The translations under genes were made by a program, and so were the position numbers. Positions 1-64,000 of a stretch of 64,000 nucleotides of DNA are shown here, in pieces. This DNA is from Devosia sp. ZB163. Lineage in GTDB: Bacteria > Pseudomonadota > Alphaproteobacteria > Rhizobiales > Devosiaceae. The stretch's first letter is position 1. Every line of letters starts with the position of its first letter. Location: contig NZ_JAQRMY010000004.1 in the NCBI RefSeq assembly GCF_028613635.1, forward strand, positions 391,182 through 455,181. Direction: 5' to 3'. Under the pieces are notes generated by a model. It saw only the letters and a list, made by a program, of their open reading frames with translations. It ran no database searches and had not been told where the DNA came from.

Positions 1-75
1 TGGGTCGTCCGCTCCGGCGCGGAGCGGACGACCGGTTTGACCTCGTAGCCCAGGGGCGGCGCGCTGCCGGCGAAG
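1..75. other. Window edge, no gene assigned; strong inverted repeat
   Basis: No start or stop that closes a credible gene is visible in these bases. Positions 3-16 and 20-33 form a perfect 14-bp inverted repeat with a 3-nt loop. It could be the foot of the leftward operon ending at 76, but neither side has a T-run, so it is not called as a terminator. Confidence 0.4.
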
Positions 76-834
76 CTAGCTTTCGAGTAGCTGGTGCGCT
101 TGCGGTCGCCAGCCGATCAGGCGTGCGGCCTTCGAGAGGTTGTGCTCCCGTTCGGTCTCGTCGCCGACGATGAACACCGCTTCAAACCGTCCGCCGGCCT
201 GCGGGGGCGCGTCAATGGCGCCGAGATAGGCGTTGGCCATGTCTTCCTCGTCGAGCGGGAAGACAAAGCTGCCGTCTCCCGCACGTTTCGGATCGCGCCG
301 CTGCTCGAGATAGTCGGCACGGCGTCTGGGGCCGCTGATCCGCAGCCCGATGATGTCCATGTCGAACCAGCGGGCAAAATAGGCGCAGATCTCCTCGCCG
401 AGCCCCTTGGTCAGGCCGTAGACCGAGGGGGAATCGAGGGGCACCTCGTCCTCGCCCGGATAGCTGGGGCGAGCCCGGTAGTGGACGCTCATCGAGCTGG
501 TGTAGACACCGCGCTTCACGCCTGCTTCCTGGGCGAGAAACAGGAACAGGTGCAGCGCCTTGGTGTTGAGCTCATAGTTGTTGAGGATGCTCTCGACATC
601 CTGGTCTGTGACCATGCCGCCCTGGCCGCTGCGCATGGCCAGCCAGACGAAGGCATCGACGCCATCGAGCGCCCGCCGGATCGCTTCGGGATCGAGCACC
701 GAACCCGCGATGAACTCGACATCAGCGTCGGCGGGCGCCGACAGGTCGAGTACCCTCAGGGTGTGCCTCTGCTTGAGATAGGGCGTGATCAGCTGGCCGA
801 CATGGCCGGCGCCACCGACGAGAAGCACCTTCAT
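76..834 (-). CDS. NAD(P)-dependent epimerase/dehydratase (extended SDR)
   Basis: This 252-residue protein is an extended short-chain dehydrogenase/reductase acting on a sugar or sugar derivative; the substrate is unknown. The N-terminal dinucleotide loop GGAGHVG sits at residues 7-13, and the catalytic pair Y139/K143 lies in the segment SVYGLTKG. The ATG at 834 overlaps the stop of the upstream sugar isomerase gene (ATGA), so the two are translationally coupled. Extended SDRs beside TIM-barrel sugar isomerases are usual in sugar or polyol catabolism operons. A longer in-frame opening exists upstream but lies inside the neighbour, so the coupled ATG was chosen. Confidence 0.85.
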   Translation of the reverse strand: MKVLLVGGAGHVGQLITPYLKQRHTLRVLDLSAPADADVEFIAGSVLDPEAIRRALDGVDAFVWLAMRSGQGGMVTDQDVESILNNYELNTKALHLFLFLAQEAGVKRGVYTSSMSVHYRARPSYPGEDEVPLDSPSVYGLTKGLGEEICAYFARWFDMDIIGLRISGPRRRADYLEQRRDPKRAGDGSFVFPLDEEDMANAYLGAIDAPPQAGGRFEAVFIVGDETEREHNLSKAARLIGWRPQAHQLLES

Positions 835-1721
835 CGCGTGCCCTCCGGGCGCTCGCCGGCGTCGAGGATGCGTATCCCCAGCTCCGCCGCCGTCCGGTGG
901 AACAACTCGCCCACCGCGGGAAGTTCCTCGCTGGAGTTGCCTTCGGCGATCATCGGATAGTCCGGATCGAGCGCCTCGAGGCGGGCGAAGAGCGTCTTGA
1001 AGTCCATCAGCCCCTTGCCGGGGCAGCCGTCCTGGAGGTGCAGGGCAAGGCGGTTTTCGATCCAGATGTCCTTGGCATGGGCGCTGCAGATGTGCTTGCC
1101 CAGCAGATCGAAATGCGCGTTCAGCGCGGACGTGGTGTCGAAGACGGTCTCCAGGGTGATCCAGTTGGCGGAATCGTAGTCGCAGCGGACCCAGGGGGAA
1201 TTGACCGCATCGAGGATGCGGGCTGCGATCTCGGGCGTCCGCGGGGTCACCAGCTGGTGGGCTTCCAGGCTCAGGAACACACCCGCATCTTCGGCCGCCT
1301 TGGCGCACTCCCTGAGGGAGCGGATGAGCTGGGTCTCGGCAGCAGCCGTCCAGTTGTCGGGATGCGGGAACCAGGGGCCGGCCGGATTCATCGAGCCGGG
1401 GCCGGTGTCGATGCCACGGGCGCCCATCCAGCCGGCCAGCCGCAGCGCGGCCTGGAGCACGCGCACCGACTGGGTTCGCGCCGTCTCATCGGAGGTCACT
1501 AGGTTCTGCCAGTAGCCGGTCGTCTGGAACAGCAGCACGCCCTGGTCGGCGAGCAGCGATTTCAGCCGCTGTGCATCCTCGCGCGGGGTGGTCAGTGGAT
1601 CGTTGTCGCGAAAGCGCGTGAAGATGCCGCTGAACCCCGCATCACGCACACGCTGGCACATGGGGCCGTCGATATCATTCATGTTCGCGGGCAAGAAGCA
1701 CCCGCTCATTCCAAGCCGCAT
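831..1721 (-). CDS. Sugar phosphate isomerase/epimerase (xylose isomerase-like TIM barrel)
   Basis: The 296-residue product belongs to the AP-endonuclease-2/xylose-isomerase-like TIM-barrel family, which isomerises or epimerises sugars with a divalent metal. The expected metal-ligand segments appear in order: SLEAHQ, CDYDSANW, SAHAKDIW and IAEGNSSE. The ATG at 1721 is preceded by an AGGAGGA ribosome site about six bases away, which decides against the longer upstream reading. It is the first gene of a two-gene leftward operon with the SDR. The metabolite cannot be told from sequence. Confidence 0.85.
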   Translation of the reverse strand: MRLGMSGCFLPANMNDIDGPMCQRVRDAGFSGIFTRFRDNDPLTTPREDAQRLKSLLADQGVLLFQTTGYWQNLVTSDETARTQSVRVLQAALRLAGWMGARGIDTGPGSMNPAGPWFPHPDNWTAAAETQLIRSLRECAKAAEDAGVFLSLEAHQLVTPRTPEIAARILDAVNSPWVRCDYDSANWITLETVFDTTSALNAHFDLLGKHICSAHAKDIWIENRLALHLQDGCPGKGLMDFKTLFARLEALDPDYPMIAEGNSSEELPAVGELFHRTAAELGIRILDAGERPEGTR

Positions 1722-1905
1722 CGTAGTCCTCCTCAAGACGCGGGCATACATCGAGTGGGGGGCGAAAGTGTCAAGTTGGCCATTCCGCTGAGGGCCCATC
1801 CACGGGGTGCGGTCGACCCTCGCCAATGCCGTCGGGCTGATCCGCGTTGTTCCGGGCTTGCGCTTGGCTTACTCAAGCACCAGTGGGTCAGGCGAGGGTG
1901 TGCCA

Positions 1906-2658
1906 GTGGGATGGGAAGCGCTAGGGCTGTGGGGGGCGGACGCGGTTCGCATCGAACCGCTCGCCGGCGGGAGTTCCAACGATGTGTGGAGTGTGCGCGT
2001 CGGCGGGAAGCTGGCGGTTGGGCGGCTCGGCAAGAGGAGTGACGCTGACCTCGCGTGGGAGGCTGAGCTGCTCCAGCATCTCGACCGGGAGGGGCTGACC
2101 GTGCCGGTGCCGATCCCGACGACGGATGGCCGGCTGTTTGCGGACGGCCTGATGGTGATCACGTACATGGAGGGCGGACCGCCAAGGACGAAGGCCGACT
2201 GGCGTCGGGTGGCGGAGACGCTTCGCGAACTGCATCGGCTGACGCGGGGCTGGCCGCAGCGGCCTGGCTGGAGATCGTCGACCGATCTGCTCGATGCCGA
2301 GACCGGGACGAGGATCGACCTCGCCGCGATGCCGCCTGAGGCCGTGGCCCGATGCCGGGCGGCGTGGGCGCGGCTGGTCGGGCGCGAGAGATGCGTCGTC
2401 CACGGCAACCCCAACAACCCGGGCAATGTCCGCATTACCGCGGGGCGGGTTGCCCTGATCGACTGGGACGAGGCGCATGTCGACGTGCCGGACCTCGACC
2501 TGGTGCTGCCTCACAACGGCGCCGATCTGGTCGGCGAGGCCTACGATATTGCCGCGCAGGCATCCTCTGCCTGGGAGGCCGCCGTGTGCTGGGACGATGA
2601 CTACTCGAAGGAGCGGCTGGCCGAGGTGCGGGCCATTCCAGCGGCAACGGACCGTTGA
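1906..2658 (+). CDS. Aminoglycoside phosphotransferase-family protein with HGN in place of HGD
   Basis: The protein (about 250 residues) has the choline/aminoglycoside kinase fold. A nucleotide-loop-like LAGGSSNDVW is near the N-terminus, the catalytic-loop equivalent is HGNPNNPGN (about residues 166-174) and the metal-binding IDWDEAH is near 185. In active family members the loop reads HGD; here the general-base Asp is Asn (codon 2407-2409, AAC). The protein may be inactive or work differently. The start is uncertain: GTG at 1906 follows GGCGAGG at good spacing, while GTG codons at 1900 and 1807 are also in frame. It is divergent from the sugar operon and 30 bases before map. Confidence 0.75.
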   Translation: MGWEALGLWGADAVRIEPLAGGSSNDVWSVRVGGKLAVGRLGKRSDADLAWEAELLQHLDREGLTVPVPIPTTDGRLFADGLMVITYMEGGPPRTKADWRRVAETLRELHRLTRGWPQRPGWRSSTDLLDAETGTRIDLAAMPPEAVARCRAAWARLVGRERCVVHGNPNNPGNVRITAGRVALIDWDEAHVDVPDLDLVLPHNGADLVGEAYDIAAQASSAWEAAVCWDDDYSKERLAEVRAIPAATDR

Positions 2659-2688
2659 CCTCGAGGCGATGGCGGCGCAGAAGCGGGC

Positions 2689-3441
2689 ATGACCATCACC
2701 ACAGAAGCCGAACTCGAGAAACTGAAGGCCATCGGCCGCATCTGCGCGGTGGCGCGCGACGCCATGGCGGCGGCGCTGCGGCCGGGGATCACGACGCTCG
2801 AGCTTGACGATATCGGGCGCCGCATCCTCGACGAGAACGGGGCGCGGTCCGCGCCTGTGATCACCTACGACTTTCCCGGTGCAACCTGCATTTCGGTGAA
2901 CGAGGAGATCGCGCACGGCATTCCCGGCAGCCGCGTGATCAAGGCGGGCGACCTCGTCAATATCGACGTCTCGGCCGAGTTGAACGGGGTCTTTGCCGAC
3001 ACCGGCGCGTCCTTCGTCGTGCCGGAGGCCGATCCGCGGCTGGTGACGCTCTGCCGTGACGGGAAGCGAGCCATGTGGGAGGGGATCCGGGTGGTCAAGA
3101 CCGGTGCGCCGTTCGCCGGCATCGGAAACGCCATCGGTGCCTTCGCCAAGAAGAACCGCTACACGCTGATCGAGAACCTCGCGAGCCACGGGGTGGGGGA
3201 CAGCCTCCACGACGAGCCGGGCGAGATCGCTACGTGGCCGGACCGGTCAGAGCGGCGGGTGATCACCGAGGGGCTGGTGTTCACAGTCGAGCCGTTCCTG
3301 TCGCTCGGCGGTAGGATGGCCGAGCAGCGCGACGAGGACGACGAATGGACGCTGGTGGCGAGCCCGGCGGCCCCTTGCGTTCAGTACGAGCACACGATCG
3401 TCGCGACGCGTCGTGGCGCCATTGTGGTGACCGCGGCATAA
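2689..3441 (+). CDS. map: Type I methionine aminopeptidase
   Basis: This cytoplasmic enzyme removes the initiator methionine from nascent proteins. The 250-residue length is normal for the type I enzyme. All five metal ligands are visible: D93 and D104, H167 in ASHGVG, E201 in FTVEPF and E234 in QYEHTIV. The substrate histidine H76 is in EEIAHGIPG. It starts 30 bases after the phosphotransferase-like gene and could be cotranscribed with it. Many alphaproteobacteria carry more than one map copy, so this may be a paralogue and not the essential copy. Confidence 0.93.
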   Translation: MTITTEAELEKLKAIGRICAVARDAMAAALRPGITTLELDDIGRRILDENGARSAPVITYDFPGATCISVNEEIAHGIPGSRVIKAGDLVNIDVSAELNGVFADTGASFVVPEADPRLVTLCRDGKRAMWEGIRVVKTGAPFAGIGNAIGAFAKKNRYTLIENLASHGVGDSLHDEPGEIATWPDRSERRVITEGLVFTVEPFLSLGGRMAEQRDEDDEWTLVASPAAPCVQYEHTIVATRRGAIVVTAA

Positions 3442-3559
3442 GTGCGGCGCCGGGCTGAACGGTTTCTGAGCGGCCGGTTCCAAACCCATTCAATTTCAGC
3501 GCGCCAGGGTGGCCCCAACGCTGCAGATGCAGCATTGACCAACCACAGGAACGACTGAA

Positions 3560-3997
3560 ATGACCGTCCTCACACTCATCCGGCAGACAAGCCGCGCAGC
3601 GGTCGTCGCCATCGCCCTGGCCGGCACCGCCTTGAGCGTGGTCCCGGCGGAGGCCGCCCCCAATCTCAATGGCTTCTCGCTCGACGTGAAGCCGCAGGGC
3701 AGCCCGAAGGAACTGCAGCAGTTCAAGAAGCAGAAGGACTACGCGCCGAACGACTTCTTCAACTGGTGCCTGACCGACAAGCAGATCCGCAAGGGCCTCA
3801 AGGCCTACGGCTTCTTCGACGTCGAGATCGTGAACCACCTGAGCAAGAACCGCGTGCGCGTGCAGGCCGGCTACGACGACTGGTACTACTCGATGCGCAT
3901 CCATCGCTGCTCGGGCGTCGTCGACAGGATCAAGAAGCTCTACCCCGTCTATGACGACGAGGACTGGGGCGACGACGACGAGTGGACTCCGTACTGA
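3560..3997 (+). CDS. Secreted protein of unknown function with acidic tail
   Basis: The 145-residue product begins with a signal peptide (hydrophobic stretch about residues 12-28, cleavage likely after AEA near 32). The mature part has two cysteines, in FNWCLTD and HRCSG, which could form a disulfide in the periplasm. Its middle (QIRKGLKAYGFFDV, then the RVRVQAGY region) resembles small rhizobial periplasmic proteins of the PepSY-like kind, though that is a loose likeness. The C-terminus is very acidic and aromatic (DDEDWGDDDEW). It stands alone between map and a convergent SDR. Confidence 0.8.
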   Translation: MTVLTLIRQTSRAAVVAIALAGTALSVVPAEAAPNLNGFSLDVKPQGSPKELQQFKKQKDYAPNDFFNWCLTDKQIRKGLKAYGFFDVEIVNHLSKNRVRVQAGYDDWYYSMRIHRCSGVVDRIKKLYPVYDDEDWGDDDEWTPY

Positions 3998-4043
3998 CCC
4001 CGTGGAATGGGGCAGGGGCCGGACGGGGGCCCCTGCCTCGCCG

Positions 4044-4790
4044 CTAGATGTCGATGCGGCGGAACAGCCACCAGGGCAGGTTCCGCACGACCTGCATGAT
4101 CAACCACCAGCGGCGGGGGGCGTACTGGACCGGCCCGCCGCGATCCGCTGCCGACCGGACGATGCGTGCGACGTGCTCGGCCGAGGCCAGTTTCCGGCCC
4201 TCAGGGCCGTTCGCCGTCATGGCCGTGGCCGTTGGGCCGGGTTTCACCACGACCGCGCGCGGTTCCTTACCGGCAAAGCGATGAGCGATGCCTTCGACCA
4301 GGGTCTCGATGCCGGCCTTGGTCGAGGCGTAGATGAAGTTCTTGCGGCGGCCGCGATCGCCGGCGACCGAGCCGAGGACGACGAGGGAGCCGTGCCCCTG
4401 GGCCTCGAGCAGGTTGGCCGCGGCGAGGGCCCACAGGGCGGTGGAGGTGTAGTTGGTCTCCATCATCGCGCGGGCGATCGCGAGGTCAGCGGCGGCCACG
4501 GGCTGCGGCGGCATGATGGCGTAGGCGATGTGGATGTGGTCCGCGCCGCCGAGCTGTTCGGCAAGCCGGGGCAGCTCAATTGCTGGCGAAGCGGTGGTGA
4601 GGTCGATCGTGTGCAGCTCGCAGCGGTGGGCCTCGAGCGCGAGCATCTCGGACTGCAGCCGACCCAAGGCGGCGGCGTCGCGGGCGACCAGCAGCAGGTC
4701 CGCGCCTTCAGCCGCGTAGAGGCGTGCCGTGGCCTGGGCAATGCCCGAGGTGGCTCCTAAGACGATAACACGCAGCGGCTTGCTGGCCAT
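4044..4790 (-). CDS. SDR family oxidoreductase, DprE2-like
   Basis: This 248-residue short-chain dehydrogenase has the cofactor loop GATSGIA at residues 12-18 and a Ser-Tyr-Lys triad (GSVAG, then FIYASTKAG). The arrangement, and a hydrophobic Trp-rich C-terminus with WWLIMQVVRNLPWWL, resemble the DprE2 family, which reduces a 2-keto intermediate during decaprenyl-phospho-arabinose synthesis. No DprE1-like oxidase gene is next to it here, so the substrate remains open. It is a single gene read leftward with a long upstream spacer. Confidence 0.82.
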   Translation of the reverse strand: MASKPLRVIVLGATSGIAQATARLYAAEGADLLLVARDAAALGRLQSEMLALEAHRCELHTIDLTTASPAIELPRLAEQLGGADHIHIAYAIMPPQPVAAADLAIARAMMETNYTSTALWALAAANLLEAQGHGSLVVLGSVAGDRGRRKNFIYASTKAGIETLVEGIAHRFAGKEPRAVVVKPGPTATAMTANGPEGRKLASAEHVARIVRSAADRGGPVQYAPRRWWLIMQVVRNLPWWLFRRIDI

Positions 4791-5141
4791 GTCCTTGATC
4801 TACCCTGTGATTCGGGCGCAGGCCCGAATTGGTCATACCAGCGGCGCCGTAAATGTGGCGCTACTGGGGTGAGATTGCCACAATTGGTGGCCGCCCGGAC
4901 GGGGCGAAGCCTCGTCTGCCGGCGCGTTGGGCAAGGCGGGCGAGCGGAATAAGCGCAATGTTCCCAGAGCCATGGCGTCGTCCTGGTACCTCAAAGCGTC
5001 AAACGTGGAGGCGGTACGGGGTTTGCCGCAATCGATACGGGTTTCTGCCTCGCCGCTCCGCCCAAATCTCGTCGTTCGCGGGCCACACTGGCTTCCTAGC
5101 CTTTAAGTGCGAGTCCAGCAGCAATCGGGGGGCCTATTCCG
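4791..5141. other. Intergenic spacer with one hairpin, no gene seen
   Basis: This 351-base stretch separates a leftward SDR gene from a rightward small gene. An 8-bp perfect inverted repeat, ATTCGGGC and GCCCGAAT (4810-4829, loop GCAG), lies 20 bases upstream of the SDR start and could be an operator or leader hairpin. A rightward open frame across 4853-5158 has no ribosome site and an Arg/Trp-rich product typical of chance translation. Nothing else is recognisable. Confidence 0.5.
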
Positions 5142-5507
5142 GTGACTGCAAAATCTAGAAGGCGCAAACAGATTCTCGTCGGGGAGACTGTTGTGGCGCT
5201 GGAGCGCGAAAAGGCGCTCTTCATTTCCCGCAACGAAGACAGGTGCAGTCACCTGCTCGTTCGTTTCGGGCCCGACAAGGGTGACAAGCACCTCGTGATC
5301 ACCGCGGCGTTCGCGTTCGACGAGGCACGCGTGTGGCATCAGGTGCAGACCGAAGTGCCGGCCGACGACCTCAGACGCGAGGCCGGTCCGGATCACGCCC
5401 TGATCGCCGCTTTCGGCGAGCTCGACGACGGGATCAGCACGGCGCGTATCGCCCGGCTGTTCGCGCCGCTCAACGTTGCCCGGCGCATGGCTGCCGGCCG
5501 TACCTGA
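5142..5507 (+). CDS. Hypothetical protein, 121 aa
   Basis: This unrecognised cytoplasmic protein has a basic N-terminus, no signal peptide and no membrane segment. It starts with GTG at 5142, nine bases after a G-rich run that could serve as ribosome site; an alternative GTG lies at 5193. The reading shows normal GC-rich codon use. Phrases such as GPDKGDKHLVITAAFAFDEA look like a compact alpha/beta fold. It opens a patch of small unknown genes that ends at 7030. Confidence 0.6.
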   Translation: MTAKSRRRKQILVGETVVALEREKALFISRNEDRCSHLLVRFGPDKGDKHLVITAAFAFDEARVWHQVQTEVPADDLRREAGPDHALIAAFGELDDGISTARIARLFAPLNVARRMAAGRT

Positions 5508-5550
5508 CTGCAACCCAACGTGGCCGCCGACCAGCGGCCGGGGAGCACTG

Positions 5551-5787
5551 ATGAAGACCTGCTGGTTTGTCGTCATCGAGAGCCTGGGCTCCTGGTGGAT
5601 CGACTGCGAAGGCAAAGCCTACGGCCCGTTCGAGAACCGCGAAGAAGCGCAGGGCGAGGCCAAGCGAATTGCCGTCACCTATGGCGACGAAGCGCGCCGC
5701 TCACGCATCTACGCGGCGGAAGACGGCGGCGGCCACAAGCTGATCTGGTCCGGGCCGTCGCTCGATCGTCAGCGCTGGTCGTGGTAG
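5551..5787 (+). CDS. Small DUF2188-like protein
   Basis: The 78-residue product (MKTCWFVVIE start) has the pattern of small DUF2188-like proteins: a Trp-rich strand (SWWIDCEGKAYGPF), an Ala/Glu-rich helix (ENREEAQGEAKRIA) and a final strand (HKLIWSG). Function is unknown. The ATG at 5551 has a GGGGAG site at 5540-5545, which favours it over an upstream in-frame start at 5476. Its 3' end overlaps the convergent gene ending at 5769 by 19 bases. Confidence 0.7.
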   Translation: MKTCWFVVIESLGSWWIDCEGKAYGPFENREEAQGEAKRIAVTYGDEARRSRIYAAEDGGGHKLIWSGPSLDRQRWSW

Positions 5788-6074
5788 GGCAGCTTGCTGC
5801 TGCCGACACCGCGGGCCAGAGCGCTGAACGATTGTGCGCCGTTCTCGGAGACCGTCGCATTCGCCAACCTCAGGAGACGGGCCGGGAAAGCCAGAGCGTC
5901 GCGCTCGGCCGGACGAAGGTCGCCTGACCGGTCGTCGTTCATGGCCGTCCTCTCTGCCGCCCGCATGGCGGCGTCCACCTCCTGTCGAGACACCGTCCCC
6001 TTGCTGATCAGCATCTCGTGCATGGCAGCGATGGCGAGGTAGAGCCCCTCGAGCTGCAGGTTTGCAGTGTTCAT
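5769..6074 (-). CDS. Conserved alphaproteobacterial hypothetical protein
   Basis: The 101-residue protein resembles a small family I recall from rhizobia, recognisable by NLQLEGLYLAIAAMHEML near the N-terminus, a central AMRAAER helix and the C-terminal SKLPYHDQR. It appears helical, soluble and without signal peptide. A very good ribosome site (GGGAGGA, six bases before the ATG at 6074) supports it as a real gene. Function is unknown. The convergent 3' overlap with the DUF2188-like gene may allow antisense interaction of the two messages. Confidence 0.75.
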   Translation of the reverse strand: MNTANLQLEGLYLAIAAMHEMLISKGTVSRQEVDAAMRAAERTAMNDDRSGDLRPAERDALAFPARLLRLANATVSENGAQSFSALARGVGSSKLPYHDQR

Positions 6075-6102
6075 ACAGTGTCCTCCCGGCGCGTGGCTTG
6101 CT

Positions 6103-6333
6103 TCATCCGCTGGTCGATTCTGCCAGCGCCTGCTCGTCGCGTTGCATGCGCTCGGTGATCACCTTGCGAAGCTGATGAAGCTCTTGTCCAGTCAGTTCCT
6201 CGGCACCGACGAACCTCCCTGTCGGCGCGCTTGTGACGCCACAGGCGATCGTAAAGGAGTAGGGAGTGCCCGCTCCTTTCGAGACTGCGGTGGCGAATGC
6301 GTGGAAGGGACCGCCAGTCATGGGATTGCTCAT
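6103..6333 (-). CDS. Hypothetical small protein, 76 aa
   Basis: This short reading frame encodes a protein with a Gly/Pro/Thr-rich first half and a charged helix at the end (ELHQLRKVITERMQRDEQ). It lies 28 bases upstream of the next leftward gene and could share its transcript. There is no clear ribosome site before the ATG at 6333 or the GTG at 6339. Codon use fits the genome. It is not recognised and may be spurious. Confidence 0.45.
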   Translation of the reverse strand: MSNPMTGGPFHAFATAVSKGAGTPYSFTIACGVTSAPTGRFVGAEELTGQELHQLRKVITERMQRDEQALAESTSG

Positions 6334-6532
6334 CGACACGTGATGAGATCAATCCACTCGAGGGCGAGCGGTTCCACGGCGAAGCCTTTGGAAACCATGG
6401 ATGCCGTGGCCGCGATCGGCGCAAAGAGCGGCTAATTCGACTAGCAGTCGATTCATAGTCGTCACCCTTCGGCAACCCGGGACGGCGCTACATGACGGTC
6501 GCCTCATGCAACATGCAGTAGGGAGAAGGACG

Positions 6533-7030
6533 ATGCACAAGCTCGCCCTTGCCGCCTCGGCGGTCGCCCTCGCCAGCGTGATGGCGATGTTTGCGGGACC
6601 CGCGAACGCCCAAATGTACGGAAGCCGGGCTCCGATCGTGGATACCGGCGTGGTGGCGCAGCCCGGTTACCCCAACAGGTTTGTCAACCGCTACTTTGCC
6701 CCGCGCTACGTCAACCGGTATTCCAACCGGGGTGTGGTCGATACCACCGACTACACGAACTATGCGCCGCTCGTCGGCCCCAGCTGGGGCCTGATGCGGC
6801 CTCCGGGGTACTCGAACAGATACAACAACCGCTATCTGGGGCCAGGCTACGGCAATAGCTATGTGAACTACGGGCCCCGGTATGGGAACCGGTACATGAA
6901 CTACGGCAATCGGTATGTGAACCGTTGCGTGGTGCAGGACCCAGCCTACACGAACTACCAGCCGCTCGTGGGCGGCAGCTGGGGCCTGATGCGCCCGCCG
7001 GGGTTCAGCAACCGGTACGTCAACTGCTGA
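6533..7030 (+). CDS. Secreted Asn-Arg-Tyr repeat protein with internal duplication
   Basis: The 165-residue protein starts with a clear signal peptide (residues 1-26, cleavage after ANA) following a strong AGGGAGAAGG ribosome site. The mature part is built from NRY, NRF and GNRY/VNRY dipeptide-like motifs, rich in Asn, Arg, Tyr, Gly and Pro. A 24-residue block is present twice, at about 74-97 and 139-162, with 21 identical residues; both contain SWGLMRPPG. The only mature cysteines are C132 and the very last residue C165, each closing a YVN(R)C motif. No known domain is recognised. Composition suggests a surface or periplasmic matrix, or a cationic aromatic polymer-binding protein. Confidence 0.85.
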   Translation: MHKLALAASAVALASVMAMFAGPANAQMYGSRAPIVDTGVVAQPGYPNRFVNRYFAPRYVNRYSNRGVVDTTDYTNYAPLVGPSWGLMRPPGYSNRYNNRYLGPGYGNSYVNYGPRYGNRYMNYGNRYVNRCVVQDPAYTNYQPLVGGSWGLMRPPGFSNRYVNC

Positions 7031-7136
7031 TACGTGCCACCCGGCACCAGCGGACTAGTCCATCGAGCGAAACGGCCGGAGTCGCATAGGCTCCGGTCGC
7101 AGCTTTTTGAGCGAACCATAGGGGGTTTTGGGGGAG

Positions 7137-7211
7137 TGGTACGCCCGGATGGATTCGAACCATCGACCATCCGATTAAAAGTCGGATGCTCTACCACTGA
7201 GCTACGGGCGC
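7137..7211 (-). tRNA. tRNA-Lys(UUU)
   Basis: The minus strand reads as a complete cloverleaf beginning GCGCCCGTAGCTCAG, with anticodon TTT in the loop of the CCGAC stem, the T-loop GGTTCGAATCC and an encoded CCA at 7139-7137. The acceptor stem pairs fully with one G-U at the end. It stands between the NRY-protein gene and a leftward membrane-protein gene. Confidence 0.97.
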
Positions 7212-7313
7212 CTAGGCGGGATCGGGAACCGTGCGGTTCGATCTCAGTCGATCCACAGCCTGCGGATCGGCGCGGAACATAGGCATTCGCTCCCGCCTGT
7301 CAATTGCAATCGG

Positions 7314-8159
7314 CTAGTTTAGCAGCGGCAGCGGGTCGCCCCGGTATTCGGTGGGCTCGCAGGAAACGCCAGCCTTGCCCAGACGCGAGCAGAGCTCGAT
7401 GGCGGTGGCCCGATCCACGAGCGGACCGGCGATGAGCAGCTTGGCGCTGCTGTCCGGGCTCTGGCCGAGCACGGGCGAGAGCCCGACGAGCATGGTGCCG
7501 ACCTCGGACAGCATCTCCTGCCACTGCGCCTCGGCGGCATCGGCGGTGACCGGCACACCCAGGGCGATGCCGGGTGCAGGGGTGGCGGTCGGGATAGCTG
7601 CCGGCATGGTGGCTGCGAGCGGCATGACGGCGAGCTTCACCTCGCCCGTTGCCGGGTCGATCGGGCGCTGCTGGACAGCAACGGTGCCCCCGTCGGTCTC
7701 GAAGGTCAGGGTCTTGCCGGCGCCGATGGAGCCAGTCGACATCGTATCGACGACGGCGGCGGGGCGGCGCGCCTGCGCCTGTTCGATCAGCCGCGGCAGG
7801 CTCACCTCGAGTGCGCCGACGCGCTTGGTCACGGCGCCCGCCGCTTCCTCGTTCATGGTGAAGCGCTGGGCGAGCTGCAGGTTCTCCTGCTTGAGCCGAG
7901 TGGCGTCGGCTTCGAGGGTGGCGACCTGCGAGCGGAGCTGGTTGAGGGTCGAGCCCTCGAGGCGCGAGGCATGCAGGGCGCCATAGACGCTCGGCGGGAT
8001 GATGCCGGAGAGGTTGGCGCCCAGAATCGCGACTGCCCACACGACCAGCGCGACGATCCCCCATGCGGTGACGTCCGCGGGTCGAAACTGCTCTGCTGCC
8101 CTAGCCAAGTCCAAGCCCCCTAAGGCCTTACGAATCAGGCCCGATCTACAGTTTACCAC
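7314..8159 (-). CDS. Membrane-anchored coiled-coil protein with SPOR-like C-terminus
   Basis: The product (281 residues from GTG at 8159) has one membrane segment at about residues 33-55, a likely coiled coil from about 68 to 100, a Pro/Ala/Thr-rich linker around 180-200 and a C-terminal domain (LLIAGPLVDRATAIELCSRL and onward) that resembles a SPOR peptidoglycan-binding fold. This architecture suggests an inner-membrane protein reaching into the periplasm. The start is uncertain: a TTG codon at about 8114, in the run GGGGGCTTGGACTTG, follows a better ribosome site. It is divergent from glmU. Confidence 0.7.
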   Translation of the reverse strand: MVNCRSGLIRKALGGLDLARAAEQFRPADVTAWGIVALVVWAVAILGANLSGIIPPSVYGALHASRLEGSTLNQLRSQVATLEADATRLKQENLQLAQRFTMNEEAAGAVTKRVGALEVSLPRLIEQAQARRPAAVVDTMSTGSIGAGKTLTFETDGGTVAVQQRPIDPATGEVKLAVMPLAATMPAAIPTATPAPGIALGVPVTADAAEAQWQEMLSEVGTMLVGLSPVLGQSPDSSAKLLIAGPLVDRATAIELCSRLGKAGVSCEPTEYRGDPLPLLN

Positions 8160-8238
8160 TCACTCGGCGAGTTATCGGATTCCCAACAACTTGCTGCCAT
8201 AAACACGAGGGAAACGATGACCCTCCAGAGGGCCCTCC

Positions 8239-9594
8239 ATGACTGAACTGCTGTCGATCATCCTGGCTGCGGGCGAAGGCACGCGCATGCGCTCGGATAT
8301 CCCGAAGGTCCTGCACCAGGTGGGTGGGCTGCCGATCGTCGGCCATGTCGTGAACGCCGCGATCGGTGCGGGGTCGACGCGCGTCGCGCTCGTCACCGGT
8401 CCGGGACACGACGCGGTCCGCACAGCCATCAGCGCGGCGGCCCCTGCGGTCAAATTCTTCGAACAGCTGGAACGCAAGGGCACGGGCCACGCGGCCTCGA
8501 TGGCCCGCGAGGCCTTCGACGACTTTGATGGCTACATCGCGGTGGTTTACGGGGACCACCCGCTGCTCCGCCCGGAGAACTTTCAGGGTGTCCTCGATCG
8601 ACTGGATGACGGCTGGGACGCGGCGATCCTGGGCTTCGAGCCTCGCGATACACTCACTTATGGCCGGCTGATCACAGACGGTGACCGGCTGCTCGCTATC
8701 CGTGAGCACAAGGACGCCACGCCCGCCGAGCGCGAGATCGGGCTCTGCAACGCCTGCATCCTGACGTTCCGCGCGGAAGTGTTCCGCTCCCTGATCGACA
8801 AGCTCGACGCGAACAACGCGGCTGGGGAGTACTACCTCACCGACCTGGTCGAGCTTGCCAATGCGGCTGGCTACAAGGTCAGCTATGCCGTAGCGCCGGA
8901 AGTGGACGTGATGGGCGTCAACGACCGCGCTCAGCTCGCTCGCGCCGAGGCGCAGTTCCAGGAGCTGCGGCGCGACGATTTCATGAAGGCGGGGGTTACG
9001 CTGAAGGATCCATCGACGGTCTATTTCAGCTACGACACCGAGATCGGCCGCGACGTGACGATCTTCCCCAACGTGGTCTTCGGGCCGGGCGTGAAAATTG
9101 CCGATGGTGTCGAGATCCGCGCCTTCTGCGATATCGAAGGGGCGACGATCGGGTCGGGTTCGACCATTGGTCCGTTCGCTCGCATGCGTGGGGGCGCCGA
9201 GCTTGGCGACGCCGTGCATATCGGCAACTTCGTCGAGGTAAAGAACGCGGTCATCCATGACGGCGTGAAGGCCGGTCACCTGAGCTATCTCGGCGACGCC
9301 GAGATCGGCGCCAAGACCAACATCGGCGCGGGGACCATCACCTGCAACTATGACGGCGTGAACAAGTCCAAGACGACGATCGGGGCGAATGCCTTCATCG
9401 GCTCGAACTCGTCGCTGGTCGCTCCGGTGACCATCGGGGACGGCGCCTACATTGCCTCGGGAAGCGTCATCACCAAGGACGTGGAACCGGATGCGCTGGC
9501 CCTGGGCCGGGCGCGGCAGGAAAACAAGGCGGGGTACGCGCCCAAGCTCAAGGCGCGCGCCGAAGCGATCAAGCGAGCAAGGTCGGGCAAGTAG
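8239..9594 (+). CDS. glmU: Bifunctional GlmU: GlcN-1-P acetyltransferase / GlcNAc-1-P uridylyltransferase
   Basis: GlmU makes UDP-N-acetylglucosamine from glucosamine-1-phosphate in two steps, feeding peptidoglycan and lipid A. The N-terminal pyrophosphorylase shows LAAGEGTRM at residues 9-17 with K23 of IPKVLH, and a YGDHPLL metal motif. From about residue 245 the left-handed beta-helix of hexapeptide repeats follows, including GHLSYLGDAEIG and the NYDG segment of the acetyltransferase site. The length of 451 is standard. glmS follows after 13 bases, so the two UDP-GlcNAc genes form an operon. Confidence 0.98.
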   Translation: MTELLSIILAAGEGTRMRSDIPKVLHQVGGLPIVGHVVNAAIGAGSTRVALVTGPGHDAVRTAISAAAPAVKFFEQLERKGTGHAASMAREAFDDFDGYIAVVYGDHPLLRPENFQGVLDRLDDGWDAAILGFEPRDTLTYGRLITDGDRLLAIREHKDATPAEREIGLCNACILTFRAEVFRSLIDKLDANNAAGEYYLTDLVELANAAGYKVSYAVAPEVDVMGVNDRAQLARAEAQFQELRRDDFMKAGVTLKDPSTVYFSYDTEIGRDVTIFPNVVFGPGVKIADGVEIRAFCDIEGATIGSGSTIGPFARMRGGAELGDAVHIGNFVEVKNAVIHDGVKAGHLSYLGDAEIGAKTNIGAGTITCNYDGVNKSKTTIGANAFIGSNSSLVAPVTIGDGAYIASGSVITKDVEPDALALGRARQENKAGYAPKLKARAEAIKRARSGK

Positions 9595-9607
9595 GAGAGA
9601 GCCTCAC

Positions 9608-11434
9608 ATGTGCGGCATTGTCGGGATTATCGGGGTCGAACCGGTCGCGCCGCGGCTGGTGGATGCGCTCAAGCGGCTGGAGTATCGCGGCTACGACAGT
9701 GCGGGCGTGGCGACGCTCGAAGCCGGCCAGATCAGCCGGCGGCGGGCCGAAGGCAAGCTCGGGAACCTGCAGGCGAGGCTGAACTTCGAGCCGCTGGCGG
9801 GCAATATCGGCATCGGCCATACGCGCTGGGCCACTCATGGTGCGCCGACCGAGGGCAATGCCCATCCGCATGCGACCGAGAAGGTCGCCGTGGTCCACAA
9901 CGGCATCATCGAGAACTTTCGCGAACTGCTCGCGGACCTTGCCGGGGACGGTTACCTGCCCCGGACACAGACCGATACGGAATCGGTGGCGCTGTGGGTG
10001 ACGCGCGAGCTCGACCGCGGCCTCGACCCCGAGATGGCGGTGGCGCGAACGCTGAAGCAGCTGCGCGGCGCCTTCGCTCTCGCCTTCATGTTCAAGGGCG
10101 AGGAAGCGCTGCTGATCGCGGCACGGAGTGGCGCGCCACTAGCCATCGGCTTCGGCACGACCGAGATGTACCTGGGGTCGGACGCAATGGCGCTGGCCCC
10201 GTTCACGTCGCGGCTGAGCTACCTGCTCGATGGCGACTGGGCCGTGCTGACCAAGGGCGGTGTCACCATCCGCGATGGGTCCGATGCGATCGTACAGCGG
10301 GAGATGCTGGTCTCCGCGGCCTCGGCGCTGCTGGTCGACAAGGGCAACCACCGGCACTTCATGGCCAAGGAGATCTACGAGCAGCCCGAGACCGTCTCGC
10401 ACACGCTCAGCCACTATGTGGACATGGGCGCCGAGAGGGTGGCGCTGCGCGAGAGCCTGCCGTTCGACTTCGCCGGTCTCACGCGGCTGACCATCTCGGC
10501 CTGCGGGACGGCGTCCTATGCCGGTATCGTTGCGAAGTACTGGTTCGAGCGCTATGCGCGACTCCCAGTGGATGTCGATGTGGCGTCCGAGTTCCGCTAT
10601 CGCGAGCCACCGCTGGAAGAAGGCGGATTGAGCCTCTTCATCTCCCAGTCGGGCGAGACGGCGGATACGCTGGCGGCGCTGCGCTACTGCGCGCGGGAAG
10701 GCCAGCACATCGCCTCGCTGCTGAACTCGCCCGAGTCGACCATGGCGCGCGAGAGCCAGGTCGTGTTCCCGACGCTGTGCGGGCCCGAGATCGGCGTCGC
10801 CTCCACCAAGGCGTTCACGGCGCAACTGACGGCCCTCGCGAGCCTCGCGATCGCGGCTGGCGTCGCGCGCGGCAAGATCGACAGGGCTCGGGAGGCGGAG
10901 CTGGTGCGCAGCCTCACCTCGCTGCCGGCGGCGATCTCGGCGGCGCTGGCGCTCGAGGGGCAGGTCGAGGATATCGCCAAGCGCCTGTCGAAGGCCAAGG
11001 ACGTGCTCTATCTCGGCCGCGGGCAGATGTTCCCGATTGCGCTCGAAGGTGCGCTGAAGCTCAAGGAGATCAGCTATATCCATGCCGAGGCCTATGCTGC
11101 AGGCGAACTGAAGCATGGGCCGATCGCGCTGGTCGACGAGCTGATGCCGGTAATCGTCGTCGCGCCTTCGGACGAACTGATGGAGAAGACGCTCTCGAAC
11201 ATGCAGGAGGTCGCGGCGCGTGGCGGCAAGATCATCCTGATCACGGACGAAGAGGGGGCTGCCAAGGTCGGGCACGGCGTGGACGATATCCTCGTGCTGC
11301 CCAAGGTCTCGAGCTTCGTCGCGCCAATCCTTGCGACAATCCCGGTGCAGTTGCTGGCCTATCACACTGCGACCTTCATGGGCACGGACGTGGACCAGCC
11401 GCGCAATCTCGCCAAGAGCGTGACGGTTGAATAA
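9608..11434 (+). CDS. glmS: Glutamine-fructose-6-phosphate aminotransferase (isomerizing)
   Basis: GlmS converts fructose-6-phosphate and glutamine to glucosamine-6-phosphate, the entry step of amino-sugar synthesis. The ATG at 9608 follows AGGAGAGA and places the nucleophile Cys directly after Met (MCGIVGIIG). The glutaminase domain fills about the first 240 residues, followed by two SIS sugar-isomerase domains (SQSGETADT, CGPEIGVASTKAF) and the conserved end PRNLAKSVTVE. The length is 608. No glmS ribozyme or other leader can fit in the 13-base gap after glmU, so expression probably depends on the glmU promoter. Confidence 0.98.
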   Translation: MCGIVGIIGVEPVAPRLVDALKRLEYRGYDSAGVATLEAGQISRRRAEGKLGNLQARLNFEPLAGNIGIGHTRWATHGAPTEGNAHPHATEKVAVVHNGIIENFRELLADLAGDGYLPRTQTDTESVALWVTRELDRGLDPEMAVARTLKQLRGAFALAFMFKGEEALLIAARSGAPLAIGFGTTEMYLGSDAMALAPFTSRLSYLLDGDWAVLTKGGVTIRDGSDAIVQREMLVSAASALLVDKGNHRHFMAKEIYEQPETVSHTLSHYVDMGAERVALRESLPFDFAGLTRLTISACGTASYAGIVAKYWFERYARLPVDVDVASEFRYREPPLEEGGLSLFISQSGETADTLAALRYCAREGQHIASLLNSPESTMARESQVVFPTLCGPEIGVASTKAFTAQLTALASLAIAAGVARGKIDRAREAELVRSLTSLPAAISAALALEGQVEDIAKRLSKAKDVLYLGRGQMFPIALEGALKLKEISYIHAEAYAAGELKHGPIALVDELMPVIVVAPSDELMEKTLSNMQEVAARGGKIILITDEEGAAKVGHGVDDILVLPKVSSFVAPILATIPVQLLAYHTATFMGTDVDQPRNLAKSVTVE

Positions 11435-11813
11435 GCCGTTCTTCGAGCAGGGGCCCGAGCGGAACGTCCTGGGCGGGCCGCTGGAGCTCTGCTCGATGAA
11501 CCCGCTGACCGGGTTCTTTCGCAACGGCCATTGCGTCACGGGGCCGATGGACGAGGGGCGCCACACGGTCTGCGCGGTAATGACCGACGCGTTCCTCGCC
11601 TTCTCGAAGTCGCGCGGGAACGATCTGTCGACGCCGATGCCGGAATACGCTTTTCCGGGTCTCAAGAGTGGCGACCGCTGGTGCCTCGTGGCGCTGCGCT
11701 GGGTCGAGGCGCTGGAGGCCGGCATGGCGCCGCAGGTGGTGCTGAAGTCCACGCACCAGTCGGTGCTGAAGTACGTGGAGATCGACGTGCTGAGAAAGTA
11801 CGCGGTCGACTGA
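11427..11813 (+). CDS. DUF2237 family protein
   Basis: The 128-residue protein matches the DUF2237 pattern: NVLGGPLELCS, TGFFRNGHC, the HTVCAVMT segment, GNDLSTPMPE, FPGLKSGDRWCLVALRW and a final VLKYVEIDVL. Function is unknown, although conserved Cys and His residues could bind metal. It is read from a TTG at 11427 that overlaps the glmS stop by eight bases; a later ATG at 11495 would delete the conserved N-terminal block. Coupling to glmS is likely, but a role in amino-sugar metabolism is only inference. Confidence 0.85.
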   Translation: MNKPFFEQGPERNVLGGPLELCSMNPLTGFFRNGHCVTGPMDEGRHTVCAVMTDAFLAFSKSRGNDLSTPMPEYAFPGLKSGDRWCLVALRWVEALEAGMAPQVVLKSTHQSVLKYVEIDVLRKYAVD

Positions 11814-11866
11814 GGGGCGTCGGGGCTGGGGGCTGTCGGTGATCGCAGCGCCTCACCCTCCCTCAA

Positions 11867-11889
11867 TCCCTCCCCTCAAGGGGGAGGGA
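11867..11889. repeat. REP-like palindrome between convergent genes
   Basis: TCCCTCCCC at 11867-11875 pairs with GGGGAGGGA at 11881-11889 around a TCAAG loop. C-rich flanks (CCTCACCCTCCC) extend the pattern on the left. Palindromes of this type recur between convergent genes in Hyphomicrobiales genomes. Here it lies between DUF2237 and recG and may help end both transcripts. Confidence 0.6.
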
Positions 11890-11946
11890 GGCAGAGCCTG
11901 AGATAACCCACCGGACCACTACTGCCCGCCGGCTTCTGATCCTGCC

Positions 11947-14055
11947 TCACCCCGCTCGGAGGAGGGGAATCGCAAGGTCCTTGCGGAACAGGTAGAGCAG
12001 GATGCGGAGCGCATCGCCATCTGCACCGGTCAGTCCGGGGTTACGGGTGAGAAATGCCTTGGCGTCGTCGTGGGCCCATTCGAGCAGGTGGCGGTGCACG
12101 TCGGGGACAGCGAGGTGGTAGCCGGGCATGCCGGACTGGCGGGTGCCGAGGACGTCGCCCTGGCCGCGCAGCTCGAGGTCCTTCTCGGCGATCTCGAACC
12201 CATCCTCGGTGCGCTTGATGGTGTCGAGGCGGGCCTGGGCTGTCTCGCTGAGCGGTTCCTTGTAGAGGAGCAGGCAGGCGGAGCGCTGGGTGCCGCGACC
12301 GACACGGCCGCGCAGCTGGTGGAGCTGGGCGAGGCCGAAGCGCTCGGCGTGCTCGATGATCATGATGGTGGCGTTGGGGACGTCGACGCCGACTTCGATG
12401 ACGGTGGTGGCGACGAGGATCTTGGCCTCGTTGCGCTGGAAGCGGTCCATCGCCTCCTGCTTGGCGGCGGCGCTCATGCGCCCGTGGATGAGGACCACCT
12501 GGTCGCCGAAGACCTTCTTCAGCTCGGCAAAGCGGTCTTCGGCCGCAACGACCTCGAGCGTCTCGCTCTCCTCGACGAGAGGGCAGACCCAGAAGGCCTG
12601 CGCGCCCTCGTCGATGCGCGACTTCAGCCGCTGGACGACGCGGTCGTACTCCGCGATCGAGAGGACGGCGGTGTCGATCGGCTGCCGGCCGCGCGGTTTT
12701 TCGCGCAGGATGCTGACGGCCATGTCGCCGAAGTGCGTGAGCACCAGCGTGCGCGGGATCGGGGTGGCGGTCATGACGAGCAGGTCGGCGTGCGAGCCCT
12801 TCTCGCTGAGGGCGAGGCGCTGGTGGACGCCGAAGCGGTGCTGCTCGTCGACGACGGTGAGCCCGAGGTTGTGGAACTCCACGCCGGACTGGAACAGGGC
12901 ATGCGTGCCGACGGCGATGTGGCTTTCGCCGGTGCGCAGGCGTTCCAGGGCGGCGCGGCGGTCGCCGGCGGGCATCTTGCCGGTAAGCAGCTCGATGGCG
13001 AGGCCCGCCTTCACGCAGATCGGGGCGAGTGAGCGGTAATGCTGCGCGGCGAGAAGCTCGGTCGGCGCCATCATGGCGGACTGGGCGCCGCTCTCGGCTA
13101 CCGCCGCCATGGCCATCAGGGCGACCACGGTCTTGCCGGCGCCGACGTCGCCCTGGACGAGGCGGGACATGCGCTCGGAGGCCGCGAGGTCGTGCCGGAT
13201 GTCCTCGACGGCGAGGCGCTGGCCTTCAGTGAGGGTGTAGGGCAGGGTGGCGGCTACGGCCGAGGTGATCTCGCCGGTGAAGGTGCGGGCGATGCCGCGC
13301 GGCGCCACCAGTTGCGAGCGGACGATGAGCAGGGCCAACTGGCCGGCCAGGTATTCATCGTAGGCGAGGCGCATCCGGTTCGGCGACCAAAGCTGCGCGT
13401 CGTCAGGCGTTTCGGGGGCGTGCGAGCCGGACATGGCGGCGCGGAAGGTCGGCCAGCCGAACTCGACGATGCGCTCGGCGGGCATCCACTCGGGCAGGTC
13501 AGGCAGGGTGTCGAGCACCTGCCGGGTGAGCTTGATGAGGGCGCGTGAGCTGAGGCCGTGAGTGAGCGGGTAGACCGGCTCGACCAGGGGCATGTCCTCG
13601 AATTTGTCGACTTCGACGACGTAGTCGGGATGGGTGATCTGCTTTTCGCCCTGGAAGAAGCCGATGGTGCCCGAGACGTAGCGGGTTTCCCCGACGGGCA
13701 GGAGCTTTTCGACCCAGCCGCCCTGGGCGCGGAAGTAGACGAGCTGGATTTCGCCGGTCTCGTCGTGGGCGAAGACGCGATGCGGCACGTTCGGGCGGCC
13801 GCGCGGCGGCGGCTGATGCCGGTCGATGTGGAGCATCAGCGTCGCGATGTTGTTGTGTACGGCATTGGCGATGCCCTCCATGCGGCGGCGGTCGACGACG
13901 CCGGTCGGCATGTGCATCAGGAGGTCGAGCGCGATCGCTTCCTGCCCTTCGGGTGCGCCGAAGAAGCGGGTGAGCAGGGCCGATAGCTGCGGGCCCACAC
14001 CCTTGATCGAGTGCAGCGAGCGGAACAGCGGATCGAGGATCGGGGGACGCGCCAT
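11947..14055 (-). CDS. recG: ATP-dependent DNA helicase RecG
   Basis: RecG regresses stalled replication forks and processes branched DNA. The 702-residue product has the N-terminal wedge/OB region, then superfamily 2 helicase motifs: GDVGAGKT at about 300-307, the DEQHRFG box, TATPIPRT and the late GRVGRGTQRS motif. Length is normal. It stands alone on the minus strand, convergent with DUF2237 and divergent from sdhE-mfd, a common alphaproteobacterial arrangement. Confidence 0.97.
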   Translation of the reverse strand: MARPPILDPLFRSLHSIKGVGPQLSALLTRFFGAPEGQEAIALDLLMHMPTGVVDRRRMEGIANAVHNNIATLMLHIDRHQPPPRGRPNVPHRVFAHDETGEIQLVYFRAQGGWVEKLLPVGETRYVSGTIGFFQGEKQITHPDYVVEVDKFEDMPLVEPVYPLTHGLSSRALIKLTRQVLDTLPDLPEWMPAERIVEFGWPTFRAAMSGSHAPETPDDAQLWSPNRMRLAYDEYLAGQLALLIVRSQLVAPRGIARTFTGEITSAVAATLPYTLTEGQRLAVEDIRHDLAASERMSRLVQGDVGAGKTVVALMAMAAVAESGAQSAMMAPTELLAAQHYRSLAPICVKAGLAIELLTGKMPAGDRRAALERLRTGESHIAVGTHALFQSGVEFHNLGLTVVDEQHRFGVHQRLALSEKGSHADLLVMTATPIPRTLVLTHFGDMAVSILREKPRGRQPIDTAVLSIAEYDRVVQRLKSRIDEGAQAFWVCPLVEESETLEVVAAEDRFAELKKVFGDQVVLIHGRMSAAAKQEAMDRFQRNEAKILVATTVIEVGVDVPNATIMIIEHAERFGLAQLHQLRGRVGRGTQRSACLLLYKEPLSETAQARLDTIKRTEDGFEIAEKDLELRGQGDVLGTRQSGMPGYHLAVPDVHRHLLEWAHDDAKAFLTRNPGLTGADGDALRILLYLFRKDLAIPLLRAG

Positions 14056-14197
14056 GCCGCCAATGTGCCGGGCAAAGGGAAACGGTCAAGCCCGAGCTGA
14101 TTGTGGAATGCCTGCGCGGACAATCCACTGCAGCTTCGTGGACACCCCGGCGACAAAGGGGTAAACAGCCTCTCCCATCTCCCGAGACGACCCGCTC

Positions 14198-14479
14198 ATG
14201 GCCCTCCAAAAAGACGCCGGTGAAGATTCTGCTATGCGGCTCCGCCGGATGCGCTATCGCGCCTGGCATCGCGGGACCAAGGAAATGGACCTGCTGCTGG
14301 GCCCGTATGCCGACGCCCGGCTGGTTGAAATGGACGGCTCGGAACTGGACCGCTTCGAGGCAATTCTCGAGGAACTGGACACCGACCTCCTCAAGTGGCT
14401 GACCGGGCAGGAGCCCGCGCCGGCAGACGCCGACCACGCATTGCTCGCCGACCTCCTTCGCTTCCGGATCGCCAAATGA
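14198..14479 (+). CDS. sdhE: FAD assembly factor SdhE
   Basis: SdhE helps attach FAD covalently to succinate dehydrogenase SdhA in the cytoplasm. The 93-residue protein carries the family signature RGTKEMD (about residues 25-31) in a compact helical domain, followed by the FEAILEELD and LLKWLTG helices. Its stop overlaps the mfd start (ATGA), so the two are translated together. Pairing of recG, sdhE and mfd is commonly seen in Hyphomicrobiales. Confidence 0.95.
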   Translation: MALQKDAGEDSAMRLRRMRYRAWHRGTKEMDLLLGPYADARLVEMDGSELDRFEAILEELDTDLLKWLTGQEPAPADADHALLADLLRFRIAK

Positions 14480-17400
14480 CGGATCAACGCGCCGACCGCA
14501 CGATTTCCAACGTTCCCGACGGGATGCAGCCGGTGGTGTTCGCCCGGCTGGTCGAGGAGAGGTTGAGGGCAGCGCCGGATGCTCAGGTGAGCGCCGTGTT
14601 TGTCGCGCGCGATGGACGGCGCCTGCAGCGCATGGCCGAAATTCTCGAGCAGCTGATGCCGGGGCACCAGATCCTGACGCTGCCGGCGTGGGACTGCCTG
14701 CCGTACGATCGCGTGTCTCCGAACGGGGTTACCATCGCTGCGAGAATGACCACACTCTCGACGCTGGCGAGCGGTGCGGCCAAGGGGGCGATTGTCCTCA
14801 CTGCCGTCAATGCGCTGGTGCAGAAGCTCGCGCCTCGCGATGTCGTCGCGGGCATGAGCTTTGCCGCGGCGGCGGGGCAGGTGGTCGACAGCGAAAAGCT
14901 GATCGGGTGGGCGGCCGGAAATGGCTACCTGCGTGTTCCGACGGTGCGCGAGGCGGGTGAGTATGCCGTGCGCGGCGGGCTGGTCGATCTGTACCCCGCA
15001 GGCGCCGAGACGCCGCTGCGGTTCGACTTCTTCGGGCGGCAGCTCGAGACGATCCGCACTTTCGATCCGGACAGCCAGCGTACGACGGGCAACATCAAGC
15101 ACGTCGCGCTGGCGCCGATGAGCGAGGTGCTGCTGAGTGACGAGGCGATCAAGCGCTTCCGCGCGCGCTACACCACGATGTTCGGCGGCAACACGGTGGA
15201 CGATCCGCTTTACGCGGCGGTGAGCGCCGGCCAGCGCTATCCGGGTGTGGAGCACTGGCTGCCGTTCTTCTACGAGGAACTCGACCACCTCACGGCCTAT
15301 GTCGATGGCGCGCCGCTGGTTTTCGACGACCAGGCGAAGGAAGCGTTCATCGACCGGCAGGCGCAGGTGGCGGACTACTACCAGGCGCGCGACGATGCGC
15401 GGAACGAGAAGCAGTCGGGGCAGGGCGCCGCGCCGTACAAGCCTGTACCGCCCGAGTATCTCTATGAGATGACCCGGCCGATCTACGCGCTGGCAGCCGA
15501 CAACGCCGTGGTCCAGCTTTCTCCGTTCACGGCCCCCGACAGCAAGAAGGGCGACGACGCCGGTGGGCGCGTGGCGCCGAGCTTTGCGGCCGAGCGGCAG
15601 GCGCAGGACGTCAACCTGTTCGAGTCCGTAGTGAAGCTGTTCCAGACGCAGCGGAAGGCGGGACGAAAGACCATCATCGCCTGCTGGTCGGAGGGCTCGC
15701 GCGACCGCATGGCGCAGGTGCTGGCCGACCATGGCCTCGCGCATCCGCGCATGGCCGAGAACTGGCGCGACGCCGAGACGACGTCTGCCGAGACCACGGC
15801 GCTGGTGGTGCTGGGACTCGAGACCGGCTTCCAGACGGACGACATGCTGGTGCTGTCGGAGCAGGACATCCTTGGCGAGCGGCTGCTGCGGCCGCAGAAG
15901 CGCAAGCGCGCCTCGGACGCACTGACGGAGGCGGCGGGTCTCGCTGCCGGTGACCTCGTCGTTCACGTCGACCACGGAATCGGGCGGTTCCTCGGCCTCA
16001 AGACGATCGAGGTCCAGAACGCGCCGCACGACTGCGTGGAGATCGAGTACGCCGGGAACACCAAGCTCTACCTTCCGGTCGAAAACATCGAGCTGCTGTC
16101 GCGCTATGGCTCGGACTCGATCTCCGAGCTGGACAAGCTCGGTGGCGTTGCATGGCAGGCCAAGAAGAGCCGGCTGAAGAAGCGCATCCGCGAGATGGCG
16201 GATCAGCTCATCAAGATCGCGGCGCAGCGGCAACTGCTCACGGTCGACCCGATCGACCTGCCGCATGGGCTCTACGAGGAATTTGCGGCTCGCTTCCCGT
16301 ACGACGAGACTGAGGACCAGCTTGCGGCGATTGCTGCCGTGTTCGAGGACCTGGCTTCGGGTCGCGTCATGGACCGGCTCGTCTGCGGTGACGTCGGCTT
16401 CGGCAAGACCGAGGTGGCGCTGCGCGCGGCGTTCGCCGTGGCGATGTCGGGCCGGCAGGTGGCGGTGGTCGTACCGACGACACTGCTGTCGCGGCAGCAC
16501 TTCAGGACCTTCACCGAGCGCTTCTCCGGGCTGCCGCTGCGCATCCGCCAGGCCTCGCGGCTGGTCAACGCCAGCGAGCTCAAGGGCACCAAGGAGGAGC
16601 TCGCCAAGGGAACTGTCGATATCGTCGTGGGTACGCACGCGCTGCTCTCGAAGTCGATACAGTTCAAGGACCTGGGGCTGCTCATTATCGACGAGGAGCA
16701 GCATTTCGGTGTGGGGCACAAGGAGCGCCTCAAGGAGCTCAAGGGCAACGTCCACGTCTTGACACTGACGGCGACGCCGATCCCGCGGACGCTGCAGCTG
16801 GCGCTCACGGGCGTTCGCGACCTGTCGCTGCTGGCTACGCCGCCGGTGGACCGGCTGGCGGTGCGTACGTTCATTTCGCCCTTCGACACGCTCAGCGTGC
16901 GCGAGGCGCTGCTGCGCGAGAAGTATCGGGGCGGGCAGGCGTTCTACGTCGTCCCCAAGATCAAGGACCAGCCGGATATCGCCGAGTTCCTGCGCCAGCA
17001 TGTGCCGGAGATCAGCTACGTGGTGGCCAATGGCCAGATGCCGCCGGGCGAGCTCGACGACATCATGAACAACTTCTACGACGGCAAGTTCGACGTGCTG
17101 GTGTCGACGACGATCGTCGAGTCCGGCCTCGACATCCCCAATGCCAACACGCTGGTGGTGCACCGGGCCGACAATTTCGGGCTGGCGCAGCTCTACCAGA
17201 TCCGCGGGCGTATCGGGCGGGCCAAGCAGCGTGCCTATGCGCTGTTCACGGTGCCGCCCGACCGCAAGCTCAACGACACGGCCGAGAGGCGCCTCACGGT
17301 GTTGCAGTCGCTGGAGACGCTCGGTGCGGGCTTCCAGCTCGCGAGCCACGATCTCGACATCCGCGGCGCCGGCAACCTGCTGGGCGAGGAGCAGTCGGGG

Positions 17401-17976
17401 CACATCCGCGAGGTCGGGTTCGAGCTTTACCAGGCGATGCTGGAGGAGGCGGTGGCGGCGCTGCGCGACGGCGATGTCGAGTACGAGGACCGCAACGAGT
17501 GGAGCCCGACGATCTCGCTCGGCATGCCGGTGATGATCCCGGAGCACTACGTGCCCGACCTGCAACTGAGGATGCAGCTCTATCGGCGTCTTGGCGACCT
17601 GACGGATGCGCGCGAGATCGATGCTGCGGGCGCGGAACTGATCGACCGGTTCGGGCCGTTGCCGGAGGAGGTCGAGGCACTGCTCAAGGTGATCCTCGTC
17701 AAGTCGCTCTGCCGTACGGCCAATGTGGAGAAGGTCGATGCCGGGCCGAAGGGTGCCGTGATCACCCTGCGGCACAACGAGTTCCCGAATCCGGCCGGGC
17801 TGGTGCGCCTCGTGTCCGATCCGGGCATGTCGGTGCGCATCAAGCCTGATCAGAAACTTGTGTTCAGCAGGGACTGGCCAACACCGGAAGCGCGGCTAAA
17901 GGGTACGGCGGCAATCCTCTCCAAGATGGCGCGACTGGCGACGGAATCGAGCGTTGCGGCAACACTGGCCGGTTAA
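14476..17976 (+). CDS. mfd: Transcription-repair coupling factor Mfd
   Basis: Mfd removes RNA polymerase stalled at DNA lesions and recruits UvrA for repair. The 1166-residue protein shows the UvrB-like N-terminal part (LPAWDCLPYDRVSP), the CarD-like RNA-polymerase-interaction domain at about 485-560 (GDLVVHVDHGIGRFLGL), then translocase motifs: GDVGFGKTEVALR near 638, DEEQHFG near 739 and TATPIPRT near 768. The C-terminal TRCF domain follows. The ATG at 14476 overlaps the sdhE stop, which decides it over upstream in-frame starts. Confidence 0.97.
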   Translation: MTDQRADRTISNVPDGMQPVVFARLVEERLRAAPDAQVSAVFVARDGRRLQRMAEILEQLMPGHQILTLPAWDCLPYDRVSPNGVTIAARMTTLSTLASGAAKGAIVLTAVNALVQKLAPRDVVAGMSFAAAAGQVVDSEKLIGWAAGNGYLRVPTVREAGEYAVRGGLVDLYPAGAETPLRFDFFGRQLETIRTFDPDSQRTTGNIKHVALAPMSEVLLSDEAIKRFRARYTTMFGGNTVDDPLYAAVSAGQRYPGVEHWLPFFYEELDHLTAYVDGAPLVFDDQAKEAFIDRQAQVADYYQARDDARNEKQSGQGAAPYKPVPPEYLYEMTRPIYALAADNAVVQLSPFTAPDSKKGDDAGGRVAPSFAAERQAQDVNLFESVVKLFQTQRKAGRKTIIACWSEGSRDRMAQVLADHGLAHPRMAENWRDAETTSAETTALVVLGLETGFQTDDMLVLSEQDILGERLLRPQKRKRASDALTEAAGLAAGDLVVHVDHGIGRFLGLKTIEVQNAPHDCVEIEYAGNTKLYLPVENIELLSRYGSDSISELDKLGGVAWQAKKSRLKKRIREMADQLIKIAAQRQLLTVDPIDLPHGLYEEFAARFPYDETEDQLAAIAAVFEDLASGRVMDRLVCGDVGFGKTEVALRAAFAVAMSGRQVAVVVPTTLLSRQHFRTFTERFSGLPLRIRQASRLVNASELKGTKEELAKGTVDIVVGTHALLSKSIQFKDLGLLIIDEEQHFGVGHKERLKELKGNVHVLTLTATPIPRTLQLALTGVRDLSLLATPPVDRLAVRTFISPFDTLSVREALLREKYRGGQAFYVVPKIKDQPDIAEFLRQHVPEISYVVANGQMPPGELDDIMNNFYDGKFDVLVSTTIVESGLDIPNANTLVVHRADNFGLAQLYQIRGRIGRAKQRAYALFTVPPDRKLNDTAERRLTVLQSLETLGAGFQLASHDLDIRGAGNLLGEEQSGHIREVGFELYQAMLEEAVAALRDGDVEYEDRNEWSPTISLGMPVMIPEHYVPDLQLRMQLYRRLGDLTDAREIDAAGAELIDRFGPLPEEVEALLKVILVKSLCRTANVEKVDAGPKGAVITLRHNEFPNPAGLVRLVSDPGMSVRIKPDQKLVFSRDWPTPEARLKGTAAILSKMARLATESSVAATLAG

Positions 17977-18013
17977 GAGCTTCCGGAAGTCTGCTCGGCC
18001 ATGCTATTGCCCG

Positions 18014-18041
18014 AATTCGTGCATTGAACAGCGCACGAATT
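18014..18041. promoter_or_regulatory. Inverted repeat in the ialB leader
   Basis: AATTCGTGC (18014-18022) and GCACGAATT (18033-18041) are a perfect 9-bp inverted repeat with a 10-base gap, 48 bases upstream of the ialB start. The AT-containing arms stand out from the GC-rich background. It could be an operator for a dimeric regulator or a 5' UTR hairpin. Confidence 0.4.
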
Positions 18042-18089
18042 AGGGTGGCCGGGAGAGTCACCGATGGTAGGACACCACAAGGAAAATCA

Positions 18090-18797
18090 ATGACCCTCAA
18101 AAAGCTCGTCGTTGCTGGTTTCGCGGTCGCCGCGCTGATGATGCCCTCGTTCGGGGCGTACGCGCAGGACGCTGCTCAGCCGGCAGCTCCCGCTGAAGGG
18201 GCGGCCCCGGCGGCGGGTGACCAGGCAGCTGCTCCGGCAGCGCCGACCAACGCCGATCCGACCAAGAACTGGCTCAAGGTCTGTGACCCGATCGACGGGG
18301 GCAAGAAGGCCTGTATCATGCGCCAGGTCGTCGTAACGAACGGCCAGTTCCTGGGTTCGTTCCTGCTGCGCGACGATCCGGGCCAGGAAAGCCGTCTGCT
18401 CGCCGTTGCCGCGGTGCCGCTCGGGGTACTCCTGCCCTTCGGCCTCACCTGGCAGATCGACGGCGGCAAGCCGATCCGCGTTCCGTTCATGCTGTGCGAT
18501 CCCCAGAGCTGCGCGACGCAGCTCGTGATCAACGAGGCCTATGTCAACAGCCTCAAGAAGGGCGGCACGCTCAAGCTGACGGCGAAGAACCGGCAGAACA
18601 AGGATCTCGTCATCAGCATCAGCCTCGCGGGCTTCACGTCCGTCTATGACGGCGAGGCCGCGATGACGTTCGACGAGTTCAACAAGCAGGCCGCGACGCC
18701 GAGCGCTCTCGAGAAGCAGCTGCAGGATCGCGCCGAAGAACTGCGTCAGCAGATGGGCACCGAGGGTGCTGCACCTGCCGAAGCTGCTCCGCAGTAA
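18090..18797 (+). CDS. ialB: Invasion-associated locus B (IalB) family protein
   Basis: The 235-residue protein has a signal peptide (residues 1-26, FGAYAQ) and a low-complexity Ala/Pro stretch to about 55. The IalB domain follows, with its conserved cysteines in KVCDPIDGGKKACIM and MLCDPQSCATQ that probably form disulfides. IalB proteins are periplasmic; the founding member aids erythrocyte invasion in Bartonella, but the family is common in free-living species and its molecular role is unclear. The ATG at 18090 has AAGGA upstream. A charged C-terminal helix and an Ala/Pro tail end the protein. Confidence 0.92.
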   Translation: MTLKKLVVAGFAVAALMMPSFGAYAQDAAQPAAPAEGAAPAAGDQAAAPAAPTNADPTKNWLKVCDPIDGGKKACIMRQVVVTNGQFLGSFLLRDDPGQESRLLAVAAVPLGVLLPFGLTWQIDGGKPIRVPFMLCDPQSCATQLVINEAYVNSLKKGGTLKLTAKNRQNKDLVISISLAGFTSVYDGEAAMTFDEFNKQAATPSALEKQLQDRAEELRQQMGTEGAAPAEAAPQ

Positions 18798-18819
18798 GCG
18801 GGCTACAATCGGAATGAAG

Positions 18820-18848
18820 AAAGGGCGCCAACCGGCGCCCTTTTTGTT
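18820..18848 (+). terminator. Intrinsic terminator after ialB
   Basis: AAAGGGCGCC (18820-18829), loop AACC, GGCGCCCTTT (18834-18843) and a T-rich tail give a classical rho-independent terminator. The stem can also serve the convergent UbiH-like gene ending at 18850, since its other side is pyrimidine-rich on the minus strand. Confidence 0.9.
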
Positions 18849-18849
18849 T

Positions 18850-20010
18850 TCAGCGTTCGCCCATGCCGAGGCCGAAGGCCTGCTTGCGCAGGGGCGGCAG
18901 CAGGCGCAGGGCCCAGAGGCCACCCGCACGGAGCGCCTGGGCAGGCAGGTAGTCGCTGAGGAGGGACCGGAACAGCGTATCCACCATGCCACCGGTGCGC
19001 TCGAGGTCGTCGGCGCGGCGGCGCGAATAGTCCTCGCTGACGGCGATGGCCCAGCTGGGCTGGCTGCGATCGGCGGCCGCGAGCGCTGCGGCGAGGTCGG
19101 CCACGTCGCGCAGGCCGAGGTTGAGGCCCTGTGCTCCGATCGGGGGGAAGGCATGGGCAGCCTCGCCGGCGAGGACGATGCCGTTCATGCCGGCGCGCTG
19201 GACCGTGAGGGTCGAGAGCAGGAACATGTGGGCCGGCGTCAGCAGCTGGATGTCGCCGAACAGGCGCTGAGACTTGGCGAGGAAGGTGGTCCGCAGTCCT
19301 TCGGGACCGGCTGCCTGGGCCGCCTTCAGCACTTCGCGATCATCGATCCACACGAGGTTCGCCCGGGATCCACCGGCTGGCACGAGGGTGAACGGCCCCT
19401 GTTCGTAGTGGAACTCGACCGATGCTCCACCGAGCGGGCGGGCCAGTTCGAGGTCGCAAACGAGTGCGGCCTGGGTGAAGCCGTGCTCGCGGGCGCGGAA
19501 GTCGGTGGCGACGCGGACGAGCGACTTCTTGCCGTCGGACCCGACCACGAGGGGGGCTTCGACAAGCTCGCCGTCCGCGAGCGTCAGTTGCCAGCTGTCC
19601 GTGGTGCGTTCGATGCCGCTGAGGGCGACCTCACGCGTTTCGAGATTGGCGAGGCGGCTGCGGGCAGTTTCGAAGGCTTCCAGCAGCTTGATGTTGGGGA
19701 AGTTCCAGCCGAATGCGGGGAGGCCCGCATCGCTGCTGTCGAACAGCGTCTCGGGAGCGCGGATGAGCCGGTCGGTGGCATCGATGATGCGGATCTGCGT
19801 CAGCGGATGGCCGATGTCGGCGGGCCGGTCGATCAGCCCGGCCGAGCGGAGATAGTCGACGCTCGGGCCCATCAGCGCCGAGGTGCGGCGATCCGGCGGG
19901 CCCTTGGGCGCGAGGTGCAGGGTGTTCAGGCCCGCCTTGGCCACCGCGACGGCGGCGGCGACGCCGGCCAGCCCGCCGCCGACGACAATGGCATCGTAGC
20001 GTGCACTCAT
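18850..20010 (-). CDS. UbiH/UbiF-family FAD-dependent hydroxylase
   Basis: This 386-residue flavoprotein monooxygenase has the FAD loop VVGGGLAG at the N-terminus, a central GSDGKKSLVR segment and the family motif GEAAHAFPPIGAQGLNLGLRD that binds FAD ribitol. Family members hydroxylate the benzoquinone ring during ubiquinone synthesis in the cytoplasm. Which ring position is used cannot be told. Its start overlaps the stop of a YeeE-like gene (ATGA), so it is the last gene of a three-gene leftward operon. Confidence 0.85.
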   Translation of the reverse strand: MSARYDAIVVGGGLAGVAAAVAVAKAGLNTLHLAPKGPPDRRTSALMGPSVDYLRSAGLIDRPADIGHPLTQIRIIDATDRLIRAPETLFDSSDAGLPAFGWNFPNIKLLEAFETARSRLANLETREVALSGIERTTDSWQLTLADGELVEAPLVVGSDGKKSLVRVATDFRAREHGFTQAALVCDLELARPLGGASVEFHYEQGPFTLVPAGGSRANLVWIDDREVLKAAQAAGPEGLRTTFLAKSQRLFGDIQLLTPAHMFLLSTLTVQRAGMNGIVLAGEAAHAFPPIGAQGLNLGLRDVADLAAALAAADRSQPSWAIAVSEDYSRRRADDLERTGGMVDTLFRSLLSDYLPAQALRAGGLWALRLLPPLRKQAFGLGMGER

Positions 20011-20480
20011 CGGGCCAGCGCCAATCGCTTGTCGCGGCCGCTGGGGATGATCAGTGCGCCGGCGTAGGAGCCCACGAACAGCGCGACAAGGAACACCAGC
20101 AGGTCGGGCGGCCAGAAGGCGATCAGCGAGATCGCGGGGCCGGGGCAGATGCCGGACATGCCCCAGCCGATGCCGAACAGGACTGCGCCACCGACCAGCG
20201 GGGCGTCGATGTGGTGGAACTCAGGTTCGTTGAACCGGGTATCGAACAGCGGAGCCTGCCGGCGGCGGCCGATGCGTACCGCAATGAACATCACGACGAT
20301 GGCGGGGACGATGACGAAGGCGAGGCTCGGGTCCCATCCGCCGGTCGGAATGGCCCCGAAATCGAGGAAGCGCAGGACCTTCAGCGGATCGACCATCTGC
20401 GAGACGTAGAGGCCGGCGCCGAAGAGCAGGCCGCTGAGCGCGGCCGTGGCGAGGTAGGGAAGGCGGATTTGCGCGGCCAT
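20007..20480 (-). CDS. YeeE/YedE-type sulfur transporter subunit, second half (DUF6691-like)
   Basis: The 157-residue membrane protein has about four hydrophobic segments and the conserved signature GIGWGMSGICPGPAISL with its cysteine near residue 118. Such proteins work with an N-terminal-half partner to import thiosulfate or related sulfur species. The ATG at 20480 follows the partner stop after a single base, and the stop overlaps the start of the hydroxylase gene. An in-frame upstream opening lies within the partner and was not used. Confidence 0.85.
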   Translation of the reverse strand: MAAQIRLPYLATAALSGLLFGAGLYVSQMVDPLKVLRFLDFGAIPTGGWDPSLAFVIVPAIVVMFIAVRIGRRRQAPLFDTRFNEPEFHHIDAPLVGGAVLFGIGWGMSGICPGPAISLIAFWPPDLLVFLVALFVGSYAGALIIPSGRDKRLALAR

Positions 20481-20481
20481 T

Positions 20482-20961
20482 TCAGACGATCCCGGTGATG
20501 GCGACGGTAAGGATGGCGACGGAGAAGAACACTCCGACCGCAACGAAGGAACGCTTCGACAGGCGCGCGATGCCGCAGACACCATGGCCGGAGGTGCAGC
20601 CGTTGCCGATCTTGGTGCCGAAGCCGATCAGGAGGCCCGATACAGCGATCCAGAGCGGGGCGGGAATCTTCCAGCCCGGCGGCGGCGCGGCCAGCTGTGC
20701 CGGCTGTCCACCGGGGCCGCCAACGCCGAGGCCGGGAAGCAGCCAGGATGCGGCGAACGTGCCAAGCACGAGCGCGACGAGGAACACGAGGCGCCAGATT
20801 ACCGTACGGGCCGGCGGCAACAGCTGGCCGAAGATTCCGGAGATGCCGGCGATACGGCCGTTGCCGAGCCAGAGGAGGGCGGATGCGAGGCCGATGAGCA
20901 CCCCGCCAGCCAGTGCGGGGATGGGAGCGAAGGAATCCATGTGACGGGAGCTTTCAGACAC
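20482..20961 (-). CDS. YeeE/YedE-type sulfur transporter subunit, first half
   Basis: This 159-residue inner-membrane protein has about four hydrophobic segments and the hallmark GNGCTSGHGVCG with two cysteines thought to relay the sulfur substrate. With the next gene it makes a two-protein YeeE/YedE system for thiosulfate uptake. The start is doubtful: GTG at 20961 or ATG at 20940, neither with a clear ribosome site. No rhodanese or ArsR-type regulator lies beside it. Confidence 0.85.
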   Translation of the reverse strand: MSESSRHMDSFAPIPALAGGVLIGLASALLWLGNGRIAGISGIFGQLLPPARTVIWRLVFLVALVLGTFAASWLLPGLGVGGPGGQPAQLAAPPPGWKIPAPLWIAVSGLLIGFGTKIGNGCTSGHGVCGIARLSKRSFVAVGVFFSVAILTVAITGIV

Positions 20962-21140
20962 GAACGGCGTTCAGGATAGCAACGGATGGTGCGAGGGGCC
21001 AGCCGGCCGGAGAGTGGATCGTCCCAAGCCATATGTGCAGAACGAGAAAATACATCGCTGTGAGCGGGCAAAGACGTGCCCTTTCAACTGTGTGCGTCCC
21101 ATCATAAGTATGGCGCCACGCAAGACCTCCGGAGCCGTCG

Positions 21141-21995
21141 ATGCTTGAACTTCTCTACGACCCCAACGTGTGGGCCGCTTTCCTGACTCTCACGGCGATG
21201 GAGATCGTGCTCGGCATCGACAACATCGTCTTCATTTCGGTGCTCGTGTCGCGGCTCCCCAAGGAGCAGGCTGACAAGGCCCGCAAGCTGGGCCTGGCGC
21301 TGGCGCTGATCTTCCGCATCGCCCTGCTGCTGGTCATCTCGTGGATCATCGGGCTCACGCAGCCGGCCTTCGATGTCGCCGGGTTCGCGCCGACGTGGAA
21401 AGACCTGATCCTGATCCTGGGCGGTGGCTTCCTGATCTACAAGGCGACGCACGAGATGCACGCCGAGATGGAGGCGCCGCATGAGGAGGAGGATAACCTC
21501 AAGCGCACGGCCACGATGGCGTTCGCCGCGATCATCAGCCAGATCATCCTGATCGACCTCGTCTTCTCCGTCGATTCGATCGTCACCGCAGTCGGCATGG
21601 CCGACCATGTGGAAGTGATGGTCGCGGCGGTGATCGTCGCTGTCGCCGTGATGTTCGTCGCCTCCGGCCCGGTTGCAGATTTCGTCGCCAAGCATCCGAC
21701 CACCAAGATGCTGGCGCTGGCCTTCCTGCTGCTGATCGGCACGTCGCTGGTCGCCGATGGCCTCGGCTTCCACATCCCCAAGGGCTACATCTACTCGGCC
21801 ATGGCGTTCTCGGTTCTCGTCGAGGCCGTCAACGTCATTGCCAAGGAGCGCAGGCAGCGCCGGAGGCCAGTAGCCGCCGCGACGGCTCCGGCGGTTCCGG
21901 CAGTTGCCGACGGCGAGGCGCCGGCGAAGGCCAGGCCGAAGTCGACGCCCGCCTCGCGGGCCCGCTCGAAGCCCAAGTCCGCACCAAGGAAGTGA
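21141..21995 (+). CDS. TerC family integral membrane protein
   Basis: The 284-residue protein has about seven membrane segments and the two acidic TerC motifs, MEIVLGIDNIVFIS near residue 20 and DLVFSVDSIVTAVGM near 140. TerC/Alx relatives export manganese or act in metal-ion and tellurite resistance; which applies is unknown. A Lys/Arg/Ala/Pro-rich cytoplasmic tail of about 45 residues follows the last segment. I looked for a manganese (yybP-ykoY) riboswitch upstream and saw none. Confidence 0.92.
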   Translation: MLELLYDPNVWAAFLTLTAMEIVLGIDNIVFISVLVSRLPKEQADKARKLGLALALIFRIALLLVISWIIGLTQPAFDVAGFAPTWKDLILILGGGFLIYKATHEMHAEMEAPHEEEDNLKRTATMAFAAIISQIILIDLVFSVDSIVTAVGMADHVEVMVAAVIVAVAVMFVASGPVADFVAKHPTTKMLALAFLLLIGTSLVADGLGFHIPKGYIYSAMAFSVLVEAVNVIAKERRQRRRPVAAATAPAVPAVADGEAPAKARPKSTPASRARSKPKSAPRK

Positions 21996-21998
21996 ACC

Positions 21999-22970
21999 AT
22001 GACCCGCGCTTTTGTCGTTCATGAGTATGGTGGGCCGGAGAAGCTGAAGCTCGAGGATATCGAGGTCGGTGCCCCCGGTCCGGGGCAGATCCGGCTGCGG
22101 CATCGGGCGATCGGCATCAACTTCGTCGACACCTACCAGCGCTCGGGGCTCTACAAGGTCGCGCTGCCGTTCGTGCCGGGCAATGAAGGCGCGGGCGACG
22201 TGGTTGCCGTGGGCCCCGGCGTCACCGACTTCGCCGTGGGCGACCGGGTCGGGTACACGGGGGCGGTCGGCGCCTATGCCGAGGAACGCCTGCTTGCCGC
22301 CGACAAGGCCGTGAGGCTCCCCGACAACATCACCTACGAGGTGGCGGCCGCGTCCCTGCTCAAGGGTACGACGGCCTTCTACCTGCTGCACTGGACGTAT
22401 GCGCTCAAGGCGGGTGAGACGATTCTCGTGCATGCCGCGGCGGGCGGAACCGGGCAGATTCTGACGCAATGGGCCAAGGCGCTTGGCGCCACGGTGATCG
22501 GGACGGCCGGATCGGAGGAGAAGTGCGAGATCGTGCGCAAGAACGGCGCGGACCTTGCCATCAACTACCGGACGGAGAATTTCGTCGAGCATGTCAGGCA
22601 GTTCACCGGCGGCAAGGGCGTCGACGTGGTCTATGACGGGGTCGGCGCGGCAACGTTCGAGCCGTCGCTCGATTGCCTGCGTCCGCGCGGCCTGATGGTG
22701 AGCTTCGGCAACGCCTCGGGGCCGGTATCGGTGCCGCGCCTCGGCATTCTCGCCGACAAGGGATCGCTCTACGTCACGCGACCGACCAGCGGGGCCTATT
22801 TCCGCACGGCGGAGGACATTCGCACCGCCGCCGATGCGCTGTTCAACCTCATCGAGTTGGGCAAGATCAGCGTTGCGATCGACCACACCTGGCCGCTCGA
22901 GAAGGCGGCCGAGGCACAGCGGGCACTTGAGGATCGCAAGACGACCGGATCGACGCTGCTCTTGCCGTAG
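21999..22970 (+). CDS. Quinone oxidoreductase (zeta-crystallin-like MDR)
   Basis: This 323-residue medium-chain reductase without structural zinc uses NADPH to reduce quinones. It shows the N-terminal GroES-like domain (NFVDTYQRSGLYK), the nucleotide-binding HAAAGGTGQI near 145, and the GVDVVYDGVG segment typical of QOR. It starts three bases after terC and is probably cotranscribed. Confidence 0.93.
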   Translation: MTRAFVVHEYGGPEKLKLEDIEVGAPGPGQIRLRHRAIGINFVDTYQRSGLYKVALPFVPGNEGAGDVVAVGPGVTDFAVGDRVGYTGAVGAYAEERLLAADKAVRLPDNITYEVAAASLLKGTTAFYLLHWTYALKAGETILVHAAAGGTGQILTQWAKALGATVIGTAGSEEKCEIVRKNGADLAINYRTENFVEHVRQFTGGKGVDVVYDGVGAATFEPSLDCLRPRGLMVSFGNASGPVSVPRLGILADKGSLYVTRPTSGAYFRTAEDIRTAADALFNLIELGKISVAIDHTWPLEKAAEAQRALEDRKTTGSTLLLP

Positions 22971-23000
22971 CGGCCCGAGACCGCTAAACGCGAAGCCGTC

Positions 23001-23090
23001 GGGTAGGTGGCAGAGCGGTTGATTGCTCCGGTCTTGAAAACCGGCGAACGTGCAAGCGTTCCGGGGGTTCGAATCCCTCCCTACCCGCCA
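23001..23090 (+). tRNA. tRNA-Ser(UGA)
   Basis: The 90-base sequence folds as a class II tRNA with a long variable arm. Acceptor GGGTAGG pairs with CCTACCC, the anticodon loop CTTGAAA carries TGA, the T-loop reads GGTTCGAATCC and CCA is encoded at 23088-23090. Confidence 0.97.
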
Positions 23091-23182
23091 TTATCCTTGA
23101 CAGTTCCCGCCGACGGGCGTGCCGTAGGCTGGTTCGCGGTACGCGGGCCATGCCGCCCATTCGAGCAGGAAAGGGGACTGTC

Positions 23183-23398
23183 ATGCCCAACCATATCTAC
23201 AAGAGAATCGACCTCGTGGGCTCATCGACCGAGTCCGTGACTGATGCGATCGAGGGCGCCATCGCGCGCGCCCACCGGACGACGAGGAACCTCGAGTGGT
23301 TCGAGGTCGAGCAGATCCGGGGCTCGATCGAGAGCGGCAAGGTCGCGCAGTACCAGGTCGTGATGAAGGTCGGCTTCCGGATAGACGAGCCGGGCTGA
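23183..23398 (+). CDS. Dodecin family protein
   Basis: Dodecins are small hollow dodecamers that store or buffer flavins in the cytoplasm. The 71-residue product matches throughout: IYKRIDLVGSSTESV, the AIARAHRTTRNLEWFEV core with its flavin-stacking Trp, and the final YQVVMKVGFRID strand. The ATG at 23183 has an AGGGGA ribosome site. It stands just after tRNA-Ser. Confidence 0.93.
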   Translation: MPNHIYKRIDLVGSSTESVTDAIEGAIARAHRTTRNLEWFEVEQIRGSIESGKVAQYQVVMKVGFRIDEPG

Positions 23399-23561
23399 TT
23401 GCTCAGAAGGGATCGACTGCGTCTGATCTTCTTATCGTCAGACTGTCCGGGCTGCCGTCTATTCGCTGCATGGCGGCAAATGTGATGCGCTGATTGTACA
23501 GTATAGAACACGCGCCATCTTGAGAAAGATTTTCCGGGGCGGCGCATGTTACTGATTCTGC

Positions 23562-23696
23562 ATGATGTACGTGCGCTTGATAGGCATGTTCGCCGTGCTG
23601 CTGGTGGTGAATGCGCTGCTGCTCGTCGGAGCCACAGCCGTTGCACAGCCAGAGGACGCGGAGATTGGCCTGATCGACTGGCTGATGAAGCCTTGA
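23562..23696 (+). CDS. Putative small membrane or secreted protein, 44 aa
   Basis: An ATGATG start opens a 44-residue frame whose first 28 residues are strongly hydrophobic (IGMFAVLLVVNALLLVG) and whose tail is acidic and Trp-containing (EDAEIGLIDWLMKP). It looks like a single-span protein or a signal peptide with a tiny mature part. Codon use matches the genome. There is no clear ribosome site, so it remains tentative. Confidence 0.4.
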   Translation: MMYVRLIGMFAVLLVVNALLLVGATAVAQPEDAEIGLIDWLMKP

Positions 23697-23712
23697 AGCG
23701 GAACTGGCCTGC

Positions 23713-24276
23713 CTAGGCGGCCGTTGCCGAGGGCCTGACCCATTGGGTCTGCACGACACCCCGATCAATGACTTCCATGTCGCGAGCCTCGAGACCGGCG
23801 CCCGGCAGGACGAGCCGGGGGTGGCCCTTGCTGAAGCAGGGGATGCCGTCGGGCAGGGTCAGTGAGCGGACCTCGGAGAGAATGAAGCGATCGTAGTGGG
23901 GCACGAACAGGTCGAACGTGCCCGTTCCGCCGGTGACGGCGACCGTCCCCTCGAGGATGCCCAATCGAGCCAGCAGATCGGCGATGGCGATGCCCCCGGG
24001 GTTCCAGAGGGTGGCCAGCGGATCGCCCGGGTCGGATGCCAGGTCGGCGACGGATCTGGTGAGGACCAGTCGCCGGCGGCCCGGGTTGGGGTGGCGAGCG
24101 TGGCCCAGGCGGCCCAGCACCACGATGGCGGCGCGATCCAGCGCTGCCTGGAAGAGACGCCAATCGGCATCGCTGTGCAGGGCGGCGGGCATGCTGCCAT
24201 CGGCGGCGGCGATCATGCCGTCGACGGAGACGATGGCGTGGCCTTCGACGGTGACTTTGGTTCCGGGGATCGGCAT
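23713..24276 (-). CDS. RibD C-terminal / dihydrofolate reductase-fold protein
   Basis: The 187-residue product has the fold of the RibD reductase domain and bacterial DHFR-like enzymes: GHAIVSVDGMIAA near the start, then VVLGRLGHARHPNPG, TGGTGTFDLFVPHYD and a C-terminal strand. Members reduce pterin- or riboflavin-type precursors with NADPH; the substrate here is unknown. The ATG at 24276 was preferred over a TTG at 24312, as it matches where the conserved strand begins. It diverges from pxpB across a short spacer. Confidence 0.75.
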   Translation of the reverse strand: MPIPGTKVTVEGHAIVSVDGMIAAADGSMPAALHSDADWRLFQAALDRAAIVVLGRLGHARHPNPGRRRLVLTRSVADLASDPGDPLATLWNPGGIAIADLLARLGILEGTVAVTGGTGTFDLFVPHYDRFILSEVRSLTLPDGIPCFSKGHPRLVLPGAGLEARDMEVIDRGVVQTQWVRPSATAA

Positions 24277-24353
24277 GGGGTCGGCTGTATCGACTGTCGC
24301 GACAGGCCGCAAGCGGCGTGCTAGTCAGGCGGCATGTATCGGGAGCCCTTGAT

Positions 24354-24995
24354 TTGACACCGGTTATCCTGCCGATCGGCGATCAGGGGCTGCTGGTCCG
24401 TTTCGGAGAGACGCTGACGGACGAGGCCAATCTTGCGGCTGTGGCGCTCGCCTCGCGGGTGGAACGTGCCGGGATAGGCGGTGTCGTCGAGGTGGTGCCG
24501 AACCTGATCTCCGTGCTGCTTCGCTATGACCCACGTGCCATCGGCTTCGAACGGCTGGCCGGCGAGGTACGGCTGCTGATGGCGCCTGCCGGCGAGCAAG
24601 TGGAGGACGGCGTCGAGCGGTCGATAGAGGTGGTGTTCGATGGCGAGGACCTGGACGAGCTGGCTGAGGTCACGGGACTGACCCGCGATGCGTTCATCGC
24701 TGCCCATAACGCGCGACCGCTGCGCGTGCTTGCGACCGGCTTTGCGCCGGGCTTCATCTATTGCGGCATGCATCCGGACGCGCTTGCGGTGCCGCGGCGG
24801 CAGGTGGTGAGGCGGCAGGTGCCCGCGGGGACGGTGCTGTTCGCGGCCGGACAGACTGCGGTGACATCGACGCCGATTCCGACGGGCTGGCACATCATCG
24901 GGCGGACCGGTTTTCGTAATTTCGATCCCGGAGCGAATACGCCGACGACGGTGGTGGCGGGGGATCGGATCCAGTTCGAGGCAGTGGCGCTGTGA
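24354..24995 (+). CDS. pxpB: 5-oxoprolinase subunit PxpB (KipI-like)
   Basis: PxpB, PxpC and PxpA together cleave 5-oxoproline (pyroglutamate) to glutamate using ATP. The 213-residue protein shows LPIGDQGLLVRFG at the start, the FAPGFIYCGMHP motif and VAGDRIQF at the end. A TTG at 24354, nine bases after GGGAG, is the likeliest start, although a GTG at 24318 is in frame. Its stop overlaps the pxpC start (GTGA). Confidence 0.92.
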   Translation: MTPVILPIGDQGLLVRFGETLTDEANLAAVALASRVERAGIGGVVEVVPNLISVLLRYDPRAIGFERLAGEVRLLMAPAGEQVEDGVERSIEVVFDGEDLDELAEVTGLTRDAFIAAHNARPLRVLATGFAPGFIYCGMHPDALAVPRRQVVRRQVPAGTVLFAAGQTAVTSTPIPTGWHIIGRTGFRNFDPGANTPTTVVAGDRIQFEAVAL

Positions 24996-25882
24996 CCATC
25001 AGGATTGTCCGCGCGGGCCCGCTCACCACGATACAGGATGCCGGCCGACCGGGTCAGCTTCGCCACGGGATCAGCGCCTCGGGCCCGATGGACAGGACAT
25101 CGTTCCGGCGTGCAGGCGGCTGGCTGGGCGCGGCTAGCAGTGCCGGTATCGAGTTCACGCAGGCCGGGTTGAGCTTTCTGGTCGAGGACGAGGGCGTTTC
25201 CTGCGCCTTCGATGGTGGGGATTTCACGCTGAAGGTCGATGGCGTGTCGCAGTTGTGGCCGACGCGAGTAGTGCTGGGGCCAGGCAGCGTGGTCGACATC
25301 CTGCCGGGCGGGGCGGGCAACTATGGCTACATCCGGTTCGACCGGGAGATCGATGTTCCGGTGGTGATGGGTAGCCGCGCCACGAGCTCGATCGCCGGAT
25401 TGGGCGGCTTCGACGGGAGGGCCCTGGGCAAAGGAGACGTCCTGCGGTTCGGCGCTGCGCTAGCGCCAGGGCGGGCGCCGCATCCGCATGCTGCCGAGGT
25501 GGCAGCTGGGCCGATCCGGGTCACCTGGGGGATCCATGCCGACGGGTTCGATCCTGCCATTCGGCAGCGCTTCGTCGAGGAGAGTTTTGTCATTTCCAAT
25601 CAGATCGACCGGATGGGTGTGCGGCTCACTGATAGGGCTAATGTCTTTGCCGGGGCGGGCATTCTCTCGCTGGTGTCCGATGCCGTCGTGCCGGGCGATG
25701 TCCAGATTCTCGGTGATGGTACGCCGATCGTGCTGATGCGGGATCACCAGCCAACCGGCGGGTACCCTCGGATCGCGACCGTGGTCACGGCCGACCTCGA
25801 CAGGTTGGCGCAGTTGCGGCCGGGCAGCGAGGTGCGCTTCGAGCCGATAACCGTGGCCCATGCACAGGAACTGATGCGGTGA
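24992..25882 (+). CDS. pxpC: 5-oxoprolinase subunit PxpC (KipA-like)
   Basis: This 296-residue subunit of the prokaryotic 5-oxoprolinase has the family opening IVRAGPLTTIQDAGRPG, the GISASGPMD motif, and a late ILGDGTPIVLMRDHQPTGGY segment. It overlaps both neighbours by four bases (GTGA on each side), so all three subunits are made from one coupled message. Confidence 0.94.
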   Translation: MTIRIVRAGPLTTIQDAGRPGQLRHGISASGPMDRTSFRRAGGWLGAASSAGIEFTQAGLSFLVEDEGVSCAFDGGDFTLKVDGVSQLWPTRVVLGPGSVVDILPGGAGNYGYIRFDREIDVPVVMGSRATSSIAGLGGFDGRALGKGDVLRFGAALAPGRAPHPHAAEVAAGPIRVTWGIHADGFDPAIRQRFVEESFVISNQIDRMGVRLTDRANVFAGAGILSLVSDAVVPGDVQILGDGTPIVLMRDHQPTGGYPRIATVVTADLDRLAQLRPGSEVRFEPITVAHAQELMR

Positions 25883-26622
25883 AGACGCTCGATCTCAATG
25901 CCGACCTCGGCGAGGGCATGCCGGGCGACGAGGCGCTGCTGGACATCGTGTCGTCGGCCTCGATCGCGTGCGGCGGTCATGCCGGAGATGAAACGACGAT
26001 GCGGGTCGCGCTGCGCGCGGCTCACCGGCGCGGCGTCGCCGTCGGAGCGCATCCGGGGTTCGTTGATCGCGAGCATTTCGGGCGGCGGCGGCTGGTGCTG
26101 CCGCCGGAGGAGCTCGATGAGCAGGTGCGCGGGCAGGTACGCGATCTGGTCGAGATTGCCGGGGACGAGGGCGTGCCGGTGCGCTACCTGAAGTTGCACG
26201 GCGCGCTGGCGAATATGGCCGCCGAGGAACCCGCCGTCGCGGCGCTGTGTTTTGCCTCAGTGACGGGACTGGTCCCCGGGCTGTCGGTGCTGGCGATCGA
26301 TGGGAGCGCGCAGGTCGAGGTGGCCGAGGCGATGGGCTATCCAGTGGTGCGCGAGGCCTATGCCGATCGGGCCTACCAGCCGAATGGCCTGCTGGTGCCG
26401 CGATCGGAGCCGGGCGCGGTGCTGCACGATGCCGGCATGATTGCCGAGCGGGCGGTGCGGCTGGCGCAGGCGGGGGAACTGGTGGCGATCGACGGAACCG
26501 TGATCGCGACCAGCGCCACGTCGCTATGCATCCACGGCGATACCGAGGAAGCGGTGGCCATCGCGCGAGCGGTGCGGCAGGCGCTCGAGGCGGACGGGAT
26601 CGTTATCCGCGCGCCCTACTGA
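25879..26622 (+). CDS. pxpA: 5-oxoprolinase subunit PxpA (LamB/YcsF family)
   Basis: The 247-residue protein has all LamB/YcsF hallmarks: [49 protein letters not shown] and REAYADRAY. It binds 5-oxoproline and a metal in the PxpABC complex. Translation begins at a GTG overlapping the pxpC stop. folD follows after 56 bases. Confidence 0.95.
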
Positions 26623-26678
26623 GGTTGCGCCGGAAGGCGACTTGTTCCATATCGGCGGCTCCAGCCCGAGGAGTTCCA

Positions 26679-27581
26679 ATGACCGCCAAGATCATCGACG
26701 GAAAGGCCTATGCAGAGGGGTTGCGCGCCCGGATAGCCGGTCATGTCGAACGCCTGAAGCGTGAGCATGATGTGACGCCGGGGCTCGCCGTGGTGATCGT
26801 GGGGCATGATCCGGGCAGCCAGATCTATGTGAGCCAGAAAGCCAAGCAGACTGTCGAAGTCGGCATGCACTCGGAGAAGTACGAGCTTCCCGAGGATGCG
26901 TCGGAGGCCGAGGTGCTGGCGCTGGTGAAGAACCTCAACGACGATCCGGCCATTCACGGCATCCTGGTGCAGTTGCCGCTGCCCAAGCAGATCGACCCGA
27001 ACAAGGTGATCGCGACGATTTCGCCGGACAAGGACGTCGACTGCTTCACTCCGGCCAGCGTCGGCAAGCTGCAGATCGGCCTGCCGGGTCCGGTGTCGTG
27101 CACGCCGCTCGGCTGCCTGATGCTGCTGCGCGATACGCTGGGCTCGCTCGAGGGCCTGAACGCGGTGATCATCGGGCGCTCCAACCTCGTAGGAAAGCCC
27201 ATGGCGCAGCTGCTGCTGCGTGAAAACTGCACTGTGACGGTGGCGCACTCGAAGACCAAGGACCTGGCGTCCGTGGTGCGCGGGGCCGACATCGTCGTTG
27301 CAGCCGTGGGCCGGCCGCAGATGATCAAGGGCGACTGGATCAAGCCGGGTGCTACGGTCATCGACGTGGGCATCAACCGCATTCCCGCGCCTGAGCGTGG
27401 TGAGGGCAAGACCCGGCTGCTCGGTGACGTGGACTATGCCGCTGCCGCCGAGGTTGCGGGGGCGATCACGCCGGTGCCGGGCGGGGTGGGGCCGATGACC
27501 ATCGTATGCCTTCTCGCCAACACGGTGACGACGGCATCGCTGATCAACGGCATCGAGCCGCCGAAGGACCTGACGCCCTAG
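26679..27581 (+). CDS. folD: Bifunctional methylenetetrahydrofolate dehydrogenase/cyclohydrolase FolD
   Basis: FolD interconverts 5,10-methylene- and 10-formyl-tetrahydrofolate with NADP, supplying one-carbon units. The 300-residue protein shows the catalytic YVSQKAK segment with its Tyr and Lys, [19 protein letters not shown], the NADP motif [13 protein letters not shown] and the C-terminal [10 protein letters not shown]. The ATG at 26679 has a GAGGAG ribosome site. The gene may be cotranscribed with pxpBCA. Confidence 0.97.
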
Positions 27582-27602
27582 CCGTACGTGCGAGCACCCT
27601 CT

Positions 27603-27650
27603 CACGCGGCAGACGCCGCGTGACTGGATGGCCGGGGCATGCCCGGCCAT
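27603..27650. repeat. Two adjacent palindromes, REP-like
   Basis: CACGCGGC and GCCGCGTG (27603-27610, 27615-27622) form one 8-bp stem. ATGGCCGGG and CCCGGCCAT (27628-27636, 27642-27650) form a second 9-bp stem. The second matches a palindrome type very common between convergent genes of Hyphomicrobiales. Here it separates folD from a convergent gene and may terminate both. Confidence 0.6.
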
Positions 27651-27680
27651 GAGGCCAAGCTGAGGCAGCCAATCCGGGAG

Positions 27681-28055
27681 CTACTCTGCCCGTTCGGCGT
27701 AGCTCCTGGACATGGTGTAGGCGTCGGCGAGCCGCTTTGGAGCACGGAAGCGCCAGGCGTCCTCGAGGCGCAGGGAGAGTTCTTCGTCGCCGATGATCTC
27801 GAGGCGGACGAGGAGGCCCGGCCAGCCCTTGAAGTGGTCGGTCTGCCAGTAGATGTCCGGCGCCATTTCCATGAGCAGTTCCTTCTGCTCGAGGGGGCAG
27901 TGGAGCACCATCTCCTGCGGCCCGCGGACGGAGGCGAAGTTCTTGCCCTTCACCTTGATCGACGGCGCACCGTAGCTGGTCGACAGCGCGACGTCGGGCA
28001 GGCTGAGCTCCGCGCACAGCCGCAGCATTCGCTCGATCTCGGATTCTCTCGCCAT
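27681..28055 (-). CDS. MmcQ/YjbR family protein
   Basis: The 124-residue protein fits the MmcQ/YjbR (CyaY-like fold) family: PDVALSTSYGAPSIKVKG, the LLMEMAPDIYWQTDHF segment, LVRLEIIGDEEL and a C-terminal RLADAY helix. Members are thought to bind DNA but lack a firm role. The ATG at 28055 lies six bases after AGGGAG; an ATG at 28061 touches that site and is less likely. Confidence 0.88.
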   Translation of the reverse strand: MARESEIERMLRLCAELSLPDVALSTSYGAPSIKVKGKNFASVRGPQEMVLHCPLEQKELLMEMAPDIYWQTDHFKGWPGLLVRLEIIGDEELSLRLEDAWRFRAPKRLADAYTMSRSYAERAE

Positions 28056-28175
28056 CGCCATCTCCCTCGGAGCGAAGCAAAAAACAGCGGCCGAGCCGTG
28101 CCACGAGTCTGGCGCATCCCGAGGCGATTGGCTACACCCTAGGCCAACCCGAAGCGCCAGCCTCCCGGGGTCTCC

Positions 28176-29591
28176 ATGACCGACGAATCCGACATCGCCG
28201 AACTCGGGGAAGCCCGGCCGGATCCGAACGCGTTTCGGGACCCGGATTTCAATCTCAACGCCGACTGGCTCGGACGGTTGCGGGCGCACCTCGCCGAGCG
28301 GGACGTCGAGGACGTCGCCGAGATGATGGAGCCGCTGCACGCCGCCGACGCGGGCGACGTGCTCGAGGCGCTGGACCAGGATGAGCGCGTCGCCCTCGTC
28401 CAGATGCTCGGCGACCGGTTCGACTACCTGGCACTGACGGAGGTCGACGACAGCGTCCGCAACGACCTGATCGAGGAGCTTCCGACCGAGGATGTGGCCC
28501 GCGGCGTGGCCACGCTCGACAGCGACGATGCCGTCTACATCCTCGAGGATATGGACGCGGGCGAGCGCGAGGAAATCCTCGCCCAGCTGCCGGCCTTCGA
28601 GCGGCTGAGCCTGAAGCGAAGCCTCGATTTCCCCGAGGACTCCGCCGGCCGGCGCATGCAGACGGAGTTCATCGCCATACCGCCGTTCTGGACGGTCGGG
28701 CAGACGATCGACTACCTGCGCGCCGACCGGGACCTGCCCGACGAGTTCTTCCAGCTCTACGTGGTCGATCCGGGCTACCGGCTGCTGGGGACGATCCCCC
28801 TCGACAAGTTCCTGCGGGCGCAGCGCAAGGTGCGGATCGAGGACCTGATGAACAGCGACGTCCTCACCGTCGACGCCACCGAGGACCAGGAGGAGGCAGC
28901 GCGCGACTTCGAGCGCTACGACCTCGTCGAGGTCGGTGTGGTCGACGAGAACAAGCGGCTCGTTGGTGTGCTGACGGTCGACGACATCGTCGACGTGATC
29001 CACGAAGAGGCGACGGAAGACATCAAGCTCATGGGTGGGGTGGGCGACGAAGAGCTGTCGGACAACGTGCTCGCGACGGTGCGCAGCCGTGCGCCGTGGC
29101 TTGTGGTGAACCTGTTCACGGCGATCCTGGCCTCGTTCGTCATCAGCCTGTTCAACGCCACGATCGAGCAGATGGTCGCGCTGGCGGCGCTGATGCCCGT
29201 CGTCGCCTCGATGGGCGGCAATGCCGGCACGCAAACCATGACCGTGACGGTGCGTGCGCTCGCCACGCGCGACCTCGACCGGATGCGGGTACGCAGGCTC
29301 ATCACGCGCGAGGTGCTCGGCGGGTTCATCAACGGCTGCATCTTTGCGGTGCTGATCGGCGTGGTCACCGCCCTTCGCTACCTCAATATCAGCCTGGGGA
29401 TGGTTATCGGGCTCGCCATGGTGGTGAACATGATCGTCGCCGGAACGGGCGGCGTGCTGATCCCGCTGATGCTGAACCGGCTGAAGGTCGATCCCGCCGT
29501 TGCCTCGTCGGTGTTCGTTACAACGATCACCGATGTGATCGGATTTTTCGTCTTCCTGGGGCTCGCGGGGCTGTGGTTCGGCCTGTTCTGA
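28176..29591 (+). CDS. mgtE: Magnesium transporter MgtE
   Basis: MgtE is a dimeric inner-membrane Mg2+ channel gated by cytosolic magnesium. The 471-residue protein has the acidic N domain (about 40-145), a CBS pair (about 150-285, ending VDDIVDVIHEEATEDI) and five membrane helices with the signature MPVVASMGGNAGTQT in the pore helix region. It has its own start region and no leader riboswitch is apparent. Confidence 0.96.
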   Translation: MTDESDIAELGEARPDPNAFRDPDFNLNADWLGRLRAHLAERDVEDVAEMMEPLHAADAGDVLEALDQDERVALVQMLGDRFDYLALTEVDDSVRNDLIEELPTEDVARGVATLDSDDAVYILEDMDAGEREEILAQLPAFERLSLKRSLDFPEDSAGRRMQTEFIAIPPFWTVGQTIDYLRADRDLPDEFFQLYVVDPGYRLLGTIPLDKFLRAQRKVRIEDLMNSDVLTVDATEDQEEAARDFERYDLVEVGVVDENKRLVGVLTVDDIVDVIHEEATEDIKLMGGVGDEELSDNVLATVRSRAPWLVVNLFTAILASFVISLFNATIEQMVALAALMPVVASMGGNAGTQTMTVTVRALATRDLDRMRVRRLITREVLGGFINGCIFAVLIGVVTALRYLNISLGMVIGLAMVVNMIVAGTGGVLIPLMLNRLKVDPAVASSVFVTTITDVIGFFVFLGLAGLWFGLF

Positions 29592-29738
29592 CGGGCGTTA
29601 GCGATAAATCTCGACTCATCCACTGTGGCATTCGCGCCACTTCCCAACGCACCTTTGCCGAGTTAACGAATCATTACTGCTGCAATTCCGTCACCTGTGT
29701 GGTTGCGGCAGTCCCGTGAACGGCAGGAAGGAACTTTG

Positions 29739-29852
29739 ATGAGAGGCCAGTCAAAGACCGAATGGTGGCGTTCCGCACTTCCGACGGTGTCCTGGACACT
29801 CGTCTGTTTGCTGGCAATGTCACTCGTGTTCACTATCGTTGCCGGCGCCTAG
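29739..29852 (+). CDS. Putative small membrane protein, 37 aa
   Basis: A 37-codon frame starts with ATG at 29739, seven bases after an excellent AGGAAGGA ribosome site. The product has a short polar N-terminus with WW (KTEWWRSALP) and one membrane segment (TLVCLLAMSLVFTIVAGA) that runs to the stop. It lies between mgtE and a GST-like gene and is followed by a strong hairpin at 29899-29929. The strength of the ribosome site makes a real small protein likely; its role is unknown. Confidence 0.65.
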   Translation: MRGQSKTEWWRSALPTVSWTLVCLLAMSLVFTIVAGA

Positions 29853-29898
29853 GACGGAGCGCAACTGGACCTGAAGGTCCTGCGATAGTAGAGAGTTT

Positions 29899-29929
29899 GG
29901 AAGGGCGCCGGGCCACTCGGCGCCCTTCC
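29899..29929 (+). terminator. Strong hairpin, probable terminator of the small-protein transcript
   Basis: GGAAGGGCGCCG (29899-29910) and CGGCGCCCTTCC (29918-29929) form a perfect 12-bp stem with a 7-base loop. Only a weak T-containing tail (GCATT) follows. It lies between the 37-aa gene and the GST-like gene, 15 bases before the latter start, so it could also act as an attenuator. Confidence 0.65.
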
Positions 29930-29944
29930 GCATTGAGGCTCCCC

Positions 29945-30622
29945 ATGAAGCTGATCTTCGCCAATCGCAATTATTCGAGCTGGTCGCTACGCGCCTGGCT
30001 CGTGCTCAAGCACTTCGGTATCCCGTTCGACGAGGAGATGGCGCTGCTCAGCGGCGAGGGCTGGCAGGAGAATCTCCGCCGGAAGTCGCCGAGCGGCAAG
30101 GTGCCGGTACTGATCGACGGGGACGTCGTGGTGCCGGAAACGATCGCCATCATCGAGTATTTGCACGACAAGTACCCGGCCAAGGGCATCTGGCCCTCCA
30201 ACCGCGTCGAGCGGGCGCTGGCCCGGGCGGCCGCGGCAGAGATGCATGGCGGGTTCACGGCGCTGCGCAACAACGCGCCGATGAACCTCAGGGGCTCGCA
30301 TCCGGGCAAGGTGGATGTCGACGAGGTCGCGGACGACCTCAAGCGCATCGAGCGGCTGTGGGGCGAGCTGCTGTCGCGCTCCGGCGGGCCGTACCTGTTC
30401 GGATCGTTCAACGCCGCCGATGCCATGTTTGCACCGGTGGCGACGCGCATCCGGACCTACGAGCTACCGGTCACTGACCTCGCCCAGGAATATGTCGAGG
30501 CGATCTATGCCGTGCCGGCGTTCCAGGAGTGGTTCGCCGAGGCGGTGAAGGAGCCGTGGATCGTGGAACAGGATGAGATCGACATCATCCGCGCCAAGCG
30601 GGACGCAGCCGGCAACGCATGA
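29945..30622 (+). CDS. Glutathione S-transferase family protein
   Basis: The 225-residue protein has the thioredoxin-like N-terminal domain (MKLIFANRNYSSWSLRAWL, KVPVLIDGDVVVPETIAI) and the helical C-terminal GST domain (LFGSFNAADAMFAPVATR). The catalytic Ser lies in NYSSWS, as in a subset of bacterial GSTs. Substrate is unknown. Its stop overlaps the start of the DUF1489 gene (ATGA). Confidence 0.92.
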   Translation: MKLIFANRNYSSWSLRAWLVLKHFGIPFDEEMALLSGEGWQENLRRKSPSGKVPVLIDGDVVVPETIAIIEYLHDKYPAKGIWPSNRVERALARAAAAEMHGGFTALRNNAPMNLRGSHPGKVDVDEVADDLKRIERLWGELLSRSGGPYLFGSFNAADAMFAPVATRIRTYELPVTDLAQEYVEAIYAVPAFQEWFAEAVKEPWIVEQDEIDIIRAKRDAAGNA

Positions 30623-31050
30623 TGCATATGATCAAGCTCTGCGTCGGGGTATCGACGCTGGAGGAACTCGAGGGCTACCGCAGCGAGCGGGCCCACTGGT
30701 GGGGTGCGGATTATGGCGAGGACGTACACGTCCATCGCACGCGCACGATGCCCAAGCGCCGCGACGAGATCGAAGGGCAGGGATCGATCTACTGGGTGAT
30801 CGCCGGCGTGGTCCGCTGCCGCCAGCCGATCCTCAGGCTCGCCGAGGCGGTGGACGAGCAGGGGCTCAAGTGTTGCGACATCATCATGGCGCCCGACATG
30901 GTCCGCACCATCCCGCGGCCGAAGTCGCCGTTCCAGGGCTGGCGGTACCTCGACCCGAAGGATGCGCCTGCCGACATGACCCATGCCGGATTTGATGAAG
31001 GCGGCTCGCCGGAGCTGGCTGAGGAACTCGCGAGACTGGGGCTGATCTGA
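30619..31050 (+). CDS. DUF1489 family protein
   Basis: This 143-residue alphaproteobacterial protein matches DUF1489: MIKLCVGVSTLEELE, the HVHRTRTMPKRRDE strand, GSIYWVIAGVVRCRQPI and PFQGWRYLDPKDAPADM. Function is unknown. It is coupled by overlaps to the GST gene before it and to the DUF4180 gene after it. Confidence 0.9.
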   Translation: MMHMIKLCVGVSTLEELEGYRSERAHWWGADYGEDVHVHRTRTMPKRRDEIEGQGSIYWVIAGVVRCRQPILRLAEAVDEQGLKCCDIIMAPDMVRTIPRPKSPFQGWRYLDPKDAPADMTHAGFDEGGSPELAEELARLGLI

Positions 31051-31394
31051 TGAGGGTCGAGACAATCAAGGGAACGACCGTCGGCTTCTACGACGGGGCG
31101 ATCACGTCGGAGTCCGACGCGCTCGATGCGATCGGCGCCACGTACGGGCTCGACATCGACCTGGTCGTGCTCGAGGTGGAGCGGATGGCTGACGATTTCT
31201 TCTGGCTGAGCAGCGGGCTTGCGGGGGCGGCGCTGCAGAAGTTCCAGAACTACGGGCTTCGCGTTGCCATAGTTGGCGATATCTCGCGATTCACCCATGA
31301 GAGTCCGTCACTTAGGGATTTCGTGTACGAGACCAACAAGCGCGGGCAGATGCTGTTCCTGCCGGACAGCGCGGCGCTTGAAGCGCGGCTTTGA
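31050..31394 (+). CDS. DUF4180 family protein
   Basis: The 114-residue protein resembles the DUF4180 family (STAS/SpoIIAA-like in overall pattern): DALDAIGATYGLDIDLVVLE, FFWLSSGLAGAALQKFQNY, then LRVAIVGDISRF and DFVYETNKRGQMLFL. Function is unknown. Its ATG shares a base with the DUF1489 stop (TGATG), making it the third gene of a coupled operon. Confidence 0.88.
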   Translation: MRVETIKGTTVGFYDGAITSESDALDAIGATYGLDIDLVVLEVERMADDFFWLSSGLAGAALQKFQNYGLRVAIVGDISRFTHESPSLRDFVYETNKRGQMLFLPDSAALEARL

Positions 31395-31538
31395 CGCCGC
31401 GTCCAGTGGTTAACGATAGATTGAGGTCAACAATCCCCTCTTGAAACCGTCCCGGCGATCCCGCCATTCTTTCGGGGCAGGGCTGGTTAGCTCGTGTCCC
31501 GAGGGGGCGTCGGACTCGGGGTACGAAGAGGATGGACC

Positions 31539-32441
31539 ATGGGTAGGACGGGGACGCATGTCATTGTCGTCGGCAATGAAAAGGGCGGCTCGGGTAAATC
31601 GACGACGGCGTTTCACCTCGCCGTCTTCCTTATGTACCAGGGCTTTCGCGTCGCCTCGATCGACGTGGACAGCCGTCAGCAGACCCTGACGCAGTATGTG
31701 CGTAACCGCCGCAACTGGGCGCAGGCGCACGACCTCACGCTGCCACACGCGACCCACTACCACCTGCCGCTCTCCAAGTCGGACTCGGTGAAGGAAAACC
31801 AGCGGGTCGAGTTCGACCTCTTCCGGCAGGCGATCATCGAGGTGGAGGGGGGCGCCGACTTCCTTATCGTCGATACGCCGGGCTTCGATACGCACCTCAC
31901 CCGGCTCGCCCACTCGCTGGCGGATACCCTGATCACGCCGCTCAACGACTCCATCATCGACCTGGACGTGATGGCCCATGTGGACCCGGTGACGGGCGAT
32001 CCGCGGGAGATGAGCCACTATGCCCGGCTGGTGCAGCGGGCACGGACGGAACGGCTGTCGATCGACGGGCGCACCATCGACTGGGTGATCGTGCGCAACC
32101 GCATCTCGATGCTGCCGTCGCGATCGACCAAGGTGGTGCAGGGGGCGATAGAGAAGATCGCCGTGCGGCTTGGATGCCGGGTCGCCGAGGGGATCGCGGA
32201 GCGGGTCGTGTTCCGGTCGCTGTTCCCGACCGGCATGACGGTGTTCGACCCGCTCGACGAGGAGATGCTGGGCGGCCTGCCGTCGATGTCTCACCTGAGC
32301 GCCAGGCAGGAGTATCGTGCGCTGGTGGACGCGTTGCGGCTGCCGGTCAGCGAACACGCCAAGGCCCGCATCGCAGGCGAGAAAGCGCTGGCGGCGAGTG
32401 CTTCGGGGCCGACCAAGTTCGAGCACATGGCCGGCGAGTAG
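31539..32441 (+). CDS. mipZ: Division-plane positioning ATPase MipZ
   Basis: MipZ is a ParA-type ATPase that forms a gradient from the pole-bound ParB complex and keeps FtsZ rings at midcell in alphaproteobacteria. The 300-residue product shows the deviant Walker A VGNEKGGSGKST (residues 11-22), Walker A' DVDSRQQT, Walker B IVDTPGFDT, and the MipZ-type RQQTLTQYVRNRRNW segment. The ATG at 31539 has AGAGGA upstream. No parB is adjacent, as usual for mipZ. Confidence 0.92.
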   Translation: MGRTGTHVIVVGNEKGGSGKSTTAFHLAVFLMYQGFRVASIDVDSRQQTLTQYVRNRRNWAQAHDLTLPHATHYHLPLSKSDSVKENQRVEFDLFRQAIIEVEGGADFLIVDTPGFDTHLTRLAHSLADTLITPLNDSIIDLDVMAHVDPVTGDPREMSHYARLVQRARTERLSIDGRTIDWVIVRNRISMLPSRSTKVVQGAIEKIAVRLGCRVAEGIAERVVFRSLFPTGMTVFDPLDEEMLGGLPSMSHLSARQEYRALVDALRLPVSEHAKARIAGEKALAASASGPTKFEHMAGE

Positions 32442-32442
32442 C

Positions 32443-32721
32443 TCAGGCGCGCCGCGGCAGCGTTACCCGGACGGCTCGGGCCCCATCGGGACCGAAGACG
32501 TCGAGATCGACCTCGACATGCGGCATCAACATGCGGCGGGTACGGGCGCTCAGCGCCATGACCACTCCCAGCATATCGGTTACGCCCCGGCGTCGCAGGG
32601 CTGGATTGATCCGGGCGACCATGGCGTTGACCGCCTGGCGGCGGACGGCCACATCTTCGGACACAAAGCTCGACTGACCAACAAATCGGGCCAGTTCAGT
32701 CAGACTAGACACTTCGCTCAT
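32443..32721 (-). CDS. Hypothetical protein, 92 aa
   Basis: This unrecognised cytoplasmic protein starts at ATG 32721 with GGAG eight bases upstream; an in-frame GTG at 32745 is possible. It has a helical N-terminus (VSSLTELARFVGQ), a basic middle (NPALRRRGV) and a strand-rich end (HVEVDLDVFGPDGARAVRV). It faces mipZ with a one-base gap and lies just downstream of the start side of no other gene, 57 bases beyond the end of the carboxypeptidase gene, which reads in the same direction and could run into it. Confidence 0.6.
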   Translation of the reverse strand: MSEVSSLTELARFVGQSSFVSEDVAVRRQAVNAMVARINPALRRRGVTDMLGVVMALSARTRRMLMPHVEVDLDVFGPDGARAVRVTLPRRA

Positions 32722-32778
32722 TTGGGCTACTCCAACACGGGCCACAAATTCGCTTCCCTGGGCGGCTGCTCTACGTGC

Positions 32779-34419
32779 TCAGGATTGCATCGCTAGGCAG
32801 CTCATCTTAGCGTTTTTCATCGCGTTGCAGATATCAGATGCTGTTTCGCGGTCATCAAATCCTCGAAATCGAGCGCGGAAGAACGTCTGCCCGTTCTTTT
32901 CGAAGCGCTCGACATAGGGACTGAACCCGCCGAGGCCGCCGACTTTGGACGAGGCATCGGTGATGAGAGTGTTCGCGCCGGACTCGGTAGGAGCGGCTCC
33001 GATCTGGACGATCCAGCCACCAGCAGGCTCCTGCACGGGCGTCAGCCCCGGCGTCGGAGATGCCGAAGCGACGGCCAGCGGCTCCGGTGCCGGCTGCGCC
33101 TCGACGGGCGTCGCGGCGACAGCGGTGCTGCCCGAGGTCATCAGATCGATGGGTTCGCCCTGGTCGCCGATGCCGACCGGCGGCAGCAGCGGAGCGGACG
33201 GCGCCGTCTGTCCGAGCGGAGCAGGGGCAGCACCAAGCGAGAAGGTGTCGCTCAGCCAGGCGCCGATGACGTCGAGCGGACGGTCGTTCTGCGGCATGAC
33301 GCTGGCAGTGGTCGGCGCCGCGGCAAGCGACTGTGCAGCCTGCACGGCCTCGTCGAAGCCAAGGTCGGCCGGACGCGTGCTCGGCATCGGGGCGGCGGAG
33401 TTGACTGCCGCAACCGTGATGTCTTCGGGCTGCTGGGCTGCTTCGACCGGCTGCAGGCGTGCGGTGACGCTTGCACTGGCGAGGCGGAAGGACGGGTAGG
33501 GGGCCGGCATCACCGGAACGGGATCGGTGGACGCGACCATGACGGTCGAGCCCTTGCGGCCCGGCTGCGGGATCATGGCGACATCGAGATAGCCGCCGGA
33601 GCGCCCCTTGGGCAGGTAGGTCTTGACGAGTTCGCGGACCTTGGCGTCGCGCGAACCGGACTTGTCGAAGCCGAAGCCGGCCACGACGATGTGGCGACCG
33701 CCCGAGCGGGCAGCCGTCAGCAGGTTGAAGCCCGAGGCATTGGTGTAGCCGGTCTTGATGCCGTCGACGCCGTTGGAGCCGAGGAGACGGTTGTGGTTCC
33801 CGTACGTGCGCTTGCCGTAGGAGAACGACTTGGTCTGGAAGTACTCGTAGTACTTGGGGAAGTGCTGGTAGACGGCGACGCCGAGGATGGCCTGGTCGCG
33901 AACCGTCGTCACCTGGCCCGGATTGGGCAGACCAGAGGCGTTCTTGTAAGTGGTGCTGGCCATGCCGAGCGCCTTGGCCGTCGAGGTCATGCGCTGGGCA
34001 AACGCGCTCTCGGAGCCTGAGATGTTCTCGGCGATGACGCGTGCGATGTCGTTGGCCGAGATCGTGACCATCGCCTTGATGGCGTTCTCGACAGTGATGG
34101 TTGAGCCGGCCTTAACGCCGAGTTTGGTCGGCACGGCGGAAGCGGCGTACTTGGAGACCTTGAACTTGGTCTTCAACGAAATGTTACCCGCCTCGAGCTC
34201 CTGAAACAGGACGTAGAGGGTCATCACCTTGGTGACGGATGCGGGGTAACGCGCAGCATCGGCGGAACTCTCGTAGAGCACCTTGCCGGATTTCGCGTCG
34301 AGGACAATGCCTGCGTACTTGCGGGGAACAGAGGCTGCGTCAGCCGTCGAAACTGCCGGTAACAGCAGGGCGAAGGCCACAAGCAGGGCGGTTGCGAGAC
34401 GGAGAATGTGGCCTCGCAT
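32779..34419 (-). CDS. D-alanyl-D-alanine carboxypeptidase with C-terminal SPOR domain
   Basis: The 546-residue protein is a PBP5/6-type serine carboxypeptidase that trims peptidoglycan stem peptides in the periplasm. After a signal peptide (1-28), the three active-site motifs are clear: S61-V-T-K64, S121-A-N and K222-T-G. A long Pro/Ala/Ser-rich linker (about 320-455) leads to a SPOR-type repeat at about 465-545 (GGWIVQIGAAPTESGANTL, FFRARFRGFDDRETASDIC), which usually targets denuded glycan at the septum. This suggests a role at division. The ATG at 34419 directly precedes the signal peptide; a TTG at 34458 is unlikely. Confidence 0.93.
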   Translation of the reverse strand: MRGHILRLATALLVAFALLLPAVSTADAASVPRKYAGIVLDAKSGKVLYESSADAARYPASVTKVMTLYVLFQELEAGNISLKTKFKVSKYAASAVPTKLGVKAGSTITVENAIKAMVTISANDIARVIAENISGSESAFAQRMTSTAKALGMASTTYKNASGLPNPGQVTTVRDQAILGVAVYQHFPKYYEYFQTKSFSYGKRTYGNHNRLLGSNGVDGIKTGYTNASGFNLLTAARSGGRHIVVAGFGFDKSGSRDAKVRELVKTYLPKGRSGGYLDVAMIPQPGRKGSTVMVASTDPVPVMPAPYPSFRLASASVTARLQPVEAAQQPEDITVAAVNSAAPMPSTRPADLGFDEAVQAAQSLAAAPTTASVMPQNDRPLDVIGAWLSDTFSLGAAPAPLGQTAPSAPLLPPVGIGDQGEPIDLMTSGSTAVAATPVEAQPAPEPLAVASASPTPGLTPVQEPAGGWIVQIGAAPTESGANTLITDASSKVGGLGGFSPYVERFEKNGQTFFRARFRGFDDRETASDICNAMKNAKMSCLAMQS

Positions 34420-34690
34420 CAGGGAATAATGCTTCGGTGAAAGCACCCGGTACTCCAACTACACTCGGGCGCCGAGGCACCCGTACTCAAGACACAACTA
34501 GCGGTAGCGGGCCTCTCCCAATACCGGGCCCGACATGCGTCATACTAAATGGGACATTATGGCGCCGATGTTACCTTTTCGTAAAATGCGGAGCGTTGGC
34601 GGGCACTTGGTTAACGGGGCCGGGGGCGGGGTACCTGCTCCAAAGTTTAGGTATCAGGCCACTTAACAAGCGGGTCACTATCCCTACATA

Positions 34691-35140
34691 ATGGCCCTTA
34701 CCATGCTGCTTCGAACCGATCTCACCCAGACCCGAGCCATGCGTGCCGCCATCGAACTGGAGACCGCGCCGAGAGGTGCATCCAGCGTTTCCCCCCGGGG
34801 AGCGGGCGATGAGGGCGACAACCGGCAAGGGTCCGGTGGAAGCAAGCAAGATACGGCGACCATCGCGAAGCCGAAGACCAGGAGCAAGCGGCCCAGCCTC
34901 TATCGGGTGTTGCTGCTCAACGACGACTACACCCCCATGGAGTTCGTCGTCCTGGTACTGCAGGACGTGTTCAACAAGACCCGCGAAGAGGCCATGCGCA
35001 TCATGCTTCACGTCCACAATCAGGGCGTCGGCGAATGTGGCGTGTACCCCTTCGAGGTGGCCGAGACGAAGGTCACCAGGGTCATGGACGCGGCTCGCAA
35101 GAACCAGCACCCGCTTCAGTGCGTGATGGAAAAGCAATAG
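34691..35140 (+). CDS. clpS: ClpS, N-end rule adaptor for ClpA
   Basis: ClpS binds proteins with bulky N-terminal residues and hands them to ClpAP. The adaptor core occupies about residues 69-149 ([43 protein letters not shown]). The N-terminal extension of nearly 70 residues is long for the family and disordered; a later start, such as ATG 34739, would shorten it. clpA follows after ten bases, so adaptor and unfoldase are cotranscribed. Confidence 0.93.
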
Positions 35141-35150
35141 GAACGGACAT

Positions 35151-37526
35151 ATGCCCTCTTTCTCCCGCGGACTTGAGAAGGCCCTCCATCAGGCGATGAA
35201 CCTGGCGCGTGAGCGTGCCCATGAGTTCGCCACCCTCGAGCACCTGTTGCTGGCCCTCACCGACGACCGCGACACCATCGCGGTGCTGACCGGCTGCGAC
35301 GTCGATATCGAGGCGCTGAAGTCGGATCTCGAGGACTTCATCAACGAGGAGCTCGACAGCCTCGTCGTGCCCAACGGGCAGGACGCGCGGCCGACCGCTG
35401 CCTTCCAGCGCGTGATCCAGCGCGCCGTCATCCATGTGCAGTCCTCCGGCAAGGAGGAGGTTACTGGTGCCAACGTGCTCGTCGCGATCTTCGCCGAGCG
35501 CGAGAGCCATGCCGCCTACTTCCTCGAGCAGCAGGACATGACGCGGCTCGACGCGGTCAACTTCATCTCCCACGGCATCACCAAGTCGGGTCCGAGCGAG
35601 GAGCGCCGCGTTCGTGGCGCCGAGAGCCCGACCGGGCACGGCCAGGGCGAGGAGGGCGAGCGCGCCGGCAACGGGCAGAACTCGGCCCTCGCCGACTTCT
35701 GCGTCAACCTCAACGAGAAGGCCCGGGCGGGCAAGATCGATCCGCTGATCGGCCGCGACTCCGAGCTGCGCCGCACCATCCAGATCCTTTGCCGGCGTTC
35801 GAAGAACAACCCGCTCTATGTCGGGGACGCGGGCGTGGGCAAGACCGCGATCGCCGAGGGCCTGGCCCGCAAGATCGTCGAGGGCGATGTCCCCGAGGTG
35901 CTGCGCGAGTCGGTGATCTACGCGCTCGACATGGGCTCGCTGCTTGCCGGCACCCGCTATCGCGGCGACTTCGAAGAGCGGCTCAAGGCCGTGATGAAGG
36001 AGCTCGAGAAGCACCCGGACGCGATCCTGTTCATCGACGAGATCCACACCGTGATCGGCGCCGGCGCCACTTCGGGCGGCGCGCTCGATGCTTCGAACCT
36101 GCTGAAGCCGGCCCTGGCTTCGGGCAACATCCGCTGCATCGGCTCGACGACCTACAAGGAATACCGCCAGTTCTTCGAGAAGGACCGGGCACTCGTGCGC
36201 CGCTTCCAGAAGATCGACGTGGCCGAGCCGACCATTCCGGACGCCATCGAGATCGTGAAGGGCCTGCGCCCGTACTTCGAGGACTACCACAAGCTCAAGT
36301 ACACCGATGATGCCCTCAAGGCCGCGGTGGAACTGAGCGCGCGGTACATCAACGACCGCAAGCTCCCGGACAAGGCGATCGACGTGATCGACGAGACGGG
36401 CGCCAGCCAGATGCTGCTCACGCCTGACCAGCGCAAGACCACCATCGACGTGAGCGACATCGAGAACACCATCGCGACCATGGCGCGGATTCCGCCCAAG
36501 TCGGTGTCGAAGTCGGATTCCGAGCTGCTCGCCAACCTTGAGAACAATCTCAAGACCGTGGTGTTCGGCCAGGATGCGGCGATCACGGCCCTCAGTTCGG
36601 CGATCAAGCTGGCGCGTGCGGGCCTCCGCGAACCGGAAAAGCCGATCGGCTCGTACCTGTTCACCGGCCCGACCGGCGTCGGCAAGACCGAGGTGGCAAA
36701 GCAACTGGCGGATACGCTGGGTGTGGAGCTCCTGCGCTTCGACATGTCGGAGTACATGGAGCGGCACACGGTCAGCCGCCTGATCGGCGCGCCTCCCGGC
36801 TATGTCGGGTTCGACCAGGGTGGCCTGCTCACCGATGGCGTGGACCAGCATCCGCACTGCGTGGTGCTGCTCGACGAGATCGAGAAGGCTCATCCGGACC
36901 TGTTCAACATCCTGTTGCAGGTGATGGACCACGGCAAGCTGACGGACCACAACGGCAAGTCGGTCGACTTCCGCAACGTGATCCTGATCATGACGTCCAA
37001 CGTCGGCGCGATGGAACTGCAGAAGTCGCCAATCGGCTTCGGCCGGAAGCGCGAGCAGGGTGACGACGAGGAAGCGGTCAACCGGATGTTCACGCCGGAG
37101 TTCCGCAACCGGCTCGACGCGATCATCTCCTTCGGTCCGCTGCCGCCGGCAGTTGTCCGTCGCGTGGTCGAGAAGTTCGTCCTGCAGCTCGAAGGCCAGC
37201 TGGCCGAACGCGGCGTGACGATCGAGCTGACCCCGGAAGCCGCCGAGTGGCTGGCGATCCGCGGCTACGACGAGCGCATGGGCGCGCGTCCGCTGGGCCG
37301 CGTGATCCAGGAACACGTCAAGAAGCCGCTGGCCGACCAGGTGCTGTTCGGCGAGCTGCAGAATGGCGGTTCGGTGACGGTGGCCGTTGTGGGCGTCGGT
37401 CCCGACGCGAAGCTCGAGCTGATCTCGGTGCCGCCGCGGCCGGCGCGCCCCAAGGCCATCACCGGCCCCAAGGGTGGGGCCAAGAAGGCCAAGGCCGCCG
37501 ACAAGCCGGCGGAAGAGAAAAGCTGA
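35151..37526 (+). CDS. clpA: ATP-dependent Clp protease ATP-binding subunit ClpA
   Basis: ClpA is the hexameric AAA+ unfoldase that feeds ClpP. The 791-residue protein has a Clp N domain (about 1-145), a first ATPase with GDAGVGKT near 225, a second with GPTGVGKT near 506 and the ClpP-docking [10 protein letters not shown] loop near 625. The tail is Lys/Ala/Pro-rich. The AGGAACGG site lies just before the ATG. An intrinsic terminator follows at 37551. Confidence 0.97.
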
Positions 37527-37550
37527 GATCCCATGCAGGGACTTATGCAA

Positions 37551-37576
37551 GGCCGGGAGCGATCCCGGCCTTTTTC
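37551..37576 (+). terminator. Intrinsic terminator after clpA
   Basis: GGCCGGGA (37551-37558), loop GCGA, TCCCGGCC (37563-37570) and TTTTT give a textbook terminator. Its T-tail runs directly into the GGGGGG ribosome site of the next gene (37579-37584), so the downstream SDR either has its start site of transcription here or depends on read-through. Confidence 0.92.
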
Positions 37577-37590
37577 TTGGGGGGAATGAA

Positions 37591-38331
37591 ATGAGACTAG
37601 AGGGCAAGACGATTGCCATCACCGGCGCGGCGCGCGGGCTGGGCGCAGCGCTGGCGATTGTCGCAGCGGACCGCGGCATGATCCCGCTGCTGCTGGGACG
37701 CAATACGGCCGGCATCGGCGCGGTGGCCGATGCGATCGAGCAGCGAACGGGGAAGCGCCCCGACGCCTTCGTCTGCGACCTGGCCGACCCGCTGTCGGTG
37801 ACCGGCGCGGCGAGCAAGATCGCCACGGTGCATCCCGAGCTCGATATCCTCGTCAACTCCGGCTCGCAGTGGGTAGGCGGCGCCTACACGGCAATGACCG
37901 ACGCGCAGATCGCCGCCGTCGTCGACTCCACGGTGACCGGCACCATGGCACTGACGCGCCGGATGCTGCCGCTGCTGCTGAAACGGCCGGAGGCGGATAT
38001 CCATACCGTGGTGTCGATGAGCGGGCTGCCCTATGCGCGGATGCGCGGCTCGTCCGTACCGTTCGTGGCCGCCAAGCACGCCCAGAACGGCTTCGTGCAG
38101 GCGCTGACCGAGGAAATGGCGGGCACGAGCGTGCGCGTCACCTCGGTCTATCCCGGGCATATCGAGGACACCTCGCCCCTCGAGGAGAGTTGGGACCACC
38201 CGCGCGGCATCGAGGATGCGCTGAGCGACAAGGACGTGGTGGACTCGATCCTGTTCGTCCTCGGCCAGCCGCGGAACGTGGCGATCCGCTCGCTGGTGAT
38301 CGAACGGGCCCGGACTGAGTTCTTGAGCTAG
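37591..38331 (+). CDS. SDR family protein with Phe at the catalytic Tyr position
   Basis: The 246-residue short-chain dehydrogenase has the cofactor motif TGAARGLG (11-18) and NSG at 89-91 in the place of NAG. The usual Ser is present (VSMSG, 142-144), but the Y-x-x-x-K pair reads F158-V-A-A-K162; the codon at 38062-38064 is TTC. Loss of the catalytic Tyr suggests altered or lost oxidoreductase activity. It ends in a convergent four-base overlap with the DUF1275 gene. Confidence 0.88.
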   Translation: MRLEGKTIAITGAARGLGAALAIVAADRGMIPLLLGRNTAGIGAVADAIEQRTGKRPDAFVCDLADPLSVTGAASKIATVHPELDILVNSGSQWVGGAYTAMTDAQIAAVVDSTVTGTMALTRRMLPLLLKRPEADIHTVVSMSGLPYARMRGSSVPFVAAKHAQNGFVQALTEEMAGTSVRVTSVYPGHIEDTSPLEESWDHPRGIEDALSDKDVVDSILFVLGQPRNVAIRSLVIERARTEFLS

Positions 38332-38954
38332 CGGAGCGCGAGGCCGACAAAGAAGGCGGCGTAGATCGTGGCAGGCAGGGCGAGGGCCCAGAGGTGCCAG
38401 GCGCCATAGGCGACGCCGCCGACAAGGGCGCCGAGCAGCAGCGCCAGCCAGACCAGCAGGTGCTGGAGCCAGCGCAGCGGCGGCGCTTCGCCGCGCACTG
38501 TGCGGGCGAGATCCTGGCCGACGGCGAACAGTGTGCCGGTGACGAAGGTCGCGCCGAGGCGGACGGCACCGCGTGGCGACATGATGGCGTTCTGCGCACC
38601 GGCTGCGGTTGCCAGCGCCAGCATGGCCTGCGCGGCGGAGAACCCGAGCCCGCTGAGCGCCAGCGTGATGCCGAGGCCGGCGAGCACCAGCGCCAGCACA
38701 CCCATCGAACGGCGCCGGTCGGTGCTGCCGCCGACGAGGCTGCCGAGGAAGCTGCCCACCACGAACATGACGATGAGTCCGGCAGGCAGCGCGAGGGCCG
38801 GCCCCAGATGCGCCAGCCCGGCGCCGAGCTGCGTGGTGTTGCCGCTCATGAACGAGGTGTAGAAGCCGCCCAGCTCGATGAAGCCGACGACGTCGATCAT
38901 CCCGGCGGCGGCGGTGAGCAGCAAGCCGAGGCTGAGCTGCGGGACGGGCGTCAC
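38328..38954 (-). CDS. YoaK family (DUF1275) membrane protein
   Basis: The 208-residue protein has about six membrane segments and the DUF1275 signatures AGMIDVVGFIELGGFYTSFMSGNTT (in part) and AAGAQNAIMS with GATFVTGTL. It resembles small transporters, but no substrate is known. The GTG at 38954 follows the HIT-gene stop after one base, so they are coupled. Confidence 0.88.
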   Translation of the reverse strand: MTPVPQLSLGLLLTAAAGMIDVVGFIELGGFYTSFMSGNTTQLGAGLAHLGPALALPAGLIVMFVVGSFLGSLVGGSTDRRRSMGVLALVLAGLGITLALSGLGFSAAQAMLALATAAGAQNAIMSPRGAVRLGATFVTGTLFAVGQDLARTVRGEAPPLRWLQHLLVWLALLLGALVGGVAYGAWHLWALALPATIYAAFFVGLALR

Positions 38955-38955
38955 G

Positions 38956-39378
38956 TCAGGCGAGCGCGGCAGCGATGGCCTTGGCCTGCTCGGCGAGCTC
39001 GGCGTCGTCGGCCTTGCCCTGACCGTGCCGGCCGAGTTCCACGCCCTCGTAGATGGGGATGACGTGGAAGTGGAGGTGGAACACCGACTGGCCGGCGGGC
39101 GCCTCGTTGAACTGGACCACACGGATGCCGTCGGGCTGGAGCGCCTTCTGGGCGGCCTTGGCGACGCGCTGAACATGCGGGATGGCCTTGACCAGCACCG
39201 CCGGATCGGCATCCAAGAGGTTACGCGACGGCGCCTTGGGGATGATGAGCGTGTGCCCCTTGGACTGGGGGAAGATGTCCATCATCACGAAGACGTCGGC
39301 GTCCTCGTAGACCTTGTGTGCGGGGATCTCGCCGCGGATGATCTTGCCGAAGATATTGCCCGGGTCATACGCGGTCAC
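38956..39378 (-). CDS. HIT family nucleotide-binding hydrolase
   Basis: HIT proteins hydrolyse nucleoside phosphoramidates or dinucleotide polyphosphates. The 140-residue protein shows the histidine triad H101-L-H-F-H105-V and the N-terminal IFGKIIRGEIPAHKVYED segment of the Hint branch. The GTG at 39378 overlaps the stop of the glycosyltransferase gene (GTGA). Confidence 0.94.
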   Translation of the reverse strand: MTAYDPGNIFGKIIRGEIPAHKVYEDADVFVMMDIFPQSKGHTLIIPKAPSRNLLDADPAVLVKAIPHVQRVAKAAQKALQPDGIRVVQFNEAPAGQSVFHLHFHVIPIYEGVELGRHGQGKADDAELAEQAKAIAAALA

Positions 39379-40703
39379 GAAGCTTCTCCCATCTCCTGGT
39401 CGTCGGAATAGTAGTTGCCGGGGTAGGTCTCGATCGTCTCCTCGACGATATCGGCCGCGAGCCCGGTGCCGTCCTCGAGCACGAGCCGATCGCGCAGCTC
39501 GGTGGCGGCGATCTCGAAGGAGGGATCGGTCGAGAGTTCCTCGAGCGCCGAGGCGAGGATGCCCGGGGTCAGCTTGCGCAGCTTGACCGGCGCGGGTCCG
39601 CAGCCCAGTTCGTAGACGCGACGGCCCCAGTAGGGCTGATCGAAGAAGTGGGGGACGACGAAGGTCGGCCGCCCGGCAAAGAGGCCGGCATAGGTCGTTC
39701 CGGCGCCGCCGTGGTGGACGAGGGCCTTCATCAGCGGGAAGAGCTTGGTGTGGGGGGCCTTATCGATCACGTAGACGGTGTCGGGCAGGTCCTCGGCCTT
39801 GATGCCGCCCCAGCCCTTGCCGACGACGGCGCGGCCGCCCCATTCGCGCAGGGCGCGGGTGACGATCTCGGTATTGCGCTGGGCGCCCCAGGGCATCGAG
39901 CCGAAGCCGAGATAGATGGGGGCGTCGCCGCTATCGAGGAAGCGCCTGAAGTTCGCGTCGGGTTCCCAACCGGTGCTGTCGTCGAGCCGCCAGAAGCCGG
40001 TGACCGTGGTGGTCTCCGGCCAGTCGCCGGGCGGCGGGGAGATGGTACGGGAATAGGCGTGCAGGGCCGGGATCGGCTCGCCGCGGGAGTTCTTCGAAAA
40101 GCCGGAGCGCTTGCGGCTCCTGAGGCCGAGGAGCTTGGCGCGCATGCGGTCGCGCGGGAAGTCGTAGTAGCTCTGGTGGGCGGCCTGGACCACGTAGCTC
40201 AACCGGTTGAACAGCGGATCGAGGCTGATGCGGTTGAACAGCGGTTCCGGGGCAGGGCCCTCGTAGCCGAAATAGGGGAACTCACCGGTCGGATTGATCG
40301 GCTGGAAGGCCGTCATGATGGCCGGGATGTCGAGGGCTTCGGCGACATCGACCGCGAAGTTCGTGGTCTGGTGGAAGATAATGCAGTCGACATCCTGGGC
40401 GGTGGCCCAGAGGCGCCGGCAGGCTTCCTTCATGATCTTCTGGCCATCGCGCAACAGCTTGGGCGCGTAGAGCAGCGAGTTCTTCGACATCACGAGGTCG
40501 AACTGACTCTGGCGCATGAAGGCCTGGATGTCGCTGCCGAGGGTCGCGAACTCAACGCCCTGACCGCGAACGAAGGTCTCGAAGTCGCTGGTGGCGCAGA
40601 GCACCACGGAGTGGCCGCGCTTCATCAACGTGAGAGCCAGCGCAACGAAGGGTTGTACGTCACCCATCGTTCCAATCGCTGCGATCGCGATGCGCTTGCT
40701 CAT
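39375..40703 (-). CDS. UGT-type glycosyltransferase (GT1, sterol/lipid glucosyltransferase-like)
   Basis: This 442-residue enzyme has the two-domain GT-B fold. The N-terminal acceptor domain opens with IAAIGTMGDVQPFVALA, and the nucleotide-sugar domain has the UGT signature VHHGGAGTTYAGLFAGRP followed by VPHFFDQPYWGRRV. It resembles the family of UDP-glucose:sterol glucosyltransferases and related macrolide or lipid glycosyltransferases; the acceptor is unknown. The ATG at 40703 has GGAG six bases upstream. It heads a run with HIT and DUF1275 genes. Confidence 0.9.
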   Translation of the reverse strand: MSKRIAIAAIGTMGDVQPFVALALTLMKRGHSVVLCATSDFETFVRGQGVEFATLGSDIQAFMRQSQFDLVMSKNSLLYAPKLLRDGQKIMKEACRRLWATAQDVDCIIFHQTTNFAVDVAEALDIPAIMTAFQPINPTGEFPYFGYEGPAPEPLFNRISLDPLFNRLSYVVQAAHQSYYDFPRDRMRAKLLGLRSRKRSGFSKNSRGEPIPALHAYSRTISPPPGDWPETTTVTGFWRLDDSTGWEPDANFRRFLDSGDAPIYLGFGSMPWGAQRNTEIVTRALREWGGRAVVGKGWGGIKAEDLPDTVYVIDKAPHTKLFPLMKALVHHGGAGTTYAGLFAGRPTFVVPHFFDQPYWGRRVYELGCGPAPVKLRKLTPGILASALEELSTDPSFEIAATELRDRLVLEDGTGLAADIVEETIETYPGNYYSDDQEMGEAS

Positions 40704-40847
40704 GCCGTCTCCGTCCGCCGCCTCGGCAGGCCCACTCCTTGTCGGGGGAGTATGGCCTCGCTGAGGCGGGAAAATACCGCGTCGAGGTTGGTTGCGTAAA
40801 GTCAGCTGCCTTGGAACCACACCCACGGGCGCGGTGCAACAGGCATG

Positions 40848-42014
40848 CTACTGGCGCTCCCCATGTCTGAAGGGAGTATAGCGCTCCAACTGCTCCTGTT
40901 CGCGGGCCACGGAGGTCCGCTCCTGGGCGACGAAGCGGGCAATGGCGTCGCGCAGGCCGGGGTGGCCGATCCAGTGGACTGAGCGTGTGAGGGTCGGCTC
41001 GTAGCCGCGCGCCAGCTTGTGCTCACCCTGCGCGCCGGCTTCGGCGACAGCGAGCTTGTGCGCGATGGCGTAGTCGATGGCCTGATAGTAGCAGAGCTCG
41101 AAATGGAGGAAGGGCACGTTGCGGGTGGCGCCCCAGTAGCGGCCGTAGAGGCGGTCGTGGCCGATGAGGCTGAACGTGCCGGCGATCGGCTCGTCGCCGT
41201 CATAGGCGAACATCAGCAGGACACGATTGGCCATGGCGGCCGAGAGCAGGGAGAAGAAGCGCCGGTTGAGATAGGGGCGTCCCCACTTGCGGCTGCCGGT
41301 ATCCTGGTAGAATTCGAAAAACTGGTCCCAGACCGCCTCCGTCAGGTCCGAGCCGGTCAGCCACTTCACGGTCAGGCCTTCGGCGGTCAATGCATCGCGG
41401 CGTTCTCGTCGGGTAACCTTGCGGTGACGAGATGACAGGGTTTCGAGGAATTCTTCGAAGGTCGCAAAGCCATTGTTGTGCCAATGATATTGCGTGTCGT
41501 GGCGAACGAGCCAGCCGGACGACCGCGCGAGCTCGGCATCGGCCTCGGTAACGAAGGTCGCGTGGATCGAGGACACGTTGTTGCGCGTCGCCAGCATCTC
41601 GGCGGTGCGGAGGAGGGCGGTGCGGCTGGGCTCGTCGCGGGCGAGGAAGCGCGGCCCGGTAACGGGGGTGAAGGGCACCGAGCACTGGAGCTTAGGATAG
41701 TAGTCGCCGCCGGCGCGCTGGAAGGCGTCGGCCCAGCCGTGATCGAACACGTATTCGCCCTGGGAATGCGACTTCAGGTAGAGCGGCATGACGCCGAGGA
41801 TATCGTCGGACGCGTTGCTGAGGACGAGGTGCTGCGGTTGCCAGCCCGTGCGGTTGGAAGCCGAGCCGGACTGCTCGAGCGCCAGCAGGAAGGCGTGGTC
41901 GAGGAAAGGGTTATCGACGACGCCGTCGTGGCTTGGCGCCAACCCGTTCCACACCTCCGCGGGGATCTCCGCGATGGAGCCGACAATGCTGGCGCTGAGC
42001 GGGCTGTCAGGCAC
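40848..42014 (-). CDS. GNAT-fold acyltransferase, peptidogalycan biosynthesis/FemAB-like
   Basis: The 388-residue protein fits the family of PF04339 (peptidogalycan biosynthesis, FemAB-like): NPFLDHAFLLALEQSGSA, VFDHGWADAFQRAGGDYYPKL (partly), HWHNNGFATFEEFL, SSRHRKVTRRER and a C-terminal GRYWGATRNVPFLHFELCYYQ region. It is expected to transfer an acyl or aminoacyl group; the acceptor is unknown. The GTG at 42014 overlaps the end of the glycerophosphodiesterase gene by eight bases. Confidence 0.88.
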   Translation of the reverse strand: MPDSPLSASIVGSIAEIPAEVWNGLAPSHDGVVDNPFLDHAFLLALEQSGSASNRTGWQPQHLVLSNASDDILGVMPLYLKSHSQGEYVFDHGWADAFQRAGGDYYPKLQCSVPFTPVTGPRFLARDEPSRTALLRTAEMLATRNNVSSIHATFVTEADAELARSSGWLVRHDTQYHWHNNGFATFEEFLETLSSRHRKVTRRERRDALTAEGLTVKWLTGSDLTEAVWDQFFEFYQDTGSRKWGRPYLNRRFFSLLSAAMANRVLLMFAYDGDEPIAGTFSLIGHDRLYGRYWGATRNVPFLHFELCYYQAIDYAIAHKLAVAEAGAQGEHKLARGYEPTLTRSVHWIGHPGLRDAIARFVAQERTSVAREQEQLERYTPFRHGERQ

Positions 42015-42768
42015 TTGGTGGTTCGAACCCCTCGAAAACGATCTGGTCGGCCCTGCCGATGACGGCCATTGCCGCCGCCGGCGTCTTGATCGTCCAGGCG
42101 GTGACCGGAACGCCGAGAGAGCGAAACAGGCGCACGGCCGGCAGATCGAGCGAAACCTCGCGGCACGAGATGAAATCGAACCGGCTCATCGGATAGTGGA
42201 GCAGGTGGCGCAGCACGAATTTGGTGCTGTCGGATAGGTGATTGTCCCAGTCGGGCTCGTCGTAGCCATAGGTGACGATGCCAAGAGGCATCGTGGCCCC
42301 GCGCTTCCTGACTTCGATCAGGAGTTTGGGATCGAAGGATTCGATGGTCACCGGGCCGCGATAGCCCTTGAGCGCATCCATGACGGTCTGGGCGAGAACT
42401 TCGGTGGCTGCCTGGTTCGGCTGCTGCTTGAGCTCGATCTGGAGCAGGGCGCGGCCGCCGATCTGGGCAAGGAACTCGGTGAAGCGCTGCGGGGTGTCGC
42501 CTGCGGCGCTGTCGAGCAGCTTGTAGCTCGCGAGCTCGGCCATGGTGCGCGCGTTGACCGGGCCTTCGACCCCGGTCAGCCGGTCGAGATCATCGTCATG
42601 GAAGATCATCGGGATGCCGTCGCGGCTGAGCTGCACATCGCATTCGATGGCGTAGCCCTTTTCGATCGCGGCGGCGAAGGCGCTGGCGGTATTCTCGATG
42701 ATCCCGCGCCCGCGGTCATGCAGGCCACGATGGGCGATGGGACGATCGAAAACGGGTTTGGCGCACAT
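42007..42768 (-). CDS. Glycerophosphodiester phosphodiesterase, cytoplasmic
   Basis: The 253-residue TIM-barrel enzyme cleaves glycerophosphodiesters into glycerol-3-phosphate and an alcohol. It shows AHRGLHDRGRGIIENT with the catalytic His and Glu, IECDVQLSRDG with the metal ligands, and FHDDDLDRLTG with the second His. No signal peptide is present, so it is cytosolic (UgpQ-like). It is followed by the overlapping acyltransferase gene. Confidence 0.93.
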   Translation of the reverse strand: MCAKPVFDRPIAHRGLHDRGRGIIENTASAFAAAIEKGYAIECDVQLSRDGIPMIFHDDDLDRLTGVEGPVNARTMAELASYKLLDSAAGDTPQRFTEFLAQIGGRALLQIELKQQPNQAATEVLAQTVMDALKGYRGPVTIESFDPKLLIEVRKRGATMPLGIVTYGYDEPDWDNHLSDSTKFVLRHLLHYPMSRFDFISCREVSLDLPAVRLFRSLGVPVTAWTIKTPAAAMAVIGRADQIVFEGFEPPSA

Positions 42769-42846
42769 GGGATCAAGCCGTCATATGGGGTTGCGAAGGC
42801 GAGGGCGCTAGCACCCCCAGATGACAGTTGCGCGTCGCCGGAGACC

Positions 42847-43311
42847 TTAGTCCTCGACCTCGATGATGCCCTCTACCTCCACGGCGGCACCGAGCGGAAG
42901 GGCGACCATGCCGATGGCAGAGCGGGCGTGCTTGCCCTTGTCGCCCAGGACGCCGACGATGAGGTTCGACGCGCCGTTGGCGACGAGGTGATGCTCGGCA
43001 AAATCGGGGGTCGAGTTCACGAAGACGGTGAGCTTGAGAACCTTCTTGACCCGGGAGAGGTCGATGCCGGCGCTGTGGACGATCTGGCTGAGGAAGTTCA
43101 CGGCGGCAAGTTCGGCGGCGTTGCCGCCCTGCACGACGTTCATCGTCTCGCCGAGCTTGCCGGCGGCGACACCATTGGCATCGGAGGAAATCTGGCCGGA
43201 GACGTAGATGATGTTGCCGGTGCGGGTGATCGGAATGTAGGTCGCAACCGGCGCCTTCGGCTGGGGCAGCTCGTAGCCGTACTCTCGGAGCTTATCGATG
43301 GGGCTGGTCAT
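42847..43311 (-). CDS. RidA family protein (YjgF/YER057c/UK114)
   Basis: RidA proteins deaminate reactive enamine/imine intermediates. The 154-residue product is the longer YjgF-like subtype: [13 protein letters not shown] near residue 35, [16 protein letters not shown], and the C-terminal [15 protein letters not shown]; the Arg used for imine hydrolysis by the short form is seen in HARSAIGMV. The ATG at 43311 lies inside the last 20 bases of dinB. Confidence 0.9.
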
Positions 43312-44623
43312 CCTGGTTCTCTTCTTCTTGACTGTCTGCTTGTCTACTGGCGCGAGCCTTGGCCCGGTCATACAGCTTGCCGCGCACCACTGCGTCCCGC
43401 CCAAACCGGTCCCGGACCCGATCGATCGCCCGTTCGGCGGCTGCCCTGCGGGCAACGCCTGGCTCGATGAGGTCGACCGGATCGACGCCATCTGCCGCCG
43501 AGATGCCGCTCACGCCTATGCCGATCAGACGGAACGCGGTTCCGTCGAGCTCGCGGGCGAGTAGCTGCACGCCGGTTTCGTAGAGCACGTTGGCAAGCTG
43601 CGTGGGGATCATCAAGGCCCGAGCGCGGGTGCGCAAGCGAAATCCAGCCGACTTCAGCTTCAGTGTAACGGTATCGCCGACGATGCCCTTGGCCTTCAGC
43701 CGCTCCGAAAGCCGCTCGCACAGGGCGAGTAGCTCGGTCGAAAGCTCGTCGAACGATGTGAGGTCGGTGTTGAAGGTCGTCTCGGCCGAAACGGTCTTCA
43801 TCTGGTCGTCGGTGGAGACAACCCGGGTGTCTTCACCACGCGACAGGCGGGCAAGCCGGGCTCCCGATTCGCCGTAGCGGCGCATCAGGTCGGTGGGATC
43901 GGCCTGCTGCAACTGCCCGATCGTGTCGTAGCCATCCCTGTGCAGGGTCTCGGCGAACACCTTGCCGACGCCGAAGATCAGGCTGACGGGCTGGCGAGCG
44001 AGAAAGCCCAGGGTCTCGGCCTTTCCGATCACCGCGAAACCGCGGGGCTTGTCGAGGTCCGAGGCGATCTTGGCGAGGAACTTGTTGTGGCTGAGCCCGA
44101 CCGAGATGGTGACGCCGACCTGCTGCTCGACCTGCCTCGCGAAACGCGCAAGGACCACGGCCGGGCTCGCCCGGTGCAGGGTCCCGGTGCCGGTGAGATC
44201 GAGAAAGGCCTCGTCGATCGACAGCGGCTCGACGAGGGGCGTGAGCGCGTCCATCAGGGAGCGAATCTCGCGGCTGACGGACACGTATTTCGCCATGTTA
44301 GGCGGGATGACCACTGCATTGGGGCAGAGCTTGTTGGCCTGGAACATCGGCATGGCCGAGCGCACGCCGTACTGGCGGGCGATGTAGCAACAGGTTGAGA
44401 CCACGCCGCGCGTGCCGCCGCCGATGATCAGCGGCTTGTCCACGAGGCACGGATTGTCCCGTTTTTCCACCGAGGCGTAGAAGGCGTCGCAGTCGACATG
44501 GGCGATCGACAGGGCGCCCAGTTCGCCATGAGCGATGATCCGAGGCGAGCCGCAGGCGCGGCAACGGGCGAGAGGCTCGAAGGCCTCCACCGTCGCCGAA
44601 CAGTCGCGGCAGAGCGAAAGCAT
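43292..44623 (-). CDS. dinB: DNA polymerase IV with N-terminal zinc ribbon
   Basis: This Y-family polymerase performs error-prone translesion synthesis. The polymerase begins near residue 38 with the catalytic [21 protein letters not shown] follows near 140 and the little-finger domain near 280-390. A four-cysteine element C5-x2-C8 and C21-x2-C24 precedes it, an addition seen in some alphaproteobacterial DinB. The ATG at 44623 is two bases after the DUF3572 stop. The final 20 residues are Glu/Asp/Gln-rich; no beta-clamp motif was securely identified. Confidence 0.95.
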
Positions 44624-44625
44624 GA

Positions 44626-44898
44626 TCAGCCCGAGGGATTGAGCCGGGCCCAGACGCGCATGAAGTCGTCGGGGCCGAAGCCGTTGTTGGCCGCTAGCGA
44701 GAGGAGCAGGGCCTCGTTGGTGGCGAAGTAGTCGATGAGGCCGCGGTCGAGCGCGTCGCCCCCGACGGACCGGCGCAGCGCGTCTGGCGAGTAGCCGGTC
44801 ATGGTCATGAACTCCGCGAGCTGGGCGGGATTCTCCGCCAGGTGATGCAGGCACATTTCGCCGAGCGAGCGGCTGGTGAGTTCTATGGATCTGGGCAA
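44626..44898 (-). CDS. DUF3572 family protein
   Basis: The 90-residue helical protein matches DUF3572, an alphaproteobacterial family found beside divK/din[35 protein letters not shown] and the final [13 protein letters not shown]. Function is unknown. A TTG at 44898 is the only available start. It is cotranscribed with dinB and divergent from divK. Confidence 0.85.
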
Positions 44899-44921
44899 GT
44901 TCGGCGGCTCGTTTGGCGCTT

Positions 44922-44943
44922 TGGTAATCGATTGATGTTACCA
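44922..44943. promoter_or_regulatory. Palindromic element between DUF3572-dinB and divK
   Basis: TGGTAA (44922-44927) and TTACCA (44938-44943) are a perfect 6-bp inverted repeat with a ten-base AT-rich gap. It sits 24 bases upstream of the DUF3572 start and 58 bases before divK, a good place for a shared operator. The regulator is unknown. Confidence 0.4.
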
Positions 44944-45001
44944 GCAAGTTCGGGCAGAACACGAGTGCCCGGCCGACTCCAGGCGGTGGATCGGAGGCCT
45001 T

Positions 45002-45376
45002 ATGCCCAAGACTGTGATGATCGTTGAGGACAACGAGCTCAATATGAAGCTCTTCAACGATCTGCTCGAATCTCGCGGATACTCGATCATCCAGACCCGC
45101 AACGGGCTGGAGGCGTTGGATCTTGCTCGGGCACACAAGCCGGACCTGATCCTGATGGACATCCAGCTGCCGGAAGTTTCCGGGCTCGTCGTCACCAAGT
45201 GGCTCAAGGAAGACGACGAACTGGCGTCGATTCCCGTCATCGCGGTGACCGCCTTCGCCATGAAGGGCGACGAGGAGAGGATTCTCCAGGGCGGATGCGA
45301 GGGCTACATCTCCAAACCCATCTCGGTGCCTCACTTTTTGGAAACGATTGCCCATTACATTGGACCAGCCAACTAG
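45002..45376 (+). CDS. divK: Cell-cycle response regulator DivK
   Basis: DivK is a single-domain response regulator that, when phosphorylated by DivJ and dephosphorylated by PleC, controls CtrA activity and cell polarity. The 124-residue receiver has the acid pair E9/D10, the phospho-acceptor D53 in [12 protein letters not shown]83 in AVTAFAM and K105 in ISKPIS. The ATG follows GGAGG. pleD follows after 44 bases. Confidence 0.96.
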
Positions 45377-45420
45377 CTGGCAAACGGGCAGATTTCCTCA
45401 AATCGCGGGGGTTGAGGTCT

Positions 45421-46791
45421 TTGACGGCGCGGGTGCTGATCGTCGACGATATTCCAACGAATGTGCGCCTCCTCGAGGCGCGGCTTTCGGCTGAGTATTT
45501 CGACGTCGTTACCGCGTCGAACGGCAAGGACGCGCTGGCCATATGCGCCGAGGGCGATATCGACATCGTCCTGCTCGACGTGATGATGCCCGAGATGGAC
45601 GGCTTCGAGGTCTGTGCGCGGCTCAAGGCCGACCGCGCGACCAGCCATATTCCGGTGCTGATGGTGACGGCGCTCGATCAGCCGTCGGATCGTGTCCGTG
45701 GCCTCGAGGCCGGGGCGGACGACTTCATCACCAAGCCCGTGGACGATGTGCAACTGATGGCGCGGGTGAAGAGCCTTGTGCGCCTCAAGGCCCTGACCGA
45801 CGAGCTCCGGGCGCGTGCCAGCACCGGGCAGGACATCGCGATGGAAGATGCCACCCGGGCGTTGGACACGGTCGACCACGAGGATGGCCGGATCCTGCTG
45901 GTGGATACCGATGTGCGGCATGCCGAGCGGATCCGTGGCTACCTGTCGGCTAACAACCGCGTGGACGTCCTGGGTGATCCGAGCGATGCCGCGCTGGCGG
46001 TGAGCGGCGGGGATTACGAGCTGGCCCTGGTTTCGATGGCGCTGGGCGACTTCGATCCGCTGCGGGTCTGCTCGCAGATGCGGACGGCCGAGCAGACGCG
46101 GACGCTGCCGATCATCCTGATTGCCGAGGAGGATGATCGCGCGCGGGTGGTGCGCGGGCTCGACCTCGGCGTCAACGACTTCATCATGCGGCCGGTCGAG
46201 CGCAACGAACTCGTGGCGCGCATCCGGACCCAGATTCGACGGCAGCGTTATGCGGTGGAGTTGCGCCAGAGCGTGACCAACACGCTTGCGCTGGCGGTGA
46301 TCGACGAACTCACCGGGCTCTACAATCGCCGCTATTTCGACCGGCATTTGTCGATCATGCTATCGAAGTCGCAGCAGCAGCACCGCGACATGGCGGTGAT
46401 GCTGATCGACATGGACTACTTCAAGATGGTTAACGACACGCACGGTCACGACACCGGCGATGCTGTTCTGCGTCAGTTCTCCGACCGGCTACGCCGCAAC
46501 ATCCGCGGTGTGGACCTGGCCTGCCGATTCGGCGGCGAGGAGTTCGTGGTGCTGATGCCCGATACCGACTTCAGGCAGGCGCAGGGCGTTGCCGAGCGTG
46601 TGCGCAATGCGGTCGCCGAGAAGAACTTCGAGGGCGGGAATGGCCGTCCGCTGGGCGTTACGGTGTCGATCGGCCTGGCGCTCAACGAGCGCGGCAGCGA
46701 TACGCCGGAGGTGCTGCTGAAGCGCGCGGACGTGGCGCTGTACCGGGCGAAGCGGGAAGGCCGCAATCGCGTCGTGTACGACGCGGCGTAG
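45421..46791 (+). CDS. pleD: Diguanylate cyclase response regulator PleD
   Basis: PleD makes cyclic di-GMP at the pole in response to DivJ/PleC signalling. The 456-residue protein has a receiver with D53 (LLDVMMPEMDG), a second, degenerate receiver (about 156-275) and a GGDEF domain with the active GGEEF at 371-375. The allosteric inhibitory site R362-G-V-D365 is intact, so product feedback is expected. The start is TTG at 45421, which gives the usual family length; GAGG lies just upstream. The divK-pleD pair is conserved. Confidence 0.96.
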   Translation: MTARVLIVDDIPTNVRLLEARLSAEYFDVVTASNGKDALAICAEGDIDIVLLDVMMPEMDGFEVCARLKADRATSHIPVLMVTALDQPSDRVRGLEAGADDFITKPVDDVQLMARVKSLVRLKALTDELRARASTGQDIAMEDATRALDTVDHEDGRILLVDTDVRHAERIRGYLSANNRVDVLGDPSDAALAVSGGDYELALVSMALGDFDPLRVCSQMRTAEQTRTLPIILIAEEDDRARVVRGLDLGVNDFIMRPVERNELVARIRTQIRRQRYAVELRQSVTNTLALAVIDELTGLYNRRYFDRHLSIMLSKSQQQHRDMAVMLIDMDYFKMVNDTHGHDTGDAVLRQFSDRLRRNIRGVDLACRFGGEEFVVLMPDTDFRQAQGVAERVRNAVAEKNFEGGNGRPLGVTVSIGLALNERGSDTPEVLLKRADVALYRAKREGRNRVVYDAA

Positions 46792-46899
46792 TTGACCCAG
46801 CCTGCGTCGGTCAAAAATCGCACCGGTTAAGGTTAAGGGTTAGTAACGTTGTTGGACGAGCTATTTGATTAGCCGCAAGAAAGCGTTAAGTTAGCTCTA

Positions 46900-47078
46900 C
46901 CAGACACGCCGACACCCGGTGTCAGCAGTCACCCCTACGGTTCTCCTCAGGTCCGCCGCAACTCCTGGGTCCGTAGGGCGGCTGGTCCGCAGTGGACAAG
47001 AGTGGCCTCTTCGACATGCCGCTGCGGACCAGCCATCTTCTTCAGGAACGCCCGTCCCTATACAGGGGCGGGCGTTTT
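46900..47078 (+). ncRNA. Candidate structured small RNA downstream of pleD
   Basis: No protein gene lies here, yet four hairpins follow each other on the plus strand: GACAC/GTGTC (46911-46923), CCCTACGG/CCGTAGGG (46933-46978), a perfect 13-bp stem with ends 46980-46992 and 47022-47034 that holds an inner AAGAG/CTCTT hairpin, and a terminator with T-tail (47047-47078). The big loop of the second hairpin exposes TTCTCCTC, an anti-Shine-Dalgarno-like stretch. The motif GGTCCG occurs three times. The 5' end is a guess from a weak TTGATT promoter-like hexamer at 46865. It does not match tmRNA, SRP RNA, 6S or RNase P as I know them. Confidence 0.5.
47047..47078 (+). terminator. Intrinsic terminator of the candidate sRNA (or of pleD)
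   Basis: AACGCCCGTCCC (47047-47058) pairs with GGGGCGGGCGTT (47065-47076) with one G-T wobble around TATACA, and ends in TTTT. The orientation serves plus-strand transcripts only: the other side of the stem is purine-rich. Confidence 0.85.
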
Positions 47079-47093
47079 CCATTCGTGATGCCG

Positions 47094-47124
47094 AAAACGA
47101 AAAGCCCCGCGCGAGGGCGGGGCT
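47094..47124 (-). terminator. Intrinsic terminator after rpmG
   Basis: AGCCCCGC (47103-47110) and GCGGGGCT (47117-47124) form an 8-bp stem; on the minus strand it is followed by TTTTCGTTTT. It lies 27 bases after the rpmG stop and faces the plus-strand terminator, leaving a short buffer between the two transcripts. Confidence 0.88.
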
Positions 47125-47150
47125 CTTTGAAGGCGTCGGAAAACCCGATC

Positions 47151-47318
47151 CTACTTGATCTTGGCTTCCTTGAACTCGACGTGCTTGCGCACGACGGGAT
47201 CGTACTTCTTGAACGAGAGCTTCTCGGTCTGCGTACGCGAGTTCTTCTTGGTGACGTAGTAGTAGCCGGTGTCAGCGGTCGACACGAGCTTGATCTTGAG
47301 AGATACGGCTTTGGCCAT
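47151..47318 (-). CDS. rpmG: 50S ribosomal protein L33
   Basis: This 55-residue basic protein of the large ribosomal subunit reads [14 protein letters not shown], then [10 protein letters not shown] and the final VEFKEAKIK, as in alphaproteobacterial L33. It lacks zinc-binding cysteines (the C-minus form). It is a single leftward gene with its own terminator, converging on pleD and the candidate sRNA. Confidence 0.97.
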
Positions 47319-47499
47319 GGTTCAGGTTCCTTGAAACGGCTTGCCGCGCGAGTAACGCGCGGCACTGAATTCACGCGGGCCAGGGGGCCGCTCAAATTTG
47401 GCCGGAACCTACGGATTTTCGGCCGGTTGTCAAGGCGATATCCTGAGGCACGGCGGGGGCAAAGGCCAAGCCGGGTCGACGGCTGGCGAACGTCGGAGC

Positions 47500-47916
47500 C
47501 TAGGAATCGTGGCGGTCGTGGTCCGTCCGGCTCGCGTCGAACCCGTGCATGCGGGTGGCCCACTGCAGCCCAACCACTCCGCCCTTGATGGAAGGCAGCA
47601 TGATGAGGGGCAGGATGATCGCAGCGGGAATCATCGTCCAGACGTAGAGCATCGGATCGGATGGTCCTGACATCTCGGCATGGAGCATCCAGCCGACGAG
47701 CACGTGGCCGACGATGAAGATGGCGATGTAGGGCGGGAAGTCGTCAGCGCGTGCTGCGGTGAAATCGAGGCCGCAGTTCGAGCACGCCTCGTTCAGCTTC
47801 AAGTAGGAGCGAAAGAGCTTGCCCTTGCCGCAGCTGGGGCATCGGCAGGCCATGCCATTGCCGATAGCCTTCCACAGCGGACGACGCTCACGATAAGTCT
47901 CAACCTGAACAGCCAT
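47500..47916 (-). CDS. DUF983 family membrane protein
   Basis: The 138-residue protein has a zinc-ribbon-like element (C26-x2-C29 in CPSCGKG and C45-x2-C48 in CSNCGLDF) followed by two hydrophobic segments (IAIFIVGHVLVGWML and MIPAAIILPLIML). The family is common in alphaproteobacteria and unexplained. It begins seven bases after the rnr stop, so it is probably the last gene of the rnr transcript. Confidence 0.9.
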   Translation of the reverse strand: MAVQVETYRERRPLWKAIGNGMACRCPSCGKGKLFRSYLKLNEACSNCGLDFTAARADDFPPYIAIFIVGHVLVGWMLHAEMSGPSDPMLYVWTMIPAAIILPLIMLPSIKGGVVGLQWATRMHGFDASRTDHDRHDS

Positions 47917-47923
47917 TGGCCGA

Positions 47924-50212
47924 CTATCTCTTCCTTTTGGCGGGCTTGCGATGGGCGCCTGCCTTGCCTCGAGGGGTAGATGGCCCCCTGCGGCCGCGCT
48001 TGCCAGATGACGGAACGCCGCGGGCGCCTTCGCTCAGGAGCTCGAAGCGCAGGGCCCCGGCGATCGGGGCCGCTTCGAGCAGGCGAACTTCGACGTCGTC
48101 GCCGATGCGGAACGTCTCACCGGTCCGGTCGCCGACCATGGCCTGCATCTCTTCGACGAAGCGGTAGTAGTCGGCGCCCAGCGTTGATGCAGGAATGAAG
48201 CCGTCGGCGCCGGTGTCCTTGAGGCGGACGAACAGGCCGGAGCGGGTGACGCCCGAGATGCGGCCCTGGAAGCGGGCGTTGACGTGGGCGGACAGGAACT
48301 GGGCCAGCAGCCGGTCGATCGTTTCGCGCTCGGCGAGCATGGCCCGCCGCTCGGTCGACGAGATGTGCTCGGCAATGCCCGGGAGCCTAGTGATCTCGCT
48401 GTCGGTGAGGCCGTCCTTGCCGAGGCTCAGCGCGCTGATCAGGGCACGGTGCACGATCAGGTCGGCATAGCGGCGGATCGGCGAGGTGAAGTGGGCGTAG
48501 CGATCGAGGTTGAGGCCGAAATGGCCGTAGTTCTCGGCCGCGTACTCGGCCTGCGCCTGGGTGCGGAGGACGATCTCGGAGACCTGCTGGATCTTGCCCT
48601 CGGTGCGCGCCTTGTCGAGGATGCGGTTGAAGTCGACTGGCCGAACGGCATCCGACTTCGGCGCCGGCAGCGACAGCGAGGACAGGAAGTCGCGCAGGGC
48701 GACCAGCTTCTCCTGGCTGGGGACGTCGTGCACCCGGTAGAGCAGGGCGCTCTTGTGCTTCTCCAGCGTCTCCGCGGCCGCGACATTGGCCGCGATCATC
48801 ATCTCCTCGATGAGCCGGTGCGCTTCCAGCCGCTCGGGGACCTTCACGTCGACGACCATGCCGGCCTTGTCGAGGATGATCTTGCGCTCGGGGAGATCGA
48901 GATCGAGCGGGCCACGGGCGTCACGCGCCTGTGCCATGACGGCGTAGGCCGCCCAGAGGGGGCGCAGGATGGTGTCGAGGATCGGGCCGGTCTTGTCGTC
49001 GGGCTTGCCGTCGATCGCCGCCTGGGCCTGCTGGTAGCTGAGCTTGGCGGCCGAGCGGAACAGCACGCGGTGGAAGGTGTGGCTGCGCTTCCGGCCGGTC
49101 TTGTCGAAGACCATGCGGACGGCGAGCGAGGGGCGGTTCTCGCCCTCGCGCAGCGAGCAGAGGTCGTTGGAGATGCGCTCGGGCAGCATCGGCACCACGC
49201 GGTCCGGGAAATAGACCGAGTTGCCGCGGATGTAGGCCTCGCGATCGAGTGCCGTGCCCGGGCGGACGTAGGCGGCGACGTCGGCGATGGCGACGTAGAC
49301 GATATGGCCGTCCACGTTACCGGGGTCGGCGTCCGGCTCGGCATAGACAGCGTCGTCGTGGTCCTTGGCGTCGACCGGATCGATCGTCACGAGCGGGATG
49401 TGGCGCCAGTCCTCGCGGCCCTTGAGCGAGACATCCGTGGCCTCCTCGGCTTCCTTGGTGACGGAAGCGGGGAAGCGGTAGGGGATATCGAGGTTGTGGA
49501 TCGCGATCATCGAGACCGCGCCTTCGGATTCGGGATTGCCGATGACCGAGCTGACCCGCGCCTTGGGGATCATGAGGCGGCCGGCGAACTTCACCTCCAC
49601 CTCGACGAGGTCGCCGTCGCGCGCGTCGCCCAGGTCGCCGCCGTCGATGCGCATCTCGCGCTGCTTGCGGTCGACGGGGATGAGGCGGGCGCCGCCCTCG
49701 TCCATGCGCACGATGCCGATCTGGCCGCGGCGCGGCTTGTCGAGGATCTTCATGGTGCGGGCGGTGTAGTGGGGCACTTCGCCCTCGCCGGCATCGATTC
49801 GGGCGAGGATGCGGTCGCCAGGCGCCGGGACAACGCGGGCGTCCTTCGGCTGCCTCACCTCGACCCGGGGCGGGGTGCCTTCCTCGTCGTTCCACTGGGC
49901 CGGGAAGGCGTGGAGATTGTCGGGGTCGGCGTCTGCTGCGATGTCGAGGACGGTGACGGCGGGGAGGGCGGCGGTGCGCCGGATCTGCTTGCGGCTGCGG
50001 GCGATGAAGCCCTCGCCTTCCATCTGCTTGAGCAGCACCTTGAACGGGGTGCGCATGTCGCCGTGAACGCCGAAATGGCGCGCAAGGTCGCGCTTGCCGT
50101 CAAGGTCGGGGTTCTCGGCCATCGCCTGGAGGATGGCCTCGCGGGAGGGTAGCTCGCCAATGGCGAACTGCCGCGGGGTTTTGGTTTTGGTTGGTTTGGT
50201 TCTCTGAGCCAT
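47924..50212 (-). CDS. rnr: Ribonuclease R
   Basis: RNase R is a processive 3'-5' exoribonuclease that degrades structured RNA. The 762-residue protein has an N-terminal winged-helix region, cold-shock domains, the RNB catalytic core with the acidic DPVDAKDHDDAVYAE motif, SPIRRYADLIVHRAL, and a C-terminal S1 domain (GRISGVTRSGLFVRLKD) followed by a Lys/Arg tail. The ATG at 50212 was preferred over GTG at 50218. It lies 103 bases downstream of topA. Confidence 0.95.
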   Translation of the reverse strand: MAQRTKPTKTKTPRQFAIGELPSREAILQAMAENPDLDGKRDLARHFGVHGDMRTPFKVLLKQMEGEGFIARSRKQIRRTAALPAVTVLDIAADADPDNLHAFPAQWNDEEGTPPRVEVRQPKDARVVPAPGDRILARIDAGEGEVPHYTARTMKILDKPRRGQIGIVRMDEGGARLIPVDRKQREMRIDGGDLGDARDGDLVEVEVKFAGRLMIPKARVSSVIGNPESEGAVSMIAIHNLDIPYRFPASVTKEAEEATDVSLKGREDWRHIPLVTIDPVDAKDHDDAVYAEPDADPGNVDGHIVYVAIADVAAYVRPGTALDREAYIRGNSVYFPDRVVPMLPERISNDLCSLREGENRPSLAVRMVFDKTGRKRSHTFHRVLFRSAAKLSYQQAQAAIDGKPDDKTGPILDTILRPLWAAYAVMAQARDARGPLDLDLPERKIILDKAGMVVDVKVPERLEAHRLIEEMMIAANVAAAETLEKHKSALLYRVHDVPSQEKLVALRDFLSSLSLPAPKSDAVRPVDFNRILDKARTEGKIQQVSEIVLRTQAQAEYAAENYGHFGLNLDRYAHFTSPIRRYADLIVHRALISALSLGKDGLTDSEITRLPGIAEHISSTERRAMLAERETIDRLLAQFLSAHVNARFQGRISGVTRSGLFVRLKDTGADGFIPASTLGADYYRFVEEMQAMVGDRTGETFRIGDDVEVRLLEAAPIAGALRFELLSEGARGVPSSGKRGRRGPSTPRGKAGAHRKPAKRKR

Positions 50213-50315
50213 GTTCACTCTTGGAGCCGCGCCGCACAGTGGCGGGGGCTCCGTTCAGGTGGAGGCTCCGAGAAACAGAGGTTCCCGCGGTTGCGGGAAT
50301 GGCCCTGCGGGATGG

Positions 50316-52943
<2,628 letters not shown>

Positions 52944-53079
52944 AGTCCAGCTTTCGGAGTGGCATTCGAACGCGGCGCAACATGGTGAAGCGCTTTGGGG
53001 CTGTCAACCGGGCGGCCGGAGCGAGCGGACATTCCCCTACGGGGAAGAAGAATGTGAATGGTGGCGCTTCTGCCGGAAG

Positions 53080-54198
53080 CTAGGGGCGAAGGGCCACGAG
53101 CTGTCCGCTGGACCACTCGATCCGGCCGTCGAGATCAAGCTCAAGCAGCATGGTCTGAACCCGACTGATTGCGATTCCGGTCGTGCGGATGATGTCGTCG
53201 ATCGCGACGGGCGTCAGGCTCAGGGCCTCCAGAAGTCGGGAACGTTCGTCGGCCGACGGAGGAATGGCGTCGAAGCCGTCGCCGTCGGGAAGCCAGTCGG
53301 GCTCGAGCAGGCTTGCGCGGGAAGGATCCGCCTCGCGCAAGGATTCGATGATGTCGGCTGCACCGGTGATGAGCTTGGCGCCCTGCTGGATCAGTGCGTT
53401 GCCGCCCTCTGCCCGCGGATCGAGGGGCGAGCCCGGTACGGCGAAGACTTCGCGATTCTGCTCGAGGGCGAGCCGGGCGGTGATCAGCGAGCCGGAGCGC
53501 TTGGCCGCCTCAACCACTACGGTGCCCAGCGTCAGGCCGGAGACAAGGCGGTTGCGGCGCGGAAAGTCGCGGGCGCGGGGCTCCCAGCCAAGCGGCATCT
53601 CGGTGAGGAGGACGCCGCCGCCGGCGACGATATCGCGGGCCAGGGGAATGTTCTCGTCGGGGTAGATGTGGTCGAGGCCACCGGCAAGGACGGCTACGGT
53701 GCCGGTGCGGAGCGAGGCACGATGGGCGGCGGCGTCGATGCCGCGGGCGAGGCCGGAGACGATCGTGTAGCCGGCGTCACCGAGATCGGCGGCGAGCATC
53801 TGGGCGAACTTCTGTCCCGCGGTCGACGCGTTGCGGGCGCCGACGATGGAGACCGAGCGCCACCACTCGATGTTTTCGCCGCCGACGATGGTGATGATCG
53901 GTGGTGCGCCGGAGATGTAGCGGAGCAGGGACGGGTAGTCGGGCTCACCCGAACCGACGACGCGGCCGCCGAGTCTCGCGGCGCCGGCGATCTCGTCTTC
54001 GGCAGCGGTGATCGAGGGGATTCGGGCGGCGGTGCCGGCGCGGCGGATAAGCGAGGGCAGGGCTTCCAGTGCCGCCTCGGCCGAGCCCTCGCGGTTGATG
54101 AGCTGGCGGAAGGTCTGGGGACCGATATTGTCGGTACGGATGAGCCGCAGCCAAGCGACCCTCTGCGACGGCGTCAGTTCGATGCCGTCGCTCGCCAT
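53080..54198 (-). CDS. dprA: DNA-processing protein DprA
   Basis: DprA loads RecA on incoming single-stranded DNA during transformation, although many non-competent bacteria keep it. The 372-residue protein has an N-terminal SAM-like region, the Rossmann core with SIVGARNAS, the IVSGLARGIDAAAH motif and GGLDHIYP, and a C-terminal winged-helix (about 310-372). It lies between plsY and topA; plsY stops three bases upstream of its start. Confidence 0.95.
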   Translation of the reverse strand: MASDGIELTPSQRVAWLRLIRTDNIGPQTFRQLINREGSAEAALEALPSLIRRAGTAARIPSITAAEDEIAGAARLGGRVVGSGEPDYPSLLRYISGAPPIITIVGGENIEWWRSVSIVGARNASTAGQKFAQMLAADLGDAGYTIVSGLARGIDAAAHRASLRTGTVAVLAGGLDHIYPDENIPLARDIVAGGGVLLTEMPLGWEPRARDFPRRNRLVSGLTLGTVVVEAAKRSGSLITARLALEQNREVFAVPGSPLDPRAEGGNALIQQGAKLITGAADIIESLREADPSRASLLEPDWLPDGDGFDAIPPSADERSRLLEALSLTPVAIDDIIRTTGIAISRVQTMLLELDLDGRIEWSSGQLVALRP

Positions 54199-54201
54199 GG
54201 A

Positions 54202-54840
54202 TCAGCTGCTCTTTTTCTCGGAGCCGATCTTGGGCTCAGTGCCATCCCAGAGGCGGCGGATGTTGGCCCAGTGCTTGTAGTAGAGCACGAGGCTCATGAG
54301 CCCGCAGGCCGACGCGAAGAGCAGCGCATGCCCCTCATTGGCCGCGAGGCCATAGGCGAAGAGTGGCGCGGTGGCCGCGGCGGTGAGGGCGGCGAGGGAG
54401 GAGAACTTGCGGCCGAAGGCGACGATCAGCCAGACGCCACAGAAGACGAGGCCGACGATCCAGTTCCAGGCCAGCAGGACGCCGATATAGGTCGCGACGC
54501 CCTTGCCGCCCTTGAAGCCGAGCCAGATCGGGAAGACGTGGCCGAAGAAGGCGGCGATGCCGGCGGTGTAGACGATGTAGTAGTCCGACAGCAGGGTTTC
54601 CGAACCGGGCGTCGAGATCAGGAACCAGCGGGCGATGAGCACGGCAGCGGCGCCCTTGCCGGCATCGAGCAGCAGGGTGCCGGCAGCAAGCCAACGGTTG
54701 CCGGTGCGCAGGACGTTGGTGGCGCCGATATTGCCCGAGCCGATAGACCGGATATCGATGCCGACGGCGCGCGTCAGGAGCAGGCCGAACGGAATCGAGC
54801 CCAGCAGATAGCCGATCACGGCAGCGATCAGGTAGTTCAT
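54202..54840 (-). CDS. plsY: Acyl-phosphate:glycerol-3-phosphate acyltransferase PlsY
   Basis: PlsY makes lysophosphatidic acid from acyl-phosphate, the first step of phospholipid synthesis, in the inner membrane. The 212-residue protein has about five membrane segments and the three motifs GSIPFGLL, GSGNIGATNVLR and the GHVFPIWLGFKGGKGVA loop. Its start overlaps the stop of the pyrC-like gene (ATGA). Confidence 0.96.
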   Translation of the reverse strand: MNYLIAAVIGYLLGSIPFGLLLTRAVGIDIRSIGSGNIGATNVLRTGNRWLAAGTLLLDAGKGAAAVLIARWFLISTPGSETLLSDYYIVYTAGIAAFFGHVFPIWLGFKGGKGVATYIGVLLAWNWIVGLVFCGVWLIVAFGRKFSSLAALTAAATAPLFAYGLAANEGHALLFASACGLMSLVLYYKHWANIRRLWDGTEPKIGSEKKSS

Positions 54841-56146
54841 GCGGCAGCCCCCTCCCGGGTCGCAGAATGGCTGAAGACGGGCTTGCCTGCAACGAAGGTG
54901 TGCATGACCGCGCCCTGCATGCGAGCGCCCTCGAAGGCGGTGTTGCGCGAACGGGAGCGGAGCTCGCGTTCCTTCACCACCCAGGGGAAGTCGACATCGA
55001 CGATGATGATGTCGGCGGGCGCACCGATGGCGAGACGGCCGGACTTGAGGCCGAGGATTTCGGCCGGCCGGCTGGTCATGGCGCGGAGGAGGGTGAGCAG
55101 GGGCACATCGCCGGAGTGATGGAGGCGGAGGGCCGCCGCGAGCAGGGTCTCGAGCCCGACTGCGCCGTCGGAAGCCTCGGCGAAGGGCTGGCGCTTCACC
55201 TCGCTGTCCTGCGGGTCGTGGGCGGAGTGGATGGTGTCGATAGCGCCGGACTTGAGCCCCTCAATCACGGCCTGCCGATCATCCTCGGAGCGGAGCGGCG
55301 GCGAGAGCTTGTAGAACGTGCGGTAGGGCGCGACGTCGTTCTCGTTGAGGGCGAGGTTGTTGATCGAGATGCCGGCGGAGATGCTGCGGTTGCGGCGCTT
55401 GGCGGCGGCGATGAGCTCGACGGCAGCGCCGGTCGAGATCTGGGCCGCGTGGTAGCGCACGCCGGTGAGGGCGGCGAGCTGGAGGTCGCGGGCGAGAGGG
55501 ATCGTTTCGGCTTCGATCGGGATGCCCTTCAGGCCCGACACGGTTGCCAGCGTGCCCTCGTTCATCACGCCCTCGCCGACAAGGCTCTGCTCGGCCACAT
55601 GGTGGATGACCGGCAGGTCGAAATTGGCGGCATAGCTGAAGGCCGAGCGCAACAAGGCGGCCGACTGGATAGAGTGGCGCCCGTCGGTCAGGGCAACTGC
55701 ACCGGCCTCCTTGAGCAAGCCGAACTCTGTGATTTCCTCGCCCCTGAGGCCGCGCGTAATGGCGGCGGCGGGGAGGATGTTGACCGAGGCGGTGGCGCCG
55801 GCGCGGCGGAGGAGGAAGTCGACCAGGGCACCGTCATCGATGACCGGCGTGGTGTCGGGCATGAGGACGAAGCTGGTGACGCCGCCGGCAGCTGCTGCGG
55901 CGGCGGCGCTCTGGAGCGTCTCGCGGTATTCGTGGCCGGGTTCGCCGGTGAACACGCGCATGTCGATCAGGCCGGGGGCGACGACCATGCCGCCAGCGTC
56001 GTAGTGCTCGGCGCCATCGGGGATGCCCTGGGGGGCGCCGTTGGTGAGGCCGGCGATCTTGCCCTTCTCGACGAGGATGGCGCCCGGCGAGTCGCGGTCG
56101 GTGGCCGGATCGACGATGCGGGCGTTGCTGATGACTACGGACTTGC

Positions 56147-56150
<4 letters not shown>
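54837..56150 (-). CDS. pyrC: Dihydroorotase-like protein, probably noncatalytic (PyrC')
   Basis: The 437-residue amidohydrolase-fold protein is dihydroorotase-like over its length but lacks the zinc ligands. The D-x-H-x-H of active enzymes reads D63-M-R-V-F67, and the catalytic DHAPH segment reads AHDPQ (Ala near 309 for Asp). Such PyrC' proteins are known as inactive structural subunits of aspartate carbamoyltransferase in Pseudomonas. The gene overlaps pyrB (ATGA), which fits a complex. A true dihydroorotase must be encoded elsewhere. The genome label dihydroorotase would be misleading for activity. Confidence 0.9.
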
Positions 56151-57130
<980 letters not shown>

Positions 57131-57198
57131 GCCGCTCCGTTCCAAATGTTCGCGGGGGTCTACCGCTTGGGGGCGGGACTCGCAAGCGGGCGAGGCAA

Positions 57199-57660
57199 TT
57201 ATCCCCGCCGCAGCCGCTCGAGTGCGCCCTGCAGGATGTAGCTCGCCGCCAGCTTGTCGACCACCTCGCGGCGCTTGTCGCGGCGGACGTCGGCTTCGAT
57301 GAGCGTGCGGGTAACGGCAGAGGTGGAGAGACGTTCGTCCCAGAAGGCGATGGGGATGCTGACCTTGGCTGCGAGGTTGCGGGCGAAGGCGCGGGTGGAC
57401 TGGACACGCGGGCCTTCCGAGCCATCCATGTTGAGAGGCAGGCCAAGGACGAGCCCGACGATCTTGTTCTCGGCAATCAGGTAGAGAAGCCGGTTCGCGT
57501 CTTCCGTGAACTTGGTGCGCTTGATCGTTTCGAGGGGAGTGGCCGAGTAGCGCATGCCGTCGGAGACGGCGATGCCAATGGTCTTGGTGCCGAGATCGAG
57601 GCCAAGCAGCTTGCCGGTCGGCGGCAGTGCAGAAAGCGGATTGAGATCGGGCTCGGTCAA
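57199..57660 (-). CDS. ruvX: Holliday junction resolvase RuvX (YqgF)
   Basis: The 153-residue RNase H-fold protein resembles YqgF, needed for pre-16S rRNA 5' processing and also proposed as a resolvase. It shows [18 protein letters not shown] with the first Asp, the [13 protein letters not shown] segment and [12 protein letters not shown] at 57660 with an AGG-containing site upstream gives the family length; the frame is open much further, into the divergent gene, without support. Confidence 0.9.
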
Positions 57661-57720
57661 GCGACTGCCTTTAAAAGAGGGCCAGTTCTGGCTACCTGTG
57701 GCCGCCAAAAGAGGCAAGCA

Positions 57721-58230
57721 ATGAAACTCACCTGGTTCGGCGGCACGACGATCCGCATTCATACCGGTGGCTACATACTCGTTGCCGATCCCGCGGGGAT
57801 TGGCGGGGTGGATTCGGACGAGCTGGTCTCGGGCGCGGACCGGGTCTTCGCACTGGATGGGACTCTGCCGCAGGTCGATCCGGTGGCGTGGCAGCCGGAA
57901 CGCACCGGCAGCATGCTCAACGAGGCGGTCGGGGTTGCGGTGCATGGGATCACCGGTGGGGTGGTCGTCGCAGCGGCGGGTGAGTCGCCGTTGGTGCTGG
58001 CGACCGGCCCCCTGCCGAGGATCGGGCGCTGGGGGCGCGAGGCGGTGGTTGTGGTGTTCGGTGACGGCGCAGACCGGCTGGCTGGAGACGTGCTCGACAA
58101 GCTCGGGCCGAAGCTGATTGCGGTTGCCGCTTCCGAAGATGTGGTGGAGCGGACGTTCTCGGCGGTGGGTGGCCGGCTGGACGGGGCGGGACTCACTTCG
58201 CTCGAGGCAGGATTGGCGCTGGAAGTTTGA
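57721..58230 (+). CDS. Metallo-beta-lactamase-like protein lacking the metal motif
   Basis: The 169-residue protein starts like UlaG-type MBL-fold hydrolases ([22 protein letters not shown]) and has alternating strands consistent with half of the fold. The HxHxDH metal motif is absent, and the chain is shorter than usual. I recall similar proteins in rhizobia, so it is likely a conserved degenerate relative and not a fresh pseudogene. It diverges from ruvX and precedes gatC by 82 bases. Confidence 0.7.
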
Positions 58231-58312
58231 TGGTGCCCATCAACGCTTTTCGTTGTTCTCGGCGGCGTTCCGTTGCTAGAACGCGGCAAATCGAGACGTT
58301 CGGAGTGAATTG

Positions 58313-58600
58313 ATGTCCGTTGATGCCGCTACCGTGAAGCGAATTGGGCGTCTGGCCCGCATCCGCATCGAAGAGGGCGAGGTCGCAAAGTACCAGGACG
58401 AGCTGAACGCCATCCTGGGCTTCGTCGAGCAACTGGGCGAGGTTGACGTGACCGGTGTCGAGCCAATGACTTCGGTGACGCCGATGAAGCTGCGCCAGCG
58501 CGAGGACAAGGTGACCGACGGCGGCTACCCCGACAAGATCGTCGCCAACGCACCACTGACCGAAGACAACTTCTTCATGGTGCCCAAGGTCGTCGAGTAA
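58313..58600 (+). CDS. gatC: Asp-tRNA(Asn)/Glu-tRNA(Gln) amidotransferase subunit GatC
   Basis: GatC stabilises the GatCAB complex that makes Gln-tRNA(Gln) and Asn-tRNA(Asn) from mischarged tRNAs. The 95-residue protein has the family pattern: [35 protein letters not shown] and the final [16 protein letters not shown] precedes the ATG at 58313. A GNAT gene is inserted between gatC and gatA; gatB is not in the window. Confidence 0.95.
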
Positions 58601-58604
58601 CGCC

Positions 58605-59087
58605 GTGGCCGTCACCATCGCCATCGAGACGCCGCTGCAGGACGATGTCCGCGCGCTGGTGGAAGAACTGAACGCACACCTGATTCCGCTGTCGCCGCTG
58701 GAGTTCCAGTTCAAGATGACAGTGGAGCAGATGGCGGGTGCCGACACGACGGTGCTCGTCGCCCGCAACGAAGCGGGCGAAGCGGTGGGTTGCGGGGCTC
58801 TCAAGGCGATCTCGGCCACTGAGGGCGAGGTGAAGCGCATGTACACGCGGCCGTCGGTCCGCGGTCAGCGGGTCGGTTCGGCCCTGCTCGAGGCGATCAC
58901 CGAGCTGGCGCGTTCAAAGGGCATCACGCATCTTCTGCTCGAGACGGGGACTGGCGAGGGCATGGCCGAGGCGCATCGGCTCTACACCCGCAGCGGCTTC
59001 ACGCCGCGGGGGCCGTTCCTCGATTACCCCGACAGCGAGTGGTCGGCCTTCTTCGAGAAGCGGATCGGCCAGCCTGCCGTCGCTTGA
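58605..59087 (+). CDS. GNAT family N-acetyltransferase
   Basis: The 160-residue acetyltransferase uses acetyl-CoA on an unknown amine. The CoA loop reads RPSVRGQRVGSALL (about 86-99), followed by the LLLETGTGEGMAEAHRLY segment and a GFTPRGPFLDYP end. The GTG start lies four bases after gatC. Its place inside the gat operon recurs in related genomes as far as I recall, but a link to tRNA amidation is inference. Confidence 0.92.
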   Translation: MAVTIAIETPLQDDVRALVEELNAHLIPLSPLEFQFKMTVEQMAGADTTVLVARNEAGEAVGCGALKAISATEGEVKRMYTRPSVRGQRVGSALLEAITELARSKGITHLLLETGTGEGMAEAHRLYTRSGFTPRGPFLDYPDSEWSAFFEKRIGQPAVA

Positions 59088-59181
59088 TACGGCGAGCGTT
59101 GCGAATGTTGCGATAATCGCAACACAGCTATAGGAACGGCGGTCGACTAATTCCCGCGTCCTTTCCCCGCGAGCCAAGCCT

Positions 59182-60666
59182 TTGACCGACCTTACCCGCC
59201 TGACCCTTGCTGCTGCCCGTGCCGGCCTGAAGGCCAAGGAGTTCACCTCGAGCGAACTCACCGGCGCTTACCTGAACGCGATCGAGGTCGGTAACCCCAA
59301 GCTCAATGCCTACGTGGCGGTGACCGGCGAGCAGGCCCAGGCGCAGGCCAAGGCCAGCGACGCGAAGCTCGCGGCCGGGCAGGGCGGCCCGCTCGAGGGC
59401 ATTCCGCTCGGGATCAAGGACCTGTTCGGCACCAAGGGCGTGCACACCCAGGCGGCGAGCCACATCCTCAACGACTTCAAGCCCGAGTACGAATCGAGCG
59501 TCACCAGCAACCTGTGGCGCGACGGCGCGGTGATGCTGGGCAAGCTCAACATGGACGAGTTCGCCATGGGCTCGTCGAACGAGACCAGCTACTACGGCCC
59601 GGTGATCAACCCCTGGCGGGCGAACAACTCCAACGCGCAGCTCGTGCCGGGCGGCTCGTCCGGTGGCTCGGCCGCGGCGGTTTCCGCCTGGCTCTGCGCG
59701 GCGGCGACGGCGACCGATACCGGTGGCTCGATCCGCCAGCCGGCGGCGCTGACCGGCACCGTGGGCATCAAGCCGACCTATGGTCGCTGCTCGCGCTGGG
59801 GCGTCGTGGCGTTTGCCTCCTCGCTGGACCAGGCCGGCCCGATTGCCCGCACCGTCGAGGACGCGGCGATCATGATGACCTCGATGTCGGGGTTCGATCC
59901 CAAGGATTCGACCAGCGTCGATCTCGCCGTGCCAGACTTCGCGGCGGCGGTGGAGCGGGGCGTGAAGGGCCTCGTGATCGGCATCCCGCGCGAATACCGC
60001 ATGGATGGCATGCCGGCCGAGATCGAGGCGCTCTGGCAGCAGGGCATCGCCTGGCTCAAGGCCGAGGGCGCCACGGTGCGCGACATCTCGCTGCCGCACA
60101 CAAAGTACGCGCTGCCGGCCTATTACATCGTGGCGCCGGCCGAGGCGTCGTCGAACCTCGCGCGCTATGACGGCGTGAAGTACGGCCTGCGCGACACCGG
60201 CAAGGACATCACCGATCTCTACGAGCTGACCCGCGCCCACGGTTTTGGCCGCGAGGTGAAGCGCCGCATCATGATCGGCACCTACGTGCTGTCAGCGGGC
60301 TACTACGACGCCTATTACGTGCAGGCGCAGAAGGTTCGCACGCTGATCAAGCGCGACTTCGAGATCGTCTTCAACGACGGCGTCGACGCCATCCTGACCC
60401 CGGCGACCCCGTCGGCGGCGTTCGGCATCGGCGACGAGGACATGAAGGCCGACCCGGTCAAGATGTACCTCAACGACGTGTTCACGGTGACCGTGAACAT
60501 GGCGGGATTGCCCGGAATCGCGGTGCCGGCCGGCAAGGACGGTGCGGGCCTGCCACTAGGCCTGCAGCTCATCGGCAAGCCGTTCGACGAGGAAACGCTG
60601 TTCGCGGCGGGCCGCGTCATCGAGCGTTCGGCGAACATCGACTTCAGCCCTGACAAGTGGTGGTGA
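59182..60666 (+). CDS. gatA: Asp-tRNA(Asn)/Glu-tRNA(Gln) amidotransferase subunit GatA
   Basis: GatA is the glutaminase of GatCAB. The 494-residue amidase has the catalytic Lys in GIKDLFG (K79), the Ser-rich [13 protein letters not shown] at 157-169, and the nucleophile S183 in [12 protein letters not shown] conserved [11 protein letters not shown] segment is near 438. The start is TTG at 59182, which fits the family N-terminus ([17 protein letters not shown]). Confidence 0.96.
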
Positions 60667-60681
60667 TAACCACCGGAGGCC

Positions 60682-60707
60682 GAAACCGCTTGTATCCTAG
60701 CGGTTTC
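60682..60707 (+). terminator. Hairpin after gatA, possible terminator
   Basis: GAAACCGCT (60682-60690) and AGCGGTTTC (60699-60707) form a perfect 9-bp stem with an 8-base loop. The tail AGCACTATTTG is only weakly T-rich, so termination may be partial; this allows read-through to gatB or the next gene. Confidence 0.55.
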
Positions 60708-60790
60708 AGCACTATTTGCCGCCCATGCGCAAATTGAGACTTGTCGAGCTCCCGGCCAGGCCGGTGATTTCGTATCAGAGGATTGGCTCC

Positions 60791-61105
60791 ATGGCCGACG
60801 TTTTCACGACCCTCGATTGGTCGGCTCCCCCCAAGGACCTGTCCAAGCCGCTGCAGGCGCTGTGGTGGATCAAGAAGGGCGAGCTTCGCGTCGGCCCCGA
60901 ATGGGAAGAGGCGCACCGGATCGTGCAGTCCATGGAAGGCACCTTCGAGTTCGACTGGGTCCATGCCTTGCTGCATTGGGTCGAAGCCGACATGGGCAAC
61001 GCCGACTACTGGTACCGCCGCGCCGGCCGCAAACGCGCCACCGCCAGCGTCTCCTCCGAGTGGGAGCACATTGCTCGCGAGCTGAGTGGGGTTACTCAGC
61101 ACTAG
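60791..61105 (+). CDS. Conserved hypothetical protein, 104 aa
   Basis: The 104-residue protein is soluble, Trp-rich and helical: ALWWIKKGELRVGPEWEEAHRIV, FEFDWVHALLHWVEADMG and DYWYRRAGRKRATAS. Similar small proteins occur in Hyphomicrobiales, as far as I recall, without a known role. The ATG at 60791 has AGAGGA nine bases upstream; an ATG at 60725 has none. Confidence 0.75.
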   Translation: MADVFTTLDWSAPPKDLSKPLQALWWIKKGELRVGPEWEEAHRIVQSMEGTFEFDWVHALLHWVEADMGNADYWYRRAGRKRATASVSSEWEHIARELSGVTQH

Positions 61106-61175
61106 CGCTGATCGGCATCCGACTGCTAGAACTTTGTCCGTACGCTTCGGGGGGCCGGGCGTCGGGGAGTTATCT

Positions 61176-61904
61176 GTGAGAACACAGGTGATAGTGCCCG
61201 CTCGCGCCCGCTCGGCTCGTTTTCCTGACAAGCCGCTGGCCATGATCGCGGGCGTTCCGATGATCCTGAGGACCTATCGGCAGTGCCTGAAGGCTGTCCC
61301 AGCGTCACAGGTCACCGTTGCGACGGATGATATTCGCATAGTGGACCTTTGCAGCCGGGCCGGCGCCGACGTGGTGATGACCTCGGACGAGTGCCTGACC
61401 GGGACCGACCGCGTCGCTGAAGCTGCAATGGCCCGTCCGGCGGACTACTACGTCAATGTGCAAGGTGATGAGCCGATCTTCGATCCCGAGGATATCCAGG
61501 GGTTCCTGGCGGCCTGCGAGAGTGATCCAGATCGTCTCCTGATGGGGTTCTGCGCAATCGGAGAGGACGACTTCCGCAATCCGTCGATCCCGAAAGTGGT
61601 TTTCCGGCAGGACGGAAGGTTGCTGTACATCTCGCGGGCGGCGATCCCCAGCACGAAGCGGCATGAGTACCGGGCCGCCTGGAGACAGGTCTGCATCTAT
61701 GGCTTTCCTCCCGTCGAACTGGCTGCCTTCGCCAACCAAAAGGTAAAGGGTCCGCTCGAAGAGATCGAGGATTGCGAGACGCTGCGCTATCTGGAGATGG
61801 GACTAGACGTTTTTGGCGTCGAGCTATCCGATCGCTCCATTGCGGTCGACCACCCGGAGGACGTGGCCAAGGTCGAGGCTGCGTTACGCGAGCGAGCGCA
61901 CTGA
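61176..61904 (+). CDS. 3-deoxy-manno-octulosonate cytidylyltransferase-like CMP-sugar synthetase
   Basis: The 242-residue protein is KdsB-like and should activate Kdo or a related acid sugar with CTP. Motifs are the opening VIVPARARSARFPDKPL, the YYVNVQGDEPIFDP metal loop, LYISRAAIP and EEIEDCETLRYLEMG, with the final VDHPEDV. It may be the housekeeping KdsB or a paralogue for capsule. The GTG at 61176 follows GGGGAG. Codon use is a little less GC-biased than its neighbours. The next gene begins three bases after the stop. Confidence 0.88.
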   Translation: MRTQVIVPARARSARFPDKPLAMIAGVPMILRTYRQCLKAVPASQVTVATDDIRIVDLCSRAGADVVMTSDECLTGTDRVAEAAMARPADYYVNVQGDEPIFDPEDIQGFLAACESDPDRLLMGFCAIGEDDFRNPSIPKVVFRQDGRLLYISRAAIPSTKRHEYRAAWRQVCIYGFPPVELAAFANQKVKGPLEEIEDCETLRYLEMGLDVFGVELSDRSIAVDHPEDVAKVEAALRERAH

Positions 61905-61906
61905 AC

Positions 61907-62617
61907 GTGCGCCAGCTCCTGAAGTTCGGGCAAATACTGGCCCACCGCACTATCCGAAAGCCCGCGTTGGACCGCAAGCTCGATGCCCTGCGGCTCAACG
62001 CAGGACCGGCTCTCGTGGTGGGGTCCGCGCCCGACGCAACGTTGCCACGCGGCTTCGACGGGACGTGGTCGGTCGTTACAGTCAACGCGTCCCAAGGTCG
62101 ACTGGACGGCTGGGGCGTCGAAACGCCAACCCTCACCGTCCTTCGTAATCGGATCATGGAGGACGAGCCGCATCAAAATGCGGTTTGGACTCTACTGGAC
62201 GGACGGTCGACCGATCAGTTGATCATGCTGGCATCTTCCCGGAACGAGGCCAAGTTGCGGGACGGTGTCTCTGCCAGGGGCTATGATGCTGGCTACATCT
62301 CATTACTGTCGGACGAGCAGAAGGGCGCAGTGATCCACCAGCTGACTGGGCTCATTGGTGTATCGTGCGACCTGGAGCGCGGAGTATCGCAGGGAGTGTT
62401 TGCAGCGCTGCTTGCCCTTCGAGTGGGAGCGCCGGCGGTTGTCGTGACGGGCGTATCCTTCTCATCGTCGGACCATTTCTACGACAAGTGGTCCCAACGA
62501 GCGCATCTCGATGGCGATCGCCAAGTCTTCCAGCGTGCTGCAAGGCGCGGGCTTCCAATCTACGCCGCCGACGACCGCTTTGCGGAGGAGTCCGGCTTGC
62601 CGCTCTGGCAAGTATGA
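61907..62617 (+). CDS. Unrecognised protein, possible glycosyltransferase partner of the CMP-sugar synthetase
   Basis: The 236-residue product has no signal peptide. An N-terminal strand-loop ALVVGSAPDATLP resembles the nucleotide-sugar loop of some sialyltransferase-like enzymes, and a later region (GVSQGVFAALLALRVGAPAVVVTGVSF, in part) and DHFYDKWSQRAHLDGDRQVF have a helix-strand-loop pattern of such folds. That likeness is from memory and weak. The three-base spacing from a CMP-sugar synthetase supports a transfer role. It starts with GTG at 61907. Confidence 0.6.
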   Translation: MRQLLKFGQILAHRTIRKPALDRKLDALRLNAGPALVVGSAPDATLPRGFDGTWSVVTVNASQGRLDGWGVETPTLTVLRNRIMEDEPHQNAVWTLLDGRSTDQLIMLASSRNEAKLRDGVSARGYDAGYISLLSDEQKGAVIHQLTGLIGVSCDLERGVSQGVFAALLALRVGAPAVVVTGVSFSSSDHFYDKWSQRAHLDGDRQVFQRAARRGLPIYAADDRFAEESGLPLWQV

Positions 62618-62706
62618 TGTTTCGGACGAATTGCGCGCCGAGGCGTGGTCTGTCTCGGCGTTTGAGCGTCGCCGTTCGGTGAGCAGCGCCTGCAAGCTGC
62701 GCGGCT

Positions 62707-63444
62707 CTAGGTTTCCAGACGATATACCGATACGTGTGAACGGGATTCTGCGGTGAAGGGCGTGCCGGCCCAGTCGGCGTGCCGTGATTCCAGCGAGAAG
62801 CCGGCGAGTTGCGCCATGAGGTCGAGTTCGGCGGGCCAGACGTAGCGGTGCGGGGAGCGGAACAGTGTCGTCTGATTGCGTTCGTCGAAGCGGAAGTGGT
62901 GCGAGACTACGATCTGGTTGAGGATGTCGACGGTGTCGAGGCCGATGTAGCCGGGCTCGGAAGTGAACACCGTGGCCTGCGAGCCCGGCGGCAGCCGGCG
63001 CAGGTCGGGCACCCAAAGTTCGATGACAAACCGGCCGCCCGGTGACAGATGCCGCGCCGCGTTGCGGAAGCACTCGACCTGCTCGGCTTGTGTCAGCACG
63101 TTCGAAATGCCGTTGAAGACGAGAAAGACCAGGGAGAACTGGCCTTCGACGGTGCTGGTGGTCATGTCCCCGATCACAACAGGCAGCGATGCAGCGTCGA
63201 CCTTGGTGCGCAGCTCATCGACCATAGGCGCTGCAAGTTCTATTCCCGCGACGGGCACGCCGCGCTCCAACAGCGGAATGGCGACGCGGCCGGTGCCGAT
63301 GGCGAACTCCAGGGCCCGGCCGCCTTCGGCCAGGGCTACGAGGCGGTCGGTGGTCTGTGCAAGCAGGACCGGATCGAACATTCCGATGCCGGGGGTGTCG
63401 TAGGACTTGGCCGCCGCGGCGTCCCAGATGTCCTTGTGCTGCAT
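62707..63444 (-). CDS. Class I SAM-dependent methyltransferase
   Basis: The 245-residue protein has the Rossmann-type SAM fold: motif I LEFAIGTGRVAIPL (about 45-58), the acidic GIELAAPMV at motif II, VIGDMTTS at motif III and the SLVFLVFNGISNVL strand. The substrate is unknown. A plain small-molecule methyltransferase is the likeliest reading. It converges on the putative glycosyltransferase gene and lies downstream of the YjhX gene. Confidence 0.9.
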   Translation of the reverse strand: MQHKDIWDAAAAKSYDTPGIGMFDPVLLAQTTDRLVALAEGGRALEFAIGTGRVAIPLLERGVPVAGIELAAPMVDELRTKVDAASLPVVIGDMTTSTVEGQFSLVFLVFNGISNVLTQAEQVECFRNAARHLSPGGRFVIELWVPDLRRLPPGSQATVFTSEPGYIGLDTVDILNQIVVSHHFRFDERNQTTLFRSPHRYVWPAELDLMAQLAGFSLESRHADWAGTPFTAESRSHVSVYRLET

Positions 63445-63497
63445 TCTCGGCTCCTTTTGGGGCGGGAGCGGCTGTGATCATGCCGCTCCCTGCTGCG

Positions 63498-63755
63498 CTA
63501 GCGATTGTCGAACTCGCTCCTCGCGAGTTCCAGCCCGCGTCGCGTGATGCGGTAGGGCTGACCGTTACTCGATGCGATGGCCTTCTTGCTTCTCAGCTTC
63601 TTGAACAGGGGCAGGGTGCACCGTTCCATCAGCCAGCCGTCGCGGTTGATACATTCGACGCCGACAAGCTTGCCGGCTTCGGATTTGAGGGCACGAATGC
63701 GGCCGCCCTGTGCGAGGACGTGCAGCACCCGCTGCTCCTGGCGGGAGATATCCAT
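63498..63755 (-). CDS. YjhX family (UPF0386) putative toxin
   Basis: The 85-residue protein matches YjhX: SRQEQRVLHVLAQGGRI, VGVECINRDGWLM, FKKLRSKKAIASSNGQPYRI and the end DNR. The E. coli member was proposed as the toxin of a YjhX/YjhQ pair, where YjhQ is an acetyltransferase. The fold looks like a winged helix. Here the neighbour is a methyltransferase and no antitoxin-like gene is seen, so a toxin role is doubtful. The ATG at 63755 gives the family length. Confidence 0.85.
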   Translation of the reverse strand: MDISRQEQRVLHVLAQGGRIRALKSEAGKLVGVECINRDGWLMERCTLPLFKKLRSKKAIASSNGQPYRITRRGLELARSEFDNR

Positions 63756-64000
63756 GGAAAGTCTAGACCTTGGGATGCGTGGAAAGAACGCCCCGGCCAG
63801 CATCTCGCTTGGCAGGCAGCGTGGTTCCGGTAACCCCGTCGCAACTCGTCGCTGGCCACAGGGCTCAGCGGGCGGACGGGGTATTACGCAATCTCAACTT
63901 TGCTAGACATGAAACACCTTGGGTCAGTGCAGCAGACGTGATGCCGCCGCGCCGATGAACGAGCGATGAATAGCTGCTGAGTGGCGCCGGGGCCAGAGGT
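63756..64000. other. Intergenic, no gene recognised up to the window edge
   Basis: I see no credible reading frame, RNA gene or strong hairpin in these 245 bases. Short frames across it have no ribosome site and unlike-genome composition. It probably holds the promoter of the leftward YjhX gene. Confidence 0.5.

Follow-up and report, generated by a model that had tools for sequence, protein, structure and literature searches.

A gene of the known small RNA EcpR1 between divK-pleD and rpmG in Devosia sp. ZB163

Does the stretch of about 180 bases between pleD and rpmG in Devosia sp. ZB163 (46900-47080) encode an RNA and, if so, which one? The initial annotation, made from the letters alone, took it for an undescribed small RNA of the trans-acting kind with a possible link to cell-cycle control. 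We examined this proposal in the window, that is, the whole analysed piece of DNA of 64,000 nucleotides. The genes on either side of the stretch are the following.

45002-45376, plus strand: divK-like response regulator gene (Pfam Response_reg; the name divK is given from place and domain)
45421-46791, plus strand: pleD, with two receiver domains and a GGDEF domain (Pfam on the frame 45286-46788)
47151-47318, minus strand: rpmG (ribosomal protein L33; Pfam Ribosomal_L33), convergent

The start codon of pleD, TTG, is placed by inference from the beginning of the first receiver domain. From the pleD stop (46791) to rpmG (47151), we found only mechanical open frames and no conserved protein gene, in agreement with the gap described at first. 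It had also been stated that no plus-strand gene follows downstream. This is correct, and a leader of a downstream gene is ruled out because the next gene, rpmG, is convergent. On the minus strand, a GC-rich hairpin followed by Ts (window 47104-47123) is probably the rpmG terminator.

The plus strand of the stretch folds into four successive hairpins, as had been read from the sequence, with a minimum free energy of -98.5 kcal/mol (z = -5.87); none of 200 shuffles reaches this stability. The minus strand comes close to it (z = -5.03), which long stems lead one to expect. The perfect 13-bp stem of the initial annotation is exact (46980-46992 with 47022-47034), and GGTCCG does occur three times, at 46950, 46968 and 46984.

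Searched against Rfam over its full length, the window has three matches that exceed the gathering scores, namely two tRNAs and RF02500 (EcpR1, Atu_C6), the last of which lies in this stretch. It scores 88.5 bits against a gathering score of 60 (28.5 bits above), and its core is the sole match in the window's genome at E <= 0.001. The match spans all 113 model positions, of which three are deleted in the SL2 loop and one between the outer and inner SL1 stems. The elements of the RNA are arranged as follows.

46911-46923, plus strand: 5' leader hairpin GACAC-CCG-GTGTC, not conserved
46931-47039, plus strand: EcpR1 core (SL1 and SL2), full-length RF02500 match (cmscan 88.5 bits, model 1-113 of 113)
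46933-46978, plus strand: SL1 (Rfam consensus structure projected on the window; covariation, 83 sequences)
46933-46940/46971-46978, plus strand: outer stem of SL1
46946-46951/46964-46969, plus strand: inner stem of SL1
46952-46963, plus strand: SL1 loop TCCGCCGCAACT, the target-pairing loop by its role in S. meliloti (excerpts of PMC4414408)
46980-47034, plus strand: SL2, a long variable yet covarying stem (alignment; exact 13-bp stem) and a loop with AGAGTGGCCTCTTCG

The stretch is a gene of EcpR1, a well-supported member of a known family at its known place. The structured, trans-acting kind of RNA and the link to cell-cycle control were rightly supposed, EcpR1 being a known cell-cycle small RNA with covarying stems. 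The claim of novelty fails, since the RF02500 match stands well above the gathering score and the same place has been published as that of EcpR1 (excerpts of PMC4414408). The initial annotation had itself proposed an Rfam search and counted a known family among the outcomes against its reading, and a known family is what the search returned. The literature already covers this RNA, its location and its main targets, and the finding is real, not new.

EcpR1 is a described small RNA of rhizobia-like bacteria with which the cell cycle is slowed under stress. According to excerpts of the S. meliloti study (PMC4414408), ecpR1 lies between divK-pleD and rpmG as an independent transcription unit that needs a sigma70 promoter; it yields RNAs of 101, 142 and 171 nt, its level goes up in stationary phase and under stress, ppGpp being involved, and its SL1 loop serves to repress gcrA and dnaA. 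The predicted RNA of the window resembles this EcpR1 (also SmelC291, Sra33 or SmrC10) in its place, with divK-pleD on one side and rpmG on the other, in sharing the strand of pleD, in SL1 and SL2 with a GC-rich SL1 loop and a putative terminator, and in having a candidate sigma70-like promoter and a candidate complementary site in the gcrA leader. The SL1 loop reads UCCGCCGCAACU in the window and UCCGCCGCAUCU in S. meliloti, and the SL2 loop motif is UCUUCG in the former and UCCUCG in the latter. Unlike in S. meliloti, no fixed dnaA site was detected in the window's bacterial family. The EcpR1 of Methylosinus sporium 5, which was found by transcript mapping and Rfam, has the same two stem-loops, and its targets are described as unsettled in excerpts of PMC12403871.

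The location downstream of divK-pleD with a convergent rpmG, as found in the window, is widely kept. Among 49 related loci of 2.4-3.1 kb, 48 have a same-strand PleD match upstream, one of which (L137) is weak at 27% identity, and 41 have a convergent RpmG downstream. The nearest named PleD relatives belong to the Hyphomicrobiales, in a comparison from which the window's own and very near records were possibly left out. The loop is present downstream of pleD in four of the 14 named PleD-region loci scanned (L031, L032, L033 and L044, from Mesorhizobium, a Rhizobiaceae MAG, a Hyphomicrobiales MAG and a Rhodobiaceae MAG, respectively).

RF02500 is matched at E <= 0.001 by 60 of the 61 sampled genomes of the window's bacterial family, its own genome counted, and 48 of these score above the cut-off. 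In the window's order, 204 of 297 genomes match at this E value (165 above the cut-off), and in a sample of the class, 10 of 385 match, including the window's own genome and one other of the order, so that eight lie outside the order; the large samples were scored with stricter filters, and the true numbers may be higher. The eight outside matches (L141-L148, families f61 and f142 of the class) have PleD upstream in seven cases and RpmG downstream in six. Thus, EcpR1 reaches beyond the window's order in the taxonomy used. None of 14 named control genomes has a match at E <= 0.001, and no plasmid copy was found in the plasmid collection by distant blastn.

To assess conservation of the structure, we took the 105 loci in which the loop motif occurs, aligned 83 of them and checked the alignment against the Rfam structure mapped onto the window. 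Over 25 pairs, 95.7% of the cells are paired, compared with 87.9 +/- 0.4 in shuffles, and 19 of the 25 pairs have two-sided changes, compared with 11.0 +/- 1.4. The two-sided cells number 182 against 59.3 +/- 7.9 in shuffles, counts that ignore kinship among the 83 sequences. When the partners are slid by one to three bases, pairing falls to 29-56%. Four pairs of the inner SL1 stem are uninformative because they never vary. Compensatory changes, whose absence had been counted at the outset against the proposal, are present in the stems, and the two stem-loop domains with conserved pairing, as known for EcpR1, are found across the 83 sequences. Hairpin 1 (46911-46923) occurs in only five of 50 loci of the window's bacterial family, all five in the window's genus.

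These data also bear on two other explanations. The hairpins might be mere terminators between convergent genes with no regulatory function, and indeed the last hairpin is terminator-like and the hairpin near 47104-47123 with its minus-strand Ts would probably serve rpmG. However, SL1 and SL2 covary and 11 of the 12 loop bases are nearly invariant, neither of which a terminator needs, and we give this explanation practically no weight. Equally negligible in our estimate is a small protein gene overlapping the stretch, such as the 79-codon frame at 46919-47158. Open frames do exist on both strands, but insertions and deletions of one and two bases occur inside the core among relatives while the base pairs are kept, and we rejected protein coding.

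The SL1 loop deserves separate attention. In S. meliloti, the pairing element is the conserved GC-rich SL1 loop (excerpts of PMC4414408). The window's SL1 loop has 11 of the 12 bases of the S. meliloti loop and is likewise GC-rich and strongly conserved, with 11 of its 12 bases nearly invariant among the loci examined. The initial annotation had instead singled out TTCTCCTC as an anti-Shine-Dalgarno-like element in a hairpin loop. Placed on the Rfam consensus, TTCTCCTC (46941-46948) falls in the internal bulge and the start of the SL1 inner stem, while the terminal loop there is TCCGCCGCAACT. The bulge holding TTCTCCTC differs among relatives, and an anti-Shine-Dalgarno mechanism is not supported because the motif sits in this variable bulge. 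An undescribed trans-acting RNA that blocks Shine-Dalgarno sequences with TTCTCCTC would account for the stable four-hairpin fold, and the motif is present; set against the full-length RF02500 match and a variable bulge beside an almost invariant SL1 loop, such an RNA is very improbable. The near-invariant loop UCCGCCGCA is likely the active element of this EcpR1.

One base of the loop sets the window's bacterial family apart. Position 46961, which follows CAGGTCCGCCGCA, is A in 50 of 50 examined copies of this family and T in 55 of 55 examined copies outside it; four of 109 loci were dropped from this comparison for want of the search motif, and two of these four show the T form. The loop was identical in all homologues then analysed, according to excerpts of PMC4414408, and the window's bacterial family, with its A, departs from this. 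The differing base lies just outside the gcrA-pairing stretch in this family. The fixed change may be a new detail, and it provides a clean lineage marker inside a functional loop.

We then considered where the RNA would begin and end. Two putative signals frame the core.

46864-46892, plus strand: sigma70-like promoter TTTGAT-N17-TAAGTT (predicted from a degenerate pattern), with the expected start near 46899
47047-47080, plus strand: GC-rich hairpin followed by TTTTCC, a probable Rho-independent terminator (sequence and fold)

Between 60 and 80 bases before the core, 30 of 50 family loci have a promoter-like pattern, compared with 1.0% of shuffles and one of 55 other loci; this is suggestive only, because the pattern was written after seeing the family. 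A standard scan of the region found no standard sigma70 promoter. As for the terminal stem with a T-tail, the hairpin at about 47047-47080 is followed by TTTTCC as described, but a simple terminator scan did not call it. The RNA would probably have its own sigma70-like promoter (about 46864-46892), end at the hairpin terminator (about 47080) and be roughly 180 nt long.

Alternatively, as had also been suggested, the RNA might have no promoter of its own and derive from the divK-pleD mRNA as a stable product of 3' processing. It lies on the pleD strand immediately downstream of that gene, and the simple scan showed neither a plus-strand terminator-like site between pleD and the RNA nor a standard sigma70 promoter, so that read-through from pleD is possible. 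The promoter-like pattern at a fixed distance (with its post hoc definition) argues against this origin, as does the independent, sigma70-dependent unit of S. meliloti (excerpts of PMC4414408), and a processed pleD product is improbable in our judgement. Processing as such fares better, because 5' end processing has been proposed for EcpR1 in S. meliloti (excerpts of PMC4414408).

On what would an EcpR1 transcribed as its own unit act? The gcrA gene of the window's genome (Pfam GcrA) has a leader with a complementary site, TGTGGCGGACC, at -112 to -102 counted from the beginning of the Pfam match; by eye, this site lies just downstream of a promoter-like sequence. The validated gcrA site of S. 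meliloti is at -109 to -95 (excerpts of PMC4414408). A GcrA match exists in 59 of the 61 genomes of the window's bacterial family. We examined 31 gcrA loci of this family, 29 of which have a recognisable start (L214 and L219, which do not, were left out). A predicted site with at least 9 contiguous pairs to the loop is present in 27 of the 29, near the S. meliloti place, while a reversed loop reaches 9 bp in five of 29. Genome-wide, the 11-base site motif is not enriched (41 occurrences, compared with 70 for the reversed pattern). In L190, a conserved palindrome, CACGATATCTCGTG, lies about 125 to 110 bases upstream of gcrA and overlaps the beginning of the EcpR1 site. This palindrome could form a hairpin or serve as a protein site, and since the conserved gcrA block includes it, part of the conservation may have another cause. 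In the proposed mechanism, the SL1 loop (GGUCCGCCGCA) would pair with the gcrA mRNA at the complementary site of its 5' leader, and this pairing would lower GcrA and slow cell-cycle progression under stress.

A comparison of genomes with and without EcpR1 in the rest of the order is consistent with such pairing. The comparison covers 55 of the 204 genomes with a match at E <= 0.001 (all from families other than the window's, several scoring under the gathering threshold) and 29 of the 93 genomes that lack one, picked by eye among the GcrA matches listed. Six of 21 positive loci listed there were left out as close kin, and one upstream region that was used ends at the contig end. With laxer filters, absence of EcpR1 was upheld at E <= 1 in 26 of the 29 negatives, the other three having weak matches (E 0.13 to 0.87), and the same lax limit gave matches in two of the 14 control genomes as well. 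The site was defined as at least 9 contiguous pairs with at most one G-U, located between -170 and -30. It is present in 26 of the 55 EcpR1-bearing genomes and in one of the 29 EcpR1-lacking genomes; at 10 pairs or more, the numbers are 21 of 55 and 0 of 29. The reversed loop gives one of 55 and 0 of 29, and mononucleotide shuffles 2.1% and 2.6%, respectively. The one-sided Fisher p values are 1.4e-5 (at least 9 pairs) and 2.6e-5 (at least 10), for genomes that are not independent and with kinship uncorrected. Counted by family, the difference is weaker (11 of 26 versus one of 12, one-sided p = 0.038). In f15, a single family with both kinds of genome, the site is present in four of six with EcpR1 and in none of four without it. 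A 9-bp gcrA site is absent from 29 of the 55 EcpR1-bearing genomes outside the window's family.

For dnaA, we scanned 450 bases upstream of the gene in 27 of 30 family loci, three being too short, and found no fixed site but only a weak excess. At least 9 contiguous pairs occur in eight of the 27 loci, at scattered places, compared with 8.7% of shuffles, and the reversed loop gives two of 27. The window's own dnaA offers only 7 contiguous pairs and an imperfect duplex of -24.0 kcal/mol. Judged by these predicted sites, gcrA would be the better supported target in the window's organism. We are highly confident in the joint reading that best explains these observations, namely an ecpR1 gene that probably runs from its own promoter to its terminator and whose RNA acts in trans on the gcrA leader.

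Upstream of the promoter-like pattern lies a further candidate element.

46831-46847, plus strand: CtrA-box-like element GGTTAAGGGTTAGTAAC (6 of 8 matches to TTAA-N7-TTAA)

The CtrA motif is given as TTAA-N7-TTAA in excerpts of PMC12403871, which name CtrA motifs and EcpR1 of M. sporium together in one proposed network and report no CtrA site before ecpR1. We also found no report of such a site in the accessible literature on EcpR1, alone or with CtrA. The AT-rich GGTTAAGGGTTAGTAAC ends about 16 bases before the promoter-like pattern, and this gap is larger in other family loci. A degenerate element, GGTTA..TT..TA, with a pattern defined post hoc, is matched at every position by 30 of 50 family loci, six of 55 loci outside the family and none of 500 mononucleotide shuffles. 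When the upstream regions of the family are scored simply by TTAA-N7-TTAA, 22 of 50 have 7 of 8 matches and 8 of 8 is never reached; at least 7 of 8 is seen in 9.6% of dinucleotide shuffles. In the loci of one genus, this position holds another sequence.

A related pattern occurs at five places in the window's genome, and the reversed pattern at none. One of these is ecpR1. Two others are flagellar intergenic regions: one is flanked by flgB and a FliO-like gene, whose FliO match does not reach the Pfam cut-off, and the other by an flgF-like gene and the frames that lead up to fliM. Of the remaining two places, one precedes a DUF2336 gene and the other is next to a frame with a transglycosylase domain. 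Flagellar genes are classical CtrA targets. The element of 46831-46847 is shared with the flagellar intergenic regions L375 and L376. A CtrA-box-like element often located upstream of the ecpR1 promoter in the window's family may be a new detail. Given the 6 of 8 matches of the window's site, the deviating genus and the six of 55 fits outside the family, the box is a candidate, and we propose only tentatively, as a possibility that we rate below even chances, that CtrA might directly control ecpR1 in the window's family via a conserved box located downstream of pleD and before the promoter.

The gcrA site, which the window's family has conserved close to the S. meliloti position and which genomes without EcpR1 almost entirely lack, points to gcrA as the older and more general target of EcpR1, and dnaA is possibly a more local one. 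If the CtrA box is real, CtrA would set the level of a gcrA-repressing RNA and EcpR1 would wire CtrA to GcrA, so that two known cell-cycle regulators would be joined through an RNA.
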